Source: Gemmatimonadota bacterium (GTDB lineage Bacteria > Gemmatimonadota > Gemmatimonadetes > Gemmatimonadales > Gemmatimonadaceae). Taken from it: a DNA stretch of 64,000 nt. Below the pieces are notes generated by a model, which saw only the letters and a program-made list of their open reading frames with translations, ran no database searches and had not been told where the DNA came from. The first letter of the stretch is position 1. The number at the start of each line of letters is the position of its first letter. The position numbers and the translations under genes are program-made. This document shows, piece by piece, positions 1 through 64,000 of this stretch. Location of the stretch: assembly GCA_028287235.1 (NCBI GenBank), contig JAQBQB010000006.1, positions 1 through 64,000 on the forward strand. The letters run 5' to 3'.

Positions 1-1
1 T

Positions 2-145
2 CCACCCGGATCCCAACGGAACGCGATCTCCGTGGCCAGGTTGCTCGCCCGGAACAACCGCAGCGAGTTGATCGTGCAGAACCGCGCCGGTCGCATTCGC
101 TCGAAGGACAGTCACGGCTCCGACCCGTTCCCGCCGAAGGGCTGA
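2..145 (+). CDS. C-terminal fragment of a DUF2188 family protein
   Basis: The window opens inside a reading frame that ends at the TGA at 143-145. The visible 47 residues end in KDSHGSDPFPPKG, the typical last segment of DUF2188 proteins, short proteins of unknown function. A preceding ARLLARNN...ELIVQNRAGRIRSK stretch also fits the family, in which a basic 'G.IR.K' turn precedes the DSHG.DP tail. The start lies left of the window, so length and promoter cannot be judged. It is 9 bp from the next gene and may belong to the same operon as the lysis-like genes. Confidence 0.75.
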   Translation, partial: PPGSQRNAISVARLLARNNRSELIVQNRAGRIRSKDSHGSDPFPPKG

Positions 146-154
146 GGCGCGCGC

Positions 155-517
155 ATGCGTAGCGCGCTGCTTCCCATCGCGGCCTGGGTCGGCGTCCTTC
201 AAACGGTCGGGCCCACAGAACACGCCGCACGTCTCGTCGGTATCGCCAGCGTGCTCGGCACGCTGACGGTGCTCGTCTACCGATTGGGTGTGTGGCGGCA
301 GGAGATGGAACACACCAAGCACGACGTCGGTGGTGAGCTCAAGTCGTACCGGGAGTCCACCACGGCAAGCTTCGACCGCCTCGAGCGTCGTCTCGAAGCG
401 ATCGATCACCAGCTCGCGCTGTCCGCCGACCAAGGATCCCGCATCGCGCGCCGCCAGTCTCGCACTGAGCGCCGCCTCGATCGCCTTGAATCCGCTGAGC
501 AGGACGGGCTGCTATGA
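155..517 (+). CDS. small membrane coiled-coil protein, holin-like
   Basis: A 120-residue protein. The N-terminus has two hydrophobic stretches, about residues 4-18 and 26-46, followed by a charged helix from about residue 48 to the end rich in Glu, Arg and Leu heptads (for example RLERRLEAIDHQL), which should form a coiled coil. No family match is recognised from sequence alone. Its size, membrane plus coiled-coil layout, and position two genes upstream of a peptidoglycan amidase are typical of holins or holin accessory proteins in phage lysis cassettes. The next gene begins inside its last codons (ATGA overlap), so the two are probably translationally coupled. The holin role is inference from context. 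Confidence 0.6.
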   Translation: MRSALLPIAAWVGVLQTVGPTEHAARLVGIASVLGTLTVLVYRLGVWRQEMEHTKHDVGGELKSYRESTTASFDRLERRLEAIDHQLALSADQGSRIARRQSRTERRLDRLESAEQDGLL

Positions 518-891
518 AGGCGCGACACCTCGCACTCGCGGCCGTGACGCCGCTCCTCGAGAAGAACGTCATCAAAACGCTCGCACTGGATCTGCCAGTG
601 GTCTTCTCGATGAGCCGCGTCATCGTGCTCGCGTTTGCCGTTGCCCTGTTGAGACAAATCTGGCGCGCCGGCGTTGCCGGCTGGCCAGACGCCACGCTCG
701 CCATCGCCATCGTCCTCGCTCTCCCACTCCTCGGCGCGCTCGAGCGCGTACATCCGGAGGACGTCGTGGAGCTCGCGAAGACGCTCATCAATCGGTTCGG
801 CGTCGGTGGAGTTCGACGAATGGGTAGTGTGTACTCGAACGAGCCGTCCAAGTACGACGATCACCGGAACGACACCGGCATAGACGCATGA
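514..891 (+). CDS. small membrane protein, second holin-like candidate
   Basis: A 125-residue protein whose ATG overlaps the previous stop. Two hydrophobic segments are visible, about residues 26-50 (VVFSMSRVIVLAFAVALL) and 60-78 (ATLAIAIVLALPLLGAL). An amphipathic stretch and a short charged hydrophilic tail ending in DDHRNDTGIDA follow. The endolysin start overlaps its stop (ATGATG at 888). Pairs of small membrane proteins directly before an endolysin are the classic holin/antiholin arrangement, which is the basis of this call. There is no sequence-level family recognition. It could also be an unrelated small membrane protein in a host operon. Confidence 0.6.
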   Translation: MKARHLALAAVTPLLEKNVIKTLALDLPVVFSMSRVIVLAFAVALLRQIWRAGVAGWPDATLAIAIVLALPLLGALERVHPEDVVELAKTLINRFGVGGVRRMGSVYSNEPSKYDDHRNDTGIDA

Positions 892-1448
892 TGTCAATTC
901 CGGGGCTCGTTGTGGACGAGCGCCGGCATTCACACGTGTTGCAGGGACCACTCGCGGCTCCTCGCGGCGGCATCATGCTGCACTACGACGACTCGTCTCG
1001 CGACGACTGGGCCGTCGAGTGGTTCTCTGACCCACGCTGCACGAACGGCTACACCTGGTTGGTGCTCGACGACGGACGCGTCGTCGAGCTAGCCGACCCG
1101 GCGCACCGGACACCGCACGCCGGCGCGTGCAAGACGCCGATGGCGAACTCCGTGTTCTATGGAATCGCCGCGGCCACCAACGGGCTCGTGCCCGCGACGG
1201 ACCGACAGCTTGCCTCGATCGCCGCGATCTGCGTCGCACTCATGCGACATCACCGTTGGACGCTCCCGTCCGTACCGCACGGGATAGCAGGTCACGACGA
1301 GCAAGCCATCTGGACTCCCGCGTACACCTCGCAGCGCGCGCTGTGGGGAACGACGGGACGGAAAGTCGATCCAACGGGGCAACGTCCCGACCACAAGAAG
1401 ATCATCGACCTGAACGACGTCCGTCGGAGCATCGCGGCGTTGGTCTGA
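888..1448 (+). CDS. N-acetylmuramoyl-L-alanine amidase, PGRP/Amidase_2 endolysin
   Basis: A 186-residue enzyme of the T7-lysozyme/PGRP fold, expected to cut the amide bond between MurNAc and the peptide stem using zinc. The family's zinc ligands are placed as H32 (in IMLHYDDS), H136 (in GIAGHDEQ) and D161 (in GRKVDPTG, where T7 lysozyme has Cys). K159 lies where the catalytic lysine is expected. There is no signal peptide, which fits a holin-dependent phage-type endolysin rather than a secreted host amidase. It starts at an ATG that overlaps the upstream membrane gene and is followed 24 bp later by a spanin-like gene. The catalytic domain looks intact. Confidence 0.85.
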   Translation: MMSIPGLVVDERRHSHVLQGPLAAPRGGIMLHYDDSSRDDWAVEWFSDPRCTNGYTWLVLDDGRVVELADPAHRTPHAGACKTPMANSVFYGIAAATNGLVPATDRQLASIAAICVALMRHHRWTLPSVPHGIAGHDEQAIWTPAYTSQRALWGTTGRKVDPTGQRPDHKKIIDLNDVRRSIAALV

Positions 1449-1472
1449 TCACACACTACAACTGGAGCACGC

Positions 1473-2234
1473 ATGATCCGTATGACGGCACTCAAGGCCC
1501 TCATGCTGTTGTGTCTCGCGCTCGGTATGACCGTATCCATCGAGCAACGGCGCATCGACGAGGACCACGTACGAGCCGCGCACGCCGCGCTCGCTTTCAC
1601 CAATCTGGCGGCGGAGCGCGACAGCACTCGAAACGTCGCAATCACCAACTCGCGATTGGCAGCGCTCATCGGCGATTCGCTACGCGTCGTCGAGAAGCAC
1701 GCCATTCAAGTCACGCAACAGCAGGACGCGCTCGATCGAGCGCTGACCGGCGAGCGGCGCGCGCGGTACGCGCTCGACGCGACCGTCGATTCCCTGCACC
1801 GCGCGATCACGGTACCGGCGTCCGTGCGCAGCGATGACGGCGTTCGTCTCGCGACCTTCGATTTGTGTCAGGAGCCATACACGATCGAAGCGGCGGTCAC
1901 TCTCCCTCCGCCGCCCGATTCGGCACGCATTACCCTCCGGATCGCGATCGACCCCATTCCGATCGAAGCGCGTCTCAGCTGCGCGTCACCGAACGCCGAT
2001 GGCATTCGCACCGCTTCCGTGACGGCATCGTCGCCGTCCTGGGCCGCGGTTCGATTCGGGCACGTCGAGCAATCGCCCGAGGTGTGCGCGTCTCCGGCGT
2101 TGACACGCGAACGACCGGCGCGGCGGTCGTTCCGATTCGCACCGCTCGTGTTGGGCGCCGGCTTCCACCTGGCGACGAACGGTTCGCCCGCGTTCGGGCT
2201 GTTCATCGGAAGCGGCGTTCGGCTCGGGAACTGA
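1473..2234 (+). CDS. membrane-anchored coiled-coil protein, spanin-like
   Basis: A 253-residue protein with a short basic N-terminus and one hydrophobic segment (about residues 5-22, LKALMLLCLALGMTVSI). A long predicted coiled coil covers about residues 23-115. A Pro-rich, beta-like region follows, and the C-terminus alternates Gly and hydrophobics (LVLGAGFHLATNGSPAFGLF). An inner-membrane anchor plus periplasmic coiled coil just after an endolysin is the layout of the i-spanin or Rz-like proteins that complete lysis of Gram-negative hosts. The extra C-terminal region is longer than in classical Rz (about 150 residues). The spanin role is inferred from position and topology; no sequence family was recognised. 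Confidence 0.55.
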   Translation: MIRMTALKALMLLCLALGMTVSIEQRRIDEDHVRAAHAALAFTNLAAERDSTRNVAITNSRLAALIGDSLRVVEKHAIQVTQQQDALDRALTGERRARYALDATVDSLHRAITVPASVRSDDGVRLATFDLCQEPYTIEAAVTLPPPPDSARITLRIAIDPIPIEARLSCASPNADGIRTASVTASSPSWAAVRFGHVEQSPEVCASPALTRERPARRSFRFAPLVLGAGFHLATNGSPAFGLFIGSGVRLGN

Positions 2235-2282
2235 CTCTCCTGCAAGCGTCGAGACACACTCACCAATACGACGAGGTATTCA

Positions 2283-2363
2283 GTGGGCATATCAACAGCA
2301 GTGTATACGGGCACGATCATCTGGACCGTGCTGGCACTAACCGGGGTCGTCATCTGGAATTGA
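2283..2363 (+). CDS. 26-residue single-pass membrane microprotein, copy 1
   Basis: A GTG-started frame of 26 codons with an AGG-type ribosome site six bases upstream (in GACGAGGTATTCA). The product is almost entirely one transmembrane helix: VYTGTIIWTVLALTGVVIWN. It is too short for ordinary gene callers. Support comes from a second frame at 22191 that encodes a clearly related peptide (shared pattern Y.G.IIWT, an Ala, then GVVIW). Both copies are followed within about 25 bp by a nearly identical GCCTGG...CCAGGC hairpin. It follows the lysis-like genes here, but the other copy follows a metallophosphoesterase, so lysis is not an obvious function. No family is recognised. Confidence 0.6.
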   Translation: MGISTAVYTGTIIWTVLALTGVVIWN

Positions 2364-2385
2364 CGGTTCCCGGTTGAAGTGAGGA

Positions 2386-2424
2386 GCCTGGCGATGCTAC
2401 GCGTCGCCAGGCTGTTCTTGTTTT
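2386..2424 (+). terminator. rho-independent terminator after microprotein copy 1
   Basis: A perfect 9-bp stem, GCCTGGCGA pairing with TCGCCAGGC (2386-2394 with 2404-2412), encloses a 9-nt loop and is followed by the T-rich run TGTTCTTGTTTT. It lies 23 bp after the microprotein stop and closes the rightward lysis-like operon before the convergent gene at 2490. The stem resembles the one at 22289. Confidence 0.8.
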
Positions 2425-2489
2425 GACTTCTAACCATCTCCTGCGCCGAGTTCAGGTACGACTACGATGCGCTCGCGTCACGTGGCCGA

Positions 2490-3059
2490 TCAGTTTGTGT
2501 TCGCTTTCCTTTCCACCACATCGACGACGAAGCAGCCCCAATCGTCGCCCGCAGTCGCGACCACGAGCCATTGTCCGGATTTCGGAAACGAGACGAGGCT
2601 CGGATAGCCATACATACGTCCCGACGGCCCGGGGCCATGCGCCAATCCTGCAACTGTGAGACGCAGCGAGTCCGCAGGGTGATCGATTCGAGCAGCCCGC
2701 AGGACGAGTGGGAGGCGGCCAGAACTCGGCGCGTGCAGAGGAATCCATAAGAGCTTGTCTTTCTCCCCTGCTTTCATTTCATGCGTGTTGATCAAGCCCC
2801 CGCGCACGATGATGTCCCCCGAACGTAGAGACCCGGTTGCACGCCGATCCACGGTCGTCGAGGCCAGGCACCGCCTGTCACTGATACCAGCGAATTGTGA
2901 AGCGGCAAAGAGGGGCTGGCTCGGGTCCTGAGCCTTGGCGTGCGGGAATCCGATAGCCTCCGATTCCGCTTGCGCGACAGTCACGGGAATGGTCTGCGCC
3001 GCGAGCGTGCAGGCGCCGACGGTCACTGAAATGGCGATGCCCAAGACAAGGTGCCGCAT
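2490..3059 (-). CDS. secreted protein of unknown function
   Basis: A 189-residue protein beginning at an ATG with a strong GGAGG site seven bases upstream. An N-terminal signal peptide (MRHLVLGIAISVTVGACTLAAQ) contains a VGAC segment that could serve as a lipobox, otherwise cleavage after AAQ is likely. The C-terminal half has a beta-sandwich-like pattern, with GYPSLVSFPKSGQWLVVAT followed by a hydrophobic strand (CFVVDVV). This resembles periplasmic domains with the 'FP..G.W.v.a' motif, but no function is known. It is the last gene on the minus strand after the acetyltransferase, 385 bp downstream, so membership of that operon is uncertain. Confidence 0.65.
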   Translation of the reverse strand: MRHLVLGIAISVTVGACTLAAQTIPVTVAQAESEAIGFPHAKAQDPSQPLFAASQFAGISDRRCLASTTVDRRATGSLRSGDIIVRGGLINTHEMKAGEKDKLLWIPLHAPSSGRLPLVLRAARIDHPADSLRLTVAGLAHGPGPSGRMYGYPSLVSFPKSGQWLVVATAGDDWGCFVVDVVERKANTN

Positions 3060-3444
3060 TCGATCCTCCTGACAGTGGTGCAGCGGATCAACCGCCCTAG
3101 GACTGCATCAGCAATGCCTGCCGAACGCCGAGCAGCCACAAGCCTGCACGCGAGTGTCGGGCCAGAGTTATCCCACGATACATCCCACGGACGGGACAAC
3201 GAAAATGCCCCGACCGCTCAAAAGCAGCTAGGCCCACAAGCTACGAAACCCTTAATGCTCGATTGCCGACGTGATCAGCTCTGGACCCCATTCACGTGCG
3301 GCAGTCGCGATCGGTCTCCTCGCGCTGCTCGTCGTCAGAAGGTTGCTGCTTGCGCTCACTCCGGGCCTGCCCCGAGGACGGTTCTTCGGCGCGTCGTATT
3401 GCATTGGGTCCTGCGCCCGACGGGCCGCATGCCGAAGGCTCGGC
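3060..3444. other. 385-bp stretch without a recognisable gene
   Basis: Short open frames exist on both strands, but none has a good ribosome site, a family signature or consistent codon use. It should contain the promoter of the secreted-protein gene (minus strand, near 3060-3150). No repeat, RNA gene or clear terminator was seen. Confidence 0.5.
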
Positions 3445-4077
3445 CTACGTGGCGCTGCCCACCGAACGTGAAGCGGGTGGCTGTCCGCGACGCGATTCAC
3501 CCATATCGTGTGTTGGGCCGCACTCCAGAGCTGCAACATAGGGATCTGCTGATTCCCGAATTCGGGCGTAGATAACTCGGTCAAACAAAGTCCCATCCTT
3601 ATAACCCGCGCGACGAAGTACGGCTTCGCGCACGAACCCGTTTCGCTCGAGGACGCGCATCGACGGCGTATTCCAGGCGGCTACGGGGGCCGCGACACGA
3701 ACGAGATTCGGCTCCGCGAGGGCCATTTCAACAACCCTCCCGACGGCTTCGGTGGCGATGCCACGCCCTCGGTGAGCTTCGCCGAGCCAGTAACCGATCT
3801 CCGCGAAACAACACTCGATATGCCGACCACGCACGATTGAAAGCATGCCGACTGCTTCACGATCCGCCTCGATCGCGTAGATGCCTTCGGGCGGGGTCTG
3901 ACCCGCCGCCACAGCAAGCAGCTGGTCGGCGTCTGCGTCGGTGAACGGATACGGGAAGTTACCGGACATATTGCGCCAGACCACGCGATCATTGGCATAA
4001 CGCAACAGCGCAGGTTTGTCCGCGATCCGCCATGGCCTCAGCTGGAAGCTGGAGCACTGAATGATCTGAGGAAGCAC
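3445..4077 (-). CDS. GNAT family N-acetyltransferase, RimJ/RimL-like
   Basis: A 210-residue enzyme expected to move an acetyl group from acetyl-CoA to an amine. The RimJ-type start is present (LRPWRIADKPALLRYANDR). So is the acetyl-CoA site: EIGYWLGEAHRGRGIATEAV matches the Q/RGxGxA motif A, followed by NTPSMRVLERNGFVREAVLR. A tail of about 35 residues after the domain is unusual and low in complexity. The chosen GTG start has GGAGG seven bases upstream and sits only 26 bp after the permease stop, so the two are probably co-transcribed. In microviridin operons a GNAT enzyme acetylates the mature peptide's N-terminus. A similar tailoring role here is inference; a stand-alone resistance or RimJ-like function is the alternative. 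Confidence 0.85.
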   Translation of the reverse strand: MLPQIIQCSSFQLRPWRIADKPALLRYANDRVVWRNMSGNFPYPFTDADADQLLAVAAGQTPPEGIYAIEADREAVGMLSIVRGRHIECCFAEIGYWLGEAHRGRGIATEAVGRVVEMALAEPNLVRVAAPVAAWNTPSMRVLERNGFVREAVLRRAGYKDGTLFDRVIYARIRESADPYVAALECGPTHDMGESRRGQPPASRSVGSAT

Positions 4078-4103
4078 CCGACCTCCGGCTTTCCTATTCG
4101 GAG

Positions 4104-6551
4104 CTACCCTTCTCGCAATGCACTGGCCGGAGCGATGCGCCCAATCGCCCGACTCGGCATATAGCTGAATACGACGAGAAGGCCCACGATAGCTGCACTG
4201 ACACCGACGAAGGAGATCGGTCCAGCGGTTGGCACGTACCGCATTTGTGTTCGCAGGGTGGCGAGAATGGCCACAGTCGCGATCCAGCCGACAACTGCGC
4301 CCACTAACCCAAGACGCAGGCTTTCTAGCACGACCAAGGAAATGAGCCGCTCGGTTGTCGCTCCCAATGCAGCACGGGTTGCAAGTTCACGGTGCCGACT
4401 AGCAACGTATGTGCTTGCGATGCCATACGCACCCGCGGCAAGGAGTACGAGCGCTGCCAAAGCGACCGCGATCATCAGATCAGCGTGAAACTTCTCGTCG
4501 GCGCTCAGATTATCTGTGATCGTCTGCAATGCGCTGATCGTGATCGGCAACGTCGGGGCAACGCCATGAAGTGTCTGCGCGAACGCATACTGATCGGCGC
4601 GGGAACCACTCGTCGTAGGCGCGGGCCTCACTCGACCAATGACAGCCAGCCACGATTGAATGGCTTCGTTCGGCGTCTGCCAGAACGGGATGTAGATCGT
4701 CGGTACCGGCTCGGCTCTCAGGTCAGAGGAAACCACGTCGCCGGCAACACCGATAATGCGGCATTGCTTACCGGCCGCGGGCTCGATGTGTTCGCCAATG
4801 GCGTCCCTATTCGGGAAAGCACTCCGCGCCAAACCCCGGCTAACGACGCACACCGGTTCGACGTCGGACGATCGGAAGGGCCGGCCGCTGATCAACGGAA
4901 TTCGTAGCGCCGCAAAATACCCAGCCGACACGGGACGGTATTCGGCGAGTCCTCTTGCCCCGTCGGACGACCCACCAAGCACACGGTACGTGGGACGCAT
5001 CGTCTTTCGAGTAGGCAGGGCGATCGCGACTGCGATGTTTTCAAACCGTGGACCAGTCTGGAGTTCGCTCTCCATAGTACTTGCCAAACGCCTCCACTCG
5101 TCCGCCGATCCTCCACCTTCAGGCAGCGTTAGCTCTGCGACGACCACGGAATTCGGATCGAATCCAAGCGGCACTTTCGAAACATCGCGATACGCGCGGA
5201 ACAACGACAACAAAATGGCCAGGGAGACGACGGCGCACGCGGCTTGGAGCACGACGAGCATGCTTCGATGACGCGACGCGGGTCGAGCACTTGTGGCTCG
5301 ACGACTCGCTGACCCGATTTCGCCGAGAGATTCCTGAGCTAAGACAATCGCTGCTGGAACGAGAGCGGCCGCGACGATAACTACGGGGACGACAGCAACA
5401 AGCGAAAGGACGCCAGCGCTCACGCCCACCGAGCGGAACGGAAGAACGCCAGCCGGGAGCGCCACCTCGAGACAACGCAGCAAGGACGGTGTCGCTATCA
5501 AACCGACGATGGCGCCAGCAGTCGCGAGCACTACGCCATCTAACAGGACTCGCGCGACGGCATGCACACCGCGTTCACCAAGAGCGCGCCGAATGGACAT
5601 CTCGCCTTGCCGAGGGAGCGCACGAGACAGGGCCAGGCCATATGTGTTGGCGCATGAGATAAACAGCGCCAAGAACGCAACCGCAAAGAGCACGTACATC
5701 TCGCCGCGGTAGCGCTGTCGTACTATTTCCTCAAGGCGTGCGATCTGGATCGGGCTCGTGTCATGATCCGTTGGGTCCTCCAAAGCGAGCACTGGCGCGC
5801 TCACCGACCGGATCGCCGACTCAGCCTGTGCTTGGCTTGCGCGCGGATCCACGCGTGCCCAAAGTCTCAGATAAATGCTCTGGGCCCACTTCGACGGAAG
5901 CATTTTCTCGAGCTGATCAAGGGTCGGGTCTGCTCCGAGCGGAATCCAAACGGATGGTGGCGACGGAAGCGGCGGTATGCGCAGTGTTTGCGGCGTTACG
6001 CCGATGACTTGAAAGGCACGACCATTGAGCCAAACAGTTCGTCCGACGACACCGGGGTCTCCGCCAAAGCGACCGCGCCAAAGCTCCTCACTTAGAAGAG
6101 CCACAGCCGCGCCGGCATGACGCGGTTCCTCTGACGCGTCGAAAAGCCGACCAAGGATAGGACGTACACTCAAGACTTGAAACAGCGAGGCGGAGCAAGC
6201 AAGCGTAGTAACACGCTCAGGATCGGTGTCACCAACCCGGCTTTGCAGCGTCATATCCACCGAATTGAGAGCAGCGAGAGAGCGAAGACCGGGAATTCTC
6301 TCCTGAACTGTGTAGAAGAACTTGTATGTAAACGGGCGGTTGCCGAGGAACTTGTTCGACCTCTTCAGCTCGACAATTTCGTCGGCCCGTGCGTAGGCAA
6401 GCGGTCGCAGCATCGTTGTGCGAACGATGCTCAAGGCGACTGCAGCGACGGCGACACCGATGGCAACACTAAGGATGGAGAGAACGGCTGACGCACCGCG
6501 GCGCTTCAACGACCGCCACAAATCTCGAGTGACCAGAAGGCGGAAAATCAT
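4104..6551 (-). CDS. MacB/FtsX-type ABC permease of the ADOP class
   Basis: An 815-residue integral membrane protein with two MacB_PCD-FtsX units in tandem. The first begins with a cytoplasmic helix and a membrane segment (about residues 20-48), a periplasmic domain with the typical GRTVWLNGRAFQVIGVTP strand, and a three-helix FtsX block near residues 285-410. A second unit fills the C-terminal half and ends with 'GRIAPASALREG'. No ATPase domain is present, so an ABC ATPase must come from elsewhere. Unlike the ADOP protein at 8970, it lacks the soluble N-terminal region. It lies downstream of the precursor-like peptide and upstream of the acetyltransferase on the same strand, which makes it the natural export candidate for the locus. 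Confidence 0.85.
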   Translation of the reverse strand: MIFRLLVTRDLWRSLKRRGASAVLSILSVAIGVAVAAVALSIVRTTMLRPLAYARADEIVELKRSNKFLGNRPFTYKFFYTVQERIPGLRSLAALNSVDMTLQSRVGDTDPERVTTLACSASLFQVLSVRPILGRLFDASEEPRHAGAAVALLSEELWRGRFGGDPGVVGRTVWLNGRAFQVIGVTPQTLRIPPLPSPPSVWIPLGADPTLDQLEKMLPSKWAQSIYLRLWARVDPRASQAQAESAIRSVSAPVLALEDPTDHDTSPIQIARLEEIVRQRYRGEMYVLFAVAFLALFISCANTYGLALSRALPRQGEMSIRRALGERGVHAVARVLLDGVVLATAGAIVGLIATPSLLRCLEVALPAGVLPFRSVGVSAGVLSLVAVVPVVIVAAALVPAAIVLAQESLGEIGSASRRATSARPASRHRSMLVVLQAACAVVSLAILLSLFRAYRDVSKVPLGFDPNSVVVAELTLPEGGGSADEWRRLASTMESELQTGPRFENIAVAIALPTRKTMRPTYRVLGGSSDGARGLAEYRPVSAGYFAALRIPLISGRPFRSSDVEPVCVVSRGLARSAFPNRDAIGEHIEPAAGKQCRIIGVAGDVVSSDLRAEPVPTIYIPFWQTPNEAIQSWLAVIGRVRPAPTTSGSRADQYAFAQTLHGVAPTLPITISALQTITDNLSADEKFHADLMIAVALAALVLLAAGAYGIASTYVASRHRELATRAALGATTERLISLVVLESLRLGLVGAVVGWIATVAILATLRTQMRYVPTAGPISFVGVSAAIVGLLVVFSYMPSRAIGRIAPASALREG

Positions 6552-6629
6552 GGCTGACTATTGGACGAATCCAGAGGCACAACCCACCATGTGTCTCGAC
6601 AGGAACTCACGGTATCATCGATGCCGGTT

Positions 6630-6656
6630 CCACTGGGGCGCGAGGCGCCCCAGTGG
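6630..6656. terminator. perfect 12-bp hairpin between precursor gene and permease gene
   Basis: CCACTGGGGCGC (6630-6641) pairs perfectly with GCGCCCCAGTGG (6645-6656) around a GAG loop. There is no T-run on either side, so it may be a partial terminator, an RNA-stability element or an attenuator rather than a full stop. It lies 15 bp after the precursor-like frame. This would let the peptide mRNA be far more abundant than that of the permease, a common design in RiPP operons. Confidence 0.65.
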
Positions 6657-6671
6657 ATACTGCTGTTCGAA

Positions 6672-6836
6672 CTACGCGTCCTCTTCGTCGGTGAGTGAGC
6701 CCGTCGACAACAACGTGCTGCTGGCTGAGGGCTGGCGAACGGCGCGAAGCGCCTCGTCTGTGAGCTCAGTCGCCATGGTGCGCGCGAGGATGCGGACGTT
6801 CTTCGACGCGACCCGGCTCGCTGTTCCGTTGTTCAT
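6672..6836 (-). CDS. graspetide-like RiPP precursor peptide
   Basis: A 54-residue peptide with an excellent ribosome site (GGAGG, five bases before the ATG). Residues 1-35 form a basic, helix-prone leader containing ATELTDEALRAVRQ, similar in style to the LTDEEL leaders of many RiPPs. Residues 36-54 form a contrasting core, PSASSTLLSTGSLTDEEDA, with eight Ser/Thr in the first part and four acidic residues (D50, E51, E52, D53) at the end, and no Lys or Cys. ATP-grasp ligases of the graspetide type join Ser/Thr hydroxyls to Asp/Glu side chains, so the composition suits ester formation; without Lys, amide cross-links are unlikely. It follows the ATP-grasp gene by 180 bp on the same strand. The exact cyclisation pattern cannot be read from sequence. 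Confidence 0.7.
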   Translation of the reverse strand: MNNGTASRVASKNVRILARTMATELTDEALRAVRQPSASSTLLSTGSLTDEEDA

Positions 6837-6863
6837 CTTATCCTCCATGTAGTGGTCTGGGAT

Positions 6864-6977
6864 TCACTGCGGATGAGAATCTGGTGTCGCATCCACGGCT
6901 CGTCTGGGCCGGCCGAGGACGGTACTCCTCCAACCACGGGAGACGCGCCGGCGGCCGTAAGCACCTCCTGTCATCAT
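6864..6977 (-). CDS. possible 37-residue basic peptide between ligase and precursor
   Basis: An ATGATG start follows GGAGAAGG with a four-base gap, a good ribosome site. It opens a 37-codon frame in the gap between the ATP-grasp gene and the precursor. The product is Arg-rich in the middle and ends in DATPDSHPQ. It has no recognisable family, and the low number of codons means it could be chance. It may instead be a leader frame or simply part of an untranslated spacer. It is listed because the gap is otherwise empty and the site is strong. Confidence 0.25.
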   Translation of the reverse strand: MMTGGAYGRRRVSRGWRSTVLGRPRRAVDATPDSHPQ

Positions 6978-7016
6978 GTGACCTTCTCCACCTCGATGCG
7001 TTAGCAGAATCGTCGG

Positions 7017-8147
7017 TCAATCATCGGCGAAGATTCGCAAGCCGCCCCGCTCTGCGACATGATCGCCGGTTAGTGCGTCGATGTCGTCACCTGAATGCGC
7101 CAGGTACTCCGACCACGACACCGCGGGAGCCTCTCGGTCGTAGCAGAACTCGGGATCGCCAGCGATGAGATAGTCACTCGCAATATCCAAGAGTGGCAGG
7201 CTGGCCCGCTCCTCCAGCCATAGGAATTGTCCTTGAGGGTTTGCCTCCAGGAAAACGTGTTCGCCCTGCGGAGTGACGATGAAATCCACAGACGCGGTTG
7301 CCATTCCGGTCGACCGCAGGAAGCGGCGCGTACTCTCGGCAACCGCGTGGGGTAGCGAGTAAGGCTTCATGTCAACGAACCATTGCCCCATACGCCAATC
7401 AATGCGAGCGCGATCGTCGGACTGCGAGTCGATTTGAAGCGCGACTAGGTGATCGCCGAAACACGCTACTCGTACCTCGAACGCCTTCTCCACCAGCGGT
7501 TGTAGGATGGCCGGACAGAGACGCAGCGTATCTTCTGGTTGAAGATCGGCCGTTGAAATGGAACTCGTATACGTCGCGAATCTCCTGCCGTCTGCGGTCT
7601 CCCACGACGCGCGCTCCAAGAGCTTGTACGCCGCAACTCCGCCGCACGCCTCAACAAACGCTCGCATCTCGGCCGGATCATTTGTCACCGTAGTGCGCGG
7701 CACGGCAAGCCCCGCGCGGCGCGCCTCGCGAAGTTGATACACCTTGTGCGTATGCGTGACATGGCGTTGATAATGGCTAACCCAATAGACGGAAGGGCCG
7801 TCGAGGGAAGCAAGAAAATCCCAGAGTAACCGAGTGCAGTGACGCGTTGCAACTTCGCGGTCGCCGAGGTGCATGCTGTCAGGGAGCCATGCATCGTCCA
7901 CTCGTCTCAGCCATATCGTGTCGAACCTGTTGCCGCGTTCGATTTCTTCATTGGACCGACGGAGTACGGTCGCAGTCCTCCCGGTTGTCGCCTCGTTTCC
8001 CTCGTGTAGAGTGATACTCGTCCGCGTCGGCAGGTCCGCGCAAAAGAATTCCTCGCAGATGTGGCCCTTCTTTCTGACTGCAAATGCTGTCGCTCTCGCG
8101 TGGAGGTCCCTCGGATGTGACACGATTAGTATTCGCTTCTGTTTCAT
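7017..8147 (-). CDS. ATP-grasp RiPP maturase, MvdD/MdnC-like
   Basis: A 376-residue ATP-grasp ligase. The N-terminal part (about 1-130) has the RILIVSHPRDLHA strand and the YWVSHYQRH segment of peptide-maturing ATP-grasp enzymes. In the ATP-grasp fold, K175 (AAYKLLER) is a likely nucleotide contact, and ILQPLVEKAFEVRVACFG (residues 214-231) is the hallmark 'Q..v.K..E.RV' block. Further C-terminal, ALQIDSQ and DWR (250-252) follow, then VDFIVTPQGEHVFLEANPQG with D288, E301 and N303 as metal ligands. These blocks match MvdD/MdnC ligases, which activate Asp/Glu side chains with ATP and join them to Ser/Thr (ester) or Lys (amide). A small peptide with a Ser/Thr-acidic core lies downstream. Start chosen for GAGGAAAG upstream. 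Confidence 0.88.
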   Translation of the reverse strand: MKQKRILIVSHPRDLHARATAFAVRKKGHICEEFFCADLPTRTSITLHEGNEATTGRTATVLRRSNEEIERGNRFDTIWLRRVDDAWLPDSMHLGDREVATRHCTRLLWDFLASLDGPSVYWVSHYQRHVTHTHKVYQLREARRAGLAVPRTTVTNDPAEMRAFVEACGGVAAYKLLERASWETADGRRFATYTSSISTADLQPEDTLRLCPAILQPLVEKAFEVRVACFGDHLVALQIDSQSDDRARIDWRMGQWFVDMKPYSLPHAVAESTRRFLRSTGMATASVDFIVTPQGEHVFLEANPQGQFLWLEERASLPLLDIASDYLIAGDPEFCYDREAPAVSWSEYLAHSGDDIDALTGDHVAERGGLRIFADD

Positions 8148-8926
8148 GGGTCGCTTTCCTCGCTAGCGGGATGGCAACATCTCGTTCAATTCGCCGCCAT
8201 CCGATCGCCCATCCCGAGTACCGATATTTGCGGCGCCTCCGGCGTCCGCTGACTTTCAGGGATTGCCGCTCGTTTCGGACGCGACATGTAACGCGCGTCG
8301 AGCCCCTGCACGTCCGGCGGCGCATGCGACCTTGCACGCAGGCACGTCATGTCGTTCGACGTGCTGCCCGTTCGAGCAGCAACGCTCTCGCCAACTGCGA
8401 TCACACACACGCGCAATCGCGATGGATCGAGTACCCTGGGATGGCCATATTACCGCGCAGCGTCGCGCTGGTCCTAATTGCGCATCGCCCGATTCGCACC
8501 ACCCGGTCGTTCGCACGCCAATGCCGGCGAACGGCGTGGAGCGCTGCGGATGTCGGTCGCGACTCTCGCCAATTTTTGTATCGCGCCTAAGTGTTGTCAA
8601 GTGGTGAGTGAGAGGGCCTTCGCCAACGATTAGAAGCCTTTAATCCAATTAACTTTTCTTAGCGATGTTGAGCGGTTCCAAATGCAGACTTTCGCATGAA
8701 TCCAACTCCATTTCGGTGGATGCTGAGAAAGACCCGTCGCCTCGTCACTGACGGTCGGTGCAACCGGCAACGCTTGGTCGGCCGTGCATGCGATCGACGG
8801 GCCCGCGGATCAACAGAGCCATCAGCAATCGCACGGGCCTTTTGATTCGGTGCATAGATAGCTCGGTGTGAGGGTGGCACGAGCTCCTGCATCTTCACGG
8901 CGGGCAGATGCGACATGCCATCGTGG
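8148..8926. other. long non-coding or leader region upstream of the ATP-grasp gene
   Basis: About 780 bp lack a convincing gene. Overlapping frames on the minus strand (for example 8186-8416, TTG start, 40 bp before the ligase) have no family match or good ribosome site. A distinctly A/T-rich patch lies near 8635-8680 and could hold the promoter for the minus-strand operon, which would then have a leader of roughly 500 nt. Nothing else was recognised. Confidence 0.45.
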
Positions 8927-8960
8927 CCGCGTTCGTCCGCGTCCCCCGCTGTTGTCGTCG
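8927..8960. repeat. dispersed 34-bp repeat, copy A
   Basis: The sequence starting CCGCGTTCGTCCGCGTCCCC and ending GCTGTTGTCGTCG is repeated at 12656-12688, differing only by one extra C here. Both copies lie just past the stop codon of a minus-strand gene; this one is 9 bp after the ADOP permease stop. Confidence 0.75.
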
Positions 8961-8969
8961 CCGCACCCG

Positions 8970-11720
8970 CTACTCTAACCGCAGCGCTTCCAACGGCCCG
9001 ACCTTCGCCGCTCGTCTCGCCGGCAAATAGCTCGCGACGACGGCCGTCGTCACCAGCACGACGATCGCGATGCTCAGCGACGGCAAGTCGATCGCTCCGA
9101 CGCCAAAGAGCTGCGCGCGAATCAACCGCGTTGCCGCAATCCCCGCCGGTACGCCGATGACGACTCCCATGATGGCCACGCGCACCGCTTCGCCGAGCAC
9201 CATTCTCGTCACCTCGCCCGGCTCAGCGCCGAGCGCCGCGCGTAGTCCGAACTCGCTGGTGCGCTGGCTGGTCGAATACGCCGTGACCCCATACAGCCCG
9301 AGTGCCGCGAGTATCAACGTGGCGATGCAGAAGAACATCGTCACCTGCACGAGCAGCATGTCCTGCGATACGGTGCCGCGCACGAGATCGTTCACCGGAT
9401 CGACGACGATCGGCAGCGTCGGGTCGACCTCTTCGATCGCATGGCGAATTGGTTCCACCAAACGGGACGGATCTCCACGAACGTGCACCGACAGTTTGGC
9501 TTGCCCCGATTCGCCGGTGGTCGGATCGTTGAACGCGACGTACATCTCGCGACGCGGTCTACCGCGGACGTTTCTGCTCTGAAAGTCCCGGACGACGCCG
9601 ACGATGGTGTACGGAACGCTGCCAAGCGTCGCCGTAGCGCCGAGTGGATCGCGAGCGCCGAAATACCGCTTCGCCATCGTCTCGTTGATCACCGTGCCGA
9701 GCGGTCTGGTCTCGAGATCTTGGCGGTCGATGTCGCGGCCGCGAATCAAGCGCGCGCCGATGGCGTGGAAGAAGTTCGGGCCCACGCGATCGACTGATAC
9801 CCGGCGCTCCGAATCGGCTTGCGGAACGAAGCCCGACACATTGACGTAATAGCCGGACAGGCCACCACTGAACAATCCGTGATCGGCGAACGCGGCCGCG
9901 TCCACGCCAGGCACTCGGCTGACGCGGTCTGCAAGGTCGCGCCGGAACTGCGCCAGGCGCGCTCCGACGTACGGCGACCGCGCCGTCCGCACGCGCACGG
10001 CGACCAGGTGATCGCGATCCACTCCGATATCGCTATGCAGGAGCTGCTGCATGCTGCGGACGAGTAATCCGCCGGCGATGAGCAACAGCATCGCTAAGGC
10101 GATTTGCGCCACGACGAGCGCGCGCCCGAACGGAATACGGCCTCCTCCAACTCGCGCGGCGCCCATCAAGTTGCGTCCCTGCGAGCGCAACGACGTTGCG
10201 AGATCGACCCGCGTCGCGCGGAATGCAGGCAGCAGGCCGAAGAGCAAAACGCACACGAGCGTCAGCGTCGCCGTGAAGGCGAGCACGCGGGCGTCGGGCG
10301 CCGTATCGATGGCGATCGGGCTGGCGGTGTTCGAACCGCTCACGGTCGTGAGCAACACGCGGCTGCCCCACGCCGCCGCGAATAGACCGAGTACGCTCGA
10401 CACGATCGCGAGCAACGCGCCCTCGACGAGCATTTGCTGCATCAACCGTCCGCGGCCCGCGCCGAGCGTCATGCGGACCGTCATCTCACGACTCCGGGCG
10501 ACGGTGCGCGCGAGCATGAGACTCGACACGTTTGCGCAGACGACGAGAATGACCAAGCCGACGGCCGCCATCAGCACCCAGAGCGCCTTTCCGTATTCGG
10601 CGCGCCGTTCGGAGAACCCGCGGGCGCCCGACACGACGTGAATGGGCGTGTCCTCGAGGCCGTCCTCGAACTGCGACAGATCGCGGCCGGAGAGATGTTC
10701 GCGAATCGCATTCGCCTCGATCGCGCTGACCTCCAGACGGGCCTTCTCGAGCGTGACGCCCGGCCTGAGACGCCCCATCATCACGACCCACGACCACGCG
10801 CGGTCGTCCAGCAGATTCATACCCGGCTGAATCACGGGGTCCATCATCATGGGGAGCCAGAAGTCCACCGGCTGGCCGACAACGTCGCCGCCGAACCCCG
10901 GCGGCGTGATGCCGATGATGGTCACCGTGACGTCGTTGACGCGCATGACGCTGCCGATCGCCGCACGCGATCCCGAGAAGCGGCGCTGCCAATAGTCGTA
11001 CGTGAGGACGGCGACGGGATCTTGCCCCGGCGTCTCGTCTTCGGCTGCCGCAAAAGTGCGCCCCGCATACGCCGATACGCCGAGCACGGAAAAGAAATTT
11101 CCGGTGACGAATCGTGCGTGCGGCTGTTCAGCGGTTGCATTGGCGCTCGGGCCGATCTTCACGTCGATCGGTCCGGACCACCCACTCGCGTACATGTCTC
11201 CGAACACCGTGTTCCGCGCACGCACGTCTCGATAGAGCAGGAACGACACGTAGTCGGTGGTCGGGGAGCCGACATTGTTCTCATTCACCGCGGCGGGATC
11301 GCCCACGATCACGAGTTGCTCGGGATGCGGCACCGGAAGCGGTCGCAGCATGAGCGCGTCGACGAGCGTGAAGATCGCCGTATTGGCACCGATGCCGAGT
11401 GCGAGCGTGGCGATGACCGTGACGGTGGAGGCGGGTCGGCTTTTGAGCGACCGGGCCGCATAGCGCAGATCGCGCGCGATCGACTCCAGCCGAGCGGTCC
11501 CGCGCGCGTCGCGGCTCGTCTCTTTCGTCTGCTCAATGCCGCCGAACTCGAGGCGTGCGCGGCGCAGCGCCGCCTCCGGCGACATGCCCTGCCGCTCGTG
11601 CTTCGCAGCCTCGTGCTCGACGTGGAAGCGGAGCTCGTCGTCGAGCTCCTGCTCGACGGAGGCACGTGAGAACAAGGCGCGCAGACGATACCGGATGTCG
11701 CTGAGGGCTCGAGAGAGCAT
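8970..11720 (-). CDS. ADOP family ABC permease with N-terminal soluble region
   Basis: A 916-residue permease. It begins with the conserved ADOP leader (about residues 1-90), including VEQELDDELRFHVEHEAAKH and 'EAALRRARLEFGG', then LRYAARSLKSRPASTVTVI and the first membrane helix (LALGIGANTAIFTLVDALML). Two MacB_PCD periplasmic domains alternate with FtsX helix blocks, ending ARRAAKVGPLEALRLE. No ATPase domain is fused. ADOP proteins are abundant in Acidobacteriota and Gemmatimonadota, usually directly behind a PadR-like regulator, exactly as here with a 15-bp gap. They are thought to act in export or envelope functions, but the substrate is unknown. Confidence 0.92.
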   Translation of the reverse strand: MLSRALSDIRYRLRALFSRASVEQELDDELRFHVEHEAAKHERQGMSPEAALRRARLEFGGIEQTKETSRDARGTARLESIARDLRYAARSLKSRPASTVTVIATLALGIGANTAIFTLVDALMLRPLPVPHPEQLVIVGDPAAVNENNVGSPTTDYVSFLLYRDVRARNTVFGDMYASGWSGPIDVKIGPSANATAEQPHARFVTGNFFSVLGVSAYAGRTFAAAEDETPGQDPVAVLTYDYWQRRFSGSRAAIGSVMRVNDVTVTIIGITPPGFGGDVVGQPVDFWLPMMMDPVIQPGMNLLDDRAWSWVVMMGRLRPGVTLEKARLEVSAIEANAIREHLSGRDLSQFEDGLEDTPIHVVSGARGFSERRAEYGKALWVLMAAVGLVILVVCANVSSLMLARTVARSREMTVRMTLGAGRGRLMQQMLVEGALLAIVSSVLGLFAAAWGSRVLLTTVSGSNTASPIAIDTAPDARVLAFTATLTLVCVLLFGLLPAFRATRVDLATSLRSQGRNLMGAARVGGGRIPFGRALVVAQIALAMLLLIAGGLLVRSMQQLLHSDIGVDRDHLVAVRVRTARSPYVGARLAQFRRDLADRVSRVPGVDAAAFADHGLFSGGLSGYYVNVSGFVPQADSERRVSVDRVGPNFFHAIGARLIRGRDIDRQDLETRPLGTVINETMAKRYFGARDPLGATATLGSVPYTIVGVVRDFQSRNVRGRPRREMYVAFNDPTTGESGQAKLSVHVRGDPSRLVEPIRHAIEEVDPTLPIVVDPVNDLVRGTVSQDMLLVQVTMFFCIATLILAALGLYGVTAYSTSQRTSEFGLRAALGAEPGEVTRMVLGEAVRVAIMGVVIGVPAGIAATRLIRAQLFGVGAIDLPSLSIAIVVLVTTAVVASYLPARRAAKVGPLEALRLE

Positions 11721-11735
11721 GGTGTCCTCCGGTCC

Positions 11736-12068
11736 TTACGACATCCGCAAAACGAGCGCGACCGCCGTGGTCAGGCGCTCCCAATCCTTTGCTTCGGTCT
11801 CGAGGCGCTTGCGGCCGGCGCGCGCGAGCTCGTAGTACTTGGCGCGGCGATTGTTGTCGGACACGCCCCACGAGGCAGTGATCCATCCGCGGCGCTCGAG
11901 CCGATGCAGTGCCGGGTACAGCGAGCCTTGTGGGATCTGCAGCGTTTCGCGCGACACTTGCTGGATGCGCTCGGAGATCCCCCAGCCGTGCATCGGCTCG
12001 AGCGAGAGCGCCTTGAGAATCAGGAGGTCGAGCGTGCCTTGCGGCAGGTCGAGTCGGGCCTCGGTCAC
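11736..12068 (-). CDS. PadR family transcriptional regulator
   Basis: A 110-residue winged-helix protein with the PadR signature: LPQGTLDLLILKALSLEPMH near the N-terminus, then GWGISERIQQ, 'LQIPQGSLYPALHRLERRGW', and the wing with RRAKYYELARAGRKRL. The C-terminal helix that mediates dimerisation is short, as in the ADOP-associated group. It is transcribed with the ADOP permease that starts 15 bp downstream and probably represses its own operon. The ligand is unknown. No operator is clear in the 140 bp upstream. Confidence 0.93.
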   Translation of the reverse strand: MTEARLDLPQGTLDLLILKALSLEPMHGWGISERIQQVSRETLQIPQGSLYPALHRLERRGWITASWGVSDNNRRAKYYELARAGRKRLETEAKDWERLTTAVALVLRMS

Positions 12069-12211
12069 GGTTCCCCTTATCTTCTACAGGTCGGCGGAAG
12101 TATGCAGCCGCTCTTGTAGAAGGGCAAGAGGTCCACGCGTACGGCAGCTTGCGCACCACGCGTCCGGGCGCGTTCATCCTCCATGGATCGTCCACTCGAT
12201 GGGACAAGACA

Positions 12212-12655
12212 ATGACAACCGCCGACCTGCTCGTCTTCATCCGCTCGCAACACCTCGCCGTGCAAGCATCGCGCGGTGCGGGCGAGACCGTGCAAGCCGC
12301 GCTCGTCGGCATCGCGGTGACTGACGCCTTCGAGCTCGTGTTCGACTCGCTGAGCGCGACGCGCAAAGTCCGCAACGTGCGCGCGCAGCCGCACGTCGCA
12401 TTCGTCCTCGGGGGATGGCAGCCCGGCGATGAACGTACAGTGCAGTACGAAGGAGTCGCCGATGAGCCGAGCGGACCGGTCGCGCGCAGCGATCCCCCGG
12501 TCGTGCCATACGCTCGACCGGTCATCCCGAGCGAAGCGAGGGATCTTGCCGAACGTCCTTTGAGCCGGCTTCACGCCCGGTACGAAAGATCCCTCGTCGC
12601 TACGCTCCTCGATATGACCATCATCAGGGTGTGTCCGCGTTGGTCCGCGCCGTGA
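12212..12655 (+). pseudogene. truncated pyridoxamine-phosphate-oxidase family gene
   Basis: From the ATG at 12212 the first 85-90 residues match small PPOX-fold proteins that bind flavin or reduce small molecules: 'MTTADLLVFIRSQHLAVQAS', AALVGIAVTDAFELVFDSL, SATRKVRNVRAQPHVAFVLG and TVQYEGVADEPSGP. Where such proteins normally continue for another 40-50 residues, the reading runs into a dispersed inverted repeat at 12521 and continues as unrelated sequence (VIPSEARDLAERP...) to a TGA at 12655. The typical C-terminal helix and strand are missing, so the product is probably non-functional. The repeat's insertion or associated deletion is the likely cause. Confidence 0.75.
12521..12617. repeat. 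imperfect inverted repeat of the GTCATCCCGAGCGAAGCGAG type
   Basis: The left arm begins GTCATCCCGAGCGAAGCGAG and ends GGATCTT (12521-12547). The right arm (12585-12617) is its imperfect reverse complement, reading on the other strand GTCATATCGAGGAGCGTAGC followed by GACGAGGGATCTT. This pair of arms is a well-known dispersed palindromic element in many high-GC bacteria. It sits inside the PPOX-like reading frame. Confidence 0.85.
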
Positions 12656-12688
12656 CCGCGTTCGTCCGCGTCCCCGCTGTTGTCGTCG
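12656..12688. repeat. dispersed 33-bp repeat, copy B
   Basis: Identical to the copy at 8927-8960 except for one missing C in the C-run. It lies 50 bp past the stop of the minus-strand histidine kinase gene. The bases just before it contain a shorter imitation (CCGCGTTGGTCCGCG at 12636-12650), suggesting local duplication. Confidence 0.7.
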
Positions 12689-12738
12689 GCCCGCTCATGC
12701 TGCCTGCGCTCGACATCTACGCTAGCCGGAGCTCTTCA

Positions 12739-14049
12739 TCAAACCGACGCTTGCCTCGGCAAAACGAGCGTGAACGTCGATCCACACCCCGGCTCGCTCA
12801 CCGCCGTGACGTCGCCGCCCATACCGCGCGCAAGCTGGCGGCTGATCGACAGCCCCAGCCCCGTGCCTTGCGCCGTGCGCGTCAGCTGCTGCTCTCCCTG
12901 CACGAACGGCTCGAAGATCGAATCCAGCAGCTCCCGGTTGATCCCGCGGCCGGTGTCGGTGACCGCGATCTGCACCCACCGCTCGTTCGTCGTGCACCGA
13001 AGCTCGATCCGTCCGCCGTCCGTGAACTTCACCGCGTTGGATAGGAGATTCAGCATGATCTGCTCGACCTTGTTTCGGTCGGCATACGCGTGCACGCCGG
13101 CGCCGCACGGCACGAAGTGGTAGGCGATTCCCTTCTTCGCGAGCGTCGGCGCGACGAACGCGTCCAGCGTTTGCAGCAGATCGTCGATCGGCACGTCGCC
13201 GAGCAGAAATTCGAGCCGGCCCGACTCGAGCTTCGCGATGTCGAGCACGTCCTCGATCAGGCGAAGGAGTGTTTCCTGATTGTGCTTGACCCGCGCGAGA
13301 TCGGACCGCTGTTCGTGCGACAGCGCACCGCGCAACCCGAGCTCCATGAGCTCGACGTAGCCCGCGATCGCGTTCAACGGCGTTCGGAGCTCATGGCTCA
13401 TCGTCGCGAGAAACTGAGTCTTCGCCTGGCTCGCGCGCTCGGCGTCCCCCTGTGCGTTCCGCGCGGCCTCCACCGCTCGCTGCAGCTCTTCGTTCGTTTG
13501 CTCGAGCTCTTCCTGGAGCGACTGCGCCTCGTCGACTTGCGCCTCCAGCTCGAGCGCCTGCTGCTGCAGCTGCTCCGAGAGCTCGCGTTCCGCGCGGCGC
13601 AACCGGTTCGACTCGGTAGTGTCGCGCGCGATCTTCGCGGCGCCGATCACGCTCCCTTCGCCGTCGCAGATGGGGGAGACGCTCAACGATACGTCGATGC
13701 GCCTTCCATCCTTCCGAACGCGCACGGTCTCGAAGTGCTCGATGCGCTCGCCGCGCGACAGCTTGGCGACGATGTCGTGCTCTTCGGATTGCAGCTCACC
13801 CGGGATCAACATGAGCACGGATCGTCCGACCGCCTCCTCGGCGGTGTAGCCGAACATCCGCGTCGCGCCCGCGTTCCAGCTGCGGATGACGCTATCGAGC
13901 GTCTTTCCAATGATGGCGTCGTCCGACGAATCGACGATCGCCGCGAGCCACTCGGCGGGATGCGACGCCCATGGCAGGCTGGACTGCGCGAGATTCTGAG
14001 CCGGCGTATTCGAGCTTCGTCGGGAGTTGTTCGACACCAGGAGAGCCAA
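12739..14049 (-). CDS. PAS-domain sensor histidine kinase
   Basis: A 436-residue soluble kinase with no membrane segment. A PAS domain (about 30-150) contains '[24 protein letters not shown]' in part and ends in [15 protein letters not shown] Gln/Glu-rich coiled coil follows (about 150-210). The HisKA box is [20 protein letters not shown] with the phospho-accepting His. The ATPase part shows N (LLSNAVKF), G1 (DTGRGIN) and G2 (GTGLGLSIS) boxes. It has no adjacent response regulator. The start is uncertain: a TTG at 14049 or a GTG 12 bp further in are both possible. The PAS domain suggests cytoplasmic sensing, perhaps of redox state or a small molecule. Confidence 0.9.
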
Positions 14050-14099
14050 GACGGGTCAATGAGATCGCGGACTGAGCGCTAATGCACAACGTGCGCCCG

Positions 14100-14360
14100 C
14101 TAGTCTCGGCGCTCGATTCGCCAACTGCCGGTGTGTGGTGTCCGCCCGATCGGCTCACCGCGCGCGCAGTACGCACGGAGCTCGGCAGGTGACGCCTCCT
14201 CCCACGCCGGGGGGATGGGCACGAGTCGGCGCCGCTCCTGCGCAGACTCGAAGGTGAGCCACCCGAGCTGCATGGTGCCCATGACGCCGGTCGTGGACGG
14301 CACGGTGCTCCAAACCTTCCAATGAACACCGGCTGCGTCGCTAAACTCGCGGATGGGCAT
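14100..14360 (-). CDS. conserved small protein of unknown function
   Basis: An 86-residue protein with the recognisable layout of a small family seen in Gemmatimonadota-like genomes: an N-terminal 'MPIREFSDAAGVHWKVW' segment, then GWLTFESAQERRRLVPIPP.W.EAS and a short helix with 'LRAYCARGEP'. It has no signal peptide or membrane helix. The family name and function are unknown to me. It stands alone on the minus strand, 39 bp upstream (in transcription sense) of which lies a perfect TGTGA-N6-TCACA palindrome. Confidence 0.6.
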   Translation of the reverse strand: MPIREFSDAAGVHWKVWSTVPSTTGVMGTMQLGWLTFESAQERRRLVPIPPAWEEASPAELRAYCARGEPIGRTPHTGSWRIERRD

Positions 14361-14391
14361 ACGGCTGAGTATCGCAATTCAGATTCCAGAT

Positions 14392-14425
14392 GGGGCCGGT
14401 TGTGATCTGCGTCACAAACAGCCCC
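14392..14425. promoter_or_regulatory. CRP/FNR-like palindrome, possibly part of a hairpin
   Basis: TTGTGA-TCTGCG-TCACAA (14400-14417) is a perfect CRP-type box centred about 49 bp upstream of the start at 14360. It is flanked symmetrically by GGGGC (14392-14396) and GCCCC (14421-14425), so the same DNA could fold as a stem-loop after the cupredoxin gene. Which role applies cannot be decided from sequence. Confidence 0.5.
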
Positions 14426-14437
14426 AGCCGAGAGAAA

Positions 14438-14827
14438 TCAGGGCACCGACGCTCGCGGTGCGACCACCACCACCGTCCCATGCATTCCCGGATGAATGTG
14501 ACAGTTGTACACGAACGTTCCCGCCGTCGAGAACGTGAGCGACTTGCTGACGTTCGCATTCGTGCCGTCGATGTTCGGGGGTGCGCCTGCCGGTTGGTTG
14601 TCGAAGAAGACGTTGTGCGCGACGGGCCCGAAGTCGATCACCACGGAGCCGCCGCGCTGAATCGTGACGGTGCCGGGTGTGAACACGAGCGACGGATCGG
14701 CTGACACTTCCTCGGTCAGCGGAATGGTGGCCGGTGCCGTGGCGGCCGCCGTCGTGACGGCTCCGCCGCACGCGGCGAGCATGCAGACCGCGATGAGCGG
14801 ACATCTCTTGACGTTGTTCATCCGCAT
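14438..14827 (-). CDS. cupredoxin-domain lipoprotein
   Basis: A 129-residue lipoprotein: a signal peptide ends in the lipobox LAAC (residue 20 region), followed by an Ala/Thr-rich linker. The cupredoxin domain begins with SLVFTPGTVTIQRGGSVVI. The type-1 copper ligands are all in place: His in VAHNVFF, then Cys, His and Met in the C-terminal loop YNCHIHPGMHG. It should bind one copper and transfer electrons or hold copper at the outer membrane or periplasm. It is six bases downstream of the second cupredoxin gene, so they form a two-gene operon transcribed leftward, divergent from tatA. Confidence 0.88.
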   Translation of the reverse strand: MRMNNVKRCPLIAVCMLAACGGAVTTAAATAPATIPLTEEVSADPSLVFTPGTVTIQRGGSVVIDFGPVAHNVFFDNQPAGAPPNIDGTNANVSKSLTFSTAGTFVYNCHIHPGMHGTVVVVAPRASVP

Positions 14828-14833
14828 CGTCTC

Positions 14834-15271
14834 CTACTGAACCGTGATCGTGCCGGCCATCGCCTGACCATGGATCTGGCAGTGGTAGGGGTAGGTGCCT
14901 TTCGCGAGGAACGTCCGGCTGAACGTTCCTTCCGACTGCAGCGCCGACTTGACGCCGTCGTCGAAGATGATGCCGTGCGTGACGCATGTGTCGCTCGTTC
15001 CGTACCCGGCGGAGCCGGTGCAGGCGTCCCAGGTCCAGTTCACCGTTTGTCCCGCCGACACCACGATCGTGCCTGGGGTGAACACGTTGTTGCCGACAGT
15101 CACTGCGTTGCCGGCTGACGCCGACGGCGGGCTCTGGGTCGGGGGACTCTGGGGCGCCGTCGACACGGTCGATGAACCGTTACCGGACGTGCTCCCGCCG
15201 CAGCTGGATGTGGCGATGGAGAAGGATGCGATGAGAGCCGCAAGTCCGACGAACGTTCTCATGGTGTACAT
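14834..15271 (-). CDS. second cupredoxin-domain secreted protein
   Basis: A 145-residue exported protein. After a hydrophobic signal (TFVGLAALIASFSIA) and a Cys (SSCGG) that may be lipidated, a Ser/Pro-rich linker of about 35 residues leads to a plastocyanin-like domain: VGNNVFTPGTIVVSAGQTV, TWDACTG..., a His in CVTHGIIF and the copper loop YHCQIHGQAMAG with Cys, His and Met. A pair of extra cysteines (DACTGS...DTCVTH) may form a disulfide. The ATG at 15271 was chosen; an in-frame ATG at 15262 is equally possible. It is the first gene of the cupredoxin pair and diverges from tatA. Confidence 0.85.
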   Translation of the reverse strand: MYTMRTFVGLAALIASFSIATSSCGGSTSGNGSSTVSTAPQSPPTQSPPSASAGNAVTVGNNVFTPGTIVVSAGQTVNWTWDACTGSAGYGTSDTCVTHGIIFDDGVKSALQSEGTFSRTFLAKGTYPYHCQIHGQAMAGTITVQ

Positions 15272-15449
15272 ATTGAGGTCGATGATTGAAATGTGAATGC
15301 GGGCGAGTGTCCATTTCGACGTACTGACCTCGGCGTACATGCATCTATTCCCCGGCGTGCGCGACCGCGATGGGGAATAAATCGGACGGCGGCGAAGTCT
15401 TGTTCGGCAGCAGGGCGATTCCGCCCGCGTCACTCGCCGAGGACCGGTC

Positions 15450-15707
15450 ATGTTCGGAGAAATTGGACTCGACAAGCTGCTGCTGCTGCTGCTCGTGATG
15501 TTCCTGCTGCTCTTCGGCGCGAAGCGGCTGCCCGAGATCGGTCGCTCGCTCGGCAAGGGCATCCGAGAGTTCAAGGGCAGTCTGTCCGGCCTCGACGAAC
15601 CGTTGCCGACCGTGGCGACCGTGTACGATCCGTCGGTCACTGCCGCCGAATCCACCGTGACCCTTCCCCTTCGCGAGCCGGCGCAGGTCCGGCGGCTGAG
15701 CAACTAG
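15450..15707 (+). CDS. tatA: Sec-independent protein translocase subunit TatA/E
   Basis: An 85-residue protein that forms the pore of the twin-arginine pathway, which exports folded proteins. It has the standard N-out membrane helix (KLLLLLLVMFLLLFG), a hinge, and the amphipathic helix AKRLPEIGRSLGKGIREFKG, then a short, divergent acidic/Pro-rich tail. The length suits TatA/E rather than TatB. The tatC start overlaps its stop (TAGTG). A Tat-exported metallophosphoesterase is encoded 5 kb downstream and could be a client. The divergent cupredoxins carry ordinary signals. Confidence 0.9.
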   Translation: MFGEIGLDKLLLLLLVMFLLLFGAKRLPEIGRSLGKGIREFKGSLSGLDEPLPTVATVYDPSVTAAESTVTLPLREPAQVRRLSN

Positions 15708-16306
15708 TGGCTCACGCGAGTCACGTGATGCCAATGCTGGATCACGTCGAAGAGCTCCGGCGCCGCCTGTTCTGGATCGTGGGCGCCGTCGCGGCCGCGA
15801 GTGCGGTCGCGCAGTTCGTCGTCTTCACGTTTCCGGTGATCCTCTGGCCGGCGTGGGCGTTCGTTCGGCCGGCCATGACCGCGACCGAGCGCCGCACCTC
15901 GCGCTTCGCCATTGCCGGATCGATCGTGCTCTTCATGAGTGGCGTGGCGCTGGCGTGGGGTGTCGTGCTCCCGCTGGCTGTACAATGGTTGATGGGCCTC
16001 CAGACCGACGCGCTCACACCCGTGATCACCGCGCGCGAGTATTTCTCGTTCGCCGTGGACATGGCCCTTGCCTTCGGTGTCAGCTTTCAGCTACCCGTGG
16101 TGATCGTCGCGCTGGTCTGGCTGGGGATCGTCACGCCCGAGCGGCTCGCCACATTTCGCCGCGCGGCGCTGTTCGGCAGCGTCGTGATCGGCGCGGTGCT
16201 CACGCCTGGCGATCTCGTTTGGACGACCCTCGCCATGGCGGTTCCACTGTATGGCTTGTACGAGTTGAGCGTGATCGTCTCCCGGCGCGTGGTGCGAATG
16301 AGATGA
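15707..16306 (+). CDS. tatC: Sec-independent protein translocase TatC, shortened
   Basis: A 199-residue TatC, much shorter than the usual 230-260. The N-terminal recognition motif is present (MLDHVEELRRRLFW), as are PAWAFVRPAM..TERR, GVVLPLAVQWL, FGVSFQLPVVIVALVWLGIV and LTPGDLVWTT. However, the first membrane helix runs straight into the PVILWPAWAF segment that normally starts the second. About 50-55 residues corresponding to the first periplasmic loop and adjoining helix ends are absent. The conserved Phe and Glu of the signal-binding site (as in E. coli F94 and E103) remain. The GTG at 15707 overlaps tatA; an ATG at 15728 is the alternative start. Coupled by ATGA to the sigma factor gene. 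Confidence 0.85.
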   Translation: MAHASHVMPMLDHVEELRRRLFWIVGAVAAASAVAQFVVFTFPVILWPAWAFVRPAMTATERRTSRFAIAGSIVLFMSGVALAWGVVLPLAVQWLMGLQTDALTPVITAREYFSFAVDMALAFGVSFQLPVVIVALVWLGIVTPERLATFRRAALFGSVVIGAVLTPGDLVWTTLAMAVPLYGLYELSVIVSRRVVRMR

Positions 16307-16818
16307 AGGGCGACCGCTTCGAGGAACTGATACTCCCTCACCTGGACGACGCGTACACGCTCGCCCGGTACCTGCTTCGTGACGAGCACGACGCGCAGGA
16401 CGTCGTCCAGGACGCCGCGCTTCGCGCGTTCAAGTACTTCAATAGTTTCCGCGACGGAGATCCGCGGGCCTGGTTCATGGTCATCGTGCGCAACTGCTGT
16501 ATGACATGGCGGCGGCGGCACCACATCGACACGATGACCGTTCCGTATGCCGATGACCACCTCTCCGCCGTCGGAGAATCCCCCAGCGCGGACGCCGCGG
16601 CGATCGAGCAGTCGGATCGCGCGGCGCTCGCGCGAGTCGTTGGCGCATTGCCGGTCGAATTTCGCGAGGTCATCGTGCTGAGAGAGTTGCAGGGATTGTC
16701 GTACACGCAGATCAGCGAGGTCGTGGGTGTGCCCGTCGGCACGGTCATGTCGCGGTTGTCGCGCGCGCGGAAACGACTCGCCGGCGCGCTGGGGATCGGC
16801 GCGGAGGAGGCGAGCTGA
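16303..16818 (+). CDS. ECF-type RNA polymerase sigma factor
   Basis: A 171-residue sigma-70 family protein. Region 2 shows DDAYTLARYLLRDEHDAQDVVQDAALRAF in part and FRDGDPRAWFMVIVRNCC. Region 4 shows LPVEFREVIVLRELQGLSYT followed by QISEVVGVPVGTVMSRLSRA, the DNA-binding helix-turn-helix. The start codon overlaps the tatC stop (ATGA), and the anti-sigma gene follows after one base, so all four genes are probably one transcript. ECF sigma factors usually direct transcription of their own operon plus an envelope stress regulon, which would place Tat components under that control. Confidence 0.93.
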   Translation: MKGDRFEELILPHLDDAYTLARYLLRDEHDAQDVVQDAALRAFKYFNSFRDGDPRAWFMVIVRNCCMTWRRRHHIDTMTVPYADDHLSAVGESPSADAAAIEQSDRAALARVVGALPVEFREVIVLRELQGLSYTQISEVVGVPVGTVMSRLSRARKRLAGALGIGAEEAS

Positions 16819-16819
16819 C

Positions 16820-17596
16820 ATGCGATGTGACGACTGCCTCGCCCAGCTCGACGCGCTGCACGACTCCGAGCTGATGCCCGTCGAGGAGACGGCTCTGCGC
16901 GCACACCTCTCCGACTGTCCCGACTGCGCCCGGGCATACGATATCCTCGCCCGAACGTCCCATCTTCTACAGGAAGGTCTCGTGCACTACTCCGCGCCCG
17001 ACGTACTCAAGGCACGCATTCACGGCGCGTTGATGCGGGAGCGCGACGCCGAGCCTCCGGTGCGGGCCGTCGCGCCCTGGAACCGCTGGTCTCGCCTCGC
17101 GGCAGCGGGACTGGCGGTGGCGTTGGCCAGTAGCGCGGCGACGTTCGCGGCGATGCGCCAATCCACCGCGGCTCGCTCGGCCGCCGATCAGGTGCTCGCG
17201 AGCCACGTGCGGTCGTTGATGCCCAACCATCTGATCGACGTGGCGTCGAACGACCAGCACAACGTCAAGCCGTGGTTCAACGGCCGGGTTGATCTGTCGC
17301 CCCAGGTGCCGGCGCTCGATTCGTCGGGCTTCGTGCTGGCCGGAGGTCGTCTCGACTACCTGGCGGGCCGGCCCGTGGCGGTCGTTGTCTACACGAGGCG
17401 GCAACACGTCATCAACGTATACTCATGGCCGGAGGCCGGGAGCGATACGCCGGAAGTCACGACGACGGCGCAGGGCTATCATCTGATGCGCTGGAGCAAG
17501 GGCGGCGTGGCATACTGGGTGGTATCGGATCTCAATGCCGGGGAGCTCTCGCAATTCGTGACGCTTTATCAGGGGCGAGGGCTCGAACAGCGGTAG
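16820..17596 (+). CDS. zinc-finger (zf-HC2) transmembrane anti-sigma factor
   Basis: A 258-residue protein. The N-terminal anti-sigma domain has the zinc-binding pattern ALRAHLSDCPDC (H-x3-C-x2-C) preceded by CDDCLAQLDALHDSEL. A single membrane helix (about residues 93-113, LAAAGLAVALASSAATFAAM) leads to a periplasmic domain of about 140 residues, with DVKPWFNGRVDLSP-like sequence common in membrane anti-sigma factors. It should hold the upstream ECF factor inactive until an envelope signal. The ATG at 16820 is one base beyond the sigma stop. The long periplasmic domain suggests the signal is sensed outside the inner membrane. Confidence 0.9.
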   Translation: MRCDDCLAQLDALHDSELMPVEETALRAHLSDCPDCARAYDILARTSHLLQEGLVHYSAPDVLKARIHGALMRERDAEPPVRAVAPWNRWSRLAAAGLAVALASSAATFAAMRQSTAARSAADQVLASHVRSLMPNHLIDVASNDQHNVKPWFNGRVDLSPQVPALDSSGFVLAGGRLDYLAGRPVAVVVYTRRQHVINVYSWPEAGSDTPEVTTTAQGYHLMRWSKGGVAYWVVSDLNAGELSQFVTLYQGRGLEQR

Positions 17597-17616
17597 CACG
17601 GAGTTACACGGACCTG

Positions 17617-17658
17617 CACGGGCTCAACACGGAGAACTCGTACAATGGGTTGCCCGTG
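17617..17658 (+). terminator. possible hairpin at the end of the tat-sigma operon
   Basis: CACGGGC-TC-AAC (17617-17628) can pair with GTT-GCCCGTG (17649-17658) with a two-base bulge. It lies between the convergent anti-sigma and TetR genes. There is no clear T-run. The same stretch contains four CACGGA/ACACGG-like words that may be remnants of a repeat. Confidence 0.3.
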
Positions 17659-17691
17659 TCGTGTCGCCGAGGTTTCAGCCGGCGTTGACAC

Positions 17692-18300
17692 TCAGAGACC
17701 AATCGGCTGTCGAAATGCCTGGAGGACACGCGAGGCGAGCTCGCTCGCAAAGGCCTCACTCACCGGCGCATGTCCAATGATTCGCCGGAAATAAAGCGGT
17801 CCTGTCAGCGCGTCAATGAGCAGGTCGGCATCGGTATCCCGAGGCAGTTCTCCGGCCGCGATGGCCTGTTGGACCAAGTCTAAATTCATGGCTCGGCGCG
17901 GCAGATAGAAACGTTCGAGGAAGAGTCGCCGAAGCACGGGATTCTCCTGAACATCACTGATCAGGCGGACGGCGACGAGTGAGTCCTTCGAATGAAGCCA
18001 CTCCGCGCCGCGGACCACACTCTGATGCAGCCGTTCGAGCGGCGATCCCTCGAGCGGTGGCGCCAGCGCCGGCTTCACCCGCGCCAGAAAGGCGTCGAGC
18101 ATGACCGCCTCCTTGCTCTTCCACCAACGATACAGAGTGGCCGTGCTCACGCCTGCCTGCTTGGCCAATTCCTGCGTCGATACTGACGCAATCCCCCGTG
18201 TCTTCAGCAGACGGTACGCCGCCCGGAGCACGGCTTGCTTTGAAGCGTCGCTTCGAGGTCGGCCGCGGGGGCGGGGCGTGGAGTTTCGTGACTTGCGCAT
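17692..18300 (-). CDS. TetR/AcrR family transcriptional regulator
   Basis: A 202-residue repressor. After a basic tail (RPRGRPRSDASKQAVLRAAY), the helix-turn-helix is clear: GIASVSTQELAKQAGVSTAT followed by LYRWWKSKEAVMLDAF. The C-terminal all-helical domain carries the 'DVQENPVLRRLFLERFYLPR' segment and ends with LIDALTGPLYFRRI, typical of the TetR_C group that binds hydrophobic effectors. The ATG at 18300 has AGCAGG eight bases upstream and is preferred over an in-frame TTG 39 bp earlier. It is divergent from the SDR gene, 193 bp away, and probably represses it. Confidence 0.92.
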   Translation of the reverse strand: MRKSRNSTPRPRGRPRSDASKQAVLRAAYRLLKTRGIASVSTQELAKQAGVSTATLYRWWKSKEAVMLDAFLARVKPALAPPLEGSPLERLHQSVVRGAEWLHSKDSLVAVRLISDVQENPVLRRLFLERFYLPRRAMNLDLVQQAIAAGELPRDTDADLLIDALTGPLYFRRIIGHAPVSEAFASELASRVLQAFRQPIGL

Positions 18301-18388
18301 CGGCACGGCCTGCTCACAGCGAGTCTGGTAATACGACAATAGCAGTTTCGTTCATAGTTGACGAGAAGCCACTACGCAATGAATATAT

Positions 18389-18407
18389 ACGAAATCGGTC
18401 GTTTCGT
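18389..18407. promoter_or_regulatory. candidate TetR operator in the TetR/SDR divergent region
   Basis: ACGAAA-TCGGTCG-TTTCGT is an inverted repeat in the A/T-richer divergent spacer, immediately followed by TATTAT (18408-18413), a plausible -10 for the SDR gene. A further TTTCGTT half-site occurs near 18346. Overlap of an inverted repeat with a promoter element is what a TetR repressor site looks like. Confidence 0.4.
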
Positions 18408-18493
18408 TATTATGGGGATGCCATGGCGCACGTATCGTCGATCAGACGGAGCACTCCGCGTCGGCGAACCAGATTCGACACAGGAGACCCCGC

Positions 18494-19333
18494 ATGAAGA
18501 ATGACGTTTGGCTCATCACTGGGAGCTCTCGCGGGCTCGGCCGCGCGCTCGCCGAAGCGGTTCTCGCTGCGGGACACAAGCTCGTCGCTACCGCACGGAA
18601 TCCGAAACAGCTCTCGCCGCTGGTCGAGCGCTACGGCGACCAAGTTCGCGCGGTAGCGCTCGACGTCACAGACGAGCGCGCCGCGGCGGCAGCGATCCAG
18701 GCGGCAGTCGACTCGTTCGGCCGTCTCGACGTGCTCGTCAACAACGCCGGCTACGGCGACCTCGCTTCGATCGAAGACACGAGCATGAAGGACTTTCGCG
18801 CGCAGATCGAAACGAATCTGTTCGGCGTGATCAACGTGACCAAGGCTGCGATTCCGCTGATGCGGCGCCAAGGATCTGGGCACATCATGCAGTTCTCATC
18901 GGTGGGTGGACGAGTTGGGCCGATGGGGCGCGGCGCGTACGCGGCGGCGAAGTGGGGCGTCGAGGGCTTTTCGGAAGTCCTTCTGAAGGAGGTCGGCCCC
19001 TTCGGCATCAAGGTGACGATCATCGAGCCGGGCGGATTCCGTACCGACTTTGCGGGCGCTTCCACGAACATCGCGCCGGAGAACCCGATCTACGCGGCCA
19101 CGGTCGGAGCGACCGCGCGTTTTCAACGCGAGTACAACGGCAAGCAGCCAGGCGATCCAGCGCGCGCCGCCGCTGCACTAATGCAGATCGCCGGCCTCGA
19201 AGCGCCGCCGTTGCGGTTGCCGCTCGGCAGCGACGCCGCGCGCACGGTCGAGGAAGCGGAGCTGGCTCGCATCGCGTCCGACAAGCAGTGGAAGGAGCTC
19301 AGCATGTCTACCGACTTCCCGCCGAACGCGTAG
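18494..19333 (+). CDS. short-chain dehydrogenase/reductase
   Basis: A 279-residue classical SDR. The dinucleotide fold begins ITGSSRGLGRALAEAVLAAG (TGxxxGxG), followed by LDVTDE, the NNAGYGD motif, and the catalytic Ser (FSSVGG), Tyr and Lys (YAAAKWG). IIEPGGFRTDF gives the cofactor-side loop. The Arg after 'ATARN' suggests NADP(H). The substrate is unknown; many such TetR-linked SDRs act on aldehydes, ketones or xenobiotics. It is divergent from the TetR gene, with a candidate operator between, so induction by a small molecule is likely. Confidence 0.92.
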   Translation: MKNDVWLITGSSRGLGRALAEAVLAAGHKLVATARNPKQLSPLVERYGDQVRAVALDVTDERAAAAAIQAAVDSFGRLDVLVNNAGYGDLASIEDTSMKDFRAQIETNLFGVINVTKAAIPLMRRQGSGHIMQFSSVGGRVGPMGRGAYAAAKWGVEGFSEVLLKEVGPFGIKVTIIEPGGFRTDFAGASTNIAPENPIYAATVGATARFQREYNGKQPGDPARAAAALMQIAGLEAPPLRLPLGSDAARTVEEAELARIASDKQWKELSMSTDFPPNA

Positions 19334-19403
19334 TGTCAGCACAGATCCTCTGAACGCATCGCGATCGTCGGCCGGATGAAAGGGCACTTGACGGGAGGAT
19401 CTC

Positions 19404-20030
19404 ATGAGGGACCGTGATTCGTCGAACGAGGAAAGACTAACAACCGGTCGGAATTATCGAACCGACCGGACAGAAGGGATTAGCGACGGCGTCTTCGCGG
19501 TTTCGCTGACGCTTCTCATCCTCGACGTACGGCCTCCTGAAGGCGACGTATCCCAACTCGTGCACGGGCTCATCCTGATTGCACCGAGACTCGGGACCTT
19601 CGCGCTGAGCTTCGCCATCGTTGCCTACTACTGGCTCGTCCACCACCTGATTTTCGCGTCACTCCGCGGCGTGAAGGTCGCTCTGATCTGGGCGAACATG
19701 CTGTTTCTGTTCACGATTGCCGTGTTGCCCTTTTCGACCGCGGTGCTGGGTCGTTACTCTCTCGCGCCAGTGGCGCTCGCAATTTATGGTGCCAATCTCG
19801 CCGCTTGTACGTCGACGCTGGCAGGTGTGTGGTTCGTCGCGGACCATTCTCACATCACAGAACAAGCGACGGCCAGACAACGACGCTACATTGTGCGGCG
19901 TTTCGCTCTTCAGTTGATTGTCGCGCTGCTGGGGATCGCCTGCGCGTTCCTCGCTCCGGCACTCGCACTGAGCATCTTCGTCGCGTTGCCGATTGTGTTT
20001 GCGCTGACCTACCGCCGGCGGTACTACTGA
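19404..20030 (+). CDS. TMEM175-like (DUF1211) potassium channel family protein
   Basis: A 208-residue membrane protein with six hydrophobic helices. The first contains the family's defining motif: RTEGISDGVFAVSLTLLILD, close to the R...(F)SDGVFA(I/V)..T signature whose Phe/Ser/Asp form the potassium pore constriction. Helix 2-3 includes 'LSFAIVAYYWLVHHLIFASL' with the usual His residues. Bacterial members assemble as tetramers that leak K+. It lies 70 bp after the SDR and may be in the same transcript. The transport role is family-based. Confidence 0.85.
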   Translation: MRDRDSSNEERLTTGRNYRTDRTEGISDGVFAVSLTLLILDVRPPEGDVSQLVHGLILIAPRLGTFALSFAIVAYYWLVHHLIFASLRGVKVALIWANMLFLFTIAVLPFSTAVLGRYSLAPVALAIYGANLAACTSTLAGVWFVADHSHITEQATARQRRYIVRRFALQLIVALLGIACAFLAPALALSIFVALPIVFALTYRRRYY

Positions 20031-20113
20031 CTGCCGTCGTCCGCGTTCCATTTTCAACCGGTGACGTGTTCAGTTTTCAACCGGCCTTGACACGTGCCGA
20101 CGCTGTTGAGCCG

Positions 20114-20665
20114 TTATGGCCCTCCTTTGGCCGCCGCGACTGCGTTTGCGAGATCGCGATACGCGGTCTCGCTCAGCGCGCTGAACTTCATCTGGCGATA
20201 AGCGATCCGTCCGTCGCGCCCCACGACGAAGATCGTGCGATTGTCGAACGGGCGGCCGGCGAGCGTCGAGCCGTAGGCCGATGCCACCGTCTGCGCGGTG
20301 TCTGAGAGAAGCGTGAATGGGAAGTGCATCTCGCTCGCCCAGCTCGCGTGCGAGGCCAGGCCGTCGGTCGAAATGGGCAGCACGGCGACGTCCGAGCCAA
20401 AGAGACTGTCGTACTCGTCGCGAAACTTGCTGAGCTCCGCGGTGCACCCGGTCGTCTTGTCGCCCGGATAGAAGGCGATCACCACGACGCGGCCCTTGAA
20501 GTCGTGCAGGCTCACCGCGCGCCCGGGGCCTGCCTCACCCGCCGACGGGAGCGTGAAGCCTGGTGCAGGCATGCCCACCGCGCGCGCCGTCGGTTGTTGT
20601 GCCGCGCTCGCGCCAACCGCGCCGGCGATCGATCCGAATCCAGCGAGCATCATTCTCAATTTCAC
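20114..20665 (-). CDS. exported peroxiredoxin of the AhpC/TSA (BCP-like) type
   Basis: A 183-residue thioredoxin-fold peroxidase. The GTG start at 20665 gives a signal peptide with a basic n-region (MKLRMMLAGFGSIAGAVGAS) ending AAQ. The domain begins GMPAPGFTLPSAG and holds the peroxidatic Cys in 'YPGDKTTGCTAELSKFRDEY' (Pro, Thr, Cys as in BCP). The partner Cys found five residues later in many BCPs is absent, so it may work as a 1-Cys or use an external thiol. FALLSD-like FTLLSDTAQTVASAYG and TIFVVGRDG follow. It should reduce hydrogen or organic peroxides outside the cytoplasm. Confidence 0.88.
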   Translation of the reverse strand: MKLRMMLAGFGSIAGAVGASAAQQPTARAVGMPAPGFTLPSAGEAGPGRAVSLHDFKGRVVVIAFYPGDKTTGCTAELSKFRDEYDSLFGSDVAVLPISTDGLASHASWASEMHFPFTLLSDTAQTVASAYGSTLAGRPFDNRTIFVVGRDGRIAYRQMKFSALSETAYRDLANAVAAAKGGP

Positions 20666-20814
20666 TGCGATCCATCCAGGTAAGAGTTGTGACAAGGACC
20701 CGCCGCGGGACCCGCTTATTCCCTTCCCCCCCACGCGGGAATAAACAACCGCATCCATGAGTCTCCATGTCGCGCGCTCAGCACTGCCGACCTCACTACT
20801 GGAGAACCATTCGA

Positions 20815-22158
20815 ATGACTCACCACGATGACCGCGACGCCGAGCGGTTCGACGAGCAGGGCAACACACGGCCGACGGGCAGCAACTTCATCACCACCGA
20901 CCAGAGCGACGACGGCGTCGATCGCCGCGGCTTTCTCCGATGCATGGCGTGGGCGGGCACCGCGACGGTGTGGGGCATGGCGGGGGGCATTCCCAAGTCG
21001 TTCGCTGTGAGCCGACTCCCCTTCCTCACCGACGCCGAGCGCAAGAGCGTCTTCTTCGCGCAGATTAGCGACAGCCACATCGGCTTCAGCAAGGAGGCGA
21101 ACAAGGACGTCACGGCGACGCTGCAGGAAGCCGTCGCCAAGCTCAACGCGCTGCCGCAAAGTCCGGCGTTCGTGCTGCACACCGGCGACATCACGCAGCT
21201 CGCCAAAGCCGAGGAGTTCGACACGGCGAACGAGGTGCTCAAGGGCATCAAGAGCGACCGCGTCTTCTATGTGCCGGGCGAGCACGACGTGGCCACCGAC
21301 AACGGCGCATCGTATCTCCAGCGCTACGGCAAGGGCACCAAAGGCGGCGGCTGGTACAGCATGGATCACTCGGGCGTCCACTTCATCGGCCTCGTGAACG
21401 TGTTGAACCTCAAGGCCGGCGGCCTCGGCACACTCGGACCGGACCAGATCGCGTGGCTGAAGAAGGACGTAGCCGGTTTGCCGAGCAGCACGCCGATCGT
21501 GCTGTTCGCGCACGTGCCATTATGGACCGTGTATCCCGAGTGGGGCTGGGGCACCGACGACTCCGAGCAGGCGCTCGGCCTCCTGAAGCGCTTTGGGTCG
21601 GTGACGGTGCTGAACGGCCACATTCACCAGATCATGCAGAAGGTGGAAGGCCACATGTCTTTTCACACCGCGATGTCCACCGCGTTTCCGCAGCCCACGC
21701 CCGGCACGGCACCCGCGCCCGGACCCATGAAGGTCGACGCGGACAAGCTCAAGAGCGTGCTCGGTATCGCGAACGTGACGTTCATTCCGGGGCGGAGCGC
21801 GTTGGCTGTCGTCGACTCGACGCTGTCCGGCGAGCCGCCGGCATTCGAGGCGGCGTCGCACGAGGCGATGATGAAGCGGCAGACGGCGCGGACAACCAAC
21901 CCGCTCGGGCCCGACGAGATCGGCATCGACAACTTCAACTTCACGCCGCAGGTGCTCACCGTGAAGCGCGGCACCAAGATCACGTGGATCAACAACGACG
22001 ACGTGCCACACCTGATCGTCAACGTGCAGAACAAATTCAAGCAGTCGCCGGTGCTCGATACGGATCAGCGGTTCAGCACCACGCTGTCCACGCCGGGAAC
22101 GTACAAGTACTTCTGTTCCCTGCACCCGAAGATGCAGGGAACGATCGTCGTCAACTAA
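20815..22158 (+). CDS. Tat-exported metallophosphoesterase fused to a cupredoxin
   Basis: A 447-residue fusion. A twin-arginine signal (DRRGFLRCMAWAGTA) is followed by a calcineurin-like phosphoesterase with all metal motifs: AQISDSHIG, LHTGDITQ, VPGEHDV (where GNHD is usual), FAHVPLW and NGHIHQI. From about residue 365 a plastocyanin-like domain follows: FNFTPQVLTVKRGTKITWIN with His in VPHLIV and the copper loop YFCSLHPKMQG giving Cys, His and Met. Such a fusion suggests a periplasmic phosphoesterase whose copper site supplies electrons, a sensor function or copper delivery. The start was chosen for GGAGAACC upstream. The microprotein at 22191 follows after 32 bp. Confidence 0.88.
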   Translation: MTHHDDRDAERFDEQGNTRPTGSNFITTDQSDDGVDRRGFLRCMAWAGTATVWGMAGGIPKSFAVSRLPFLTDAERKSVFFAQISDSHIGFSKEANKDVTATLQEAVAKLNALPQSPAFVLHTGDITQLAKAEEFDTANEVLKGIKSDRVFYVPGEHDVATDNGASYLQRYGKGTKGGGWYSMDHSGVHFIGLVNVLNLKAGGLGTLGPDQIAWLKKDVAGLPSSTPIVLFAHVPLWTVYPEWGWGTDDSEQALGLLKRFGSVTVLNGHIHQIMQKVEGHMSFHTAMSTAFPQPTPGTAPAPGPMKVDADKLKSVLGIANVTFIPGRSALAVVDSTLSGEPPAFEAASHEAMMKRQTARTTNPLGPDEIGIDNFNFTPQVLTVKRGTKITWINNDDVPHLIVNVQNKFKQSPVLDTDQRFSTTLSTPGTYKYFCSLHPKMQGTIVVN

Positions 22159-22190
22159 CGCGCACCGGCCGTCGCGGACACTGGGCAGTC

Positions 22191-22268
22191 ATGCTCAGGC
22201 CAGGGATCTACGGCGGCGTCATCATCTGGACGCTGGCTGCGGTCGCCGGCGTCGTGATTTGGGCGTAG
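22191..22268 (+). CDS. 25-residue single-pass membrane microprotein, copy 2
   Basis: An ATG frame of 25 codons encoding MLRPGIYGGVIIWTLAAVAG followed by VVIWA. It aligns with the 26-residue product at 2283: both have Tyr-x-Gly, IIWT, an Ala-containing middle and GVVIW at the end. The ribosome site is weak. It lies 32 bp after the metallophosphoesterase-cupredoxin gene and 20 bp before a hairpin whose stem is nearly that of copy 1. The conserved peptide in two unrelated contexts argues for a real tiny gene carried with its own terminator. Function unknown. Confidence 0.6.
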   Translation: MLRPGIYGGVIIWTLAAVAGVVIWA

Positions 22269-22288
22269 AGATCGCCTGACGAGAAGAA

Positions 22289-22324
22289 GCCTGGTGGCGT
22301 TATGCGCCGCCAGGCCCTCTTTGG
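22289..22324 (+). terminator. hairpin terminator after microprotein copy 2
   Basis: GCCTGGTGGCG (22289-22299) pairs with CGCCGCCAGGC (22305-22315) with one G-U pair around a TTATG loop, followed by CCTCTTT. The stem shares the GCCTGG...CCAGGC ends and CGCC centre with the terminator at 2386. Confidence 0.75.
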
Positions 22325-22607
22325 ATTCGAGCGCATCGCCACTTATCGAATAATTCTCATCGCCAGCGTGAGGGCCTGCCCATACGAGTGGCGGACCTGT
22401 TCGACCCGCGCGGGTGGCCTACGCGGTTCTCGAGCTTCCGATCGAAGAAGTCGGCCGCCGCCTCGAAGGCGCGCTTCCGATTCGGACAAGCCCGCCGCCG
22501 CGTGAACCTACGCTCGGCATGGAACGGGAACTATCAGCCCGCGCGCTGGATATCCGCTGGTCCCGATGCGTCAGCAGTCTGGCGCCCACCCGATTCGGAG
22601 TGCTTAC
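22325..22607. other. spacer without a recognisable gene
   Basis: Together with the terminator, the gap between the microprotein and the lipoprotein exceeds 300 bp. Short frames here have no family signature or ribosome site. It presumably carries the promoter of the lipoprotein gene at 22608. Confidence 0.45.
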
Positions 22608-23087
22608 ATGATTGCTCGTACCAGATTCCTTCTTGCCGCCGTGCTGGTGGCCTTCGCATCGACCGCTTGCAGCGACGCCCTCACGGGCCTAAGTCGGCTG
22701 ACGCCGCCCAGCAACCCGCGCGCGGTCGGTGGTTCTGGTTTGAGCGGCGGTGGCGGCGTGGGAGGCGGTGCCTCGACCACGCCGGTCTGCAGCTCGGTCG
22801 CGAAGTTCAGCACCTCCGTGGGCGCCCGCAACGGGTTCGCAACCGTTCACACCTCCATCGGGTTGACGGATCCGTGCTCCGGGACATTTTCCCTGATTCT
22901 GGTGACGATCACGAACGACCAGACTGGCGCGACGGAGCCCATCTGGAACGGCACCTACAACCGCGCGTATGGATTTTCAGCCGATTATCTTACGGCGTCG
23001 TTCAGCACGTCGTACACGATCACCGTCACGGCGGCCGGTGTGACCACGCAGCTTCCGTCGGTGTTGACGCCGGCACCGAAACTGTAA
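22608..23087 (+). CDS. lipoprotein of unknown function
   Basis: A 159-residue protein with a signal peptide (MIARTRFLLAAVLVAFASTA) and Cys at the lipobox STAC. A Pro/Gly-rich linker (GGSGLSGGGGVGGGAS) leads to a beta-rich domain of about 100 residues with two Cys (PVCSS and DPCSG) that could form a disulfide, and a strand pattern (FSLILVTITNDQTG, SYTITVTAAG) resembling an immunoglobulin or fibronectin fold. No family name can be given. It is probably attached to the outer membrane. The dienelactone hydrolase gene follows after 19 bp. Confidence 0.7.
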   Translation: MIARTRFLLAAVLVAFASTACSDALTGLSRLTPPSNPRAVGGSGLSGGGGVGGGASTTPVCSSVAKFSTSVGARNGFATVHTSIGLTDPCSGTFSLILVTITNDQTGATEPIWNGTYNRAYGFSADYLTASFSTSYTITVTAAGVTTQLPSVLTPAPKL

Positions 23088-23106
23088 CGCGCGCCGCACG
23101 GGAGCC

Positions 23107-23901
23107 TTGGACTCGGGGACCAACGTGGTGATTGAACTTCGGGAGATTCCTACACCCGACGGAACCGTCGACGCCCTGCTCGTGAGGCCCGACACGCCCG
23201 AGCCACTCCCCGCCGTCATCAACCTCACCGACGGCCTCGGCTTCCGCGAGGCGTTCGCCGACCAGTCGAAACGCATCGCCGAACACGGCTACGTGGTGCT
23301 GACGCCGAACATCTTCTACCGCACCACGAAGTCGCCGGTGTTCGACTTCGAGCCGGACTTCGCGAGCGAGCGAACGGTGAACCGGTTCCGCGAGATCACG
23401 GCTCCGCTCACGCCGGACGCCATGGAGCGCGATGCATCGAGCTACGTCGATTATCTCGCGGCGCAGCCGTTCGTCGGCGGCGGGCCAATGGGCGTCGTGG
23501 GCTTTTGCTTCGCCGGACAGTTCGCGCTGCGCGTCGCTGCCGCTCGGCCCGATCGCATCGGAGCCGCCGCGTCGTTTCACGGCGGCGGCCTCTATACGGA
23601 TACCGACCGGAGTCCGCACTTGGTGTTACCCAGGGTGAAGGCGCGACTCTACTTCGGCCACGCGTCCAACGATCGCGGCATGCCCGCGGTCGCGATCGAG
23701 CAATTCGAAAGTGCGTTGCGTGCCTGGGGCGGCGTGTACGAGAGCGAGACGTACGACGGTGCGCTGCACGGATGGATGATTCCCGGCGGCCGGGTGTACC
23801 AGCCCGAACAGGCGGAGCGCGGGTTCGAGAAGTTGATGGCGCTGTTCGACGACATGCGAGCGACGCCGGCGACCACCAGCTCGAGCGTCAACACGCTCTG
23901 A
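23107..23901 (+). CDS. dienelactone hydrolase family protein
   Basis: A 264-residue alpha/beta hydrolase. The nucleophile elbow GVVGFCFAGQFALR has Cys in place of Ser, as in dienelactone hydrolases; the acid-bearing loop is YFGHASNDRGM and the catalytic His is in DGALHGWMI. The N-terminus matches the family (VDALLVRPDTPEPLPAVINL, 'YVVLTPNIFYR'). Substrates may be lactones or esters from aromatic degradation; no pathway partners are adjacent. It starts with TTG at 23107; a GTG at 23125 is an alternative that would remove six residues. There is no signal peptide, so it is cytoplasmic. Confidence 0.88.
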   Translation: MDSGTNVVIELREIPTPDGTVDALLVRPDTPEPLPAVINLTDGLGFREAFADQSKRIAEHGYVVLTPNIFYRTTKSPVFDFEPDFASERTVNRFREITAPLTPDAMERDASSYVDYLAAQPFVGGGPMGVVGFCFAGQFALRVAAARPDRIGAAASFHGGGLYTDTDRSPHLVLPRVKARLYFGHASNDRGMPAVAIEQFESALRAWGGVYESETYDGALHGWMIPGGRVYQPEQAERGFEKLMALFDDMRATPATTSSSVNTL

Positions 23902-23981
23902 CGCGAAGGGCAATCTCGTTCTATCTGCCTGCGTGACGGCTGCACATCTTGCGTCCGATTCACCTTTCACGGATTCGAGAC

Positions 23982-24230
23982 ATGCGCCTTCCTCATCGGC
24001 TCGTCACGCCAGTCCTACTCGCCGCGCTCGCGGCCGCATCAGCCGGCATCAGCGCCTGTGCCGGTCACCGGGTCTACGATCCGTACTACGGCGACTATCA
24101 CCGGTGGAACCATTCGGAGGACGGTCTCTACCGGCAATGGGAAGGAGAGACTCGGCGAGACCATGTCGACTTCGGCCGGCGGCCGGCCGAGGAGCAGCAT
24201 GCATACTACGATTGGCGCCACAAACATTGA
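23982..24230 (+). CDS. small aromatic-rich lipoprotein
   Basis: An 82-residue precursor. The signal peptide (MRLPHRLVTPVLLAALAAAS) ends at the lipobox ISAC. The mature part, about 56 residues, is unusually rich in Tyr, His, Trp and Arg (VYDPYYGDYHRWNHSEDG, YRQWEGETRR, YYDWRHKH). Similar small proteins with repeated Y/W-D motifs occur widely as envelope lipoproteins of unknown role. It is convergent with the serine hydrolase, 26 bp away. Confidence 0.7.
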   Translation: MRLPHRLVTPVLLAALAAASAGISACAGHRVYDPYYGDYHRWNHSEDGLYRQWEGETRRDHVDFGRRPAEEQHAYYDWRHKH

Positions 24231-24256
24231 GCGCCGAGCGCCGCAGCGGTGCGGCG

Positions 24257-25864
24257 TTACCGACCGCCGCCCGCACCGCCCGCACCGCCCGCACCGCCCG
24301 CACCGGCACGCCCACCCCGCCCGCCGCGGTTGCCCTTCCTCGCGAGCAGCGTCGCGTCGCCCTGCGGGCCGAAGTACAGACCGCTCACCGCGTTGTCGGG
24401 GGTGATCTCGAACTTGACGAACATCTGTCCGCCCGGCGTCCCCGCGGGTAGGAGCCAGCGGAAATTGTTCGCGTTCCAGTATTGCAGCGCCGCCGACCAG
24501 GCGCCGTGCGTCATCTCGAGATGCCCGTTCTTCACCGTCACCACCGCATCGCCGTACAGGCTGTCGCCGTACGTGCCGGCAAACGCGGCGAGCGGCATTT
24601 GCGGCTGGGCATCCAGCGGATGCGCCGCGGCCTGCGCTTTCTCCACCGAGTCCGCCCGCTTGCGCTGCACCGCGGAGCGCGCGAATGCCTCGCCGCTCAA
24701 GTCCTTCACCGGTGCGCCCAGCTCGCGGTCGAAGACGTACCGCTCGATGAGCCCGGGAAGTGCGGCGCTCGCCATGTTGCTCAGCACCACGACGCCGACT
24801 TTTTTCTCGGGAAGCATTCCGACCGCCGCCGTCATGCCCGGCGTGTTGCCGCCGTGCTGCCAGACGAGCGCGCCGTGGTAGTCCTCGACGAACCAGCCCA
24901 TACCATAGGTGCTGAAGTGCGACGCCGAGGCGGAGTCGGCGTTCGACACCCGCACGCCGCCGCCGGCGTTGATGAGAATTTGCGGCGTGTGGATCTCGCG
25001 CAGCGCGGCCGAGCTGAGAAGCCGTTGGCCGTTCGCGACGCCGTCGTCGAGCTGAAAGCGCAGCCACTGCGCCATGTCCACCGCGTTGGACAGAATCGAT
25101 CCCGCCGGCGCGATGTTGTCGGCCTCGAACGCTCCCTCGGCGAATGCCGAGTCCTGCGCCATCCCGTGTGCGATGGCAACGTTGGACGTGGTGAGCCCCC
25201 TCGACGTGGCGAGACTCGACGTCATCCCGAGCGGTGTGAAGATCCGCTGCCTCACGAGCTCCTCCCACGGAGCCCCGCCGGCCTTCGCCGCCGCCTGGCC
25301 CGCGGCGAGGAACATCATGTTCTGGTAGGAGAACTTGGAGCGGAACGGCGACTCGGGCTTGAGAAAGCGCACGCGATGGAGCACTTCGTCGCGCGTGAGG
25401 CCGGAGCCGAGCCAGGCGAACTCGCCGCGCGCGATGCCGCTGCGGTGGGTGAGGGCGTCGCGCAGCGTCACGGCGTCGTTCGCCGCCGCGTCGTACATCC
25501 GAAAGTCGGGCAGGTACGCCGAGAGCCGGTCGTCCCACCGCATCTTGCCATCGCTCACCAGCATCGCGACGAGCGTCGCCGTGAACGCCTTGGAGCTCGA
25601 GCCGATCTCGAACAGCGTGCGCTCGTTCACCGGCGCCGCCGTTCCGGCGCGGAGCACGCCGAAGCCCTTTGCGTAGATCACCGAGTCGTTGCGCACGATC
25701 GCCACGCTCAGGCCGGGGATCTTCCACATCCGGACGGCGTTGGCGACGTAGGCGTCGAACCCTGGATATGGCTCGCGGCTTTGCGCCTGCGCGGTCTGGG
25801 CGGCGGCGGTGGCCAGAGCCACGAGGCTCAGCACCAGTCTCGGTCGGATGCGGGTCGGCGTCAT
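24257..25864 (-). CDS. secreted serine beta-lactamase-fold hydrolase
   Basis: A 535-residue exported enzyme of the class C beta-lactamase/esterase family. Signal peptide: RPRLVLSLVALATAAAQTAQAQ. Active-site motifs: SxxK in IGSSSKAFTATL, YxN in FSYQNMMFLAAG and HGG in WQHGGNTPGMT. A C-terminal DUF-like lipocalin domain (about 410-515, AFAGTYGDSLYGDAVVTV and GDATLLARKG) is typical of D-aminopeptidase or esterase members. The last 20 residues are Gly-rich (GGAGGAGGAGGGR) and come from a tandem 9-bp repeat. The ATG at 25864 was chosen because it begins the signal peptide. Substrate unknown; peptides, esters or beta-lactams are possible. Confidence 0.88.
   Translation of the reverse strand: MTPTRIRPRLVLSLVALATAAAQTAQAQSREPYPGFDAYVANAVRMWKIPGLSVAIVRNDSVIYAKGFGVLRAGTAAPVNERTLFEIGSSSKAFTATLVAMLVSDGKMRWDDRLSAYLPDFRMYDAAANDAVTLRDALTHRSGIARGEFAWLGSGLTRDEVLHRVRFLKPESPFRSKFSYQNMMFLAAGQAAAKAGGAPWEELVRQRIFTPLGMTSSLATSRGLTTSNVAIAHGMAQDSAFAEGAFEADNIAPAGSILSNAVDMAQWLRFQLDDGVANGQRLLSSAALREIHTPQILINAGGGVRVSNADSASASHFSTYGMGWFVEDYHGALVWQHGGNTPGMTAAVGMLPEKKVGVVVLSNMASAALPGLIERYVFDRELGAPVKDLSGEAFARSAVQRKRADSVEKAQAAAHPLDAQPQMPLAAFAGTYGDSLYGDAVVTVKNGHLEMTHGAWSAALQYWNANNFRWLLPAGTPGGQMFVKFEITPDNAVSGLYFGPQGDATLLARKGNRGGRGGRAGAGGAGGAGGAGGGR
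24267..24302. repeat. four tandem 9-bp units encoding a Gly-rich tail
   Basis: Four perfect copies of CCGCCCGCA (24267-24302), with related sequence on both sides, lie in the 3' end of the hydrolase gene and encode Gly-Gly-Ala steps. Such a run is prone to slippage in steps of three codons, changing the tail length without breaking the frame. Confidence 0.85.
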
Positions 25865-26013
25865 GGGCTCGCGGATTGGAGGCGGGACCAACGTAACGCG
25901 CGGCACGCCCGTACGATAGACCAGTCCGGTATACCAAATCTCCTCCCGGCGGGGTTGGCGGGATCGGGAATATCGGGCGAGCTCGCGGCAACACGACGGG
26001 TCCAGTTGTTTAT

Positions 26014-26042
26014 GAGACGTCTCTAATGTGACGCGGATCACA
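26014..26042. promoter_or_regulatory. CRP/FNR-like box between divergent genes
   Basis: TGTGA-CGCGGA-TCACA (26027-26042) is a perfect match to the CRP-family half-sites and spacing, and is preceded three bases earlier by the palindrome GAGACGTCTC (26014-26023). It lies 99 bp before the HD-GYP gene and 163 bp from the divergent hydrolase start, and could control either. Confidence 0.5.
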
Positions 26043-26140
26043 CTACGCGAGCCGCGCCATGCTATTTTCTTGGACCGGACTATGCATCAGTACGTTTTCC
26101 CTAGCCTAGCTGAGCCAATCTGGCCCCCCCCGCCAGCCAG

Positions 26141-27289
26141 ATGATGGTCTATGGCCACCCGCGAACGGAGCACACCCCCGCGATGCGAACGAGTGAGGCT
26201 GATCGCACAACGGAAATAGTCCCTGTGCTCGCCGGCGGCGCGACGATCGCGCCGCCGACGAATGGAAAGCGCAAGTGGGCGCCCCGCATCATGATTGCCG
26301 ACGACGTTCCGGAGAACGTCGCGCTGCTGCAGCGCATCCTGTTGGGCGCCGGATTCTCCAACACGCTCAGCACGATCGACGGCTCCGAGGTGGTTCCCAC
26401 CTTTCTGCGCGCGCGGCCCGACATCGTGCTCCTCGACCTGCACATGCCCAAGGTCGACGGCCTCGAGACCATCCGCGCCCTGCGAGCCCACGCACAGAAC
26501 GGCTCGTGGGTTCCGATCATCGTCCTCACCGGCGACTCCTCCGTCGAGGCGCGGCGCAGCAGTCTCGCCGCGGGGGCATCGGACTTCATCGGCAAGCCGT
26601 ACGACATGACCGAGGTGGTGTTGCGCGTGCGCAACCTGCTGCAGACGCGGCGGCTCCAGCTGGCGCTGGCCGAAGAGAACGAATCGCTCGAGCAGCGGGT
26701 ACGCGAACGCACGGACCAGTTGTTCGCGGCGCGCATCGACGTGCTCCACCGCCTGGCCGTCGCCACGGAAAAGCGCGACGACGACACCGGCGAGCACACG
26801 CGGCGCGTGGGAATCCTTGCCGCGGAGCTTGCCGAGTGTCTTGGCGCGCCGGCGCCGCTCGTGGACTTGATCCGCAAGGCGGCGCCGCTGCACGACATCG
26901 GCAAGATCGCGATCCCCGACGCCATCCTGAACAAGCCCGGCAAGCTCACCGCCGACGAGTTCGCGGTGATGAAGACGCACACGACCGAAGGCGCGGGCAT
27001 TCTCGCCGGCGGCGACCACGAGCTCATTCACGTCGCCGAACGCATTGCCGCGACACACCACGAGCGCTGGGACGGGCAAGGCTACCCGTTGGGTCTGAGC
27101 GGCGAAGCCATTCCGCTCGAGGGCCGCATCACTGCCGTGGCGGACTTCTACGACGCCCTGGTTCACAAGCGCGTGTACCGCCCCGCCTTCCAGGCGCCCG
27201 ACGTCCTGCGCATGATCGCGGAGGCGTCGGGCACGCAGTTCGATCCCGCCGTCGCCGAGGCGATGCTGCAGTTGTCCCGCTCCCGCTGA
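26141..27289 (+). CDS. response regulator with HD-GYP phosphodiesterase output
   Basis: A 382-residue protein. A receiver domain (about 50-170) has the acidic pocket (MIADDVPEN), phospho-Asp in IVLLDLHMPKVDG, Thr in VLTGDS and Lys in GKPYD. A short coiled coil follows, then an HD-GYP domain: EHTRRVGILAAEL, APLHDIGKIAIPDAILNKPG and ATHHERWDGQGYPLGLSGE, with all metal ligands. HD-GYP enzymes degrade cyclic di-GMP, so this regulator would lower it on phosphorylation. It heads an operon with a receiver protein and a hybrid kinase. The first 45 residues are unstructured and the true start may be the ATG at 26183. Confidence 0.93.
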   Translation: MMVYGHPRTEHTPAMRTSEADRTTEIVPVLAGGATIAPPTNGKRKWAPRIMIADDVPENVALLQRILLGAGFSNTLSTIDGSEVVPTFLRARPDIVLLDLHMPKVDGLETIRALRAHAQNGSWVPIIVLTGDSSVEARRSSLAAGASDFIGKPYDMTEVVLRVRNLLQTRRLQLALAEENESLEQRVRERTDQLFAARIDVLHRLAVATEKRDDDTGEHTRRVGILAAELAECLGAPAPLVDLIRKAAPLHDIGKIAIPDAILNKPGKLTADEFAVMKTHTTEGAGILAGGDHELIHVAERIAATHHERWDGQGYPLGLSGEAIPLEGRITAVADFYDALVHKRVYRPAFQAPDVLRMIAEASGTQFDPAVAEAMLQLSRSR

Positions 27290-27317
27290 CCCCACCCAAA
27301 CGATAGGCGACGCCGCC

Positions 27318-27728
27318 ATGATCGAGCAGGATGCCGATGCAGAAACCGTGTTGGTGGTCGACGACGACCACAATGTGCGAACCGTCATGGCGTCCGTGCT
27401 CGGACGCCGCGGGTACCGGATACTGGAAGCGACGGACGGTACGCACGCGCTCGAGGTCGTGGCCCAGCACGCGGCCCCCGTGCACCTCATCGTGAGCGAC
27501 GTCAACATGCCGGGGATGGATGGCTGGCTGCTGCTCGAGCGGCTGCGCGGCTGGTATCCCGGCATCCGATTTCTCATGGTGTCGGGGGATGAGCAAGCCG
27601 CCTCCACCATGTCCGGCCATGCCGAGACACCCACGGCGTTCCTGGCGAAGCCGTTCAGCGCGCAGCAACTGAGCGACGCCGTGCGGGAGCTGCTCGACCG
27701 GCCGCGCTTTGGGAGGATACCGCAATGA
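27318..27728 (+). CDS. single-domain response regulator
   Basis: A 136-residue receiver without output domain. Acidic pair in VLVVDDDHNVRTVMASVLG, phospho-Asp in LIVSDVNMPGMDGWLL, Ser in LMVSGDEQA and Lys in FLAKPFSAQQL. It sits between the HD-GYP regulator (28 bp upstream) and the hybrid kinase, whose start overlaps its stop, so it is likely a phosphate shuttle or sink for that kinase. The gene is preceded by a weak ribosome site. Confidence 0.92.
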   Translation: MIEQDADAETVLVVDDDHNVRTVMASVLGRRGYRILEATDGTHALEVVAQHAAPVHLIVSDVNMPGMDGWLLLERLRGWYPGIRFLMVSGDEQAASTMSGHAETPTAFLAKPFSAQQLSDAVRELLDRPRFGRIPQ

Positions 27729-30430
27729 CGGTACGCACGCGCAGCCGGTGGCGGGACATCTGTTACGAGCTGCCCATGCTCACCGTGCTCCTCCTCGCCG
27801 TGGCGGTCACGGTCAACACGGCAACGTCGTACCGCGAGATGAAGCGCGTGCTGATCGCCGCGGCCGGCGATCGTGTCGTCAATGTCGCCCAGCAGGTGTC
27901 AGGATCGCTCGCGAGCTCGAACCGGCGCATGCAGCAAGAGGGCTCGCCGCTGTCGCGCGACACCACCCTTCGCGAGGCACTGCGTCACCCGACGGCCGCG
28001 TCGGCCGCCGCGGCTTTGCATCGCCTCGAGCTGGAACGGACGACAACTCCGCAGGTGCGAGACGTGGAGCTGTGGAACGCGGCCGGCCGTCGAGTCGCTC
28101 AAGCGAGTGGACCTTCGCCGCTCGACGTTCCGCTCGCACCATTCACGTCGGCCCTCGGCCCGATGATCGCGATGCACGACACCGTCCTCACCGAGGTGCG
28201 GCTGCCCATCATTGGAAGCTCGAAGGATACCCTTGGATTCGTTCGCGAATTCTCGTCGGTCTCGTCGGCAGAGTCGAAGCAACTGCTGGGCGGCCTGATC
28301 GGCCCCGAGGCGATCCTGCTCATCGGAAACGCGTCGGGCGACGTGTGGACCAATCTGAATGGCAAAGTGCGCGGGCCGAGCACCGACGCGCGACTCGGCA
28401 CGATGACCAAATCGCGCGGACCGGACGGCGCGCCGATCATCGGCTCACAAAGCGCGGTGGCCGGAACGCCGTGGCGGGTATGGGTGGGGATTCCGGAGGC
28501 CGCCGCGACGCGCGACACCTACGCCTACCTCATGCGGATGGTGCTCCTGTCGGCGGTGCTCATCATCGTGGGCGGGCTCCTGAGCTGGCGGCTCATCCGG
28601 CACGTCATCTCTCCCCTCTCTCACGTAGCGCGCGCGTCCGAAGACCTGGCGGCCGGACGCTACGCGTCGCGTGCGCCCGTGCATCGCGACGACGAGGTGG
28701 GGCGCGTCGCCCTGTCGTTCAATTCCATGGCGGACGCGATTCAGGCGGCAACGTTGGACCTCGAAAATCAGCAGGTGGAGCTCGAAGCGCAGCAGGCGGA
28801 GCTCGAGGAGACGAACGAGGAGCTGCAGAACAGCGTCGACGTCGCAATTGACGCGCTGGACGCCGCGAAGCGATCGGAGGCTCGCGCGTCCGCCGTGGTG
28901 GAGGGCGCGTTCGCCGCCGTCATCACGACCGACGCCGACGGCCGGATCATCGAGTTCAATCCCGCCGGCGAGCGGATTTTCGGCTACACCGCGGCCGCCG
29001 CGAAAGAGCGAACGCTCGCCGACCTCATTCCCGCGCTGCGCCCGGAAACCGGGAACGACAGTGGCGCCGACGCGTTGGGTGCGTATCTCGAACGCTACAG
29101 CCCCAGCAACACCGGTCCGCGCGTCGAGCTCACCGGCATTCGGGCCGACGAAAAGGAATTTCCGCTGGAGCTCGCGCTCAGCCGAATCCCCCTGCCCGGC
29201 CCTGCCGTGTACACGTCGTTCGTCAACGACCTCTCGGCCCAGAAGCAGCTCGAAGCGCAGCTCCAACAGGCGCACAAGATGGAGGCGATCGGACGCCTGG
29301 CCGGCGGCGTCGCGCACGACTTCAACAACATTTTGACGGTCGTCGTGAGCTATACCGATCTCGCCCTGTCCGACCCCACCATCGGCGACGTCGCGCGCGG
29401 AGACCTCGTGCAGGTTCGATCCGCCGCCGACCGCGCGACCGCGCTGACGCGCCAGTTGCTCGCGTTCAGCCGTAAGCAGGTGCTGCGCCCGACCCTGCTG
29501 GACATCAACGCGGTCGTGGTGGACGTGTCGACGATGCTCGCACGGGTCATCCCGTCCAACATCGAGCTCGAGGCGCAGACGGAGGCCGGCGTCGGATCCG
29601 TCCGCGTCGATCGCGGGCAGCTCGAGCAAGTTCTGATGAACCTCGCGGTGAACGCCCGGGATGCAATGCCCGATGGCGGCTGCCTGACGATCGAGACCGC
29701 GAACGCCATGCTCGACGATGCGTACGTTGCGCTGCATCCCGGGGGCAAGCCTGGACCGCACGTCGTGCTGACCGTGCGCGATACGGGCGTCGGTATGGAT
29801 GCCGAAACACGCGACCGCATCTTCGAGCCGTTCTTCACCACGAAGTCGGTCGGCCAAGGAACGGGCCTTGGCCTGGCGACGGTGTACGGCATCGTGCAGC
29901 AATCCGGTGGAAGCATCTATGTGTACAGTGAGCCGGGGCGCGGCACCACGTTCAAGCTCTACTTCCCGTCGCAGACCGGCGCGCTCGACGAGCAGGAATC
30001 CGCCACCGTCGTTCCGGGCGCGGTGATCGGACCATTGACGGTGTTGTTGGTGGAGGACGATCCCGCCGTGCGGGCCGCGACCCGAGACGTGTTGGAGCGC
30101 CTCGGGCACGAGATCGTCGCGGTACCGGAAGTCGCGACCGCGCTCGAGCTCGTCCGAACCGACCCCGATCGATTCGACGTCGTGCTCACCGACGTCGTGA
30201 TGCCCGGACAGAGCGGCATCGACTTCGCCGAGATCTTGCGCGCGGAATGTCCCGGCATACCGGTGGTCGTGATGTCCGGATACGCTGAAGAGGCGGTGAG
30301 CGGTGGACGCGCCGTTTCACTCGGCATCGCATTCGTCGAGAAGCCATTCACGAGTGAGGCAATTACCCGCGCGCTGCAGAGCGTCGGCGCGGGCGCACGC
30401 TGGGATGACGGGCTGCCTGCGGAACCGTGA
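27725..30430 (+). CDS. membrane hybrid sensor histidine kinase with PAS and receiver
   Basis: A 901-residue kinase. Membrane helix 1 (about 16-35), a periplasmic sensor of about 225 residues, helix 2 (262-285), HAMP (to about 340), a Gln/Glu-rich coiled coil, and a PAS domain (AAVITTDADGRIIEFNPAGE, IFGYTAA). HisKA has the phospho-His in RLAGGVAHDFNNILTVVV, a class common with ATPases of the 'NAR DAM' type (NLAVNARDAMPDGG); G boxes DTGVGMD and GTGLGLATVYG. A C-terminal receiver has phospho-Asp in VVLTDVVMPGQSG. The HDFNN box places it in the group with internal receivers. Co-operonic with an HD-GYP and a single receiver, it probably feeds cyclic di-GMP turnover. Confidence 0.93.
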   Translation: MTVRTRSRWRDICYELPMLTVLLLAVAVTVNTATSYREMKRVLIAAAGDRVVNVAQQVSGSLASSNRRMQQEGSPLSRDTTLREALRHPTAASAAAALHRLELERTTTPQVRDVELWNAAGRRVAQASGPSPLDVPLAPFTSALGPMIAMHDTVLTEVRLPIIGSSKDTLGFVREFSSVSSAESKQLLGGLIGPEAILLIGNASGDVWTNLNGKVRGPSTDARLGTMTKSRGPDGAPIIGSQSAVAGTPWRVWVGIPEAAATRDTYAYLMRMVLLSAVLIIVGGLLSWRLIRHVISPLSHVARASEDLAAGRYASRAPVHRDDEVGRVALSFNSMADAIQAATLDLENQQVELEAQQAELEETNEELQNSVDVAIDALDAAKRSEARASAVVEGAFAAVITTDADGRIIEFNPAGERIFGYTAAAAKERTLADLIPALRPETGNDSGADALGAYLERYSPSNTGPRVELTGIRADEKEFPLELALSRIPLPGPAVYTSFVNDLSAQKQLEAQLQQAHKMEAIGRLAGGVAHDFNNILTVVVSYTDLALSDPTIGDVARGDLVQVRSAADRATALTRQLLAFSRKQVLRPTLLDINAVVVDVSTMLARVIPSNIELEAQTEAGVGSVRVDRGQLEQVLMNLAVNARDAMPDGGCLTIETANAMLDDAYVALHPGGKPGPHVVLTVRDTGVGMDAETRDRIFEPFFTTKSVGQGTGLGLATVYGIVQQSGGSIYVYSEPGRGTTFKLYFPSQTGALDEQESATVVPGAVIGPLTVLLVEDDPAVRAATRDVLERLGHEIVAVPEVATALELVRTDPDRFDVVLTDVVMPGQSGIDFAEILRAECPGIPVVVMSGYAEEAVSGGRAVSLGIAFVEKPFTSEAITRALQSVGAGARWDDGLPAEP

Positions 30431-30535
30431 GGTCGTGAGCTCCCGCGCTTCGGCGTACGCATCCGGCGTTACTTCAACCGCCGCTCGAACGTCCGCCTGG
30501 CAAACGCACCTTCCGCCATCCAACAGAAGAAATCC

Positions 30536-30946
30536 ATGAGCAACGATTCATCGAACGTCGAACTTTTCGAGGCGCGCAGCCTTTCGGCGTCGTTGACCGT
30601 GAAGGATGTACAGGCAAGCCTGGCGTGGTACCGCCACGTGGCGGGCTTCGCCGTGCTCCGGAAATACGAGCGCGAGGGAACGGTGCGAGCGGTGGCCATG
30701 AACGCCGGCGCCGTCGAGATCCTGCTCGTTCAGGACAACGGAGCCAAAGGCTTGGATCGAGTGAAAGGCGAAGGATTCTCCTTGCAGTTCACGACGGCGC
30801 AGAACATCGACGAGCTCGCCGAACGGATCAAGCGTCGCGGCGGCACCCTGGAGTCGGAGCCGGCTGACGTCGCGGGCGCACGCGCGTTTCGGCTGTTGGA
30901 CCCCGACGGGTTTCGCCTCGTCGTGTCGTCGGAACGACAGCGCTGA
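30536..30946 (+). CDS. VOC/glyoxalase superfamily protein
   Basis: A 136-residue protein with a paired beta-alpha-beta-beta-beta fold: ARSLSASLTVKDVQASLAWY (first module), GAVEILLVQDNG, then FSLQFTTAQNIDELAERIKR and a closing FRLLDPDGFRLVVSS (second module, with the metal-binding Glu replaced). It resembles small bleomycin-resistance-like proteins. The usual metal ligands (His, Glu) are not all present, so it may bind a ligand rather than catalyse. Function unknown; no operon partner. Confidence 0.82.
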   Translation: MSNDSSNVELFEARSLSASLTVKDVQASLAWYRHVAGFAVLRKYEREGTVRAVAMNAGAVEILLVQDNGAKGLDRVKGEGFSLQFTTAQNIDELAERIKRRGGTLESEPADVAGARAFRLLDPDGFRLVVSSERQR

Positions 30947-31135
30947 TAGTCGCCGAAGAGCGGCCCTTGACACATTTCGCCGCTCGCGCGACAATCCTGA
31001 CAGTGCGCGTTGGGGCGCCTCCTGTCCGCGGCAAGGGAGCCAAGCTCCCTCCCAATTGGCTGATGGCACGTTCGACTCGGCCTTCTTCCCTGCCTGTGCT
31101 CAGCGGACTTCAGGCGTATTCGGAGGAAGGTGCCC

Positions 31136-32551
31136 ATGAGCAGGACACTCACGCCCCAGAGCTCCCTCGAGAACCTGAAGAGGGAGGCTAAGCGCTGGTT
31201 GCGCGCGCTTCGCGCCAACGATCCCGCCGCGCGGACACGACTGCGCCGCGCCATTCCCTTTCCGCCCGCCGAGCCGACGCTGCGCGACGTACAGTTCGCG
31301 CTCGCGCGCGAGCATGACTGCGTCGGCTGGCGCGAGCTCGTTGCCCGCATCTCACCGAACGCGACGGACCGGCGCGACGAGCGAGCCGTTGCGCTGACGG
31401 CGTTGCTCGACGCGGCGGCGCGGGGCGACGCGGACCGCGTCGACGCCCTGCTGACCGCGCACCCGAGCATCGTCGACGAGCGCGGACTGTTGCAACGGCG
31501 CCTGCGCACCGCATTGCACTTCGCGGTGAGCGGCGGGCATGAAGACGTAGTCCGTCTACTGCTCGTTCGCGGAGCCGATCCGAACGTGCGCGACGAGGGC
31601 GACAACGCGCTCCCACTGCACTTCGCCGCCGAACGGGAGCGCATGAGCCTCATTCGCCTGCTGGTCGAGCACGGGTCGGACACGATCGGCGCCGGCGACG
31701 ATCATGCCCTGGAGGTCATCGGCTGGGCCACGGTGTTCGGCAGCGGCAGGCCGGACATCGTGAGTTATCTCCTCGCGCACGGCGCGCGACACAACATCTC
31801 CTCGGCCGTCGCGATGGGTGCCGCCGCCGAGATCCGCGCGATCGTCGCGCGATCGCCTGGCGATCTCGAAAAGCCGATGGACGCCGCCAGTCAGCGGAGG
31901 CATCCGTTGCACCTCGCCGTGGTGAAAGGACAATTCGAGTCGCTCGAGACGCTGCTCGGCCTGGGCGCCGACACGGAGTCGCTCGACGGCGCTGGGCTCA
32001 CGGCGCTCGATCAGGCTGCGCTGAGTGGAAAGCTGGAGATGGCGCACTTGCTGATCGAGCGGGGCGCCACGGTTCGTGCACCGGCGGCGGTGGCGCTTGG
32101 ACGAATGGACGTCGTCGACCAGCTCTTGCGCGACGAGCCCGATTGCCTGCGGCCCGGCCGCCGTTGGGGAACGCTCATCATCCGCGCGGCGGGACAGGCG
32201 TCGGCGGCGGTGATCGACGCGCTCATCGCGCGCGGCGCGTCGCCGCATGTCACGGAGTCTCCCGAGCTCTCCGTCGACGGCACCTATGGATATACGCCGC
32301 TCCATGCGGCGGCCTTTCGCGGAAACGCCGCCGCGGCCGCGGCGTTGCTCGCGCATGGCGCAAAGGTGTCCGCGCGCGACACGATCTACGGCGGAACACC
32401 GATTGGTTGGGCCGCATACGCGGGTCATCAGAACGTCGTGGACCTCCTGCTGCACGGCGAAGTCGATGTTTTCGACGCGGTCGAGTACGAGCGCGTCGTC
32501 TCATTCGTGCCGCCGTGGAGCGCGACCCGGGCGCGCTGGAACGGCAGTTGA
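31136..32551 (+). CDS. ankyrin-repeat protein, apparently frameshifted at the 3' end
   Basis: 471 residues from the ATG at 31136 (GGAGG nine bases upstream; a GTG at 31130 is in frame). The N-terminal segment (LENLKREAKRWLRALRANDP) is typical of a Gemmatimonadota/actinobacterial ankyrin family. From about residue 80 several ankyrin repeats follow, including TALHFAVSGGHEDVVRLLLV, ADPNVRDEGDNALPLHFAA, HPLHLAVVKGQFESLETLLG and TPLHAAAFRGNAAAAAALLA, ending with 'TPIGWAAYAGHQNVVDLLLH'. After 'AVEYERV' the frame ends in unrelated residues, while the +1-shifted frame continues with matching repeats to 32706. Either a one-base deletion in the genome or a sequencing error is likely. Role unknown; ankyrins mediate protein contacts. 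Confidence 0.85.
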   Translation: MSRTLTPQSSLENLKREAKRWLRALRANDPAARTRLRRAIPFPPAEPTLRDVQFALAREHDCVGWRELVARISPNATDRRDERAVALTALLDAAARGDADRVDALLTAHPSIVDERGLLQRRLRTALHFAVSGGHEDVVRLLLVRGADPNVRDEGDNALPLHFAAERERMSLIRLLVEHGSDTIGAGDDHALEVIGWATVFGSGRPDIVSYLLAHGARHNISSAVAMGAAAEIRAIVARSPGDLEKPMDAASQRRHPLHLAVVKGQFESLETLLGLGADTESLDGAGLTALDQAALSGKLEMAHLLIERGATVRAPAAVALGRMDVVDQLLRDEPDCLRPGRRWGTLIIRAAGQASAAVIDALIARGASPHVTESPELSVDGTYGYTPLHAAAFRGNAAAAAALLAHGAKVSARDTIYGGTPIGWAAYAGHQNVVDLLLHGEVDVFDAVEYERVVSFVPPWSATRARWNGS

Positions 32552-32706
32552 GCGCCTACCTCGCGGCGGAGCCCCCGGACTGGCTGCAAGGGTGGTGGCG
32601 GCCGCTCACCGTGGCGGTGCTGCACGGCAAGCCGGAAGCGGCGCGGACGCTGCGCGAGCTGGGGGCAGATCCCGTTGGTGACCGATTGAATGGCGGGTCG
32701 AGTTAG
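32500..32706 (+). pseudogene. displaced C-terminal part of the ankyrin gene
   Basis: In a different frame from the main ankyrin gene this stretch encodes LIRAAVERDPGALERQLSAY, then PLTVAVLHGKPEAARTLREL and GADPVG, a clear final ankyrin repeat. No start codon or ribosome site precedes it. One missing or two extra bases between about 32480 and 32505 would join it to the upstream frame. Confidence 0.75.
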
Positions 32707-32768
32707 GCAGCCGACTCTCTGAAGCAACACCGTTCATGTTCGCGAGATCGCTCCGATCCCGTGTCGCA

Positions 32769-34091
32769 CTAATTCGCGATCGTCGCCGCCGGGAGCGTGA
32801 AGGCGAAGCAGCTCCCTTGTCCGGGCTCGCTCGTCACGCTGATGGCCCCGCCGTGCGCTTCCACGATTCCCTTCGCGATCGCGAGCCCGAGGCCGACGCC
32901 GCCGCGCGCGGTTCGCGTTCCCTGCCAGTACCGGTCGAACACGTGCGGGAGCTCGTCCGACGCCATGCCGGGGCCGGTGTCGCGAACCTCGAACGCGACC
33001 ATCGCGTCGCGCAGGAGCGTGTGGATCTCGATCCGACCGTCGTTCGGTGTGAACTTCACCGCGTTCCCGCCGAGATTGGAGAACACTTGCAGGACCCGCT
33101 CGCGGTCGGCGGCGACCGGCGGGAGCGCGGGTGCCATCTTCGTGACGAGCGCGATGCGCTTCGGCGCGGCGAGCGGCGCGAGCAGCTCCAGCGCGTCGGC
33201 CACGAGCACGTCGGCCGCCAGCGGCGATTGCGCAACCCTCAAATGACCGGCCTCGATCGCGGCGGCGTCGAGCAAATCATGAATGAGCCGGTACATGCGC
33301 TTCGTGGAGCGATGAATGGCGTGCAATTGTTCGCGCTCGTGCTCGTGCGCCGCGTCATTCGGCACGAGCTCCTCGAGCAGGAAGCTCACGGCCATGTCGA
33401 TGGTGGCGACCGGATTCTTGAGGTCGTGCGAGACGACGGCGACCAGCTGTTCGCGCGACCGCGCCGCCTCTTCGGCGGCTCGAAAGAGCAGCGCGCGGTC
33501 CACCGCGAGGGCGACGCGACGCGCCACCTCGTTCGCGATCGCGACGTCGCGGTCGGTGTACCGGCGGTCGGAGTCGCGCGTGGTGGCGAGCACGAGCGAG
33601 CCCAGGACGCGGTCGCGCGCGGCGAGCGGGAGGAAGATGATCGACGTGGGCGCGAGCTGTCGGATCAGGCCGAGGTGCGTGGCATCGTCGGCGAAGGCGC
33701 GCAGGAACGCGTCGTCCACGACTTCGACGACCTGCGTCTCGCCGCTGCGCAGGGCTTTGGCCGCCGGATTGTCTGCCACCGTCAGCTGCGGCTGATAGGC
33801 CTGGAGCCGGCCCACCAGCGGCTCCTTCGCCGCATCGCAGTGCGCGGAGTACCCCCAGGTCAGCGAGCCCTCACCGTCGAGGAGCGCGATGCCCGCATAG
33901 TCGGCGAGCGCCGGCACGACGAGCCGCACCACGTTCGTTAGAGTTTCCTTATACTCCAGCGACCGCTCGAGCACCGTGCTCGCTTCGGCGAGAAACCGCC
34001 ACCGCGCGCCGCGAATCGCGCCGCGTCCGAGAACCGCACCCGTGCTGGCGGGCACGGTCCACTGGCGCGGGGCCTGCGTGTCATTCGCCAA
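32769..34091 (-). CDS. GAF-domain sensor histidine kinase
   Basis: A 440-residue soluble kinase. A GAF domain (about 45-210) includes LVVPALADYAGIALLDGEGS, SIIFLPLAARDRVLGSLVLA and a helix to the kinase core. HisKA: LVAVVSHDLKNPVATIDMAV with phospho-His, followed by an insert EELVPNDAAHE shared with the kinase at 41241. ATPase boxes: NLGGNAVKFT, DTGPGM, GVGLGLAIAKGI. Its start overlaps the end of the DsbA-like gene by 11 bp, giving an operon with peroxiredoxin and DsbA. Control of an oxidative response is therefore possible, but the ligand is unknown. Confidence 0.9.
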   Translation of the reverse strand: MANDTQAPRQWTVPASTGAVLGRGAIRGARWRFLAEASTVLERSLEYKETLTNVVRLVVPALADYAGIALLDGEGSLTWGYSAHCDAAKEPLVGRLQAYQPQLTVADNPAAKALRSGETQVVEVVDDAFLRAFADDATHLGLIRQLAPTSIIFLPLAARDRVLGSLVLATTRDSDRRYTDRDVAIANEVARRVALAVDRALLFRAAEEAARSREQLVAVVSHDLKNPVATIDMAVSFLLEELVPNDAAHEHEREQLHAIHRSTKRMYRLIHDLLDAAAIEAGHLRVAQSPLAADVLVADALELLAPLAAPKRIALVTKMAPALPPVAADRERVLQVFSNLGGNAVKFTPNDGRIEIHTLLRDAMVAFEVRDTGPGMASDELPHVFDRYWQGTRTARGGVGLGLAIAKGIVEAHGGAISVTSEPGQGSCFAFTLPAATIAN

Positions 34092-34629
34092 CGCGCACCT
34101 CGCTCGCTCCGCGAAGCGCGCCGACGAATGCTTCCTCGTCCGCCCACGACCCGTCGTAGCGTTCGCCGTTGACGAAGAACGTCGGCGTGCCGTTCACGCC
34201 GCTCCGTACGCCGCTGCGGAAATCGTCGCGCACGCGCTTCGCGTACGTTCCGGCCTCCAGCTCGCGCGCGATCCGCGCCACGTCGAGCGCGAGCGTCTGC
34301 GCGTAGCGAAGGAGATCGGCGTCGCCGAGCGCATCCTGGTGCTCGAACAGCAGGTCGTGCATCGGCCAGAATTTCTCCTGCGCGGCCGCCGCCTCGGCCG
34401 CCTGTGCGGCTTGCCGGGCATGTGGATGAGCCTCGGCGAGCGGGAAATTTCGGAACACGAACCGAAGCCGGTCGCCGAGCGCGCGTTGCGCCGCCTTCAC
34501 GATGGGGTACGCCATGCCGCAGTAGTTGCACTCGTAGTCGCCGTACTCGACGAGCGTGAGCGAAGCGTCATCCCGGCCCGCGGCATGATCGGCGGAGCTC
34601 ACGGGTGGCGTGAGGTGGCCGTCGCTCAC
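34081..34629 (-). CDS. DsbA-like thioredoxin-fold oxidoreductase
   Basis: A 182-residue protein beginning at a GTG that overlaps the peroxiredoxin stop (GTGA). It has the DsbA-type fold: TLVEYGDYECNYCGMAYPIV with the CxxC redox pair C-N-Y-C, an inserted helical domain (HARQAAQAAEAAAAQEKFWP), and the cis-Pro loop SGVNGTPTFFVNGERYDGSW. No signal peptide is visible from this start, so it may act in the cytoplasm or reduce the partner peroxiredoxin. It belongs to the FrnE/thioredoxin_4 group. It is followed by the GAF kinase in overlapping translation. Confidence 0.88.
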   Translation of the reverse strand: MSDGHLTPPVSSADHAAGRDDASLTLVEYGDYECNYCGMAYPIVKAAQRALGDRLRFVFRNFPLAEAHPHARQAAQAAEAAAAQEKFWPMHDLLFEHQDALGDADLLRYAQTLALDVARIARELEAGTYAKRVRDDFRSGVRSGVNGTPTFFVNGERYDGSWADEEAFVGALRGASEVRVGE

Positions 34630-35153
34630 GCAGACACCCCGGCCGGCTCGGGTCGACGGCCGAGCGAGTCGAGGGCCTTCAGAATGCCGTCGGCTCCCGG
34701 GTTCACGCCCACCGGAGAGCGGTAGCTCCAACGAATGACTCCGTCGGCGTCGATCACGAACAGCGCCCGTTCGCTATACCCATCTTCGTCACGGTAGGCG
34801 CCGTACAAGCGCGACACCGCTCCCTTGGGCTCGAAGTCGCTGAGCAGCGGAAAGCGCAGCTTCCGGTCGCGCGCGAACGCGGCGTGACACCACGGGCCGT
34901 CGACGGAGACCGCGACGAGCTCAGCGCCGTATTCGCGAAACTCGGGAAGAATCTCGTTGTAGAGCGCCAGCTGGTCTCCGCAGACGGGACTCCAGTCGGC
35001 GGGGTAGAACGCAAGAATCACCGGACGCGAGCGGAGCTCGCTGAGACGAACCGTTTGGTCCGGCGTCGAGTTGAGGGCAAAATTGGGGGCAGGCGTGCCG
35101 GCCGGAAGTATTCCGGAGGCACGCTGAATCGGGTCCGACTCCTTCACGTGCAC
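34626..35153 (-). CDS. peroxiredoxin, AhpC/TSA family
   Basis: A 175-residue peroxidase with the usual thioredoxin fold: TPAPNFALNSTPDQTVRLSE, the peroxidatic Cys in LAFYPADWSPVCGDQLALY, a second Cys in GPWCHAAFARD, then FPLLSDFEPKGAVSRLYGAY and ALFVIDADGVIRWSY. The VCGDQ context resembles thioredoxin-dependent family members. It is cytoplasmic. It is the first gene of a three-gene operon with a DsbA-like protein and a sensor kinase, which could recycle it and sense its state, respectively. Confidence 0.9.
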   Translation of the reverse strand: MHVKESDPIQRASGILPAGTPAPNFALNSTPDQTVRLSELRSRPVILAFYPADWSPVCGDQLALYNEILPEFREYGAELVAVSVDGPWCHAAFARDRKLRFPLLSDFEPKGAVSRLYGAYRDEDGYSERALFVIDADGVIRWSYRSPVGVNPGADGILKALDSLGRRPEPAGVSA

Positions 35154-35220
35154 CTCCAGGCGGGCTCGTTGGGGTCGCTGCGCACGTCACCCCCGCGCAT
35201 CACTCATGCCGCCCGCTCGA

Positions 35221-35670
35221 TCAAGTCACTTCGTATGTACTTCCATCGGCCGGTGTCACACTCAGCTTCACGACGATGTTGTTGCGCGTCGCGTTGGAAT
35301 AAGGACAGAGCATGTGTGCGCCGCGCACCAGGTCTCTCGCCGCGTCGAAGTCCGTTCCCGGCAGGATCGCGTGCAGCTCCGCGGAGAGCTTCCGCGCGGG
35401 GCCGCCGTCGACCAGACCGAGCGTGACGTTCGCCTCGACCGTCGACTTGCCGATCGCGATTTTCTTGTCGCCGGCCACTCGCTTCAGCGCGCTATGGAAG
35501 CACGCGGCGTATCCGGCGGCGAAGAGCTCCTCCGGATTCGTTTTGCCGCCCGGGCCGCCCATCTCCTTGGGGATCGCCACCTGCAGGTCGATGAGTCCGT
35601 CGGCGCTGCGCACGGTGCCGTCGCGGCCGCCGATGGAGGTCACGGTCGGTGTACGGTAATCGGTGGACAT
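35221..35670 (-). CDS. ohr: organic hydroperoxide resistance protein Ohr
   Basis: A 149-residue OsmC/Ohr protein that reduces fatty-acid and other organic hydroperoxides with lipoyl-dependent thiol chemistry. The two active cysteines are in place: FAAGYAACFHSALKR and ARDLVRGAHMLCPYSNATRN. The N-terminus shows the RDGTVRSADGLIDLQVAIPK strand pair and GGPGGKTNPEELFA, where the Arg and Glu that assist catalysis reside. It is the length expected for Ohr. No OhrR is adjacent; the next gene upstream on this strand is the HNH-lipoprotein fusion (18 bp). Together with the peroxiredoxins it forms a peroxide defence cluster. Confidence 0.94.
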   Translation of the reverse strand: MSTDYRTPTVTSIGGRDGTVRSADGLIDLQVAIPKEMGGPGGKTNPEELFAAGYAACFHSALKRVAGDKKIAIGKSTVEANVTLGLVDGGPARKLSAELHAILPGTDFDAARDLVRGAHMLCPYSNATRNNIVVKLSVTPADGSTYEVT

Positions 35671-35688
35671 GATCGGTCTCCGTTGGGA

Positions 35689-36438
35689 TCAAGGTAGTCC
35701 GGACGGCGCCACCTCGATCGTCGCGGTTCCCACCGCCGAGATGTCGAACGAGAGGTGAGCGACGATGGTCGCGAACCCGCTGCTCACCGCGAGGACCAGG
35801 CCGTTGGGGTCGACGCTCGCGATGTCGGGCCGGAGCGACTCCCACTGGATGTCGCCTTGGCGCGCCATGGGAACGTTCGTCGCCAGTTGGACGGATTGCC
35901 CCACCGTGACGCGCATGCTGCTCGGTGAGATCGCCAGCTGCGTATTCACCGGAGCCGGCACTCCAATGCCGGCGATGTCCGGCCCGCCTCTCGAATCGCA
36001 CGCACCCACGGCGACCAACGCGAGCATGATCGCGATCCGTCGAACGCTGTGCCGCCTGTTTCTCCGCGGTCTGGCGTGCTCCACCGGAGAGCCCGACAAC
36101 CCGACGTAGCCGTCGGTGCGGGCGATCATTCGCTGCTCCGCGCCTTCGCTGAGCGACCATTGCAGGTGATTCGGGCGCACGCACATGTGGTTGCCGCACG
36201 ACCGCGCCAATCGCCCGAAGCAAATCGGTTCTCCAGTCGCGGCGTACCACGCGACGCGCGAGGGAGCGACCGAACGGTACCCAACCACGAAGGTGGGCGA
36301 GCCGTCCGGCCGCACTTGCCCCACCCAATCCCAACATCCCTCCCCCGTGTCGTCGCGTTGCACGTACGACCAGAACCGTTCTATGATCCGTGGGTTCCGC
36401 TCCATCGCGGCCCAGATGATCTCTTCGCTTCGCAACAT
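35689..36438 (-). CDS. fusion of an HNH-type domain with a lipoprotein-like Ig-fold domain
   Basis: A 249-residue reading frame with two unrelated parts. Residues about 20-110 match phage-type HNH_3 proteins: RFWSYVQRDDTGEGCWDWVG, then RVAWYAATGEPI and SCGNHMCVRPNHLQWSL with the Cys pair and final His. The usual leading His before the first Cys is replaced. Residues about 130-150 are a signal-like hydrophobic segment with lipobox (RRIAIMLALVAVGAC). The rest is a Big_2 immunoglobulin-like domain (LAISPSSMRVTVGQSVQLAT, IQWESLRPDIASVDPNGLV). A cytoplasmic nuclease joined to a periplasmic lipoprotein is illogical, so this may be an accidental in-frame fusion, but no internal start with a ribosome site is obvious. 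Confidence 0.65.
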   Translation of the reverse strand: MLRSEEIIWAAMERNPRIIERFWSYVQRDDTGEGCWDWVGQVRPDGSPTFVVGYRSVAPSRVAWYAATGEPICFGRLARSCGNHMCVRPNHLQWSLSEGAEQRMIARTDGYVGLSGSPVEHARPRRNRRHSVRRIAIMLALVAVGACDSRGGPDIAGIGVPAPVNTQLAISPSSMRVTVGQSVQLATNVPMARQGDIQWESLRPDIASVDPNGLVLAVSSGFATIVAHLSFDISAVGTATIEVAPSGLP

Positions 36439-36550
36439 GGCAATGCCTCTCCCCACTCGACGGCGTTCATTCCGCCCCCGCCGGTATGCGCGGAGCGATG
36501 GTCAGGAGGATATGAGAATTTCCATGACACCGAATCACCCGTCGGTGTAC

Positions 36551-38083
36551 TCATCGCTTCCCTTGTTCGAGGGATCGCTCCGGTCGCGCGACCGGAACCG
36601 TGAAGCGAAACGCGGTGCCGTGCGGGTCGCGCGGCGACGCCCAGAGCTGCCCGCCGTGTGCTTCGATGATCGACCGGCAGATGGACAGGCCCATGCCCAG
36701 ACCGTCGGGCTTCGTACTGAAGAACGGCTCGAAAATTCGCGGCGCCGTCGCCGGATCGAGACCCGTGCCGGTGTCCTCGACCGACACGAGCACGCTCACC
36801 GATTCGGCCAGCGTCGACGAGACCGTCAGCTCTCTCGCTCGCCCCATGACTGACTTCATGGCGTCGATGCCGTTCACGATCAGGTTGAGCAGCACCTGCT
36901 GCAACTGCACGCGGTCGCCGACGACCGTCGGGCCGTTGGACAGCTCGATCTGCAGCAGGACGCCGTGGCGGTGTAGCTCGCTGCGCGTGAGCGCGAGGAC
37001 TTCCTGGATGACGTCGTCGAGGTCGAGCCGGCGCAGCTGCGGCTCCGACTTCATGGCGAGCGCCCGGATTCCGCGGATCACGTCTCCCGCGCGCGCCGCG
37101 TTCTCCACGATGCGCTGAAAGGCGCTGTGCGCCTCGGCAAGGTCGGGCGCATCCCGATCCAGCCAACGCAACCCCGCGTTCCCGTTGCTCACGACAGCGG
37201 TGAGCGGCTGATTGATCTCGTGGGCGATCGAGGCGGTGAGCTCCCCCATCGTCGTGAGCCGCGTCGCGCGGGCAAGCTCCCCCTGGGCGTGCCGCAGCGC
37301 CTCCTCGGCGCGCCGGGCCTGCGTGACGTCCTGGATCGCGCCGATGTATTCATTGCCGTCGGAGTCGTCGGTTACGGGACGAGCGATGACGTGAACGTGC
37401 TTCACCGTTCCGTCGGGAATCAGCAGCCGATGCTCGAAGTCCCACACCGTCCTGTCGCGCGACGCGCGATCGATCATGGCTTGCACGGCGGGCCGGTCGT
37501 CGGGGTGCGTTCGCTCCACCATCAAGTCGGGCGTGACCTTGGCCGTGGGATCGCATTCGAATATTCGAAAGGTTTCCCGAGACCAGTAGATGTCGCCCCT
37601 CGACATGTCCCAGCCAAAGCTCCCGGTCTGGCTCAGCCGCTGCGCTTCCGCCAGGAACGCTTCACTGTGCCGCAGCGCCTCTTGGGCGCGGTTGCGCTCC
37701 GTCCGCTCCGCGGCTTCGCGCAAGGCTCGTTGCACCGACGGTAGAATTCTCGACAGCCGTGTCTTGAAGACATAATCCGTGGCGCCGATCTTGAGCGCGT
37801 CGATGGCGACTTCCTCGCCGAGCGTGCCGGACACGAAGATGAACGGCGTATGCGGCCGCGATTCGCGGGCGAGCTTCAGTGCGCACAGACCGTCGAACGA
37901 CGGCAGCGTATAGTCGGCGAGGATCAGGTCGAAGTCGTCGTTCTCGAGCGACGCGACGAATGCCGCTTCGGTGTCGACGCGCGTGATGCGGCACGCCACA
38001 CCGTCGGCTTCGAGCGTATCCTGAACGAGCACGGCGTCGCCGGGATCGTCTTCGAGATGCAGGATGCGCAACGACGGCGTCAT
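36551..38083 (-). CDS. receiver-PAS-histidine kinase
   Basis: A 510-residue protein. An N-terminal receiver (about 1-125) has the acidic pocket ([12 protein letters not shown]) and phospho-Asp in [17 protein letters not shown] domain follows ([20 protein letters not shown], '[17 protein letters not shown]'). The kinase core has His[22 protein letters not shown] and the sensor signature '[15 protein letters not shown]', then [18 protein letters not shown] and [13 protein letters not shown]. Its start overlaps the single receiver gene (ATGA), which overlaps in turn with the DUF4118 kinase: a three-step relay. Its core is a close paralogue of the C-terminus of the giant kinase at the right edge. 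Confidence 0.92.
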
Positions 38084-38541
38084 AGCCGACTGGTCTTTCC
38101 CAGGCTTCCTGGAGGGGGCTCGTTGATGACACCCCAAAAGACTCCGAGCTCTTTGACGGCGTTCACGAACTCGTGGAAGTCCACCGGTTTCACGACGTAG
38201 GCGTTCACTCCCAGCTTGTAGCTCGCGACCATGTCCTTTTCCTCATGGGAGGAGGTCAGCACCACCACGGGAATGAGCTCGAGCTTCTCGGCCGCCCGGA
38301 TTTGCTGCAGCACCTCCAGCCCGTCGACCTTGGGCAACTTCAAGTCGAGCAGGAGCACCGCCGGGTTCTCGTTCGATCGCGTGGCGAACGGCCCGCGGCA
38401 GTGCAGATAGTCCAGGGCCTCCTCGCCGTTGTGCGTCACGACCACCTCGTTGGCGAGGTTGTATTCGTCCAACGCGGTCAACGTGAGCTCCACGTCCTTG
38501 GGGTCGTCTTCGACCAGCAGGATGCGTCCGAGGTTGGCCAT
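38080..38541 (-). CDS. Rcp1-type single-domain response regulator
   Basis: A 153-residue receiver of the phytochrome-associated (Rcp1) type: acidic pocket [12 protein letters not shown], phospho-Asp in [20 protein letters not shown], Thr in [11 protein letters not shown] and Lys in [11 protein letters not shown]. The longer beta4-alpha4 region and C-terminal extension ([18 protein letters not shown]) are characteristic. GAGGAG lies eight bases before its ATG inside the preceding kinase's end (3-bp gap). It links the DUF4118 kinase and the REC-PAS-kinase in one operon. Confidence 0.93.
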
Positions 38542-38544
38542 TGG

Positions 38545-40071
38545 TCACGCTCCTCGCGCGTTCGAGAGTGAGAAGTAAAAGGTGGCGCCGTTGTCCAACA
38601 CGCTTTCTGCCCAGGCCGTGCCCCCGTGCCGATGCGCGATGCGCTGAACCGTCGCGAGGCCGATGCCCGTGCCCTCGAACGACTCGGCGGCGTGCAGCCG
38701 CTGGAAGACACCGAACAGCTTGTTGACATATCTCATATCGAACCCCACGCCGTTGTCGCGAATCCGAAGCACGATCCGGTCGGGCTGCTGCTCCGCGCAG
38801 GCGATCTCGATCTCGGCCTGCGGCCGCGTTCGGGTGAACTTCACGGCGTTGGAGATCAAGTTGGACAGGGCCAGCCGCAGCATCGAGCGATCGCCATAGC
38901 AGGTCGGCAACGCGCCGACGCGCCAGACGATGTTCCGCGCGCCGGTCTCTTCGCGAACGTCGGCCAGCGCCTCCTGTACGATTTGCTGGAGGCTGAACGT
39001 GGTCCGGTGCGCCTCGGAACGGCCAATTCGCGAGAAGGCCAGCAGGTCGTCGATCAAGCTGCCCATCCGCTTGGCCGATTCCAGAATCATCTTCACGTAG
39101 CGTTGGCTCTTCTCGTCCAAGTGCGACGCGGCGTGTCGTTGCAACAGCTCCGTGAAGCCGGCCATGTGACGCAGTGGCGCGCGCAGATCGTGCGACACGG
39201 AATAGGAGAACGCTTCCAGCTCCTTGTTCGTCGCCTCGAGCTGCGTGGTGCGCTTCGCGAGCTCCTCGTTCAGGGCGCGAACTTCCTCCTCCCGTCGCTT
39301 TCGCTCCGTGATGTCGTTGTTTGTCTCGAGTATCGCGGCGGGCAGTGCCTGGTCGTCTCGGCGCAGCGACCAGCGGCTCGCCACCACCACCTCGGTTCCG
39401 TCGGCGCGTGTTTTCCGAAGCTCGCCTTCCCACCGGCCCGTGCTCAACAACTCGGCACGCACCACATCCATGGACACGGGAAAGACCGTTTGCAGAAGGG
39501 CGTGCGCGTGCTGTCCGATCGCTTCCGCCGCGGTCCACCCGTACAGCTCCTGCGCCCCGCGATTCCAGTAGGTGATGACGTCGTCGGCGTCGCGAACGAA
39601 GATGGTGTCGTGAGTGAGATTGAGCAGGCTGGCCTGCTGGGTGCGTTCCACCACTTCCTTCACCAGCTCGTTCCGCGACCGCAGCAGCTCTCGCTCGGCG
39701 TGGTGCCGCACGCTGCTGAACCAGGTCAGCAGCAGTCCGAACAGAACGAAGATGGTGAAGTGTGGAATGTCGGCGCGTGTGATGGCGAAGCTGTACGCCG
39801 GCTCCGTATAGAAGTAGTCGAAGCTCAGGCTCGAGAGTAAAACGGCGAGCGTCGCGGCCCGGGGCCCGGCATACCAGACCGTGATGGCAATCGCGAACAG
39901 GAACAGCGGGAATTCCGTGGCGGTGAACTTGTAGCGCCCCAGGACAAGCGTTCCACCGAGGGCGGCGGCAACGGAGAGAATCGCGAGACCATATCGTTGC
40001 GGCGCCGAGAGCGACTCCGGCGTTAGCGATTCCCACTGACCGCCCTGCAAGGGCACGATGAGTCCGTCCAC
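38545..40071 (-). CDS. membrane DUF4118-PAS sensor histidine kinase
   Basis: A 508-residue kinase. The N-terminal third holds a DUF4118 (KdpD-like) membrane bundle of four helices (about 28-120; FLFAIAITVWYAGPRAATLA, LSSLSFDYFYTEPAYSFAI). A PAS domain follows (IFVRDADDVITYWNRGAQEL, 'YGWTAAEAIGQ') and a coiled coil (EEEVRALNEELAKRTTQLEA). HisKA: LEAFSYSVSHDLRAPLRHMA, the phytochrome/Bphy-type kinase core, then [18 protein letters not shown] and GTGIGLATVQRI. GTG start at 40071. It probably phosphorylates the Rcp1-type regulator three bases downstream. Confidence 0.92.
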   Translation of the reverse strand: MDGLIVPLQGGQWESLTPESLSAPQRYGLAILSVAAALGGTLVLGRYKFTATEFPLFLFAIAITVWYAGPRAATLAVLLSSLSFDYFYTEPAYSFAITRADIPHFTIFVLFGLLLTWFSSVRHHAERELLRSRNELVKEVVERTQQASLLNLTHDTIFVRDADDVITYWNRGAQELYGWTAAEAIGQHAHALLQTVFPVSMDVVRAELLSTGRWEGELRKTRADGTEVVVASRWSLRRDDQALPAAILETNNDITERKRREEEVRALNEELAKRTTQLEATNKELEAFSYSVSHDLRAPLRHMAGFTELLQRHAASHLDEKSQRYVKMILESAKRMGSLIDDLLAFSRIGRSEAHRTTFSLQQIVQEALADVREETGARNIVWRVGALPTCYGDRSMLRLALSNLISNAVKFTRTRPQAEIEIACAEQQPDRIVLRIRDNGVGFDMRYVNKLFGVFQRLHAAESFEGTGIGLATVQRIAHRHGGTAWAESVLDNGATFYFSLSNARGA

Positions 40072-40186
40072 GACGTCACTATACGCTCCGCCGAGTCAGC
40101 CCGCGTACCCCGTTCGAGTTACCCGGTGAGTGTGTCGTACCAACGTAGCATGGCCGCGCCGTGTGTCTCATTCATACGTTGAATCC

Positions 40187-40558
40187 ATGGCCACCGTACG
40201 TGCGACCATCACGATCGTCGAGGATGACTCCGGGGTCCGGACAGCGTTGGAGCAGTTGCTCCGATCGGCCGGATTCGGCGCCATCTCGTTCGGCTCCGCG
40301 GAGGCGTTCCTGGCGTCTTCCAGCGGCACCGGGGCGGCTTGCCTGATCGCGGACATCAACCTTCCCGGCATGAGTGGGGTCGCACTGGTGCAGGAGTTGA
40401 GCGCTCGAGGAGCTGGGCCGCCCGCGGTGTTGATGACGGGACGCGATGACGCCACGACCGCCGAGTTGATCCGGCAAGCGGGACCGGTGCGGTGTCTTCG
40501 AAAGCCGTTCAGCGACGACGACCTGTTCGACGCCATTCGTCACACGGCCACATCATGA
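40187..40558 (+). CDS. single-domain response regulator, FixJ-type receiver
   Basis: A 123-residue receiver: acidic pocket TITIVEDDSGVRTALEQLLR, phospho-Asp in CLIADINLPGMSGVALVQEL, Thr in AVLMTGRDDA and Lys in CLRKPFSDDDLFDAI. It is about half identical to the receiver at 50202, including 'LIADINLPGM.GVAL' and LRKPFSDD.LFDAI. The next gene (LuxR-type regulator) starts within its stop (ATGA). The second, very similar module at 50.2-52.9 kb runs in the opposite direction. Confidence 0.93.
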   Translation: MATVRATITIVEDDSGVRTALEQLLRSAGFGAISFGSAEAFLASSSGTGAACLIADINLPGMSGVALVQELSARGAGPPAVLMTGRDDATTAELIRQAGPVRCLRKPFSDDDLFDAIRHTATS

Positions 40559-41178
40559 CCATTCGCGTCCTGACCGCCGACGATCATCCCGTGGTCCGCA
40601 CGGGAATCAGTGCCCTCGTTGCCGGGCAGCCGGACATGTCGCTCGTCGCCGAGGCGGGCGACGGCCTCGAGGCCGTCGCCAAGTACGACGAGCTGTTGCC
40701 CGACGTGGTCCTCATGGATTTGCGCATGCCCCGGCTCGACGGGATCGCCGCGACGCGAGCGATCGTCGCCGCGCACCCCGACGCGCGGGTGATTGCCGTC
40801 ACGAGCTACGAGGGGGACGCCGACATCTATCGCGCGCTCGACGCGGGTGCCTGCGGCTACCTGATCAAGGACATGTTGGGCTCGGACGTGGTCGGCGCGA
40901 TCCGCACGGCGGCCGCGGGCCGGCGAGTGATTCCGCCCAGTGTCGCCGGCCGCCTCGCGGAGTTTACGCCGCGCGTCGAATTGACGCCGCGGGAGATCGA
41001 GGTGCTGCGCCTGACGGCGAAAGGACTGCGCAATCGCGACATCGCGCGGGTGATCGGGCGCACGGAGGAAACCGTGAAGGTGCACCTCAAGCACCTCATG
41101 GCGAAGCTCGGCGCGGAGGACCGCACCGAGGCGGTCACGCAGGCGTTGCAGCGCGGCATCATCCATCTCGACGACTGA
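40555..41178 (+). CDS. NarL/FixJ-family response regulator with LuxR HTH
   Basis: A 207-residue DNA-binding regulator. Receiver: LTADDHPVVRTGISALVAGQ with phospho-Asp in VVLMDLRMPRLDGIAATRAI. Output: LTPREIEVLRLTAKGLRNRD followed by IARVIGRTEETVKVHLKHLM, the LuxR-type helix-turn-helix. It is coupled by ATGA to the upstream single receiver and is 62 bp before a small histidine kinase. Regulons of NarL-type proteins usually include the operon itself; no site was identified. Confidence 0.94.
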   Translation: MTIRVLTADDHPVVRTGISALVAGQPDMSLVAEAGDGLEAVAKYDELLPDVVLMDLRMPRLDGIAATRAIVAAHPDARVIAVTSYEGDADIYRALDAGACGYLIKDMLGSDVVGAIRTAAAGRRVIPPSVAGRLAEFTPRVELTPREIEVLRLTAKGLRNRDIARVIGRTEETVKVHLKHLMAKLGAEDRTEAVTQALQRGIIHLDD

Positions 41179-41240
41179 CGAATCACGTAAGTGCGGTTGC
41201 GCGACACCGAGCCGTTGGCCCATCCGGTAATTCCAGAGGT

Positions 41241-41972
41241 GTGAAGGTGCTACTCATGGCAGAGCGTGCTGTCAGGTCCGAGACGTTGTCGCTGCAGGTC
41301 GCCGCCGTGAGCCACGATCTCCGGACTCCCCTTGGGACGATGCGCTCCGCGCTCGATTTCGTGCTCGACGAATTGCTTCCGAACGACGAGGCGCACGAGA
41401 TGGCTCGCCGGCAGCTCGCGACCGCGCGCCGCATGTCGGATCACATGCTCCAACTCGTCACCGATCTGCTGGAGGTGACGACGACGCCGCTCGCGCCGCC
41501 GCGACTCGACCTCGGCGTGCATGCGGCGACGACCCTCGTCGCCGACGCGCTCGAGATGCATCAGTCGAGCGCGCGGGCGCGGGAGATCGCGCTCGTCGCC
41601 GACGTTGCGCCGGACTTGCCAGCCATCCTCGCCGATCGCGGGCGCATCGTGCGGGCGTCGTCCAACCTGATTGGGAACGCCATCAAGTTCACGTCGCGCG
41701 GCGGCTGTGTGTGCGTGACCGCGGCGCGCCTCGAGCACGCCGTGTGTATCACCGTTGCCGATACGGGTCCGGGAATCGCGCCCCTCGACCTCGAGCACGT
41801 GTTCGACGCCTTCTGGCGTACGGAGTCCCCGGCTTACAGCGGCGCGGGCCTTGGGCTGGCGATCGCCAAGGCGATCGTCGAGGCGCACGGCGGCGCAATC
41901 TCGGTCGAGAGCGGAGTGGGCGTGGGGAGCCGGTTCAGCTTTACGATTCCACTTGCCGCCGCGGCCGAATAG
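41241..41972 (+). CDS. minimal soluble histidine kinase (no sensor domain)
   Basis: A 243-residue kinase consisting almost only of HisKA and ATPase: LQVAAVSHDLRTPLGTMRSA with the phospho-His, an insert DELLPNDEAHEMARRQL, then NLIGNAIKFT, DTGPGI and GAGLGLAIAKAIV. The ELxPNDxAHE insert and IVEAHGGAISVES stretch are shared with the GAF kinase at 32769, indicating recent common origin. With no input domain, it presumably is controlled by a partner protein or senses through an unseen interaction. Its last 32 bp overlap the convergent kinase at 41941. Start GTG at 41241; ATG at 41256 possible. Confidence 0.9.
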   Translation: MKVLLMAERAVRSETLSLQVAAVSHDLRTPLGTMRSALDFVLDELLPNDEAHEMARRQLATARRMSDHMLQLVTDLLEVTTTPLAPPRLDLGVHAATTLVADALEMHQSSARAREIALVADVAPDLPAILADRGRIVRASSNLIGNAIKFTSRGGCVCVTAARLEHAVCITVADTGPGIAPLDLEHVFDAFWRTESPAYSGAGLGLAIAKAIVEAHGGAISVESGVGVGSRFSFTIPLAAAAE

Positions 41973-43716
41973 CACCGGGCTCGGGTAGCGGCACGGAGAG
42001 CACCACGGTCGTGCCGTGGCCCGGCGCGCTGCGCACGCGCAGCGACGCGCCAATCTGCTCCGCGCGCTCCTGCATTCCCACCAGCCCCCAATGCCCGCCG
42101 TACGCGCGGAAGTCCGGCTCCACGACGAACCCGCGTCCGTCGTCCACCACCGTCACGCGAAGCCGGCGTACCCCGAATGACATCGTGAGGCGGATCGTGT
42201 TCGCCGCGGCGTGCCGCACGACGTTCGCGATCGCTTCCTGAACGATGCGCAACACGGCCGCTTGCCCGTCGGCGGGGAACGAGCGCCCGCGACCATTCGC
42301 CGTGAGGTGAAGGACGAGCCCCGCGCCGGCCATGGTCCGATGCGCCGCGCTCTCGACAGCCTGCACGAACTCTCGCTCGCTGAGCACACTCGGACGCATG
42401 TCCCACACGACTCGCCGCGCTTCGCGGCTGGTCTTCTCGGCGAGATCCGCGATGCGATCGAGCGTCGCGAGCGAATCGTCCGACGACGCCTCGGCCTGCA
42501 ACACGGCCGCGCGAAGTTGCAGAGCGATGCCCGTGAGCCCCTGAATCAACGTGTCGTGGATCTCCCGCGCGAGCCGTGTCCGTTCCTCGAGGACACCCGC
42601 GAATCTGGCCTCGAGCGCCTTCAGCCGCGCGCGCTGTTTCGCGCGGGCGCGCTTGGCACCGGCACGCGCCAGGGCGTCGCGCTCCTGCTCCTCGCGGAGC
42701 CGGCCACCCGCGATACCGGCGACCACATGCTTCGCGATGAGATCGATGAAGTCGAGGTTCCCCGTGTCGAGCTGATGACGCGCGCTCACACCCGCGATGA
42801 GCACGCCGTCGGGTTGATCGCGTCCGGGTGTCGTGAGCGGCACGACGACCGCGCACCGCGGGGCCAATGGCCACCCGCCGGAGGGGAGCGGCTCGAAACG
42901 CGCCGGAAGGTCATCGACGACGACCGTGCGGTTGGTCTCGAGCGCCTCTCTCACGGGCCAGATCGCAGCGTCGCTGAGCGAATCGAGAGAGAGTATCGCC
43001 GGGCTCGCCGGCGTCCCTGGGGCGAGTGCGGCGGTGCCGACCAGCCTGGCGGACGTTCGCTCGCCGCTGCGCACGACGTAGAGCAGCGCGAATGGAATGT
43101 CCGTGGAGTGTCGTGAGATCGCGTCGAGCGCGTCGCGGCACGCGCTCTCCACCGAGCGCGCCGCGGCGGCGCACGCCGCCACCTCGCGCAGCGCCGCGGT
43201 GCGGCGCGCGCCGGTGACGTGATCCGTCATCTCGGCGACTTCGACGATCACGCCTTGCCCGTTCGCGGTGTGGGCCGCCATCGGGTTGCAGCTGAGATTG
43301 AGATAGGTCTCTTCTGCGTGCCCGTTGCGGTAGACACAGAAGAGCTGGTGCTCGAGCATCGCGGACTCGCCGCGCTGCAGCGCTCCTTCGATCAACGGTT
43401 CGGCGCGCTGCCAGACCTCGGGGGACAAGTCGCGAAACGGCAGACCGAATCGCAGAGGCCCCGCGGGACCCAGAATGTCGGCGTACGCGTCGTTGTACAG
43501 GGCGAGCAGCTCCGGTCCCCATCCCACCGCGATCGGCGATCGCGCCGTGAGCAGCAGCTTCACGGCGGCCCGAAGGGTGAGCGGCCACGTTTCGGGCAAG
43601 CCGAGCCGAGACGCGCTCCAATCGTGAGCTCGAAGATGACGGCCCACCTCGCCGCCGCCCGTCAAGAAGTCGAGCGCTGGTCCCGAAACCTCGTACCGTT
43701 GCTCGTCGATGATCAC
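41941..43716 (-). CDS. PAS-GAF histidine kinase of the NarX/HisKA_3 type
   Basis: A 591-residue soluble kinase. The N-terminus is a PAS-like domain with the common signature WPLTLRAAVKLLLTARSPIA and WGPELLALYNDAYADIL. A GAF domain covers about 175-345. Next come an Arg/Lys-rich helix and the HisKA_3 dimerisation box: RTRLAREIHDTLIQGLTGIA with the His, RRVVWDMRPSVLSEREF, then NVVRHAAANTIRLTM (N box) and DDGRGF...GGHWGLVGMQERAE (G box). HisKA_3 kinases pair with NarL-type regulators, and one is encoded on the other strand just downstream (40555). A GTG start is used. It overlaps the convergent minimal kinase by 32 bp. Confidence 0.92.
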   Translation of the reverse strand: MIIDEQRYEVSGPALDFLTGGGEVGRHLRAHDWSASRLGLPETWPLTLRAAVKLLLTARSPIAVGWGPELLALYNDAYADILGPAGPLRFGLPFRDLSPEVWQRAEPLIEGALQRGESAMLEHQLFCVYRNGHAEETYLNLSCNPMAAHTANGQGVIVEVAEMTDHVTGARRTAALREVAACAAAARSVESACRDALDAISRHSTDIPFALLYVVRSGERTSARLVGTAALAPGTPASPAILSLDSLSDAAIWPVREALETNRTVVVDDLPARFEPLPSGGWPLAPRCAVVVPLTTPGRDQPDGVLIAGVSARHQLDTGNLDFIDLIAKHVVAGIAGGRLREEQERDALARAGAKRARAKQRARLKALEARFAGVLEERTRLAREIHDTLIQGLTGIALQLRAAVLQAEASSDDSLATLDRIADLAEKTSREARRVVWDMRPSVLSEREFVQAVESAAHRTMAGAGLVLHLTANGRGRSFPADGQAAVLRIVQEAIANVVRHAAANTIRLTMSFGVRRLRVTVVDDGRGFVVEPDFRAYGGHWGLVGMQERAEQIGASLRVRSAPGHGTTVVLSVPLPEPGAIRPRRQVES

Positions 43717-43815
43717 CCGCCCCCCGAGAGTGGTCGGACCTGATACGAAGGATGTGGGCAGATCTCGCGTGAGACTATCGTACTTTGGTGCGACGCATGC
43801 GGATGAGAGCGAGTC

Positions 43816-44586
43816 ATGCGAGCACTAGTTCACACCTGCCGTGTAGCCGCACTCTTGGGTGCCGCGCACGCCCTCGGAGCGCAAAACGCGGCGCCTCCCG
43901 TTCGAAACATCGTGCTCGTGCACGGCGCCTGGGTCGACGGCTCAGGCTGGCGAGGCGTGTACGACATTCTCGTCAAGGATGGCTACACTGTGACGATCGT
44001 CCAGGAGCCACTCACCTCGTTCCAGGACGACGTGGCCGCCGTGAAGCGCATCCTTGCGCTGCAAAACGGACCATCCATTCTCGTCGGTCACAGCTACGGA
44101 GGAGCCGTCATTACCGAAGCCGGGACGGATGCGTCGGTCGTCGGCCTGGTATACGTCGCGGCCCACATGCCGGATGCAGGCGAGAGTGAAGCCGCCGACG
44201 GAAAGCGGTTTCCGAGTGACCTCAGCAAGTCGACCGCGGTGAAGACGACGGCGGACGGTTTCCAGTACCTCGATCCCGCGCAGTTTCACGCCTACTTCGC
44301 CGCGGACCTGCCGGCTGCGCAAGCCGCCTTCGAGGCGAGCGCGCAAGTGCCGATCGCGGCCTCCAACTTCAGCGGCGTCATCACCACGCCCGCGTGGAGA
44401 GCCAAGCCGAGCTGGGTGTTAATACCGACGAAAGACCGCACGATCAACCCGGATCTGGAGCGGTGGTACGCCGCCCGAGCCAAGAGCCGCACGGTCGAAG
44501 TCACTGGCGCCAGCCACTCGGTCTACGTCAGCAGACCGAAGGAGGTTGCGGCGCTGATCGAAGCGGCTGCGGCGCATGTTCCGTAA
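43816..44586 (+). CDS. secreted alpha/beta hydrolase
   Basis: A 256-residue hydrolase. A short signal peptide (VAALLGAAHALGAQ) precedes the fold. NIVLVHGAWVDGSGW is the first strand with oxyanion His-Gly, VGHSYGGAVIT is the nucleophile elbow, Asp lies in LIPTKDRTINP and the catalytic His is in VTGASHSVYVSRP. The sequence is typical of the AB_hydrolase_6/EstA-like group often annotated as esterases or as acting on small esters. The ATG is in a small gap between the kinase at 43716 and this gene. The substrate cannot be told from sequence. Confidence 0.88.
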   Translation: MRALVHTCRVAALLGAAHALGAQNAAPPVRNIVLVHGAWVDGSGWRGVYDILVKDGYTVTIVQEPLTSFQDDVAAVKRILALQNGPSILVGHSYGGAVITEAGTDASVVGLVYVAAHMPDAGESEAADGKRFPSDLSKSTAVKTTADGFQYLDPAQFHAYFAADLPAAQAAFEASAQVPIAASNFSGVITTPAWRAKPSWVLIPTKDRTINPDLERWYAARAKSRTVEVTGASHSVYVSRPKEVAALIEAAAAHVP

Positions 44587-44713
44587 CACCCGCACTTCGC
44601 CCGCGACGCAGAGGTTGCGACTCCCATGTCACCGGGTTGACAGGTCTCGAGGCGTATACTGGCGTCATGCCTAGCCGCGCAACCGATGGAGTCGGTAGGT
44701 CGGCGAGAACGCC

Positions 44714-45673
44714 ATGAGCGTGCGCAGCACCACGGTGTCGCTCGTCCTGGTGGCGCTCGTCGCCACTTCGGCCGCCTTGCTGAGCTCTCGTGACGACGCA
44801 ACGGGCGCGGGCTCGCGAAGCGGTGGCGAGAGCGACACGAGCGAAGCCGCGTCGACCGCGCAGGACACGACGCCTGGCGGCACCGACGCCCGCGGAATTC
44901 CACGCTATATCAGCCGGCCGTTCAGTGCGCGCGAGCGGCGGCTCCTGCTCGACGCCTACGGCGTGGACGATCCGCAGTGGCTCTACCTGAGCGACTCCAC
45001 CGAGAGCGCCATACTCAAGTACGACTCGAAGGAAAAGCGCTGCAAAACCTGCTACGTGGACTCCTACCGCGTCGGGTATCTATCGATGCGCCGCGTGGGT
45101 GAGATCTGGGACGACTTCGAGGTGCGCATGCGGCATATGCGCCGCGCGGACTTCCCTCCGTCGGCGGCGCGCGTGGACGTGTCCCTGGACGATCTCGATC
45201 CCGAAGCGCGCACGGCGTTCACCGCGCTCCTGGACGCGGCCCGCCGCGCGGACTTCGCGCTCTCCGTTCGCGAGACATACCGGTCGCCCGACCGGGAGGC
45301 GTTGCTGTTCTCTGAAGGCCACGGACGGACCTACACCGCGACGTCGATGCATTCGTACGGCCGCGCCGTCGACATCGTGGTCGGCGACGGGCGCGTGAAT
45401 CGCCCGTCGACGCGCGCCGACTGGGTGCGCTTTCGGCGTTTCGTATTGTCGTGGGGCAACGGCAGCTTTCGTGTGATCGGGCCGCCCGACCACACCTGGG
45501 ACTGGCCGCACGTCGAGCTCGCGACCGACAACATTGGTTTCCGTTCGATCGACGCCGCGCTCGCGTTCGCGGCCGCGTGCACCACCGACTCGGCGCGGGC
45601 CCATCCGCCGGCCAGCGCCGCCCTCGGCGGTGCGGTCAGCGATCCGTGCGTGTTCGTGCCTCATCTGCGTTGA
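44714..45673 (+). CDS. M15-family peptidase, D-Ala-D-Ala carboxypeptidase VanY-like
   Basis: A 319-residue protein. A membrane helix at residues 7-24 (TVSLVLVALVATSAALLSS) is followed by an acidic/Gly-Ser linker, so it is anchored outside the inner membrane. The catalytic part has the M15 zinc motif SMHSYGRAVDIVVGDG, with His and Asp, and a distant DWPHVELATDN with Glu and His. That is a VanY/DacC-like zinc DD-carboxypeptidase that trims peptidoglycan stems. An internal CKTCY motif may form a disulfide. It is not near a van operon, so housekeeping cell-wall processing is likeliest. Confidence 0.82.
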   Translation: MSVRSTTVSLVLVALVATSAALLSSRDDATGAGSRSGGESDTSEAASTAQDTTPGGTDARGIPRYISRPFSARERRLLLDAYGVDDPQWLYLSDSTESAILKYDSKEKRCKTCYVDSYRVGYLSMRRVGEIWDDFEVRMRHMRRADFPPSAARVDVSLDDLDPEARTAFTALLDAARRADFALSVRETYRSPDREALLFSEGHGRTYTATSMHSYGRAVDIVVGDGRVNRPSTRADWVRFRRFVLSWGNGSFRVIGPPDHTWDWPHVELATDNIGFRSIDAALAFAAACTTDSARAHPPASAALGGAVSDPCVFVPHLR

Positions 45674-45680
45674 GTCGTTC

Positions 45681-46244
45681 TCACTCACGCCCCGCGCCGA
45701 TCGCGGCCAACAGCAGCGTGGCCGATTCGAGAATCGCTCCGGCGATCAGCAGCCTGCGCGAGGTGTCGGGCAGTGGCGTCGCCACGAATGCCACGACGGC
45801 GAGCGCGATCGTGGCGAGGCCGGCCGCCGCGAGCGCGACGCTGACGGGGTTCCGGCCAATCTGGCGCCGCAGCCGTTTCGCCTCTCCCAATTCCAGCACG
45901 CCGAGTGAGAAGCTCACCGCGGCGAGCACGCCAACGAACAACACCACCGTCAGGCTGAAATCCGGCGCGCCCGGGCCAAAGTGCAGCGCGAGCGCCGCGG
46001 CGATCCGGATCACTCCGTCGATCGTCGCGACCATGGCGATCCCCGCGTGCCAGCCAGCGCTCAGCACGAGAATCGCGAGCATGAACGCCAGCGCGCCATC
46101 GGCGAGACCGAAGGGAATGAACCCACGCGCGAGCGCGGGATTCGACTCGGGATGCGCCGCCACGAGGTAGGCCGCGAATGCCAGGCTCACGACACATCGC
46201 ACGAGCAGGGTGAGGCGCAGCAATCGGCGGCTCATGGACGGCAT
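45681..46244 (-). CDS. multi-spanning membrane protein of unknown function
   Basis: A 187-residue protein with about six hydrophobic helices, for example LTLLVRCVVSLAFAAYLVAA, LADGALAFMLAILVLSAGWH, 'SLTVVLFVGVLAAVSFSLG' and RLLIAGAILESATLLLAAIG. It resembles HdeD/DUF308-type proteins in size and pattern but has no decisive motif. The ATG at 46244 was chosen over an in-frame TTG at 46283, which directly follows the kinase stop at 46284. In either case it is probably co-transcribed with that kinase and could be its membrane partner. Confidence 0.65.
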   Translation of the reverse strand: MPSMSRRLLRLTLLVRCVVSLAFAAYLVAAHPESNPALARGFIPFGLADGALAFMLAILVLSAGWHAGIAMVATIDGVIRIAAALALHFGPGAPDFSLTVVLFVGVLAAVSFSLGVLELGEAKRLRRQIGRNPVSVALAAAGLATIALAVVAFVATPLPDTSRRLLIAGAILESATLLLAAIGAGRE

Positions 46245-46283
46245 CCGGCTCTGGAGGGAATCGTAAACGGCGATGAGCTCCAA

Positions 46284-47762
46284 TCACTGCATCGGCGGCG
46301 ACCGCGGCACCGTGGCGGGCAGCGCCGCCCCATTGAACATGTCTGCCGCGCGACGATGCGGAAGGACTTTGGGCGGTGGCGTGAGACTCGCGCCGCCCTC
46401 CGACGGCACCGGGAGCCACAGCGCGAACGTCGCGCCCCAACCCTCTTCGCTCTCGAGCGTGACGTCGCCGCCAAGTAAGCGCGCGACGCGGCGGCTCATG
46501 GCGAGGCCGATGCCCTCGCCGCCCGCGGCGATCGTGGCCGACGGCGCGCGGAAGAACTCGTCGAAGACCTTCTCACGCAGCGCCCCCGGAATTCCCGGCC
46601 CGGTGTCGCACACCTCGACGACCGCCCACGGTCCTGCCTCGTTCAACTGGTCCCACGCCGGCGGGGCGGAGGCGCGCAGCCACACCCTGCCGCCGCGCGG
46701 CGTGTACTTGATGGCGTTCGAGAGCAGGTTGCCGATGATCTTCGACACGAGCGACGAATCCGTCTCGACCGGAGGAAGCTCCTCGGAAAATTCCACGGTG
46801 AGTGTGAGTCCCGCTCGCTCGGCCGCCGCCAGGTAATCCGACGCGGACTCGAGGGCCAGCGCACGGAGGTCTTCCTGGTGACGGCGAACCGGCAACGTCC
46901 CCGCCTCGGTGCGGGCCACCGTGAGCGCATCCTCCACCGACGTGATGGTCTCGTCGATGATCCGCGTGATGCGAGTCACCTGGTCACGCTGTAGCGGCGT
47001 GAGCGGTCCCGACGTTTCGTCGCGCAGCAGCGTCGCGAATCCCGACGCCGCGCCGAGCGAGTTCTTGAGGTCGTGCGTCAGTCCTCGCAACAGAGTGACC
47101 CGTTGCTCCGCCGCGAACGCCAGCGCGAGGCGGCTGCGCTCCGCGTCGCGCGCCAATGCGGCCATACGGCGTCCCGTCCAGAACACCGCGAGCAGCACGA
47201 CGACGAGAATCGGCACGAACACGCTCGGCACCAGCACATCCACATTTTCGAGCGACCGGATGCGCCGCATCTGCTGCGCGCGCCGCGATACGAGCGCGCT
47301 GTCTAAGTGATTCGCTGCGGCCACGACGTCGGTGAGCGCGACCGGTGTTCCGGTCGCGCTCATTGAACCGTCCTGCGCGTGCCACTGCGCGATCAGCGCG
47401 CGAAAGCGCGCGATGTCCACCGCGAGGTTTCCGCCGAGCCGCGGTCCCAGGGCGCCGAGTGCGGAGTCGCGCTCACGCTCGACGACGGCGGCCGCGTCGT
47501 ACCCCGCGGTGCCGTGCGTTCCGTCCCTGGCCGCTTGGTTCCGCGCCGCCAATTCCAACGCCAACGCTGCGGTGATGTCCTGCACGAGCTGGCGCGCCGG
47601 AGCGAGTGACTCGGCGATGTCCAGTCGGACCCGTGTGAGTCGCCAGTTGGTGGTCCAAGGGACCGCGGCGAGCACCGCCAACGCGATGACCGCCGCGACG
47701 ACAGGCGTGAGACTGATCCAGATTCCGCCGCGAAACGTGACGGGACGATCGGCGAGGTGCAC
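46284..47762 (-). CDS. membrane sensor histidine kinase
   Basis: A 492-residue kinase. A GTG at 47762 with GGAG seven bases upstream was chosen; the open frame extends to 47924 but the extra segment lacks a ribosome site. Membrane helix 1 (VVAAVIALAVLAAVPW), a periplasmic sensor of about 140 residues, helix 2 (VDVLVPSVFVPILVVVLLAV), then HisKA with phospho-His: RGLTHDLKNSLGAASGFATL. The ATPase part has NLLSNAIKYT, DTGPGIPG and GEGIGLAMSRRVA. No regulator is adjacent. A small membrane protein gene follows on the same strand. Confidence 0.88.
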   Translation of the reverse strand: MHLADRPVTFRGGIWISLTPVVAAVIALAVLAAVPWTTNWRLTRVRLDIAESLAPARQLVQDITAALALELAARNQAARDGTHGTAGYDAAAVVERERDSALGALGPRLGGNLAVDIARFRALIAQWHAQDGSMSATGTPVALTDVVAAANHLDSALVSRRAQQMRRIRSLENVDVLVPSVFVPILVVVLLAVFWTGRRMAALARDAERSRLALAFAAEQRVTLLRGLTHDLKNSLGAASGFATLLRDETSGPLTPLQRDQVTRITRIIDETITSVEDALTVARTEAGTLPVRRHQEDLRALALESASDYLAAAERAGLTLTVEFSEELPPVETDSSLVSKIIGNLLSNAIKYTPRGGRVWLRASAPPAWDQLNEAGPWAVVEVCDTGPGIPGALREKVFDEFFRAPSATIAAGGEGIGLAMSRRVARLLGGDVTLESEEGWGATFALWLPVPSEGGASLTPPPKVLPHRRAADMFNGAALPATVPRSPPMQ

Positions 47763-47965
47763 GAGATTCTCCGGCAGAGGGCACACGGAGGATGCGTCGA
47801 CGGGCTCGGACAATCTTGAACGTGGTTGTCGTCCGGCGCGCCGCAGTGCCCTGCGCAATCTCGTGCAACAACGGTCATCAAGAACACGCCGCCGACTCGC
47901 GCGACATTCCGCGATGCACGACATGGCGAAGGCCGTGTCACCGGAACATTACACTTGGAGGTAAA

Positions 47966-48610
47966 ATGCGATCCACCATCTTGCTCGCCGCCGCCGTCGC
48001 CGCGACCGCGATCGCGGCCTGCAGCAGCTCTGGCGTCAAGGTCCGTACGACGGCCGAGCCCGGCGCGAATCTGTCCGGGCTGCATTCGTTCTACGTGCTC
48101 GCGCCGCCGGCCCGCAGCGGCAACGCGACACCGCTGTCGGTAAACGACCCGATGCTCGAGAACTCCATCACCAATCGCCAGCTGCGCGCCGATCTCACGC
48201 AGGCATTCCAGTCGCGCGGCTATGCATCGGCACCGCGCCAGAGCGCCGACTTCGTCGTCGCCTACTACGCGGGCACGAAGGAAAAGTTCGACACGACGTA
48301 CTGGGGACCGGCGTACGATCCCGGCTGGCGCTATTCGTATTGGGGCCGGCGCAACGCGTGGGCATGGCCGTACTACGGCGGCGGCTACCGCTGGGACAAC
48401 GGCGGCGTTAGCGTCAACTCGTATACGCAGGGCCAGGTCATCGTGGACGTGACCGATCCGCGGTCGCAGCAGCTCCTCTGGCGCGGCCAGGGCGTCGAGC
48501 CGGTGTCGAGCGATCCGGCCACCTATACCTCCGCCATGCAGAAAGTGGTCAACGCGATCGTCGCGAAATTCCCACAGGGCTCCGCATCCGCGGTGGTGGG
48601 CGCTCGATGA
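47966..48610 (+). CDS. DUF4136 lipoprotein
   Basis: A 214-residue lipoprotein preceded by GGAGG with a four-base gap to the ATG. The signal peptide (MRSTILLAAAVAATAIAACS) ends at the lipobox IAAC. The mature part has the DUF4136 layout: 'TTAEPGANLSGLHSFYVLAP', SRQLRADLTQAFQSRGYASA-like sequence and FVVAYYAGTKEKFDTTYW, then a Tyr/Trp/Gly-rich stretch and QVIVDVTDPRSQQLLWRGQG. DUF4136 proteins are outer-membrane lipoproteins of unknown function. The fetA gene follows 14 bp downstream. Confidence 0.88.
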   Translation: MRSTILLAAAVAATAIAACSSSGVKVRTTAEPGANLSGLHSFYVLAPPARSGNATPLSVNDPMLENSITNRQLRADLTQAFQSRGYASAPRQSADFVVAYYAGTKEKFDTTYWGPAYDPGWRYSYWGRRNAWAWPYYGGGYRWDNGGVSVNSYTQGQVIVDVTDPRSQQLLWRGQGVEPVSSDPATYTSAMQKVVNAIVAKFPQGSASAVVGAR

Positions 48611-48623
48611 AGACAGCCGCACG

Positions 48624-49376
48624 GTGACCGCGGCCGACGCGGTCACCGCGTTTTCTCTACGGCAAGTGCAACAGATTCGCGGCGACGACGTGCACACACT
48701 GCGCGACGTCGACCTGGACATTCCGCGAGGGGAAGTCGTCGCCCTCGTCGGGCCGTCGGGTGCCGGCAAGACGTCGCTGATCCGCCTGCTCAACCGCCTC
48801 GATAGTCCGGCGAGCGGCTCCATCACGTATGATGGTTCTCTCATCGAAACTATTCCCGTGCGCGAGTTGCGCCGCCGGGTGGCGTTCGTGTTCCAGGCGC
48901 CGGCAATGTTTCCCGGCACGGTTGCCGAAAACCTCGCGGTGGCGCGCGACCTCGCGCGCGCCGCGCCGAACGCAGGCGCGATCAAGATCCCCGAGCCGGA
49001 CGAGGCGCTCCATTTGGCGGGCGTCGATCCCGCGTTCGCGTCGCGCGACGCGCAATCGCTCTCGGGCGGCGAGCGCCAGCGCGTGAGCATCGCGCGCGCG
49101 CTGATGACCGGCCCCGAGACGCTGTTGCTCGACGAGCCCACGTCGGCGCTCGATCCCGACGTCGCCGATCACATCATTGCCACCGTGCGCATGCTCGCCG
49201 CGTCGATGCAGCTCACGGTGGTCATGGTCACCCACCGCCTGGAGGAGGCGCGAGCCGTGAGCACGCGGACCGTGTTCATGGAAGCGGCCAGGGTGATCGA
49301 AGCCGGCCCGACCGAGACGATGTTCACCGCTCCGACCAACGAGCGGGCGCGCAACTTTCTCCTGCGAGGAAAGTGA
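48624..49376 (+). CDS. fetA: ABC transporter ATPase, FetA-like
   Basis: A 250-residue ATPase: Walker A GPSGAGKTSLIRLLNRLD, Q-loop FVFQAPAMFPGTVAENL, signature LSGGERQRVSIARAL and Walker B LLLDEPTSALDP. The D-loop and H-loop (VTHRLEEARA) complete a working site. Sequence style resembles FetA/YbbL and phosphate-type ATPases. Its GTGA overlap with the FetB-like permease indicates a two-part transporter, thought in E. coli to export iron and give resistance to oxidative stress. Start GTG at 48624. Confidence 0.88.
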   Translation: MTAADAVTAFSLRQVQQIRGDDVHTLRDVDLDIPRGEVVALVGPSGAGKTSLIRLLNRLDSPASGSITYDGSLIETIPVRELRRRVAFVFQAPAMFPGTVAENLAVARDLARAAPNAGAIKIPEPDEALHLAGVDPAFASRDAQSLSGGERQRVSIARALMTGPETLLLDEPTSALDPDVADHIIATVRMLAASMQLTVVMVTHRLEEARAVSTRTVFMEAARVIEAGPTETMFTAPTNERARNFLLRGK

Positions 49377-50182
49377 TGATGCTCGTCGCCCCACAGACGG
49401 CAAGCAGCTCAGTCCTCGCGCTGAGCTGGCTCGACCTGGCCTTCGCCGGCGCCCTCGTGATCGTCGCCATGGCGATCTCCGCCTGGCAGCGACTCGGTCT
49501 GGCGCGCGGCTTCGCGATCGGCGCCGTGCGCGCCGTGGTGCAGCTCGTCGCGGTGGGATACGTCCTCACGTATCTCATCGCGACCCGGCGGTGGTATCTC
49601 GTACTGCTCACGCTTCTCGTGATGCTCGTCGCCGCGACCAAAACGGCGACCGACCGGCAGAAACGCGGGCGGGCGAAACTGTTCGTCATCAGCGGCACGG
49701 CGATGCTCATCGGTGCAGGCGTTACCCTCGCCTACGTCGACGTGATCGTGCTGCGCCTGCATCCCTGGTACGATCCGCAGTATCTCATCCCGCTGTTCGG
49801 GATGATCATTGGCAACGCGATGAACGGCGCCGCGCTCGCCGCCGACCGGTTGAACAGCGAGATGGAGCTGCGCCGCGGTGAGGTCGAAGCGTATCTCGCG
49901 CTCGGCGCCTCGCCGGCCCGCGCCTCCGCCGAAGCGGTTCGGCGCGCGCTCGTGGCCGCGATCATGCCGACGCTCAACATGCTGATGGTCGTCGGGCTCG
50001 TGTCCCTCCCCGGGATGATGACGGGACAGATCATCGGCGGGTCGTCGCCGCTCACGGCGGTGCGCTACCAGATCGTCGTGGTGTTCATGCTCGCCGGCGC
50101 GGTGGCGATGACGTCCGTTGTGGTCGCGCTGTGGTACCGGGGCACCTTCTTCACCGCCGCCGAACAGCTCGTTTCGCGCTAG
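49373..50182 (+). CDS. fetB: FetB-like (UPF0014) membrane permease
   Basis: A 269-residue permease with about seven membrane helices. Family motifs are clear: ISAWQRLGLARGFAIGAVRA, YLIPLFGMIIGNAMNGAALA, ADRLNSEMELRRGEVEAYLA, then GASPARASAEAVRRALVAAI and LPGMMTGQIIGGSSPLTAVR. UPF0014/FetB proteins pair with an ATPase such as the one immediately upstream. Role: export of iron or a related function in metal and oxidative homeostasis. The exact start is the GTG at 49373 or one of two following ATGs. Confidence 0.93.
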   Translation: MMMLVAPQTASSSVLALSWLDLAFAGALVIVAMAISAWQRLGLARGFAIGAVRAVVQLVAVGYVLTYLIATRRWYLVLLTLLVMLVAATKTATDRQKRGRAKLFVISGTAMLIGAGVTLAYVDVIVLRLHPWYDPQYLIPLFGMIIGNAMNGAALAADRLNSEMELRRGEVEAYLALGASPARASAEAVRRALVAAIMPTLNMLMVVGLVSLPGMMTGQIIGGSSPLTAVRYQIVVVFMLAGAVAMTSVVVALWYRGTFFTAAEQLVSR

Positions 50183-50201
50183 CTCGCGCGCGACTCGCTC
50201 C

Positions 50202-50573
50202 TCACCGCGACAGCAGCTCGGCGATCGCGTCGAACAACTCGTCGTCGCTGAACGGCTTGCGGAGGTGCGGCACGGGGCCGGCACGGCGGATGAGCTCGAG
50301 CGTGCCCGCGTCGTCGCGCGCCGTGATGAGCACAGCGGGAATTCCGCGCCCGCTGGCGGCCAGGGCGCGGAGGAGGGCAACTCCGTTCATGCCCGGCAGA
50401 TTGATGTCGGCGATGAGCATGTCCATCTGCTCGAGCTCGGGCGACGTCAGAAAGTCCTCCGCCGAGGCGAACGTGCGAGCGTCGAATTCCGCCGAGCGAA
50501 GCAGCTGGCGGAGCGCACTCCGAATACTCTCGTCGTCATCGACGATCGCGATTGTCGCGAGCACGATCCCCAT
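50202..50573 (-). CDS. single-domain response regulator, paralogue of 40187
   Basis: A 123-residue receiver: acidic pocket TIAIVDDDESIRSALRQLLR, phospho-Asp in MLIADINLPGMNGVALLRAL, Thr in AVLITARDDAG and Lys in PHLRKPFSDDELFDAIAELL. It is a close relative of the receiver at 40187. It is last in the operon kinase (52862) - FixJ-type regulator (51239) - receiver, with gaps of 72 and 39 bp. It may act as a phosphate sink for the kinase. Confidence 0.93.
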   Translation of the reverse strand: MGIVLATIAIVDDDESIRSALRQLLRSAEFDARTFASAEDFLTSPELEQMDMLIADINLPGMNGVALLRALAASGRGIPAVLITARDDAGTLELIRRAGPVPHLRKPFSDDELFDAIAELLSR

Positions 50574-50612
50574 ATGAGAGGACGCTATCGATGGGGAAGC
50601 CGGGTCGATACG

Positions 50613-51239
50613 CTACCTTGGTACGACATGCGCCTCGAGGCCCGCGGCGAGATGCACCAAGTCCGCCACCGACCGCGCGCCGAGCTTGTGCATCACCCGC
50701 CCGCGATGCTGTTTGACCGTCTGCTCCGCCGTCCCGAGCTCCGCGGCAATCTCCTTGTTCATGCGGCCGGCCACGACCAGCGCGAACACGTCGCGCTCGC
50801 GCGCCGTGAGCTTCGCGTACCGATCCCGAAGTGCCTGCCGATCGGTGCGGGCGATTCGATCCGCACGATCGCGGCCGAGCGCCTGCTCGATCGCCGTGAG
50901 AAGCTCCTGTTCGCTGAACGGCTTCGTCAGAAATTCCACCGCGCCGGCCTTCATCGCCCGCACGCTCATGGGAATCGTCCCGTGGCCGGTGATGAAGATG
51001 ATCGGCAGCTCGGCACCGGACTGGCTCAGCTCCGCGCTCAGCTCGAGCCCACTGCCGTCGGAGAGTTGCACGTCCAGCACGAGGCAGGCCGGATGGTCCG
51101 GTCGCGAATAACCGACAAACTCGGCGGCCGACGCGAACGTCTCGCACCGCAACCCCACCGACCGAATGAGGCTCCGCAACGCCTCGCGTACGGATAAATC
51201 GTCATCCACGACGAAGACGACCGGGTCGGACATGTCCAT
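50613..51239 (-). CDS. FixJ-family response regulator with LuxR HTH
   Basis: A 208-residue regulator. Receiver: VVFVVDDDLSVREALRSLIR with phospho-Asp in CLVLDVQLSDGSGLELSAEL and Lys in FLTKPFSEQELL. Output: LTARERDVFALVVAGRMNKE then IAAELGTAEQTVKQHRGRVM, a LuxR-type helix-turn-helix. It is the DNA-binding partner in the operon kinase-FixJ-receiver. FixJ relatives usually activate redox or oxygen-responsive genes, but the target here is unknown. Confidence 0.94.
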   Translation of the reverse strand: MDMSDPVVFVVDDDLSVREALRSLIRSVGLRCETFASAAEFVGYSRPDHPACLVLDVQLSDGSGLELSAELSQSGAELPIIFITGHGTIPMSVRAMKAGAVEFLTKPFSEQELLTAIEQALGRDRADRIARTDRQALRDRYAKLTARERDVFALVVAGRMNKEIAAELGTAEQTVKQHRGRVMHKLGARSVADLVHLAAGLEAHVVPR

Positions 51240-51311
51240 CTCGCCTCCGCGAAGTGGCGTGCCAGCGTGACATATTGCTGTGGCGAGCCAGGATGCGCCA
51301 GCGCGCGGCGA

Positions 51312-52862
51312 TCAGCTCCGGATGGCCGGCGGCCGCGCGCCGGCCACAGGGAGCGAGAAGGAGAACGTGCTGCCCTCCCCCACCTTGCTCGCCACGCCGA
51401 TCGTGCCGCCGTGCGCCTCGATGAGTCCCTTGACGATGGCCAGACCCAATCCCACGCCGCGCCTGTCACTCGTCGTCGACTGCCAGAAGTTCTCGAACAG
51501 ATGCGGCAGATCCGACGACGGAATGCCGGGCCCGGTGTCCGCGACCTGAAACACCGCGCTGGTTTCGTGGCGGAAGGCGCTGAGCGTCACCGTACCGCCA
51601 ACGGGCGTGAACTTGATCGCGTTGCCGAGCAGGTTGCCGAGGACTTGCGAAACGCGCAGCGGATCGGCGCGGACCGCCACGTCGTCGTCGGCCAGCGCGA
51701 CGACGAGCTGGATGGGCCGCGATTCGGCGATCGGACGGCAGGACTCTTCCGCCTGGCGCAGGAGCACTTCGACTGTGACGTCCTCGACGGCGAGCGAGAG
51801 CCGCCCAGCCTGCAGGCGCGCCGCGTCGAGCAGATCGGAGATCAGGCGGTTCATCTGCTTCACCGCGCGAAGCGTCGTGTTCGACAACTTCGCGCGATCG
51901 GCGACGGGCAGACGGGGCTCGAACAGCAGCTGCGTCGTCGCGCTGATCAGGTTCAGTGGATTGCGCAGATCGTGCGCCACCACGCCGAGCACGTCGGCGC
52001 GCGCATGTGCGAGCAGCTCCGCCTGGCGGCGCTGGCGGCGTTCAGAGTCGTAGCTGGACGCACGGTGCAGCGCGGCGGCCGTCGCCTGCGCCAGCAGCAG
52101 CGTCACCGCCTGGTCGGCGACGCCGAACGCGGAGCAGCCGTCGAACGACAGTGAGACTGCGCCCACGATCTCGTCGCGATGAATCAACGGCGTCGCGATT
52201 TGCGCGTCGGCGTCGTCAGCGGTCACCCAGACCGGTGCGCCCGTGCGCAGGGCGCGCATGAGCGGCACGTCGGCATCTCGCGTCAACGCGCAGAGACGAG
52301 CTTCGACGTCGGCCGGATACCCGTACACGCCAAGCATCGTGACGCGCTCCCCCTGCGCGAGCGCGAGCGCCGCCTGCCTCGCTTCCACCACCGCCACGCC
52401 TTTGCTCAATACGACGGCGGCCACCTCGCTCACCGAACGCGCCTCAGATAGCGCCGCGGTGACCTCGTGCAGCTTGGAGGCGCGAACCGCGATCTGCTCG
52501 AGCTCCGCGGCTCGGGACTCCGCCACGCGCCGCGCACTCCGCAACGCGTCCATCGTGAGCACGATCGTCGCCGCGAGAATGAGGAACGCCGCGACGTCGA
52601 GCATGGGCGACGCCCCGCCGGCTTTGAACGAGCCGGCGGGCGGGAGAAAGTAGTAATCGATCAACAGCAGCGAGAGTGTCGTTGCGAGCAAGCTGGGGCC
52701 GCGGCCACCGTGCCACGCGGCGATCGCCACGGCCGGTACGAAGAACATGAAGCTCGGCGTGACCCAGTGGCGCTTGAGCAACGCCGTCGCGCCGAATGCC
52801 ACGAGGACGAGGCAAGCAGCGACCGCATACCGCACGATTCTGTGACGTGGAGCCCGACTCAT
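51312..52862 (-). CDS. membrane DUF4118-GAF sensor histidine kinase
   Basis: A 516-residue kinase starting at the ATG preceded by GGGAGG (five-base gap). DUF4118 membrane bundle: VRYAVAACLVLVAFGATALL, FVPAVAIAAWHGGRGPSLLA, LSLLLIDYYFLPPAGSF. A GAF domain (about 165-310) holds the middle. HisKA: DVLGVVAHDLRNPLNLISAT with the phospho-His, NLLGNAIKFT, DTGPGIPS and GVGLGLAIVKGLI. Its kinase core is related to those at 32769 and 41241. It is followed by a FixJ-type regulator and a single receiver, the likely phosphorelay. Confidence 0.93.
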   Translation of the reverse strand: MSRAPRHRIVRYAVAACLVLVAFGATALLKRHWVTPSFMFFVPAVAIAAWHGGRGPSLLATTLSLLLIDYYFLPPAGSFKAGGASPMLDVAAFLILAATIVLTMDALRSARRVAESRAAELEQIAVRASKLHEVTAALSEARSVSEVAAVVLSKGVAVVEARQAALALAQGERVTMLGVYGYPADVEARLCALTRDADVPLMRALRTGAPVWVTADDADAQIATPLIHRDEIVGAVSLSFDGCSAFGVADQAVTLLLAQATAAALHRASSYDSERRQRRQAELLAHARADVLGVVAHDLRNPLNLISATTQLLFEPRLPVADRAKLSNTTLRAVKQMNRLISDLLDAARLQAGRLSLAVEDVTVEVLLRQAEESCRPIAESRPIQLVVALADDDVAVRADPLRVSQVLGNLLGNAIKFTPVGGTVTLSAFRHETSAVFQVADTGPGIPSSDLPHLFENFWQSTTSDRRGVGLGLAIVKGLIEAHGGTIGVASKVGEGSTFSFSLPVAGARPPAIRS

Positions 52863-53043
52863 GGCAACCTCCCGATGCTGATTACAAATCAGCCGCGGCC
52901 CGTCGCGTGATGCCATTCCCCCAATGGGGTACGCACTCCGCGCCATCGCCAATGGCGGCGGCGATGCTACCACGAATGGGGGTGGAGAAGAACCCACGTT
53001 GGCGGGACGCGGGGGTCACCCACGCGGCCGTAGACTCTTCAGC

Positions 53044-54402
53044 GTGACAGTCCGCATCCCCCGGTGGACACTTCCACCTCGCTCGATTTCATACCGGCGC
53101 ATTCGTGCGTGCGCGCTCGTGACGTGCGTCGCGTGTCGCGTGCCGCGGCTCGGCGCGCAAAGTGATTATCCCGTCATGACGCTCCGCGAGGTCATCGCCG
53201 GTGCGCTTGCGGTCAACCCGGTCGTCGCCGCAGGAGAAGGAAGCGTTCGAACGGCGTGGTCGACGCAGCGCGTGGCGTACGGCGCGTACCTGCCGACCAT
53301 CACCGCGACATCCTCGGCAACGCGAACCGGTGCAAGCGCGGGAACCTCGTCGCCGATTCCAGGGGTGGGGACGAGCTCCAGCGTGGCGCGCAACGCGACC
53401 GTGGGGCTCGGCGCGGCGATGGATCTGTACACCGGTGGGCGGCGCAAGGCGAACGACGCGGCGGCGCGCGCCGAGGTCGAGGCGGCACGATCAACGCTCG
53501 TCGCCGACCGCTATGCCGTCACGCTCGCGGCGCAACGAGCGTTCTATGAAGTGATCCGCGCGGCAGACTTCGTGCGCGTCGCGGAGGCCGCCGCACGGGA
53601 GGCCGCCCAACTCCTGCGCTACACCACCGCCCAGTCGCGCGCCGGCACCGCCACCCGATCGGATCTTCTCCGCGCCCAGCTTCAGGTCACGACGACGCAG
53701 CAGCAGCTCGCCGCCGCGGCCGATACGCTCTCGGCCGACGCCTACGCTCTCGGATGGCTCGCCGGCGCGAACGGCCCAGTGGCGGCGCTAGACGATTGGA
53801 CAGCTGAGATGACTCGCCCCCTGGCGCTGGACGACAGCGCCATCGTGCGCCTGGCGGTCGATGCGTCACCAACGGTCGCGGCGACGCAGGCCGTGACGTT
53901 GGCCGACGAAGCCGCCGTGCGCGCGGCGCGCAGCCTGTACCTCCCGACCATCAGCGCGACCGCCGGCTACAGCTGGGCGGCCAGCGCCACGACGTCGTCC
54001 GCCGGCACGCGGCCCGGATGGAACATCGTCCTCGGCACGACCTATCCGCTGTTCGACGGCTTTCTGCGCGAGGATGCCGTGACACGCGCTCAGGTCGCGG
54101 CCGACGTGGCGCGCGTGACCACCGTCGACGCTCGCCGCTCGGCGCGTGCCGCCGCGGCCCAGCTGCTCGGCGCGCTTCGCACGGCGGTGGCGGAGATCGT
54201 CCTCGGAACCGAAGCGATCCGGTCGGCGCGCGAGGATTTGCGCGTGCAGATGGCCCGCTACGGGGCCGGCATCTCGACCATGCTCGACGTCCTCACGTCG
54301 CAAGCGGCGCTCGTGCAGGCGGAACAGAGCCTCGTGCTCGCCCGGCACCGGTACCGGATCACACGCGCCAGCCTCGAGGCGCTGCTCGGTAGAGATCTCT
54401 GA
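53044..54402 (+). CDS. TolC-family outer-membrane efflux protein
   Basis: A 452-residue precursor using the GTG at 53044. A signal peptide (about residues 18-36, IRACALVTCVACRVPRLGAQ) precedes two duplicated OEP repeats with long helices: MTLREVIAGALAVNPVVAAG, TGGRRKANDAAARAEVEAAR, 'AAQLLRYTTAQSRAGTATRS', FLREDAVTRAQVAADVARVT and RYGAGISTMLDVLTSQAALV-like segments. It should trimerise as a beta-barrel plus helical tunnel and receive substrate from the RND pump. The pump gene starts at the last base of its stop codon. Confidence 0.9.
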   Translation: MTVRIPRWTLPPRSISYRRIRACALVTCVACRVPRLGAQSDYPVMTLREVIAGALAVNPVVAAGEGSVRTAWSTQRVAYGAYLPTITATSSATRTGASAGTSSPIPGVGTSSSVARNATVGLGAAMDLYTGGRRKANDAAARAEVEAARSTLVADRYAVTLAAQRAFYEVIRAADFVRVAEAAAREAAQLLRYTTAQSRAGTATRSDLLRAQLQVTTTQQQLAAAADTLSADAYALGWLAGANGPVAALDDWTAEMTRPLALDDSAIVRLAVDASPTVAATQAVTLADEAAVRAARSLYLPTISATAGYSWAASATTSSAGTRPGWNIVLGTTYPLFDGFLREDAVTRAQVAADVARVTTVDARRSARAAAAQLLGALRTAVAEIVLGTEAIRSAREDLRVQMARYGAGISTMLDVLTSQAALVQAEQSLVLARHRYRITRASLEALLGRDL

Positions 54403-57400
54403 TGTGGATCGTCCATCTCGCGCTCCGGCGCCCGTACACCTTCGTTTGCGTCGCGATCCTGATGCTGCTGTTCGGCGTGCTCTCCATTCGCACCACGCCG
54501 ATCGACATCTTTCCGGCGATCAACATTCCGCTCGTCTCGGTGATCTGGAACTACGGCGGGCTGTCGCCGCGAGACATGGAGCAGCGGATCGTGTCGAACG
54601 CCGAGCGCACGTACTCCTCGGTGGTGGGCGACGTCGAGCACATCGAGTCGGAGTCGCTCAACGGGACGGCCCTGATCAAGGTGTACCTGCAGCCCACGGC
54701 CGACGTGGCCACGGCCGTGGCGCAGCTCGCCGCGTCGTCGTCGGGCATTCTTCGCCAGCTCCCGCCGGGCGTTACCCCGCCGTACATCCTTCGCTTCAAC
54801 GCCACCGACGTGCCGATCCTGCAGCTCGGCGTGAGCAGCCCGCAGCGAACCGAGGCACAGCTCAACGACCTGGCGACGAACTTCATCCGCACGCCGCTGG
54901 CGACGATCCAAGGGCTCACCATTCCCCCGGCGAATGGCGGCGTCTCGCGCGTGATCAACGTGGACATCGATCCGGCGGCGCTGTACGCCAAGGGACTCTC
55001 GCCGACCGACGTCACCACGGCGCTCGGGCTCCAGAACATCCTGCTGCCGTCGGGAACGATGAAGATGGGAGCGCGCGAGTACTTCGTGCGGCTGAACTCC
55101 ACGCCCGATTCGATCCAGCTGCTGGGCGACATGCCGATTCGCGACGTGAACGGCACGATGATCTTCATCCGCGACGTGGCGCAGGTGCGCGACGGCTCGG
55201 GGATCCAGACGACCATCGTGCACAACAACGGACATCGCGGCCTGTATTTGACAATGCTCAAGAACGGCAACGTCTCGACTCTGGCCGTCGTGAGTCAGGT
55301 CAAAGCGATGCTGCCGCGGATCACGGCCACGCTGCCCGCCGACGTCAAGCTCACGCTGCTCGCCGACCAATCGGTGTACGTGAGCGCGGCGGTGAGCGGC
55401 GTCATCCGCGAAGGCGCGATCGCCGCGTGCCTCACGGCGCTCATGATCCTGATCTTCCTCGGCAGCGGGCGCTCGACGCTCATCGTCGCCACGTCGATCC
55501 CGCTCTCGATTCTCACGTCGATCGTGTGCCTTTCGCGGCTCGGGCAATCGCTGAACGTCATGACGCTCACCGGCCTCGCGCTCGCCGTGGGCGTGCTCGT
55601 CGACGACGCAACCGTGGCGATCGAGAACATCCACCGCCACCTCCAGCAGGGAAAAGAGCTGACGCAGGCCATCGTCGACGCATCCGAGCAGATCGCCTTG
55701 CCGGCGCTCGTCTCGACGCTCGCGATCTGCATCGTCTTCCTGCCGATCTTCGCGCTCTCCGGGCCGGCGGCGGCGTTGTTCCGGCCGCTCGCCATGGCGG
55801 TGATCTTCGCCATGCTGGCATCGTACTTCCTCTCGCGCACGCTCGTGCCCACGATGTCGAAGTACATGCTCCGCGCGGCCGAGGCCAAACCCGGCGCCCA
55901 CCCGGGATTGCTCCGCCGCGCCGCGGACGGGTTCTCGCGCGGCTTCGGTGCATTCCGCGATACCTATCACACCGCGCTGGTATGGGCGGTGGCGCATCAC
56001 CGTGCCGTGCTCACGGCGACCGCCCTGTTCGTCCTCGCCTCAACGCTGATGGTGCCGCAGCTCGGCGAAGATTTCTTCCCGCAGGTCGACGGTGGACAGT
56101 TCCTGCTTCACTTCCGCGCGCCGACGGGCACCCGCGTGGAAGAGACGGAGCTCATCGCCGCCGACGTGGAGAACGCGATCCGCGGCGTCATTCCGGCCAG
56201 CGAGCTCACGCTCGTGCTGTCGACGATCGGCTCGCCGTCGAGCGGGTTGAATCTCATTCAGGGATCGAGCTCCATCGGCCCGGCCGACGCGGACGTCCTG
56301 GTGCAGCTCACCGCGAATCACACGGGCTCCACGTTCGCGTACGTGCGCACGCTGCGGCGCGTGTTGCCGCAGCGCTTCCCCGGCGTGAGCTTTTTCGCCC
56401 AACCGTCGGACATCGTGAATCAGGTGCTGGACCTCGGCGTGCCGGCGCCGATCGACGTCCAGGTCGCCGGCGCCAACCTGACGGCGAACTTCGCGCTGGC
56501 GCAGCGCGTGGCCGGCGAGCTGCGCGCCGTGCCGGGCGCGGTGGACGTTCGCGTGCAACAGGTGATGGACGGGCCGCAGCTCTCGGTGTCGCCCGACCGC
56601 GTTCGGCTCGGACAGCTCGGGCTCACGCCGAGCTCCGTCGCGTCGAACCTGCTCATCTCGCTGTCGTCGAACGGTTCGACGGCGCCGAACTTCTGGCTCG
56701 ATCCAAACAACGGCGTACAGTACGCGGTGAACGCCATGACGCCGCAGTACAAGAACGCGACCATGGGCGCGCTCAATGCCACGCCCGTCTCGGTCGCCAC
56801 CTTCACTCAACCGCAGTTGTTCGGCAATCTCACCTCCGTGGCGCGAACGACGATTCCCGCCGTGGTGAACCATTACAACATCGCGCCGGTCGTCGACGTG
56901 TTTCTGAGCGCCGACCAGCGCGACCTGGGCGGCGTCGCGGGCGACGTGGCCGCGGTGCTCGCGCGCAACCAGTCGGCGCTTCCGCGCGGCTCCACGTTCG
57001 CCGTGCGTGGCCAGGTCGCGAGCATGACCGCGTCGTTCTCCGGGCTGGAGCTCGGAATGGTCTTCGCCGTGCTGCTCGTCTACATCCTCCTTGTCGTGAA
57101 TTTCCAAAGCTGGCTCGACCCGCTCATCATCATCGCCGCTCTGCCGGGCGCGCTGACGGGCATCGTCTGGATGCTGTTCGTGACCGGCACCACGCTGAAC
57201 GTTCCCTCGCTGATGGGCGCGATCATGGCGATGGGCGTCGGCACCGCGAACAGCGTTCTCCTAATCACGTTCGCCGAAGGCCAGCGCCGCGCCGGACGAA
57301 GCGCCGTCGAAGCGGCGGGCGACGCGGGCTATGCCCGGCTGCGGCCCGTCTGCATGACCGCGCTCGCGATGATCATCGGCATGACGCCGATGGCGCTCGG

Positions 57401-57548
57401 CATGGGAACGGGCGGCGAGCAGTACGCGCCGCTCGGCCGCGCCGTGATCGGCGGACTCCTCATGGCCACCGTCTTCACGCTGTTCGTCGTTCCGCTGTTG
57501 TACGGCGTGCTCCGACGGAAAGCGCCCGCCCAACAGGAGAAACCATGA
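54402..57548 (+). CDS. RND multidrug/solvent efflux permease
   Basis: A 1048-residue inner-membrane pump (AcrB/MexB/CusA superfamily). It has 12 helices and two large periplasmic loops. Motifs include RRPYTFVCVAILMLLFGVLS, ISPRDMEQRIVSNAERTYSS-like start of the porter domain, VGVLVDDATVAIENIHRHLQ (the paired Asp in helix 4), ALPGALTGIVWMLFVTGTTL and FVVPLLYGVLRRKAPAQ near the end. A 1-bp overlap with the tolC-like gene and an ATGA overlap with the fusion-protein gene make one transcript. The substrate class cannot be told from sequence. Confidence 0.94.
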   Translation: MWIVHLALRRPYTFVCVAILMLLFGVLSIRTTPIDIFPAINIPLVSVIWNYGGLSPRDMEQRIVSNAERTYSSVVGDVEHIESESLNGTALIKVYLQPTADVATAVAQLAASSSGILRQLPPGVTPPYILRFNATDVPILQLGVSSPQRTEAQLNDLATNFIRTPLATIQGLTIPPANGGVSRVINVDIDPAALYAKGLSPTDVTTALGLQNILLPSGTMKMGAREYFVRLNSTPDSIQLLGDMPIRDVNGTMIFIRDVAQVRDGSGIQTTIVHNNGHRGLYLTMLKNGNVSTLAVVSQVKAMLPRITATLPADVKLTLLADQSVYVSAAVSGVIREGAIAACLTALMILIFLGSGRSTLIVATSIPLSILTSIVCLSRLGQSLNVMTLTGLALAVGVLVDDATVAIENIHRHLQQGKELTQAIVDASEQIALPALVSTLAICIVFLPIFALSGPAAALFRPLAMAVIFAMLASYFLSRTLVPTMSKYMLRAAEAKPGAHPGLLRRAADGFSRGFGAFRDTYHTALVWAVAHHRAVLTATALFVLASTLMVPQLGEDFFPQVDGGQFLLHFRAPTGTRVEETELIAADVENAIRGVIPASELTLVLSTIGSPSSGLNLIQGSSSIGPADADVLVQLTANHTGSTFAYVRTLRRVLPQRFPGVSFFAQPSDIVNQVLDLGVPAPIDVQVAGANLTANFALAQRVAGELRAVPGAVDVRVQQVMDGPQLSVSPDRVRLGQLGLTPSSVASNLLISLSSNGSTAPNFWLDPNNGVQYAVNAMTPQYKNATMGALNATPVSVATFTQPQLFGNLTSVARTTIPAVVNHYNIAPVVDVFLSADQRDLGGVAGDVAAVLARNQSALPRGSTFAVRGQVASMTASFSGLELGMVFAVLLVYILLVVNFQSWLDPLIIIAALPGALTGIVWMLFVTGTTLNVPSLMGAIMAMGVGTANSVLLITFAEGQRRAGRSAVEAAGDAGYARLRPVCMTALAMIIGMTPMALGMGTGGEQYAPLGRAVIGGLLMATVFTLFVVPLLYGVLRRKAPAQQEKP

Positions 57549-58816
57549 GCTCCCAAGTCGACAGCGCGCCGCCCGCGGCGCCGATGGCCGCGCGACGCGT
57601 GCTCATCATCGGAATCGTCGTCGTGATAATTCTCGCGGCGCTGCTCGCGGCGGGAATCGTGCCGCGCCGCGCGCAACAACAACAGCTCCAGGCCAACGTG
57701 ACCGCCGCGGCGGCCACGCTGCCGAGCGTCGCCGCGACCGCGGCGCAACGTCCAACCGCGCCGATCACGCTGGTGCTGCCCGGCACCATGGAGGCGCTGC
57801 ATGAAGCGGCGATCTACGCGCGCGTGCCGGGGTACGTCCGCCGGTGGTACACCGACATCGGAGCGATCGTTCGCGCCGGAGAGGTGATGGCGGTGATCGA
57901 CGCGCCCGAGCTCGAGCAGAGCGTCCTTCAGGCGCGCGCGCAACTCGCTCAGATGCAGAGTGCACTCGTCCTCGCGCGATCGAATTTCGCGCGGTGGCGG
58001 CTGCTCGCGGCGGACAGCGCCGTGACGTTGCAAGAGCTGCAACAGATGGAGCAGGCCTATGACGCGGCGGCGGCGAACGTTCACGCGGCCGAGGCCAATC
58101 TGGCCGGGCTCGTGTCGACGGAGCGCTACACCCGCGTCACGGCGCCGTTCGCCGGCGTCGTGGTGGCCCGCAACGTGGAGAACGGCGCGCTGATCTCGGC
58201 GACGGGCGCGTCGTCGACCCCGCTCACGGCCGGCGGGTCGCAGCTCGCATCGGCGACCACGGTCGCCGCGGCGAGCCTATTCCGAATTGCGCAGTCCGAC
58301 ACCATGCGTGTGTACATCAGCGTTCCGCAGGCGTACGCCGCATCGATCCGCCCCGGACAGGCGGCCGACCTCCTCGTCCAGGATCTGGGCGGCCGCTCGT
58401 TCCGCGGCGTCGTGGCGCGAACGGCCAGCGCGATCGACGCCGCCACGCGAACGCTGCTCACCGAAGTGGACGTGGCGAACTCCGGGCGCGCGCTGCTTCC
58501 GGGAATGAATGCGCGAATCCGCATTTCCATGCAGCGGGTGAATTCGCCGCTCGTCATTCCGTCGACCGCGCTCGTGGTCCGGACCGGCGGCCCGCAGGTG
58601 ATCGAGCTCGTGCCGTCGGGGAAAGGCGTGGCCACCGTGCACCTGCGCAGCGTCGAGGTGGCGCGCGACTACGGCGCAACGCTGGAGATCGTGTCAGGTT
58701 TGGCGGACAGCGCGCTCGTCGCGACGATCGGCTCGCAGATGCTCAGCAACGGCCAGCGAGTGCGGATTGGAGCGGCGCCGGGCGACACCACGAAGGTGGC
58801 GGTCACGCATCCGTAG
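57545..58816 (+). CDS. RND periplasmic adaptor (membrane fusion protein)
   Basis: A 423-residue adaptor with an N-terminal membrane helix (VLIIGIVVVIILAALLAAGI). A lipoyl/HlyD region follows: YARVPGYVRRWYTDIGAIVR, GEVMAVIDAPELEQSVLQAR and a helical hairpin (QMQSALVLARSNFARWRLLA), then beta-barrel segments (VTAPFAGVVVARNVENGALI, 'RVYISVPQAYAASIRPGQAA') and a C-terminal domain. The gene order tolC-RND-MFP is less common than MFP-RND-tolC. It ends within the convergent kinase gene (14-bp overlap). Confidence 0.92.
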   Translation: MSSQVDSAPPAAPMAARRVLIIGIVVVIILAALLAAGIVPRRAQQQQLQANVTAAAATLPSVAATAAQRPTAPITLVLPGTMEALHEAAIYARVPGYVRRWYTDIGAIVRAGEVMAVIDAPELEQSVLQARAQLAQMQSALVLARSNFARWRLLAADSAVTLQELQQMEQAYDAAAANVHAAEANLAGLVSTERYTRVTAPFAGVVVARNVENGALISATGASSTPLTAGGSQLASATTVAAASLFRIAQSDTMRVYISVPQAYAASIRPGQAADLLVQDLGGRSFRGVVARTASAIDAATRTLLTEVDVANSGRALLPGMNARIRISMQRVNSPLVIPSTALVVRTGGPQVIELVPSGKGVATVHLRSVEVARDYGATLEIVSGLADSALVATIGSQMLSNGQRVRIGAAPGDTTKVAVTHP

Positions 58817-61800
58817 ATGCGAGAGGCTCGCTCACGGGCACCGTGAAACTGAAGACCGCACCGTGCGGCACGCGCGGCGTCACCGACAGGTGACCGCCGT
58901 GCGCGTGGACAATCGAGCGGCAGATCGACAAGCCCATGCCCAAGCCGTCGGGCTTCGTCGTGAAGAAGGGATCGAAGATGCGCTTCGCGATGTTCGGGTC
59001 CAGCCCCATGCCCGTGTCCTCGACGAGAACGAGCACGAGGTCCGGCTGGGTGAGCACCGACGACAGCGTCAGCTCCCTGGGGCGGTCCACAACATCCCTC
59101 ATCGCGTCGATGCCGTTCACGATCAGGTTCAGCAATACCTGCTGTAGCTGCACCCGATCGCCCATCACCGGCCGGGCGCCAACGGCGAAATCGGTACGCA
59201 GCACGACGCCGTGGCGCTGAGCCTCGCCGCGGATGAGTGCCAACACCTCCTGGATGGCGTCATCCATGTCGAGCGTCGTCAGCTGCGGCTCGGACTGCTT
59301 CGCGAGCGCGCGCAAGCCGCGGATCACTTCCGCGGCGCGTTTGCCGTCGCTCACCATGCGCGACAGCGCCTCCCGCGCTTCGTCGAGCTCGGGAGTGGGC
59401 CGGTTCAACCAGCGCAACCCGGCGCTGCCATTGCTCACGATGGCGGCGAGCGGCTGGTTGATCTCATGGGCGATCGACGCGGCGAGCTCGCCCATCGTCG
59501 TCAAGCGTGCCACGCGCGTGAGCTCCGCGTGGGCCTCTCGCAGCGCCTCCTCGCCGCGGCGGCGCTCCGTGATGTCCATGATCACACCGGCGTACTCCAA
59601 CTCACCGGAGTTGGCAGCGTCGACGCGACCCAGGCTGTGCAGGTGCTTGATCGATCCGTCGGGCAGTACGATGCGATACTCGTGTTCGAACTGCCCTCGT
59701 TCGCGCACGGCCCGGTCGAGCGCTTCCTGAAACGCGGCGCGATCGTCGGCGTGTACCGTTGCCACGAATGCCTCGACCGACGGCAGCGGTTGGGCCGGCG
59801 CCAGGGAAAACATGCGCCGAAGCTCGGCAGACCAGGAGATCTCGGGGGTGCCGACCTTCCAGCGCCAGCTTCCCGTGTGGCTGATCTGCTGCGCATCGGT
59901 GAGGGAGGCTTCGCTCCGGCGCAGCTCGTCCTCGGCCCGCTTCCGGTCGCGGTTCTCCGCGAGCAGGTCCGCGTAGAGCCGCGCATTCTCCAGCGAGATC
60001 GCCGCCTGTGACGCGAGCAACTCGAGCACGGCGACGCGGTCCGACGTGAAGGCGCCCGGTGTCAGATTGTTTTCGAGATAGAGCGCGCCGACGAGCTTCG
60101 TCTGCTTGACGATGGGCAGGCACAAAAGAGATCGGGAACGGTGCTGCCGCACATACGCATTCTCTGAATATGCCGCGTTGCTCGATGCGTCGTCGACGAC
60201 GACGCGCTCCCGCGTTCGGCTGACATAGTTCAACGCGGATTGCGGGAGATCGGACGGCGTGACCGTCGCGTTCCGAACGGTCACGACGACCTGGCCGCGG
60301 TGGGTGATGGCCTCCGCCTCGATGCGCGCGCCATCCTGGAGGTGAATGAGCAAGCCACGCTCGGCTCCCGCGACCTCGACGGCGAGCCGCATCAGCGCTT
60401 CGATCAATTTGCCGAGAACGATCTCGCTCGACAGCGCCTGAGACGCCCTGATCACGGTTTCCACGTCCAACATGCCCACGGGGGTTCCGATCGTGGTCGT
60501 GGGAGAGGTCGGCGCTGGTTCCTGGCGTAGGTGCGGATAGCGAGTCTCCAACTGCGCGACCTTGCCGAGCGCACCCCAGCGCTCGTAGCAGTACCGCGCG
60601 CTGCGAAGATGAGCGAGGAAGCTCGTCTCGAGGCCGCGCGCGGCGCAGAAGCGGGCAGCTACCTCGTGGGCAAGACCCTCGTTCTGCACCAGCCCGTTCT
60701 CGCGCGCCGACCGAATGGCCTGTTCGTACAACCGCAATGCATCCGCGTCTCGCCCTTCGATGCGCGCGATCTCACCCGATACCAGGGCGTGCTTGTCGCC
60801 GAACGTTGGCGGGTAGACGTCGGCCCACTCGCGCAGTTGTTCGCAGTGCGCCGCGAGCAGCTCGCGCCACGTACTCTGCTCGTGGGCCGAGCCGTTCTCG
60901 AACAGCGCCGACATCGTCAACGCGCCGTAGTAGAAATAGTCGAGCAGCTCGATCTGCGCGGTTGCGACCATGAGAAGGGGCGTCGCCTGGTCCGCCGCCG
61001 CGAGCGCTTCGGCGTAGTCGCCCGATAGGAACCGCGCCTTCAACTTGAGGATCCAATAAAAGCAGACCGTCAACGGCATTCCGTCGCGCGTCAGCCGTGC
61101 CTCGAACGCGACCTCGTCGAACTGCGCGTCGCTGAACGTGGAGAACGACGCGGTCCTACCCTGCATGGCCGCGATGAAGCGCTGCTGGCTCCGGATGATG
61201 TCCACCGTGTCGCCGTATTTGGCTGCCAGCGCGACCTGCAGCGCCGTCTCGGACTCGCGCCACACCGCGTCGAGTGGATCGTTTCGCAGCAGCAGCCCGG
61301 GCACCAGTTGGTGCATCCCGTAGCAGGCGAACGTCAGATCGCCCGTCTCGATCGCGGCGCGGGTGGTCGCCCGCATGAAATCGATCCCGGTCGCGATCGG
61401 CTGTGTCCAGAACGCAACCGTCCCCGTCGCGTGGTAGATCTTCGGCTGGTTGGCGATGAAGCGGTGCTTCTCGGCTAGGTCGCAAGCGAGCCTGGCAAAC
61501 CGCCACCCGTCGCCGTACCGGTGAAAGACGGGCCCGGAGATGAATCCCAGCAGGGCAAAGCCGAGTGTGGACGCGTCGCTGATTCCATGTTGCATGCCAA
61601 TCGTCACCGTGCGGCACGCGATCAAGCAGAACGAGCGAAAGTCGGTGAAGTAGGCGGGCGGGCCAAGGACCGAGAGCATCTGCACGGCGGCCTGCAACTC
61701 CGGATCCGTCATCAGCGGCAGATCGATGAGGCTCTCGGTCGAGTGCCCCTCGATGGTCCGCACGACGCTCTCGTATTCGGCCTGGACCTGCTCGCCGGTC

Positions 61801-64000
61801 GGGTGCGCCGGCAGGTCGATGCCGAACAGGCGCAGGCTCGTGAACGCGCTGGCCACAGCCTCGAGATTTTCCGACTTCACGGTGTGGAGCAACACCTTGA
61901 CGTGGTAGACGGCCGCCTGGTCGACGTTCGATGTCGCGCGACGCAGCAGTTCGGCGATCAGCCGCTCGGCGGTGTCGAAGTTGCCGCACAGAAACTCGCA
62001 CTCCGCGCGCTCGAGCCAGAGGGCGAACGTCAACTCGTATCGGCGGTCCCAATCCCGTTCGTCGAGCAGAGCCACGCCGGCCGCGAGATACACGCATGCC
62101 GAGGCATAGGCGGCCGACGCCTTGGCCCTCCGGCCGGCCCGCAGGCCGAGCGCCGCCACCTGCGCCTTCTCGTCTCCGTCGACGAGCAGCGCGGCGCCCC
62201 GGGTGAACTGGTTCGCGACCTCGAAGACATGCTCGGCGAGCTTTTCCGCCGTCATGTTCGCCAACAACACGCGCCCGATGCGCACGTGAAGGCCGGCGCG
62301 GCGCTCGTCGGGAATGAGAGAATACGCCGCCTGCTGTATCCGGTCGTGGAGGAACGTGTAGGCGCCGTCCAGACGGAAGACGAGCCCGGCCTGGACGGCG
62401 TCCCAGAGCGCCGCGTGCATCGTCTCCGCAGGTACTCCGCCAACGAGCGCGAGCGTGGCGACGTCGGCCACGTTCCCCAGGCAGGCGAGTTGCGTCAGCG
62501 CCTCCTGGGTACGTGTGGACAGCCGCTTCAGCTTCGCGGTCATGAGCTCGATCACGTTGTCGGTGTAGCTCCTGGCGCGGATGCGCGTCACGTCCCACTG
62601 CCATACTGCCGCGAGTGGATCGAACGCGAGCAGTCCGTCATCCGCGAGCGCCGTGAAGAACTGGATGGCGAAGAACGGGTTGCCGCCGGTCTTCTCGTGC
62701 ACCAGCTGCGCGAGCGGCGCGGCGCGCGTCGGTGTGCAATGCAGCGCATCGGCAACGAGCCGGCCCACGTCATCGAGCGCGAGCGGCGCCAACACGATCT
62801 CGTGCACCCGCGCGCCGGCCGCGCGCACTTCCTCCAGTGTCCGCTTGAGCGGGTGCGAGGGACTGACCTCGTTGTCGCGGTAGGCGCCGACGAGCAGCAG
62901 GTGCCGCACTTCCGCGTGCGTGACCAGGTACTCGAGGAGGTCGAGCGTCGCCGCGTCCAGCCATTGCAGATCGTCGAGGAACAACACGAGCGGGTGCTCC
63001 GGCCGCGCAAAGACGGCGACGAAGCGCCGGAACACCATCTGGAATCGATGCTTCGCCTCTTGCGGCGCCAGCTCGGCGACCGGCGGCTGCGGGCCCACCA
63101 CGAGCTCCAGCTCCGGCACGAGGTTCACGATGAGCTGTCCGTTCGGACCGAGCGCATCGCGCAGCGCGTCGCGCCACCGGCCGAGCTCCGCGTCGCTCTG
63201 CCCGAGCAGCGGACGCATGAGACTCTGGAAGGCCTGCGCCAGCGTGGCATACGGGATGTCGCGCGTGTATTGATCGAACTTGCCGGACGCGAAGAGTCCG
63301 CGCGTTGGGACGAGCACCTTGTGCAGCTCGCTGACCACCGTCGATTTGCCGATGCCCGAATACCCGGAGACCAGAACGAGCTCCGGCGCGCCAGTGGTGA
63401 CCACACGGTGGAACGACGCGACCAGCGTGTCGATGTCATGTTCGCGCCCGTACAGCCGTTCGGGAATCAGGAGCTGGTTGGAGAAGTCCTGCGTACCGAG
63501 CGCAAAGAGGTCGATCCGTCTCGACGACTCCCAATGATCGAGGCAGCGTCGCAAATCGAAGGCGAGCCCCGAGGCGGTCTGGTAGCGATCCTCCGGCATC
63601 TTGGCGAGGAGCTTGAGCACTACGCGGGAGAGCTGCACCGGCACGGTGCTCACGCGCTCTCCCGGTGGAACCGGCTGCCGCGCAATGTGGCAGTGCACCC
63701 ACTCGATCGGATCGCCGGCGGTGAACGGCAGCGTTCCGGTGAGCATCTGGTAGAAGGTGACTCCCAACGCATACAGATCGCTTCGAGAATCGATGGAGCG
63801 ATTCATCCGGCCGGTTTGCTCCGGCGCCATGTATGCGAGCGTTCCGGCGATCACTTCCGGCGGCGCCGGCGACTGATGCTCGCGGGACAGCCGAGAGGCA
63901 ATGCCGAAGCCGGTGAGCCACACGCCGCTCGTGGCTACGTCGACCAGAATGTTGGACGGCTTGATGTCCTTGTGAATGAGCCCCCGTGCGTGCGCGCGCC
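58803..64000 (-). CDS. giant Ser/Thr kinase-AAA-GAF-PAS-histidine kinase, 5' end beyond the window
   Basis: At least 1732 residues are visible; the start lies to the right. Order: a Ser/Thr kinase lobe with catalytic loop GLIHKDIKPSNILVDV, GTLAYMAPEQTGRMNRSIDS and RSDLYALGVTFYQMLTG. Then an AAA/STAND ATPase with P-loop SGYSGIGKSTVV and Walker B LVLFLDDLQWLDA, a long helical (TPR-like) region, a GAF domain, a PAS domain and a histidine kinase ([32 protein letters not shown]). The DFG Asp is replaced (LTGFGIAS), which may impair or change phosphotransfer, though this substitution is recurrent in the family. Similar proteins occur in soil bacteria and cyanobacteria; their signals are mostly unknown. 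Its histidine kinase core is a close paralogue of 36551. Confidence 0.9.
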   Translation of the reverse strand, partial: RAHARGLIHKDIKPSNILVDVATSGVWLTGFGIASRLSREHQSPAPPEVIAGTLAYMAPEQTGRMNRSIDSRSDLYALGVTFYQMLTGTLPFTAGDPIEWVHCHIARQPVPPGERVSTVPVQLSRVVLKLLAKMPEDRYQTASGLAFDLRRCLDHWESSRRIDLFALGTQDFSNQLLIPERLYGREHDIDTLVASFHRVVTTGAPELVLVSGYSGIGKSTVVSELHKVLVPTRGLFASGKFDQYTRDIPYATLAQAFQSLMRPLLGQSDAELGRWRDALRDALGPNGQLIVNLVPELELVVGPQPPVAELAPQEAKHRFQMVFRRFVAVFARPEHPLVLFLDDLQWLDAATLDLLEYLVTHAEVRHLLLVGAYRDNEVSPSHPLKRTLEEVRAAGARVHEIVLAPLALDDVGRLVADALHCTPTRAAPLAQLVHEKTGGNPFFAIQFFTALADDGLLAFDPLAAVWQWDVTRIRARSYTDNVIELMTAKLKRLSTRTQEALTQLACLGNVADVATLALVGGVPAETMHAALWDAVQAGLVFRLDGAYTFLHDRIQQAAYSLIPDERRAGLHVRIGRVLLANMTAEKLAEHVFEVANQFTRGAALLVDGDEKAQVAALGLRAGRRAKASAAYASACVYLAAGVALLDERDWDRRYELTFALWLERAECEFLCGNFDTAERLIAELLRRATSNVDQAAVYHVKVLLHTVKSENLEAVASAFTSLRLFGIDLPAHPTGEQVQAEYESVVRTIEGHSTESLIDLPLMTDPELQAAVQMLSVLGPPAYFTDFRSFCLIACRTVTIGMQHGISDASTLGFALLGFISGPVFHRYGDGWRFARLACDLAEKHRFIANQPKIYHATGTVAFWTQPIATGIDFMRATTRAAIETGDLTFACYGMHQLVPGLLLRNDPLDAVWRESETALQVALAAKYGDTVDIIRSQQRFIAAMQGRTASFSTFSDAQFDEVAFEARLTRDGMPLTVCFYWILKLKARFLSGDYAEALAAADQATPLLMVATAQIELLDYFYYGALTMSALFENGSAHEQSTWRELLAAHCEQLREWADVYPPTFGDKHALVSGEIARIEGRDADALRLYEQAIRSARENGLVQNEGLAHEVAARFCAARGLETSFLAHLRSARYCYERWGALGKVAQLETRYPHLRQEPAPTSPTTTIGTPVGMLDVETVIRASQALSSEIVLGKLIEALMRLAVEVAGAERGLLIHLQDGARIEAEAITHRGQVVVTVRNATVTPSDLPQSALNYVSRTRERVVVDDASSNAAYSENAYVRQHRSRSLLCLPIVKQTKLVGALYLENNLTPGAFTSDRVAVLELLASQAAISLENARLYADLLAENRDRKRAEDELRRSEASLTDAQQISHTGSWRWKVGTPEISWSAELRRMFSLAPAQPLPSVEAFVATVHADDRAAFQEALDRAVRERGQFEHEYRIVLPDGSIKHLHSLGRVDAANSGELEYAGVIMDITERRRGEEALREAHAELTRVARLTTMGELAASIAHEINQPLAAIVSNGSAGLRWLNRPTPELDEAREALSRMVSDGKRAAEVIRGLRALAKQSEPQLTTLDMDDAIQEVLALIRGEAQRHGVVLRTDFAVGARPVMGDRVQLQQVLLNLIVNGIDAMRDVVDRPRELTLSSVLTQPDLVLVLVEDTGMGLDPNIAKRIFDPFFTTKPDGLGMGLSICRSIVHAHGGHLSVTPRVPHGAVFSFTVPVSEPLASTDA

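Follow-up and report, generated by a model that had tools for sequence, protein, structure and literature searches.

The window, a stretch of 64,000 nucleotides from a Gemmatimonadaceae genome (assembly GCA_028287235.1, contig JAQBQB010000006.1), begins at a contig end (C7:1) and carries there a phage-derived lysis operon whose last gene is a micro-ORF followed by an intrinsic terminator (Table 1). A second micro-ORF with its own terminator stem (copy 2) stands isolated some 20 kb downstream, and a third copy lies on contig C1 of the same genome (C1:498777-498857, peptide VNIQDVSIFSGVIIWTLAAVGGVVIWA). Copies 1 and 3 occupy the final gene position in homologous operons, in which holin-like, Amidase_2 endolysin and spanin-like coiled-coil (coil) genes precede the micro-ORF and its terminator; between C7 and C1 the amidases are 86% and the coil proteins 68% identical. 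Neither the holin-like nor the spanin-like protein matched a named holin or spanin family, and a family search with the 120-aa TM/coiled-coil protein, the first complete cassette gene in the window, gave nothing above cut-off.

Table 1. Coordinates of the lysis operon and of the two micro-ORF units in the window
Feature	Position	Strand	Remarks
DUF2188-like gene, 3' end	1..145	+	cut by contig start; complete homologue in L066 matches PF09954
TM/coiled-coil protein, 120 aa	155..517	+	N-terminal hydrophobic segments and coiled coil
Holin-like membrane protein (PLLEKN family), 124 aa	514..888	+	47-48% identity to phage-contig proteins
Amidase_2 endolysin, 186 aa	888..1448	+	Pfam PF01510, E 3.9e-14; PHROG endolysins
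Spanin-like protein, 253 aa	1473..2234	+	N-terminal TM, long helix, beta domain, C-terminal beta hairpin (low-confidence model, pLDDT 55; too uncertain for fold search)
Micro-ORF copy 1, 26 aa	2283..2363	+	VGISTAVYTGTIIWTVLALTGVVIWN; GTG start at 2283, TGA 2361-2363
Copy 1 intrinsic terminator	2385..2413	+	13-bp stem, 3-nt loop, T-rich tail
Micro-ORF copy 2, 25 aa	22191..22268	+	MLRPGIYGGVIIWTLAAVAGVVIWA; ATG at 22191, TAG to 22268; isolated, weak SD
Copy 2 terminator stem	22289..22315	+	stem search and folding

An SD-like GAGG lies upstream of the copy 1 micro-ORF, and a GC-rich hairpin begins 21 nt past it. This stem and that of copy 2 fold far better than shuffled sequences (z -5.3 and -3.8, respectively), and an Rfam scan of the window gave no matches. 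The original prediction held that the 26-residue frame and its terminator (2283-2424) closely match the second unit near 22191. The similarity is real, with copies 1 and 2 retrieving each other at E 0.004-0.007 in a six-frame peptide search of the whole 5.7-Mb genome; DNA identity over the core is only 61%, and the close relative of copy 2 is the C1 copy, which the same search recovered at E 1.5e-5 with the copy 2 query and 0.005 with the copy 1 query. The prediction that both units share a GCCTGG...CCAGGC stem was borne out, with two occurrences in the window against 0.13 expected. Likewise, a hydrophobic peptide with a G-x(3,4)-W-x-stop tail is encoded by exactly 2 of the 446 small ORFs (17-30 aa) in the window, copies 1 and 2. 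A generic genome-wide terminator sequence was rejected: there are 19 GCCTGG..CCAGGC sites, four of them long near-perfect stems as judged by eye, and three of these four lie at micro-ORF copies. A highly repeated dispersed element was rejected on the count of only three copies in 5.7 Mb, and prophage attachment ends were rejected on the host-type genes that lie between copies 1 and 2 and on the 61% identity.

Copy 2 and the C1 copy share 94% DNA identity over 111 bp from mid-ORF through the terminator (linker 21/21 identical, stem 93%, ORF 76%), and their N-termini are unlike. Copies 1 and 2 do follow unrelated genes, as had been noticed, but this does not extend to copies 1 and 3, which follow homologous ones. 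The gene upstream of copy 2 (20767-22158) encodes a metallophosphatase with a fused C-terminal cupredoxin domain that is conserved in 6/6 genomes of the genus, with orthologues in all five congeners. Because the micro-ORF is absent behind this gene at five orthologous loci in four congeners (G001, G003, G004 twice and G005; the match in G002 stops before the gene end and is left out of this count), copy 2 is most simply read as a lineage-specific insertion whose nearest relative is the C1 copy. Its weak SD and differing N-terminus suggest that it may no longer be expressed. On our reading, copy 2 arose when the 3' end of such a lysis operon was duplicated and came to lie, as a stray, behind a host gene, with the terminator possibly its useful part.

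The lysis genes recur within the genome and in phages. On contig C9 the amidase gene and the coil gene keep this order, the amidase gene of C31 is truncated, and C18 has a related amidase within an apparently real prophage. C1 and C31 both stop at one and the same base within the holin-like gene; breaks in the assembly caused by repeated cassettes would produce such ends. At the C31 remnant (G000:C31:116077-116821), a GCCTGGC hairpin about 430 bp off suits the neighbouring SusD-like gene. The same gene order occurs in IMG/VR phage contigs, and eight IMG/VR contigs hold relatives of the amidase; the holin-like protein is 47% identical to that of L097 and 48% to that of L104, where it adjoins amidase and coil genes, and the phage contig L103 encodes a homologue of the coil protein. 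The C9 and G005 cassettes lie amid host genes with no tail or capsid genes around (this was judged on these two, the window copy being cut by the contig start). The cassette is therefore a phage lysis module of which stand-alone versions are now also present in chromosomes. No micro-ORF was recognised in the phage modules L097-L104 or in the cassettes of C9, G024 and G198:C63/C332, so the micro-ORF is not essential to such cassettes. The coil gene on C9 ends in GGVVIWT, the result that a deletion joining it to the end of a micro-ORF would give, and short GTGTCATCCTGAGGGAG repeats follow it (L065:18280-18500).

A search for further copies in the genome and in relatives had been proposed, and relatives do have copies in addition to the third one on C1. 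In a search of 396 genomes, the coil gene was found only in the own genome, G005, G093 and G198, and the holin-like gene in six genomes. The congener G005 (JAICWO010000006.1, Gemmatimonadaceae MAG) encodes a micro-ORF, MLAIISDVVIWGVCALGTVIIWS, 166 nt past its coil gene, with a strong SD (GGGGAGG) and its own strong terminator-like hairpin of different sequence. Three tiny hydrophobic ORFs (20, 22 and 20 aa) and then a terminator follow the coil gene on G198:C197. Downstream of DUF2188-like and TM/coil genes on G204:C123, the micro-ORF and its terminator are duplicated in tandem (309 bp). The two units encode two copies of MLYWLICLAT[ST]GYC[IT]W[SM], each preceded by the SD AGAAGGAGAGA and followed by a GGAGCCTGGC terminator; the leader is conserved in this duplication, and a long hairpin lies between the ORF and its terminator. 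This interval has the peptide without a holin, endolysin or coil gene. All nine micro-ORF peptides end in Trp-x-stop, and most copies have the GCCTGG/CCAGGC stem core with compensatory changes. A filter for SD, hydrophobicity and an aromatic tail over 910 kb of redundant sequence yields these peptides and four unrelated frames.

Other genes are found near these cassettes. A VQRFLD-motif helical protein of 235-330 aa lies upstream of them (L065:15152-15859 on G000:C9, and relatives). It is multi-copy, with at least one match in 46/396 genomes and up to six per genome among the matches listed; most copies are not near lysis genes, and many lie at contig ends. It gave no family match above cut-off and no significant viral match in a fold search. 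Linkage of the micro-ORF to this gene alone was rejected, as the other VQRF copies, both in this genome and elsewhere, lack a micro-ORF, except that on G204:C123. Near the G198 cassettes, opposite-strand proteins (L085:2716-3303 and L086:3331-3942) resemble CHAP or NlpC/P60 hydrolases by eye, and a sigma-factor-like gene adjoins one of the two.

The micro-ORF peptides have 17-27 aa, and their best 15-residue Kyte-Doolittle means range from 1.4 to 2.7 in the seven measured. Searches of Pfam, NCBIfam, PADLOC and PHROGs gave no match at a meaningful E value, the peptide pattern had no matches in viral contigs, and the micro-ORF DNA had none in phage and plasmid collections. Like phage holins and spanins, the peptide is a predicted membrane protein encoded in lysis cassettes. 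Unlike holins, it has one short TM stretch and no periplasmic domain, a layout that fits none of classes I-III (class III holins have one TM and a large periplasmic domain; PMC9636201), and, unlike two-component outer-membrane spanins, the window peptides have no lipobox Cys. In the window-type peptides, the conserved residues (W, A+4, G/T+7 and W+11) fall on one helix face, a pattern that would suit packing of short membrane helices.

This helix-face pattern and the terminal place of the micro-ORF in a lysis operon lead us to favour a peptide that is probably an accessory of the phage-derived lysis cassette. Translation of the micro-ORF would start from a Shine-Dalgarno site of its own at the operon end, and the peptide would enter the inner membrane as a single short helix. 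There it would probably self-associate, or pack on the holin-like or spanin-like protein, through its Trp/Ala/Gly face, and packing via W, A+4, G/T+7 and W+11 may help or time membrane disruption. The full reading, in which the micro-ORF genuinely encodes a single-pass membrane microprotein and stands last in the operon, and the hairpin is the operon's intrinsic terminator, is one that we hold with middling confidence. More tentatively, the minimal Trp-x-stop membrane peptides could form a family that moves as a peptide-plus-terminator unit, with which bacteria and domesticated phage cassettes trigger or tune lysis; we regard this wider reading as rather doubtful. The original prediction of a microprotein-plus-terminator cassette holds insofar as the two parts have been copied together (copy 2/C1, and the duplication in G204), but copy 1 belongs to a lysis operon of phage origin, of which it is the 3' end, and its terminator simply closes that operon.

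The main rival to the lysis-accessory reading, which we judge unlikely, is a type-I-toxin-like membrane peptide that depolarises the cell in the manner of Ibs or ShoB; as a toxin unit it would ride in lysis operons, and its bidirectional terminator would also end an antisense RNA. IbsC has 19 residues and ShoB 26, and membrane type I toxins usually have fewer than 60 aa and one TM helix (PMC8309996). The micro-ORF peptides fit this size and hydrophobicity with their one predicted TM helix, and their loci are sometimes duplicated, as are those of Ibs, ShoB, Ldr and TisB. The tandem duplication in G204, with its leader and long hairpin, and the symmetric flanks of the C1 terminator (GAAGAA and TTTTCTTC) are also consistent with a toxin unit. 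However, cationic residues, generally C-terminal, are a common feature of such toxins (PMC8309996), whereas the peptides have 0-1 positive charges and none at the C-terminus. Copies 1 and 3 and those of G005 and G198 sit, operon-like, 1-166 nt behind a gene of the same direction, a sigma-70 scan of the copy 1 region gave no promoters, and the loci differ from Ibs, ShoB, Ldr and TisB, which were compared by description, in having no known antisense RNA.

It is also not likely that the terminator alone is selected and that the ORF, untranslated or without function, was merely carried along with it as a remnant. The perfect linker and well-kept stem of copy 2 and C1 beside an ORF of lower identity point that way, as do the SD and N-terminus of copy 2 and the compensatory changes in the stem core. 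For C7 and C1, however, a codon test in which base differences were shuffled over positions found that 11 of 18 core residues are kept against 6.3 expected (p ~3e-4), although the linker behind the stop is only 50% identical; the stem retains its pairing via compensatory changes. The core is thus conserved at the peptide level, which supports translation of the micro-ORF. The same test was weak for pairs with G005 (p 0.01-0.29) and gave no signal for copy 2 versus C1 (p 0.25), and the comparison of C7 with copy 2, the one other pair outside this weak or uninformative group, is not independent of that with C1. The micro-ORFs of G005, G198 and G204 also combine good SDs with the shared C-terminal pattern, and G005 retains the peptide though its terminator sequence differs. 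Least probable is that the micro-ORF encodes a C-terminal membrane segment which split off from the spanin-like protein and anchors it in trans: the C9 and G198 coil proteins end FVGGVVIWT and GIGTTLWG, and the coil homologues of G093, L103 and L097 have a TM-like stretch at the C-terminus, but the C7 and C1 coil proteins retain their own C-terminal hairpin besides the micro-ORF, and the G204 peptide has no adjoining coil gene.

The DLP12 SRRz/Rz1 genes of E. coli K-12 are a domesticated prophage lysis module that has been proposed to regulate vesiculation (PMC7918800). The Gemmatimonadaceae cassettes similarly keep holin-, endolysin- and spanin-type genes as a chromosomal operon; unlike DLP12, they use different protein families, occur in several copies per genome, have a VQRF-type helical protein and a DUF2188-like gene as neighbours, and in some cases end in a micro-ORF. 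Lysis operons with a terminal peptide of 17-27 residues occur in a few soil Gemmatimonadaceae. To our knowledge, the phage biology of Gemmatimonadota is little described, and the micro-ORFs add to the multi-copy phage-derived lysis cassettes of this phylum a family of unannotated microproteins whose genes are too short for standard gene callers. If translated, the micro-ORF peptide would be among the smallest proteins linked to lysis, and the cassettes pose the question of why Gemmatimonadaceae retain several stand-alone lysis operons.

Follow-up and report, generated by a model that had tools for sequence, protein, structure and literature searches.

A predicted one-ligase graspetide locus in a Gemmatimonadota genome with a precursor lacking the GG site

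Graspetides are well known outside cyanobacteria (PMC8939145, PMC13097080). Graspetide synthetases are described as phosphorylating Asp/Glu under guidance of the leader, with Thr/Ser then attacking to close macrolactones (PMC13097080). For a Legionella pneumophila ligase with two precursors, three dehydrations were obtained in E. coli (PMC9576775). Microviridin loci (mdn/mvd) of cyanobacteria encode two ligases and their products carry a Lys lactam; in the class I clusters there is no protease, the precursors mostly have no GG site and the product is N-acetylated by a GNAT (PMC13039773). In the open-access papers covered, nothing was found on graspetides that named Gemmatimonadota.

The DNA analysed here (64,000 nucleotides, hereafter the window) is the first part of a 179-kb contig in a 5.7 Mb genome. 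A preliminary description had placed a ligase, a small peptide, a permease and a GNAT acetyltransferase in this order on one strand, and all four open reading frames were confirmed on the minus strand (Table 1). Most likely, the system would work like a class I microviridin pathway. It belongs to a separate graspetide clade, that of the RVLAY/RILA leaders.

Table 1. Coordinates of the features of the locus within the window
Feature	Position	Strand	Length or remark
ATP-grasp ligase, graspetide-type macrocyclase	7017-8147	minus	376 aa
Precursor peptide	6672-6836	minus	54 aa; listed ORF 6672-6848 = 58 aa
Conserved leader segment VRILARTMATELTDEALRAV	6738-6803	minus	common to proteobacterial precursors
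Perfect hairpin, 13 bp, 3-nt loop, no T-run	6629-6657	minus	precursor-permease gap
Orphan FtsX/MacB-type permease, divergent ADOP family	4104-6551	minus	815 aa
GNAT acetyltransferase, RimL/RimJ-like, GTG start	3445-4077	minus	210 aa

With the Legionella and other proteobacterial RVLAY/RILA loci (L022, L028-L102), the window shares the ligase clade, the leader motif, the single ligase, the core motif and a small precursor adjoining the ligase. It differs from them in a precursor without GG that is encoded on the downstream side of its ligase, in a ligase only 28-40% identical, and in having no C39-ABC transporter or HlyD adaptor nearby; C39 peptidases are absent from the whole genome. L. pneumophila Gra-7 (PMC9576775, there group 8) probably belongs to this same clade. 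The loci of two Acidobacteriota MAGs (L026 and L027) have the nearest ligases (~40% identity) and a related leader, RILGRRLARELTREEL; the precursor there is upstream, with another, short core, QCWTLTDPPDGPYRDH. In L027 the ORF after the ligase is on the opposite strand, and the short contig holds no permease or GNAT. Ligases found elsewhere in the phylum (L002-L019, with wider loci at L166-L177) are also graspetide-type ATP-grasp enzymes. They fall in other clades, however; C39-ABC-like transporters occur in eight of the 12 wider loci, and no RILA leader was found at any of these loci.

To place the ligase, family profiles, structures and a tree were compared. Its NCBIfam matches were TIGR04187 (E 2.8e-55), MvdC (E 1.8e-48) and MvdD (E 1.1e-45), all under the curated equivalog cut-offs, so that it is not MvdC or MvdD proper. 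The nearest PDB sequences were AMdnB (E 4e-38), MdnB, MdnC and CdnC. For the AlphaFold2 model (pLDDT 89), the best PDB match was MdnC (Z 30.0, 2.5 A over 306 residues). The top nine structures by Z (25.4-30.0) were all graspetide ligases, followed by RimK (21.9) and LysX (20.5), values that indicate a common fold and a preference, not function. Over 23 clade members, 31 positions were invariant; the ligase keeps such positions, among them K135, K175, R226, D288, E301 and N303, and its C-terminal extension of ~45 aa is present in its clade too. In a tree of 60 proteins, the ligase was inside a clade of 36 rows (support 100/99) made up of Legionella, other Pseudomonadota, Myxococcota and Acidobacteriota enzymes, with MvdC, MvdD, TgmB and the other phylum ligases outside it. 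Within this clade it was provisionally placed as the first branch (93/89, not starred), with a long end branch (1.32). Sequence, tree and predicted fold thus identify it as a genuine graspetide synthetase, as the preliminary description had proposed.

The distribution of this enzyme was then surveyed. When 84,980 species genomes were scanned with a profile of three sequences, 460 relatives came up, and the best 80 of these were analysed. They were mostly from Legionellales, with others from other Pseudomonadota, Myxococcota, Chloroflexota and the two Acidobacteriota MAGs, whose ligases were the closest among the best 80 of 460. In its own genome the ligase gene was the single match at E <= 0.001, and it was the only one among 98 relatives. 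Of 395 genomes from the phylum, 13 others had weaker matches, and the 15 ligases from these that were included in the tree lay in other clades; no ligase of this type was found in any other genome of the phylum searched. Viral and genome contigs scanned with patterns from one protein gave no close relatives; it took an alignment query to find relatives. No close homologue of the whole locus was found in the genomes searched.

For the precursor, an ATG (ATG AAC) at 6836 has a Shine-Dalgarno GGAGG just upstream, and this is most likely the start, correcting the listed 58 aa to a peptide of 54 aa, MNNGTASRVASKNVRILARTMATELTDEALRAVRQPSASSTLLSTGSLTDEEDA, with a monoisotopic mass of 5704.875 Da when unmodified. 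The leader covers approximately residues 1-35 and the predicted core begins at about P36. An HMM was built from 37 leaders of other organisms, with the window left out, and run on all stop-to-stop frames of the 64 kb; the precursor was the sole significant match (E 5.8e-8, the next being 1.1). With a second profile of 16 leaders, no site in the whole genome scored above the precursor (26 bits, E 5e-5), the runner-up there having E 0.44; across all 98 relatives it was again the top match, and the next (20.5 bits) was in a different genome. No second precursor was found in the whole genome by the 16-leader profile. The leader RxLAxxLA...L.xxELxxVxGG is common to peptides adjoining Bradyrhizobium and Legionella ligases, and the window leader conforms to the clade motif R[IV][LM]A..[LM]A. 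Such leader peptides were present in 67 of the 80 related loci (best 80 of 460), and the precursor gene was upstream of the ligase in most relatives. As the leader models matched both within the window and across the genome, the ligase and precursor are well supported as a real, intact graspetide pair.

Two variations were seen among the related loci. In L040, L057, L064, L098 and other Legionellales loci, tandem precursors with near-identical leaders and differing cores accompany one ligase, which suggests from the sequences that one enzyme may serve many cores. In L029, L030 and L037 (Nannocystaceae and kin), the same leader is followed by very short Cys-rich cores, TTSCSCGGxDDCDQQQ, encoded downstream of the ligase; with Cys and few Ser/Thr, these are unusual for graspetides.

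The predicted core of the window precursor, PSASSTLLSTGSLTDEEDA, contains Ser/Thr donors and Asp/Glu acceptors and, as had been noted earlier, no Lys. Of 92 related cores, 57% contain the motif [TS]xxx[TS]G..D..[DE], compared with 3% of shuffled ones. The window core has it in the form T-x3-T-G...D..D, which arises in 2.4% of its own shuffles. Lys occurs in about half of the 92 related cores. As the window core has none, a lactam through Lys is not possible, and rings of esters only are a fair prediction from the sequence. In the proposed route, the ATP-grasp ligase would bind the helical leader RILARTMATELTDEALRAV of the precursor and phosphorylate Asp/Glu side chains in the C-terminal core. 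Ser/Thr hydroxyls would then attack the activated Asp/Glu to form ester rings (macrolactones); the likeliest partners, from the motif of the related cores, would be T41 and T45 with D50 and D53.

Where the relatives carry GG, the window precursor reads AVRQPSAS, and no cleavage site was recognisable in it. A search for Peptidase_C39 (PF03412) that was positive in eight of 14 control genomes gave no match in the whole genome. Among the clade loci (best 80 of 460), most have a C39-ABC transporter with an HlyD adaptor, and the precursors usually have GG; these features are common in the clade, not universal, and hence not strictly defining. The loss of the GG site and the absence of C39 agree with each other. 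A GG motif is lacking in about half of the known graspetide precursors (PMC8939145); what is unusual within the clade is therefore not so among graspetides as a whole. Since the precursor has no GG and the genome no C39 peptidase, the leader would be removed by a protease encoded elsewhere in the genome. Both this step and a possible N-acetylation by the GNAT are modelled by analogy on the class I microviridins. Taken together, it is very probable that this is a one-ligase graspetide locus in which the ligase closes the precursor core into ester rings and the leader is cut by a protease encoded elsewhere. Counting against it are the lack of a close homologue of the whole locus in the genomes searched, the placement of the precursor after the ligase and the unrecognisable cleavage site.

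The permease matched TIGR03434 (E 5e-146, 487.8 bits) and did not reach the cut-off of 622.3, indicating a divergent relative. The four lowest-scoring full-length ADOPs of the genome, the window permease included, did not form a common subfamily (23-25% identity), and no recognisable RiPP genes were seen around them by eye. The GNAT matched Acetyltransf_3 (E 8e-27). It begins 26 bp from the permease gene, with GGAGG preceding its GTG start; from this gap and ribosome-binding sequence, the two are probably co-translated. The ligase, permease and GNAT genes have a G+C of 0.59-0.61 and a GC3 of 0.62-0.65, compared with 0.66 and 0.81 for the next gene, and with this low G+C in common they may have arrived together.

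Upstream of the ligase, a PadR and ADOP pair (8970-12068) is ~80% conserved in four of five congeners, and the ADOP is 80% identical to a gene on a Gemmatirosa kalamazoonensis plasmid, which makes kinship with the Gemmatimonadaceae likely. The conservation stops precisely at the stop codon of this ADOP, beside the ligase locus, from which it follows that the graspetide locus occupies a lineage-specific site. Horizontal arrival of the locus is likely on this sequence evidence. Confined to one lineage, the locus could be decaying or silent, though every frame is intact.

Two further identities were considered for the locus itself. A RimK/LysX-type enzyme beside a chance ORF would agree with the common ATP-grasp fold, and the RimK and LysX structures do align at Z 20-22. 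The match to the RimK family TIGR00768 was, however, only E 0.007 (15.8 bits against a cut-off of 143.4), the tree puts the ligase within the graspetide ligases and the leader homology of the peptide is significant, leaving this reading improbable in the extreme; a RimK/LysX assignment was ruled out by the RimK score and the tree position. The preliminary description had itself named two findings that would count against it, a ligase among RimK or lysine-biosynthesis enzymes and a small peptide missing from all homologous loci, and neither was observed. It had also called the locus microviridin-like, and a genuine microviridin locus after the loss of one ligase would account for a ligase, precursor, GNAT and transporter that match the mdn/mvd list of functions. 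The enzyme class, the fold, the GNAT and the GG-less precursor are indeed shared with microviridins, the last two with the class I clusters. The ligase nevertheless lies in another branch of the tree than MvdC/MvdD, the leader is of the RILA/RVLAY type and has no PFFARFL-type motif, the Lys-free core cannot form the microviridin lactam, and GNAT and permease are not conserved with this ligase type. This derivation is thus highly improbable, and microviridin membership itself was ruled out by the tree, the leader and the single ligase.

The remaining readings both accept the ligase-precursor pair and differ over the permease and GNAT only. In one, all four genes form a single unit of the class I microviridin kind: the precursor has no GG, a soluble protease would cut off the leader, the GNAT would N-acetylate the peptide and the orphan FtsX permease would export it in place of the C39 transporter. 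This is consistent with the common direction of the four genes, the short gap between the permease and GNAT genes and the low G+C that these two have in common with the ligase gene; an ADOP starting <=700 bp downstream on the same strand would occur by chance in ~0.4% of cases, and the class I microviridins offer a precedent in mostly lacking GG and a cluster protease while using GNAT N-acetylation. Against it, no relative of the GNAT was found beside the ligases in either the best 80 of 460 clade loci or the 12 phylum loci, and no real relative of the permease either; the stray matches were one weak MacB-like protein in L034 and one partial ADOP in L171, both away from the ligase and the latter by >5 kb. 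The clade relatives mostly keep C39-ABC and HlyD instead. Conservation of the four genes, which the preliminary description had put forward as a check, was therefore not seen, and the comparison of sequences does not support the four-gene microviridin parallel. Moreover, the permease has neither an ATPase nor an HlyD-type adaptor nearby at the locus, a second ADOP, conserved in congeners, lies on the other side of the ligase, and the GNAT family was found in 19 of 59 relatives searched, the ligase being confined, among these, to the window's genome. We regard the single-unit reading as possible but rather unlikely.

The alternative, which we consider fairly probable, is that the graspetide pair stands by chance beside an unrelated permease-GNAT operon and that other host systems export and protect the peptide. 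In addition to the lack of conservation with clade ligases and the widespread GNAT family, it is favoured by the ~64 full-length ADOPs of the genome, one of them directly across the ligase, and by a strong hairpin between precursor and permease. The region 6560-6690 folds with a z-score of -3.95, and none of 200 shuffles was equally stable. This hairpin resembles the partial terminators that are frequent after RiPP precursor genes. Coincidence fits less well with the shared orientation and low G+C of all three larger genes, or with a permease that stands apart from all remaining ADOPs in the sampled phylum (34% at best over 395 genomes) and so is not a typical host copy. No ADOP-GNAT pair was found in relatives within the short flanks examined. 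With ~64 ADOPs in the genome and the GNAT family common in the order without the ligase, the exporter and acetylation roles are conjecture. The earlier proposal of the permease as exporter was accordingly not upheld, and a family-specific ADOP exporter found no support in the best 80 of 460 and 12 phylum loci. That a graspetide lineage abandoned cut-and-export by GG and C39, and that an orphan FtsX permease now exports the peptide and the GNAT caps it, is a doubtful proposition. If true, the permease-GNAT route would be a new maturation and export arrangement for the ligase clade and the first pathway role for an ADOP permease; as an exporter, the permease would also assign a function to the very large group of orphan permeases it belongs to.

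With the ligase-precursor pair, the RVLAY/RILA-leader graspetide clade now reaches into a phylum sample in which no other genome searched had it. Its distinctive feature, the loss of GG in the precursor paired with the absence of C39 from the genome, raises the question of how the leader is removed and the peptide exported in such lineages. With a 54-aa precursor and a single ligase, the system is directly testable in E. coli.

A gene at 2490-3059 (minus), which follows the GNAT in the same orientation, encodes a small, secreted-looking protein of 189 aa that had no family match in the family-profile search. Positions 1-2235 of the window hold an endolysin-like Amidase_2 gene (888-1448) with small adjacent ORFs. 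This cassette has further copies in the genome: C1:498904-500465, which runs to the contig end, C31:116561-117029 (95%) and C9:248489-250675. The window's contig itself begins inside one. The cassette is a repeated element, possibly derived from a prophage, that breaks the assembly.
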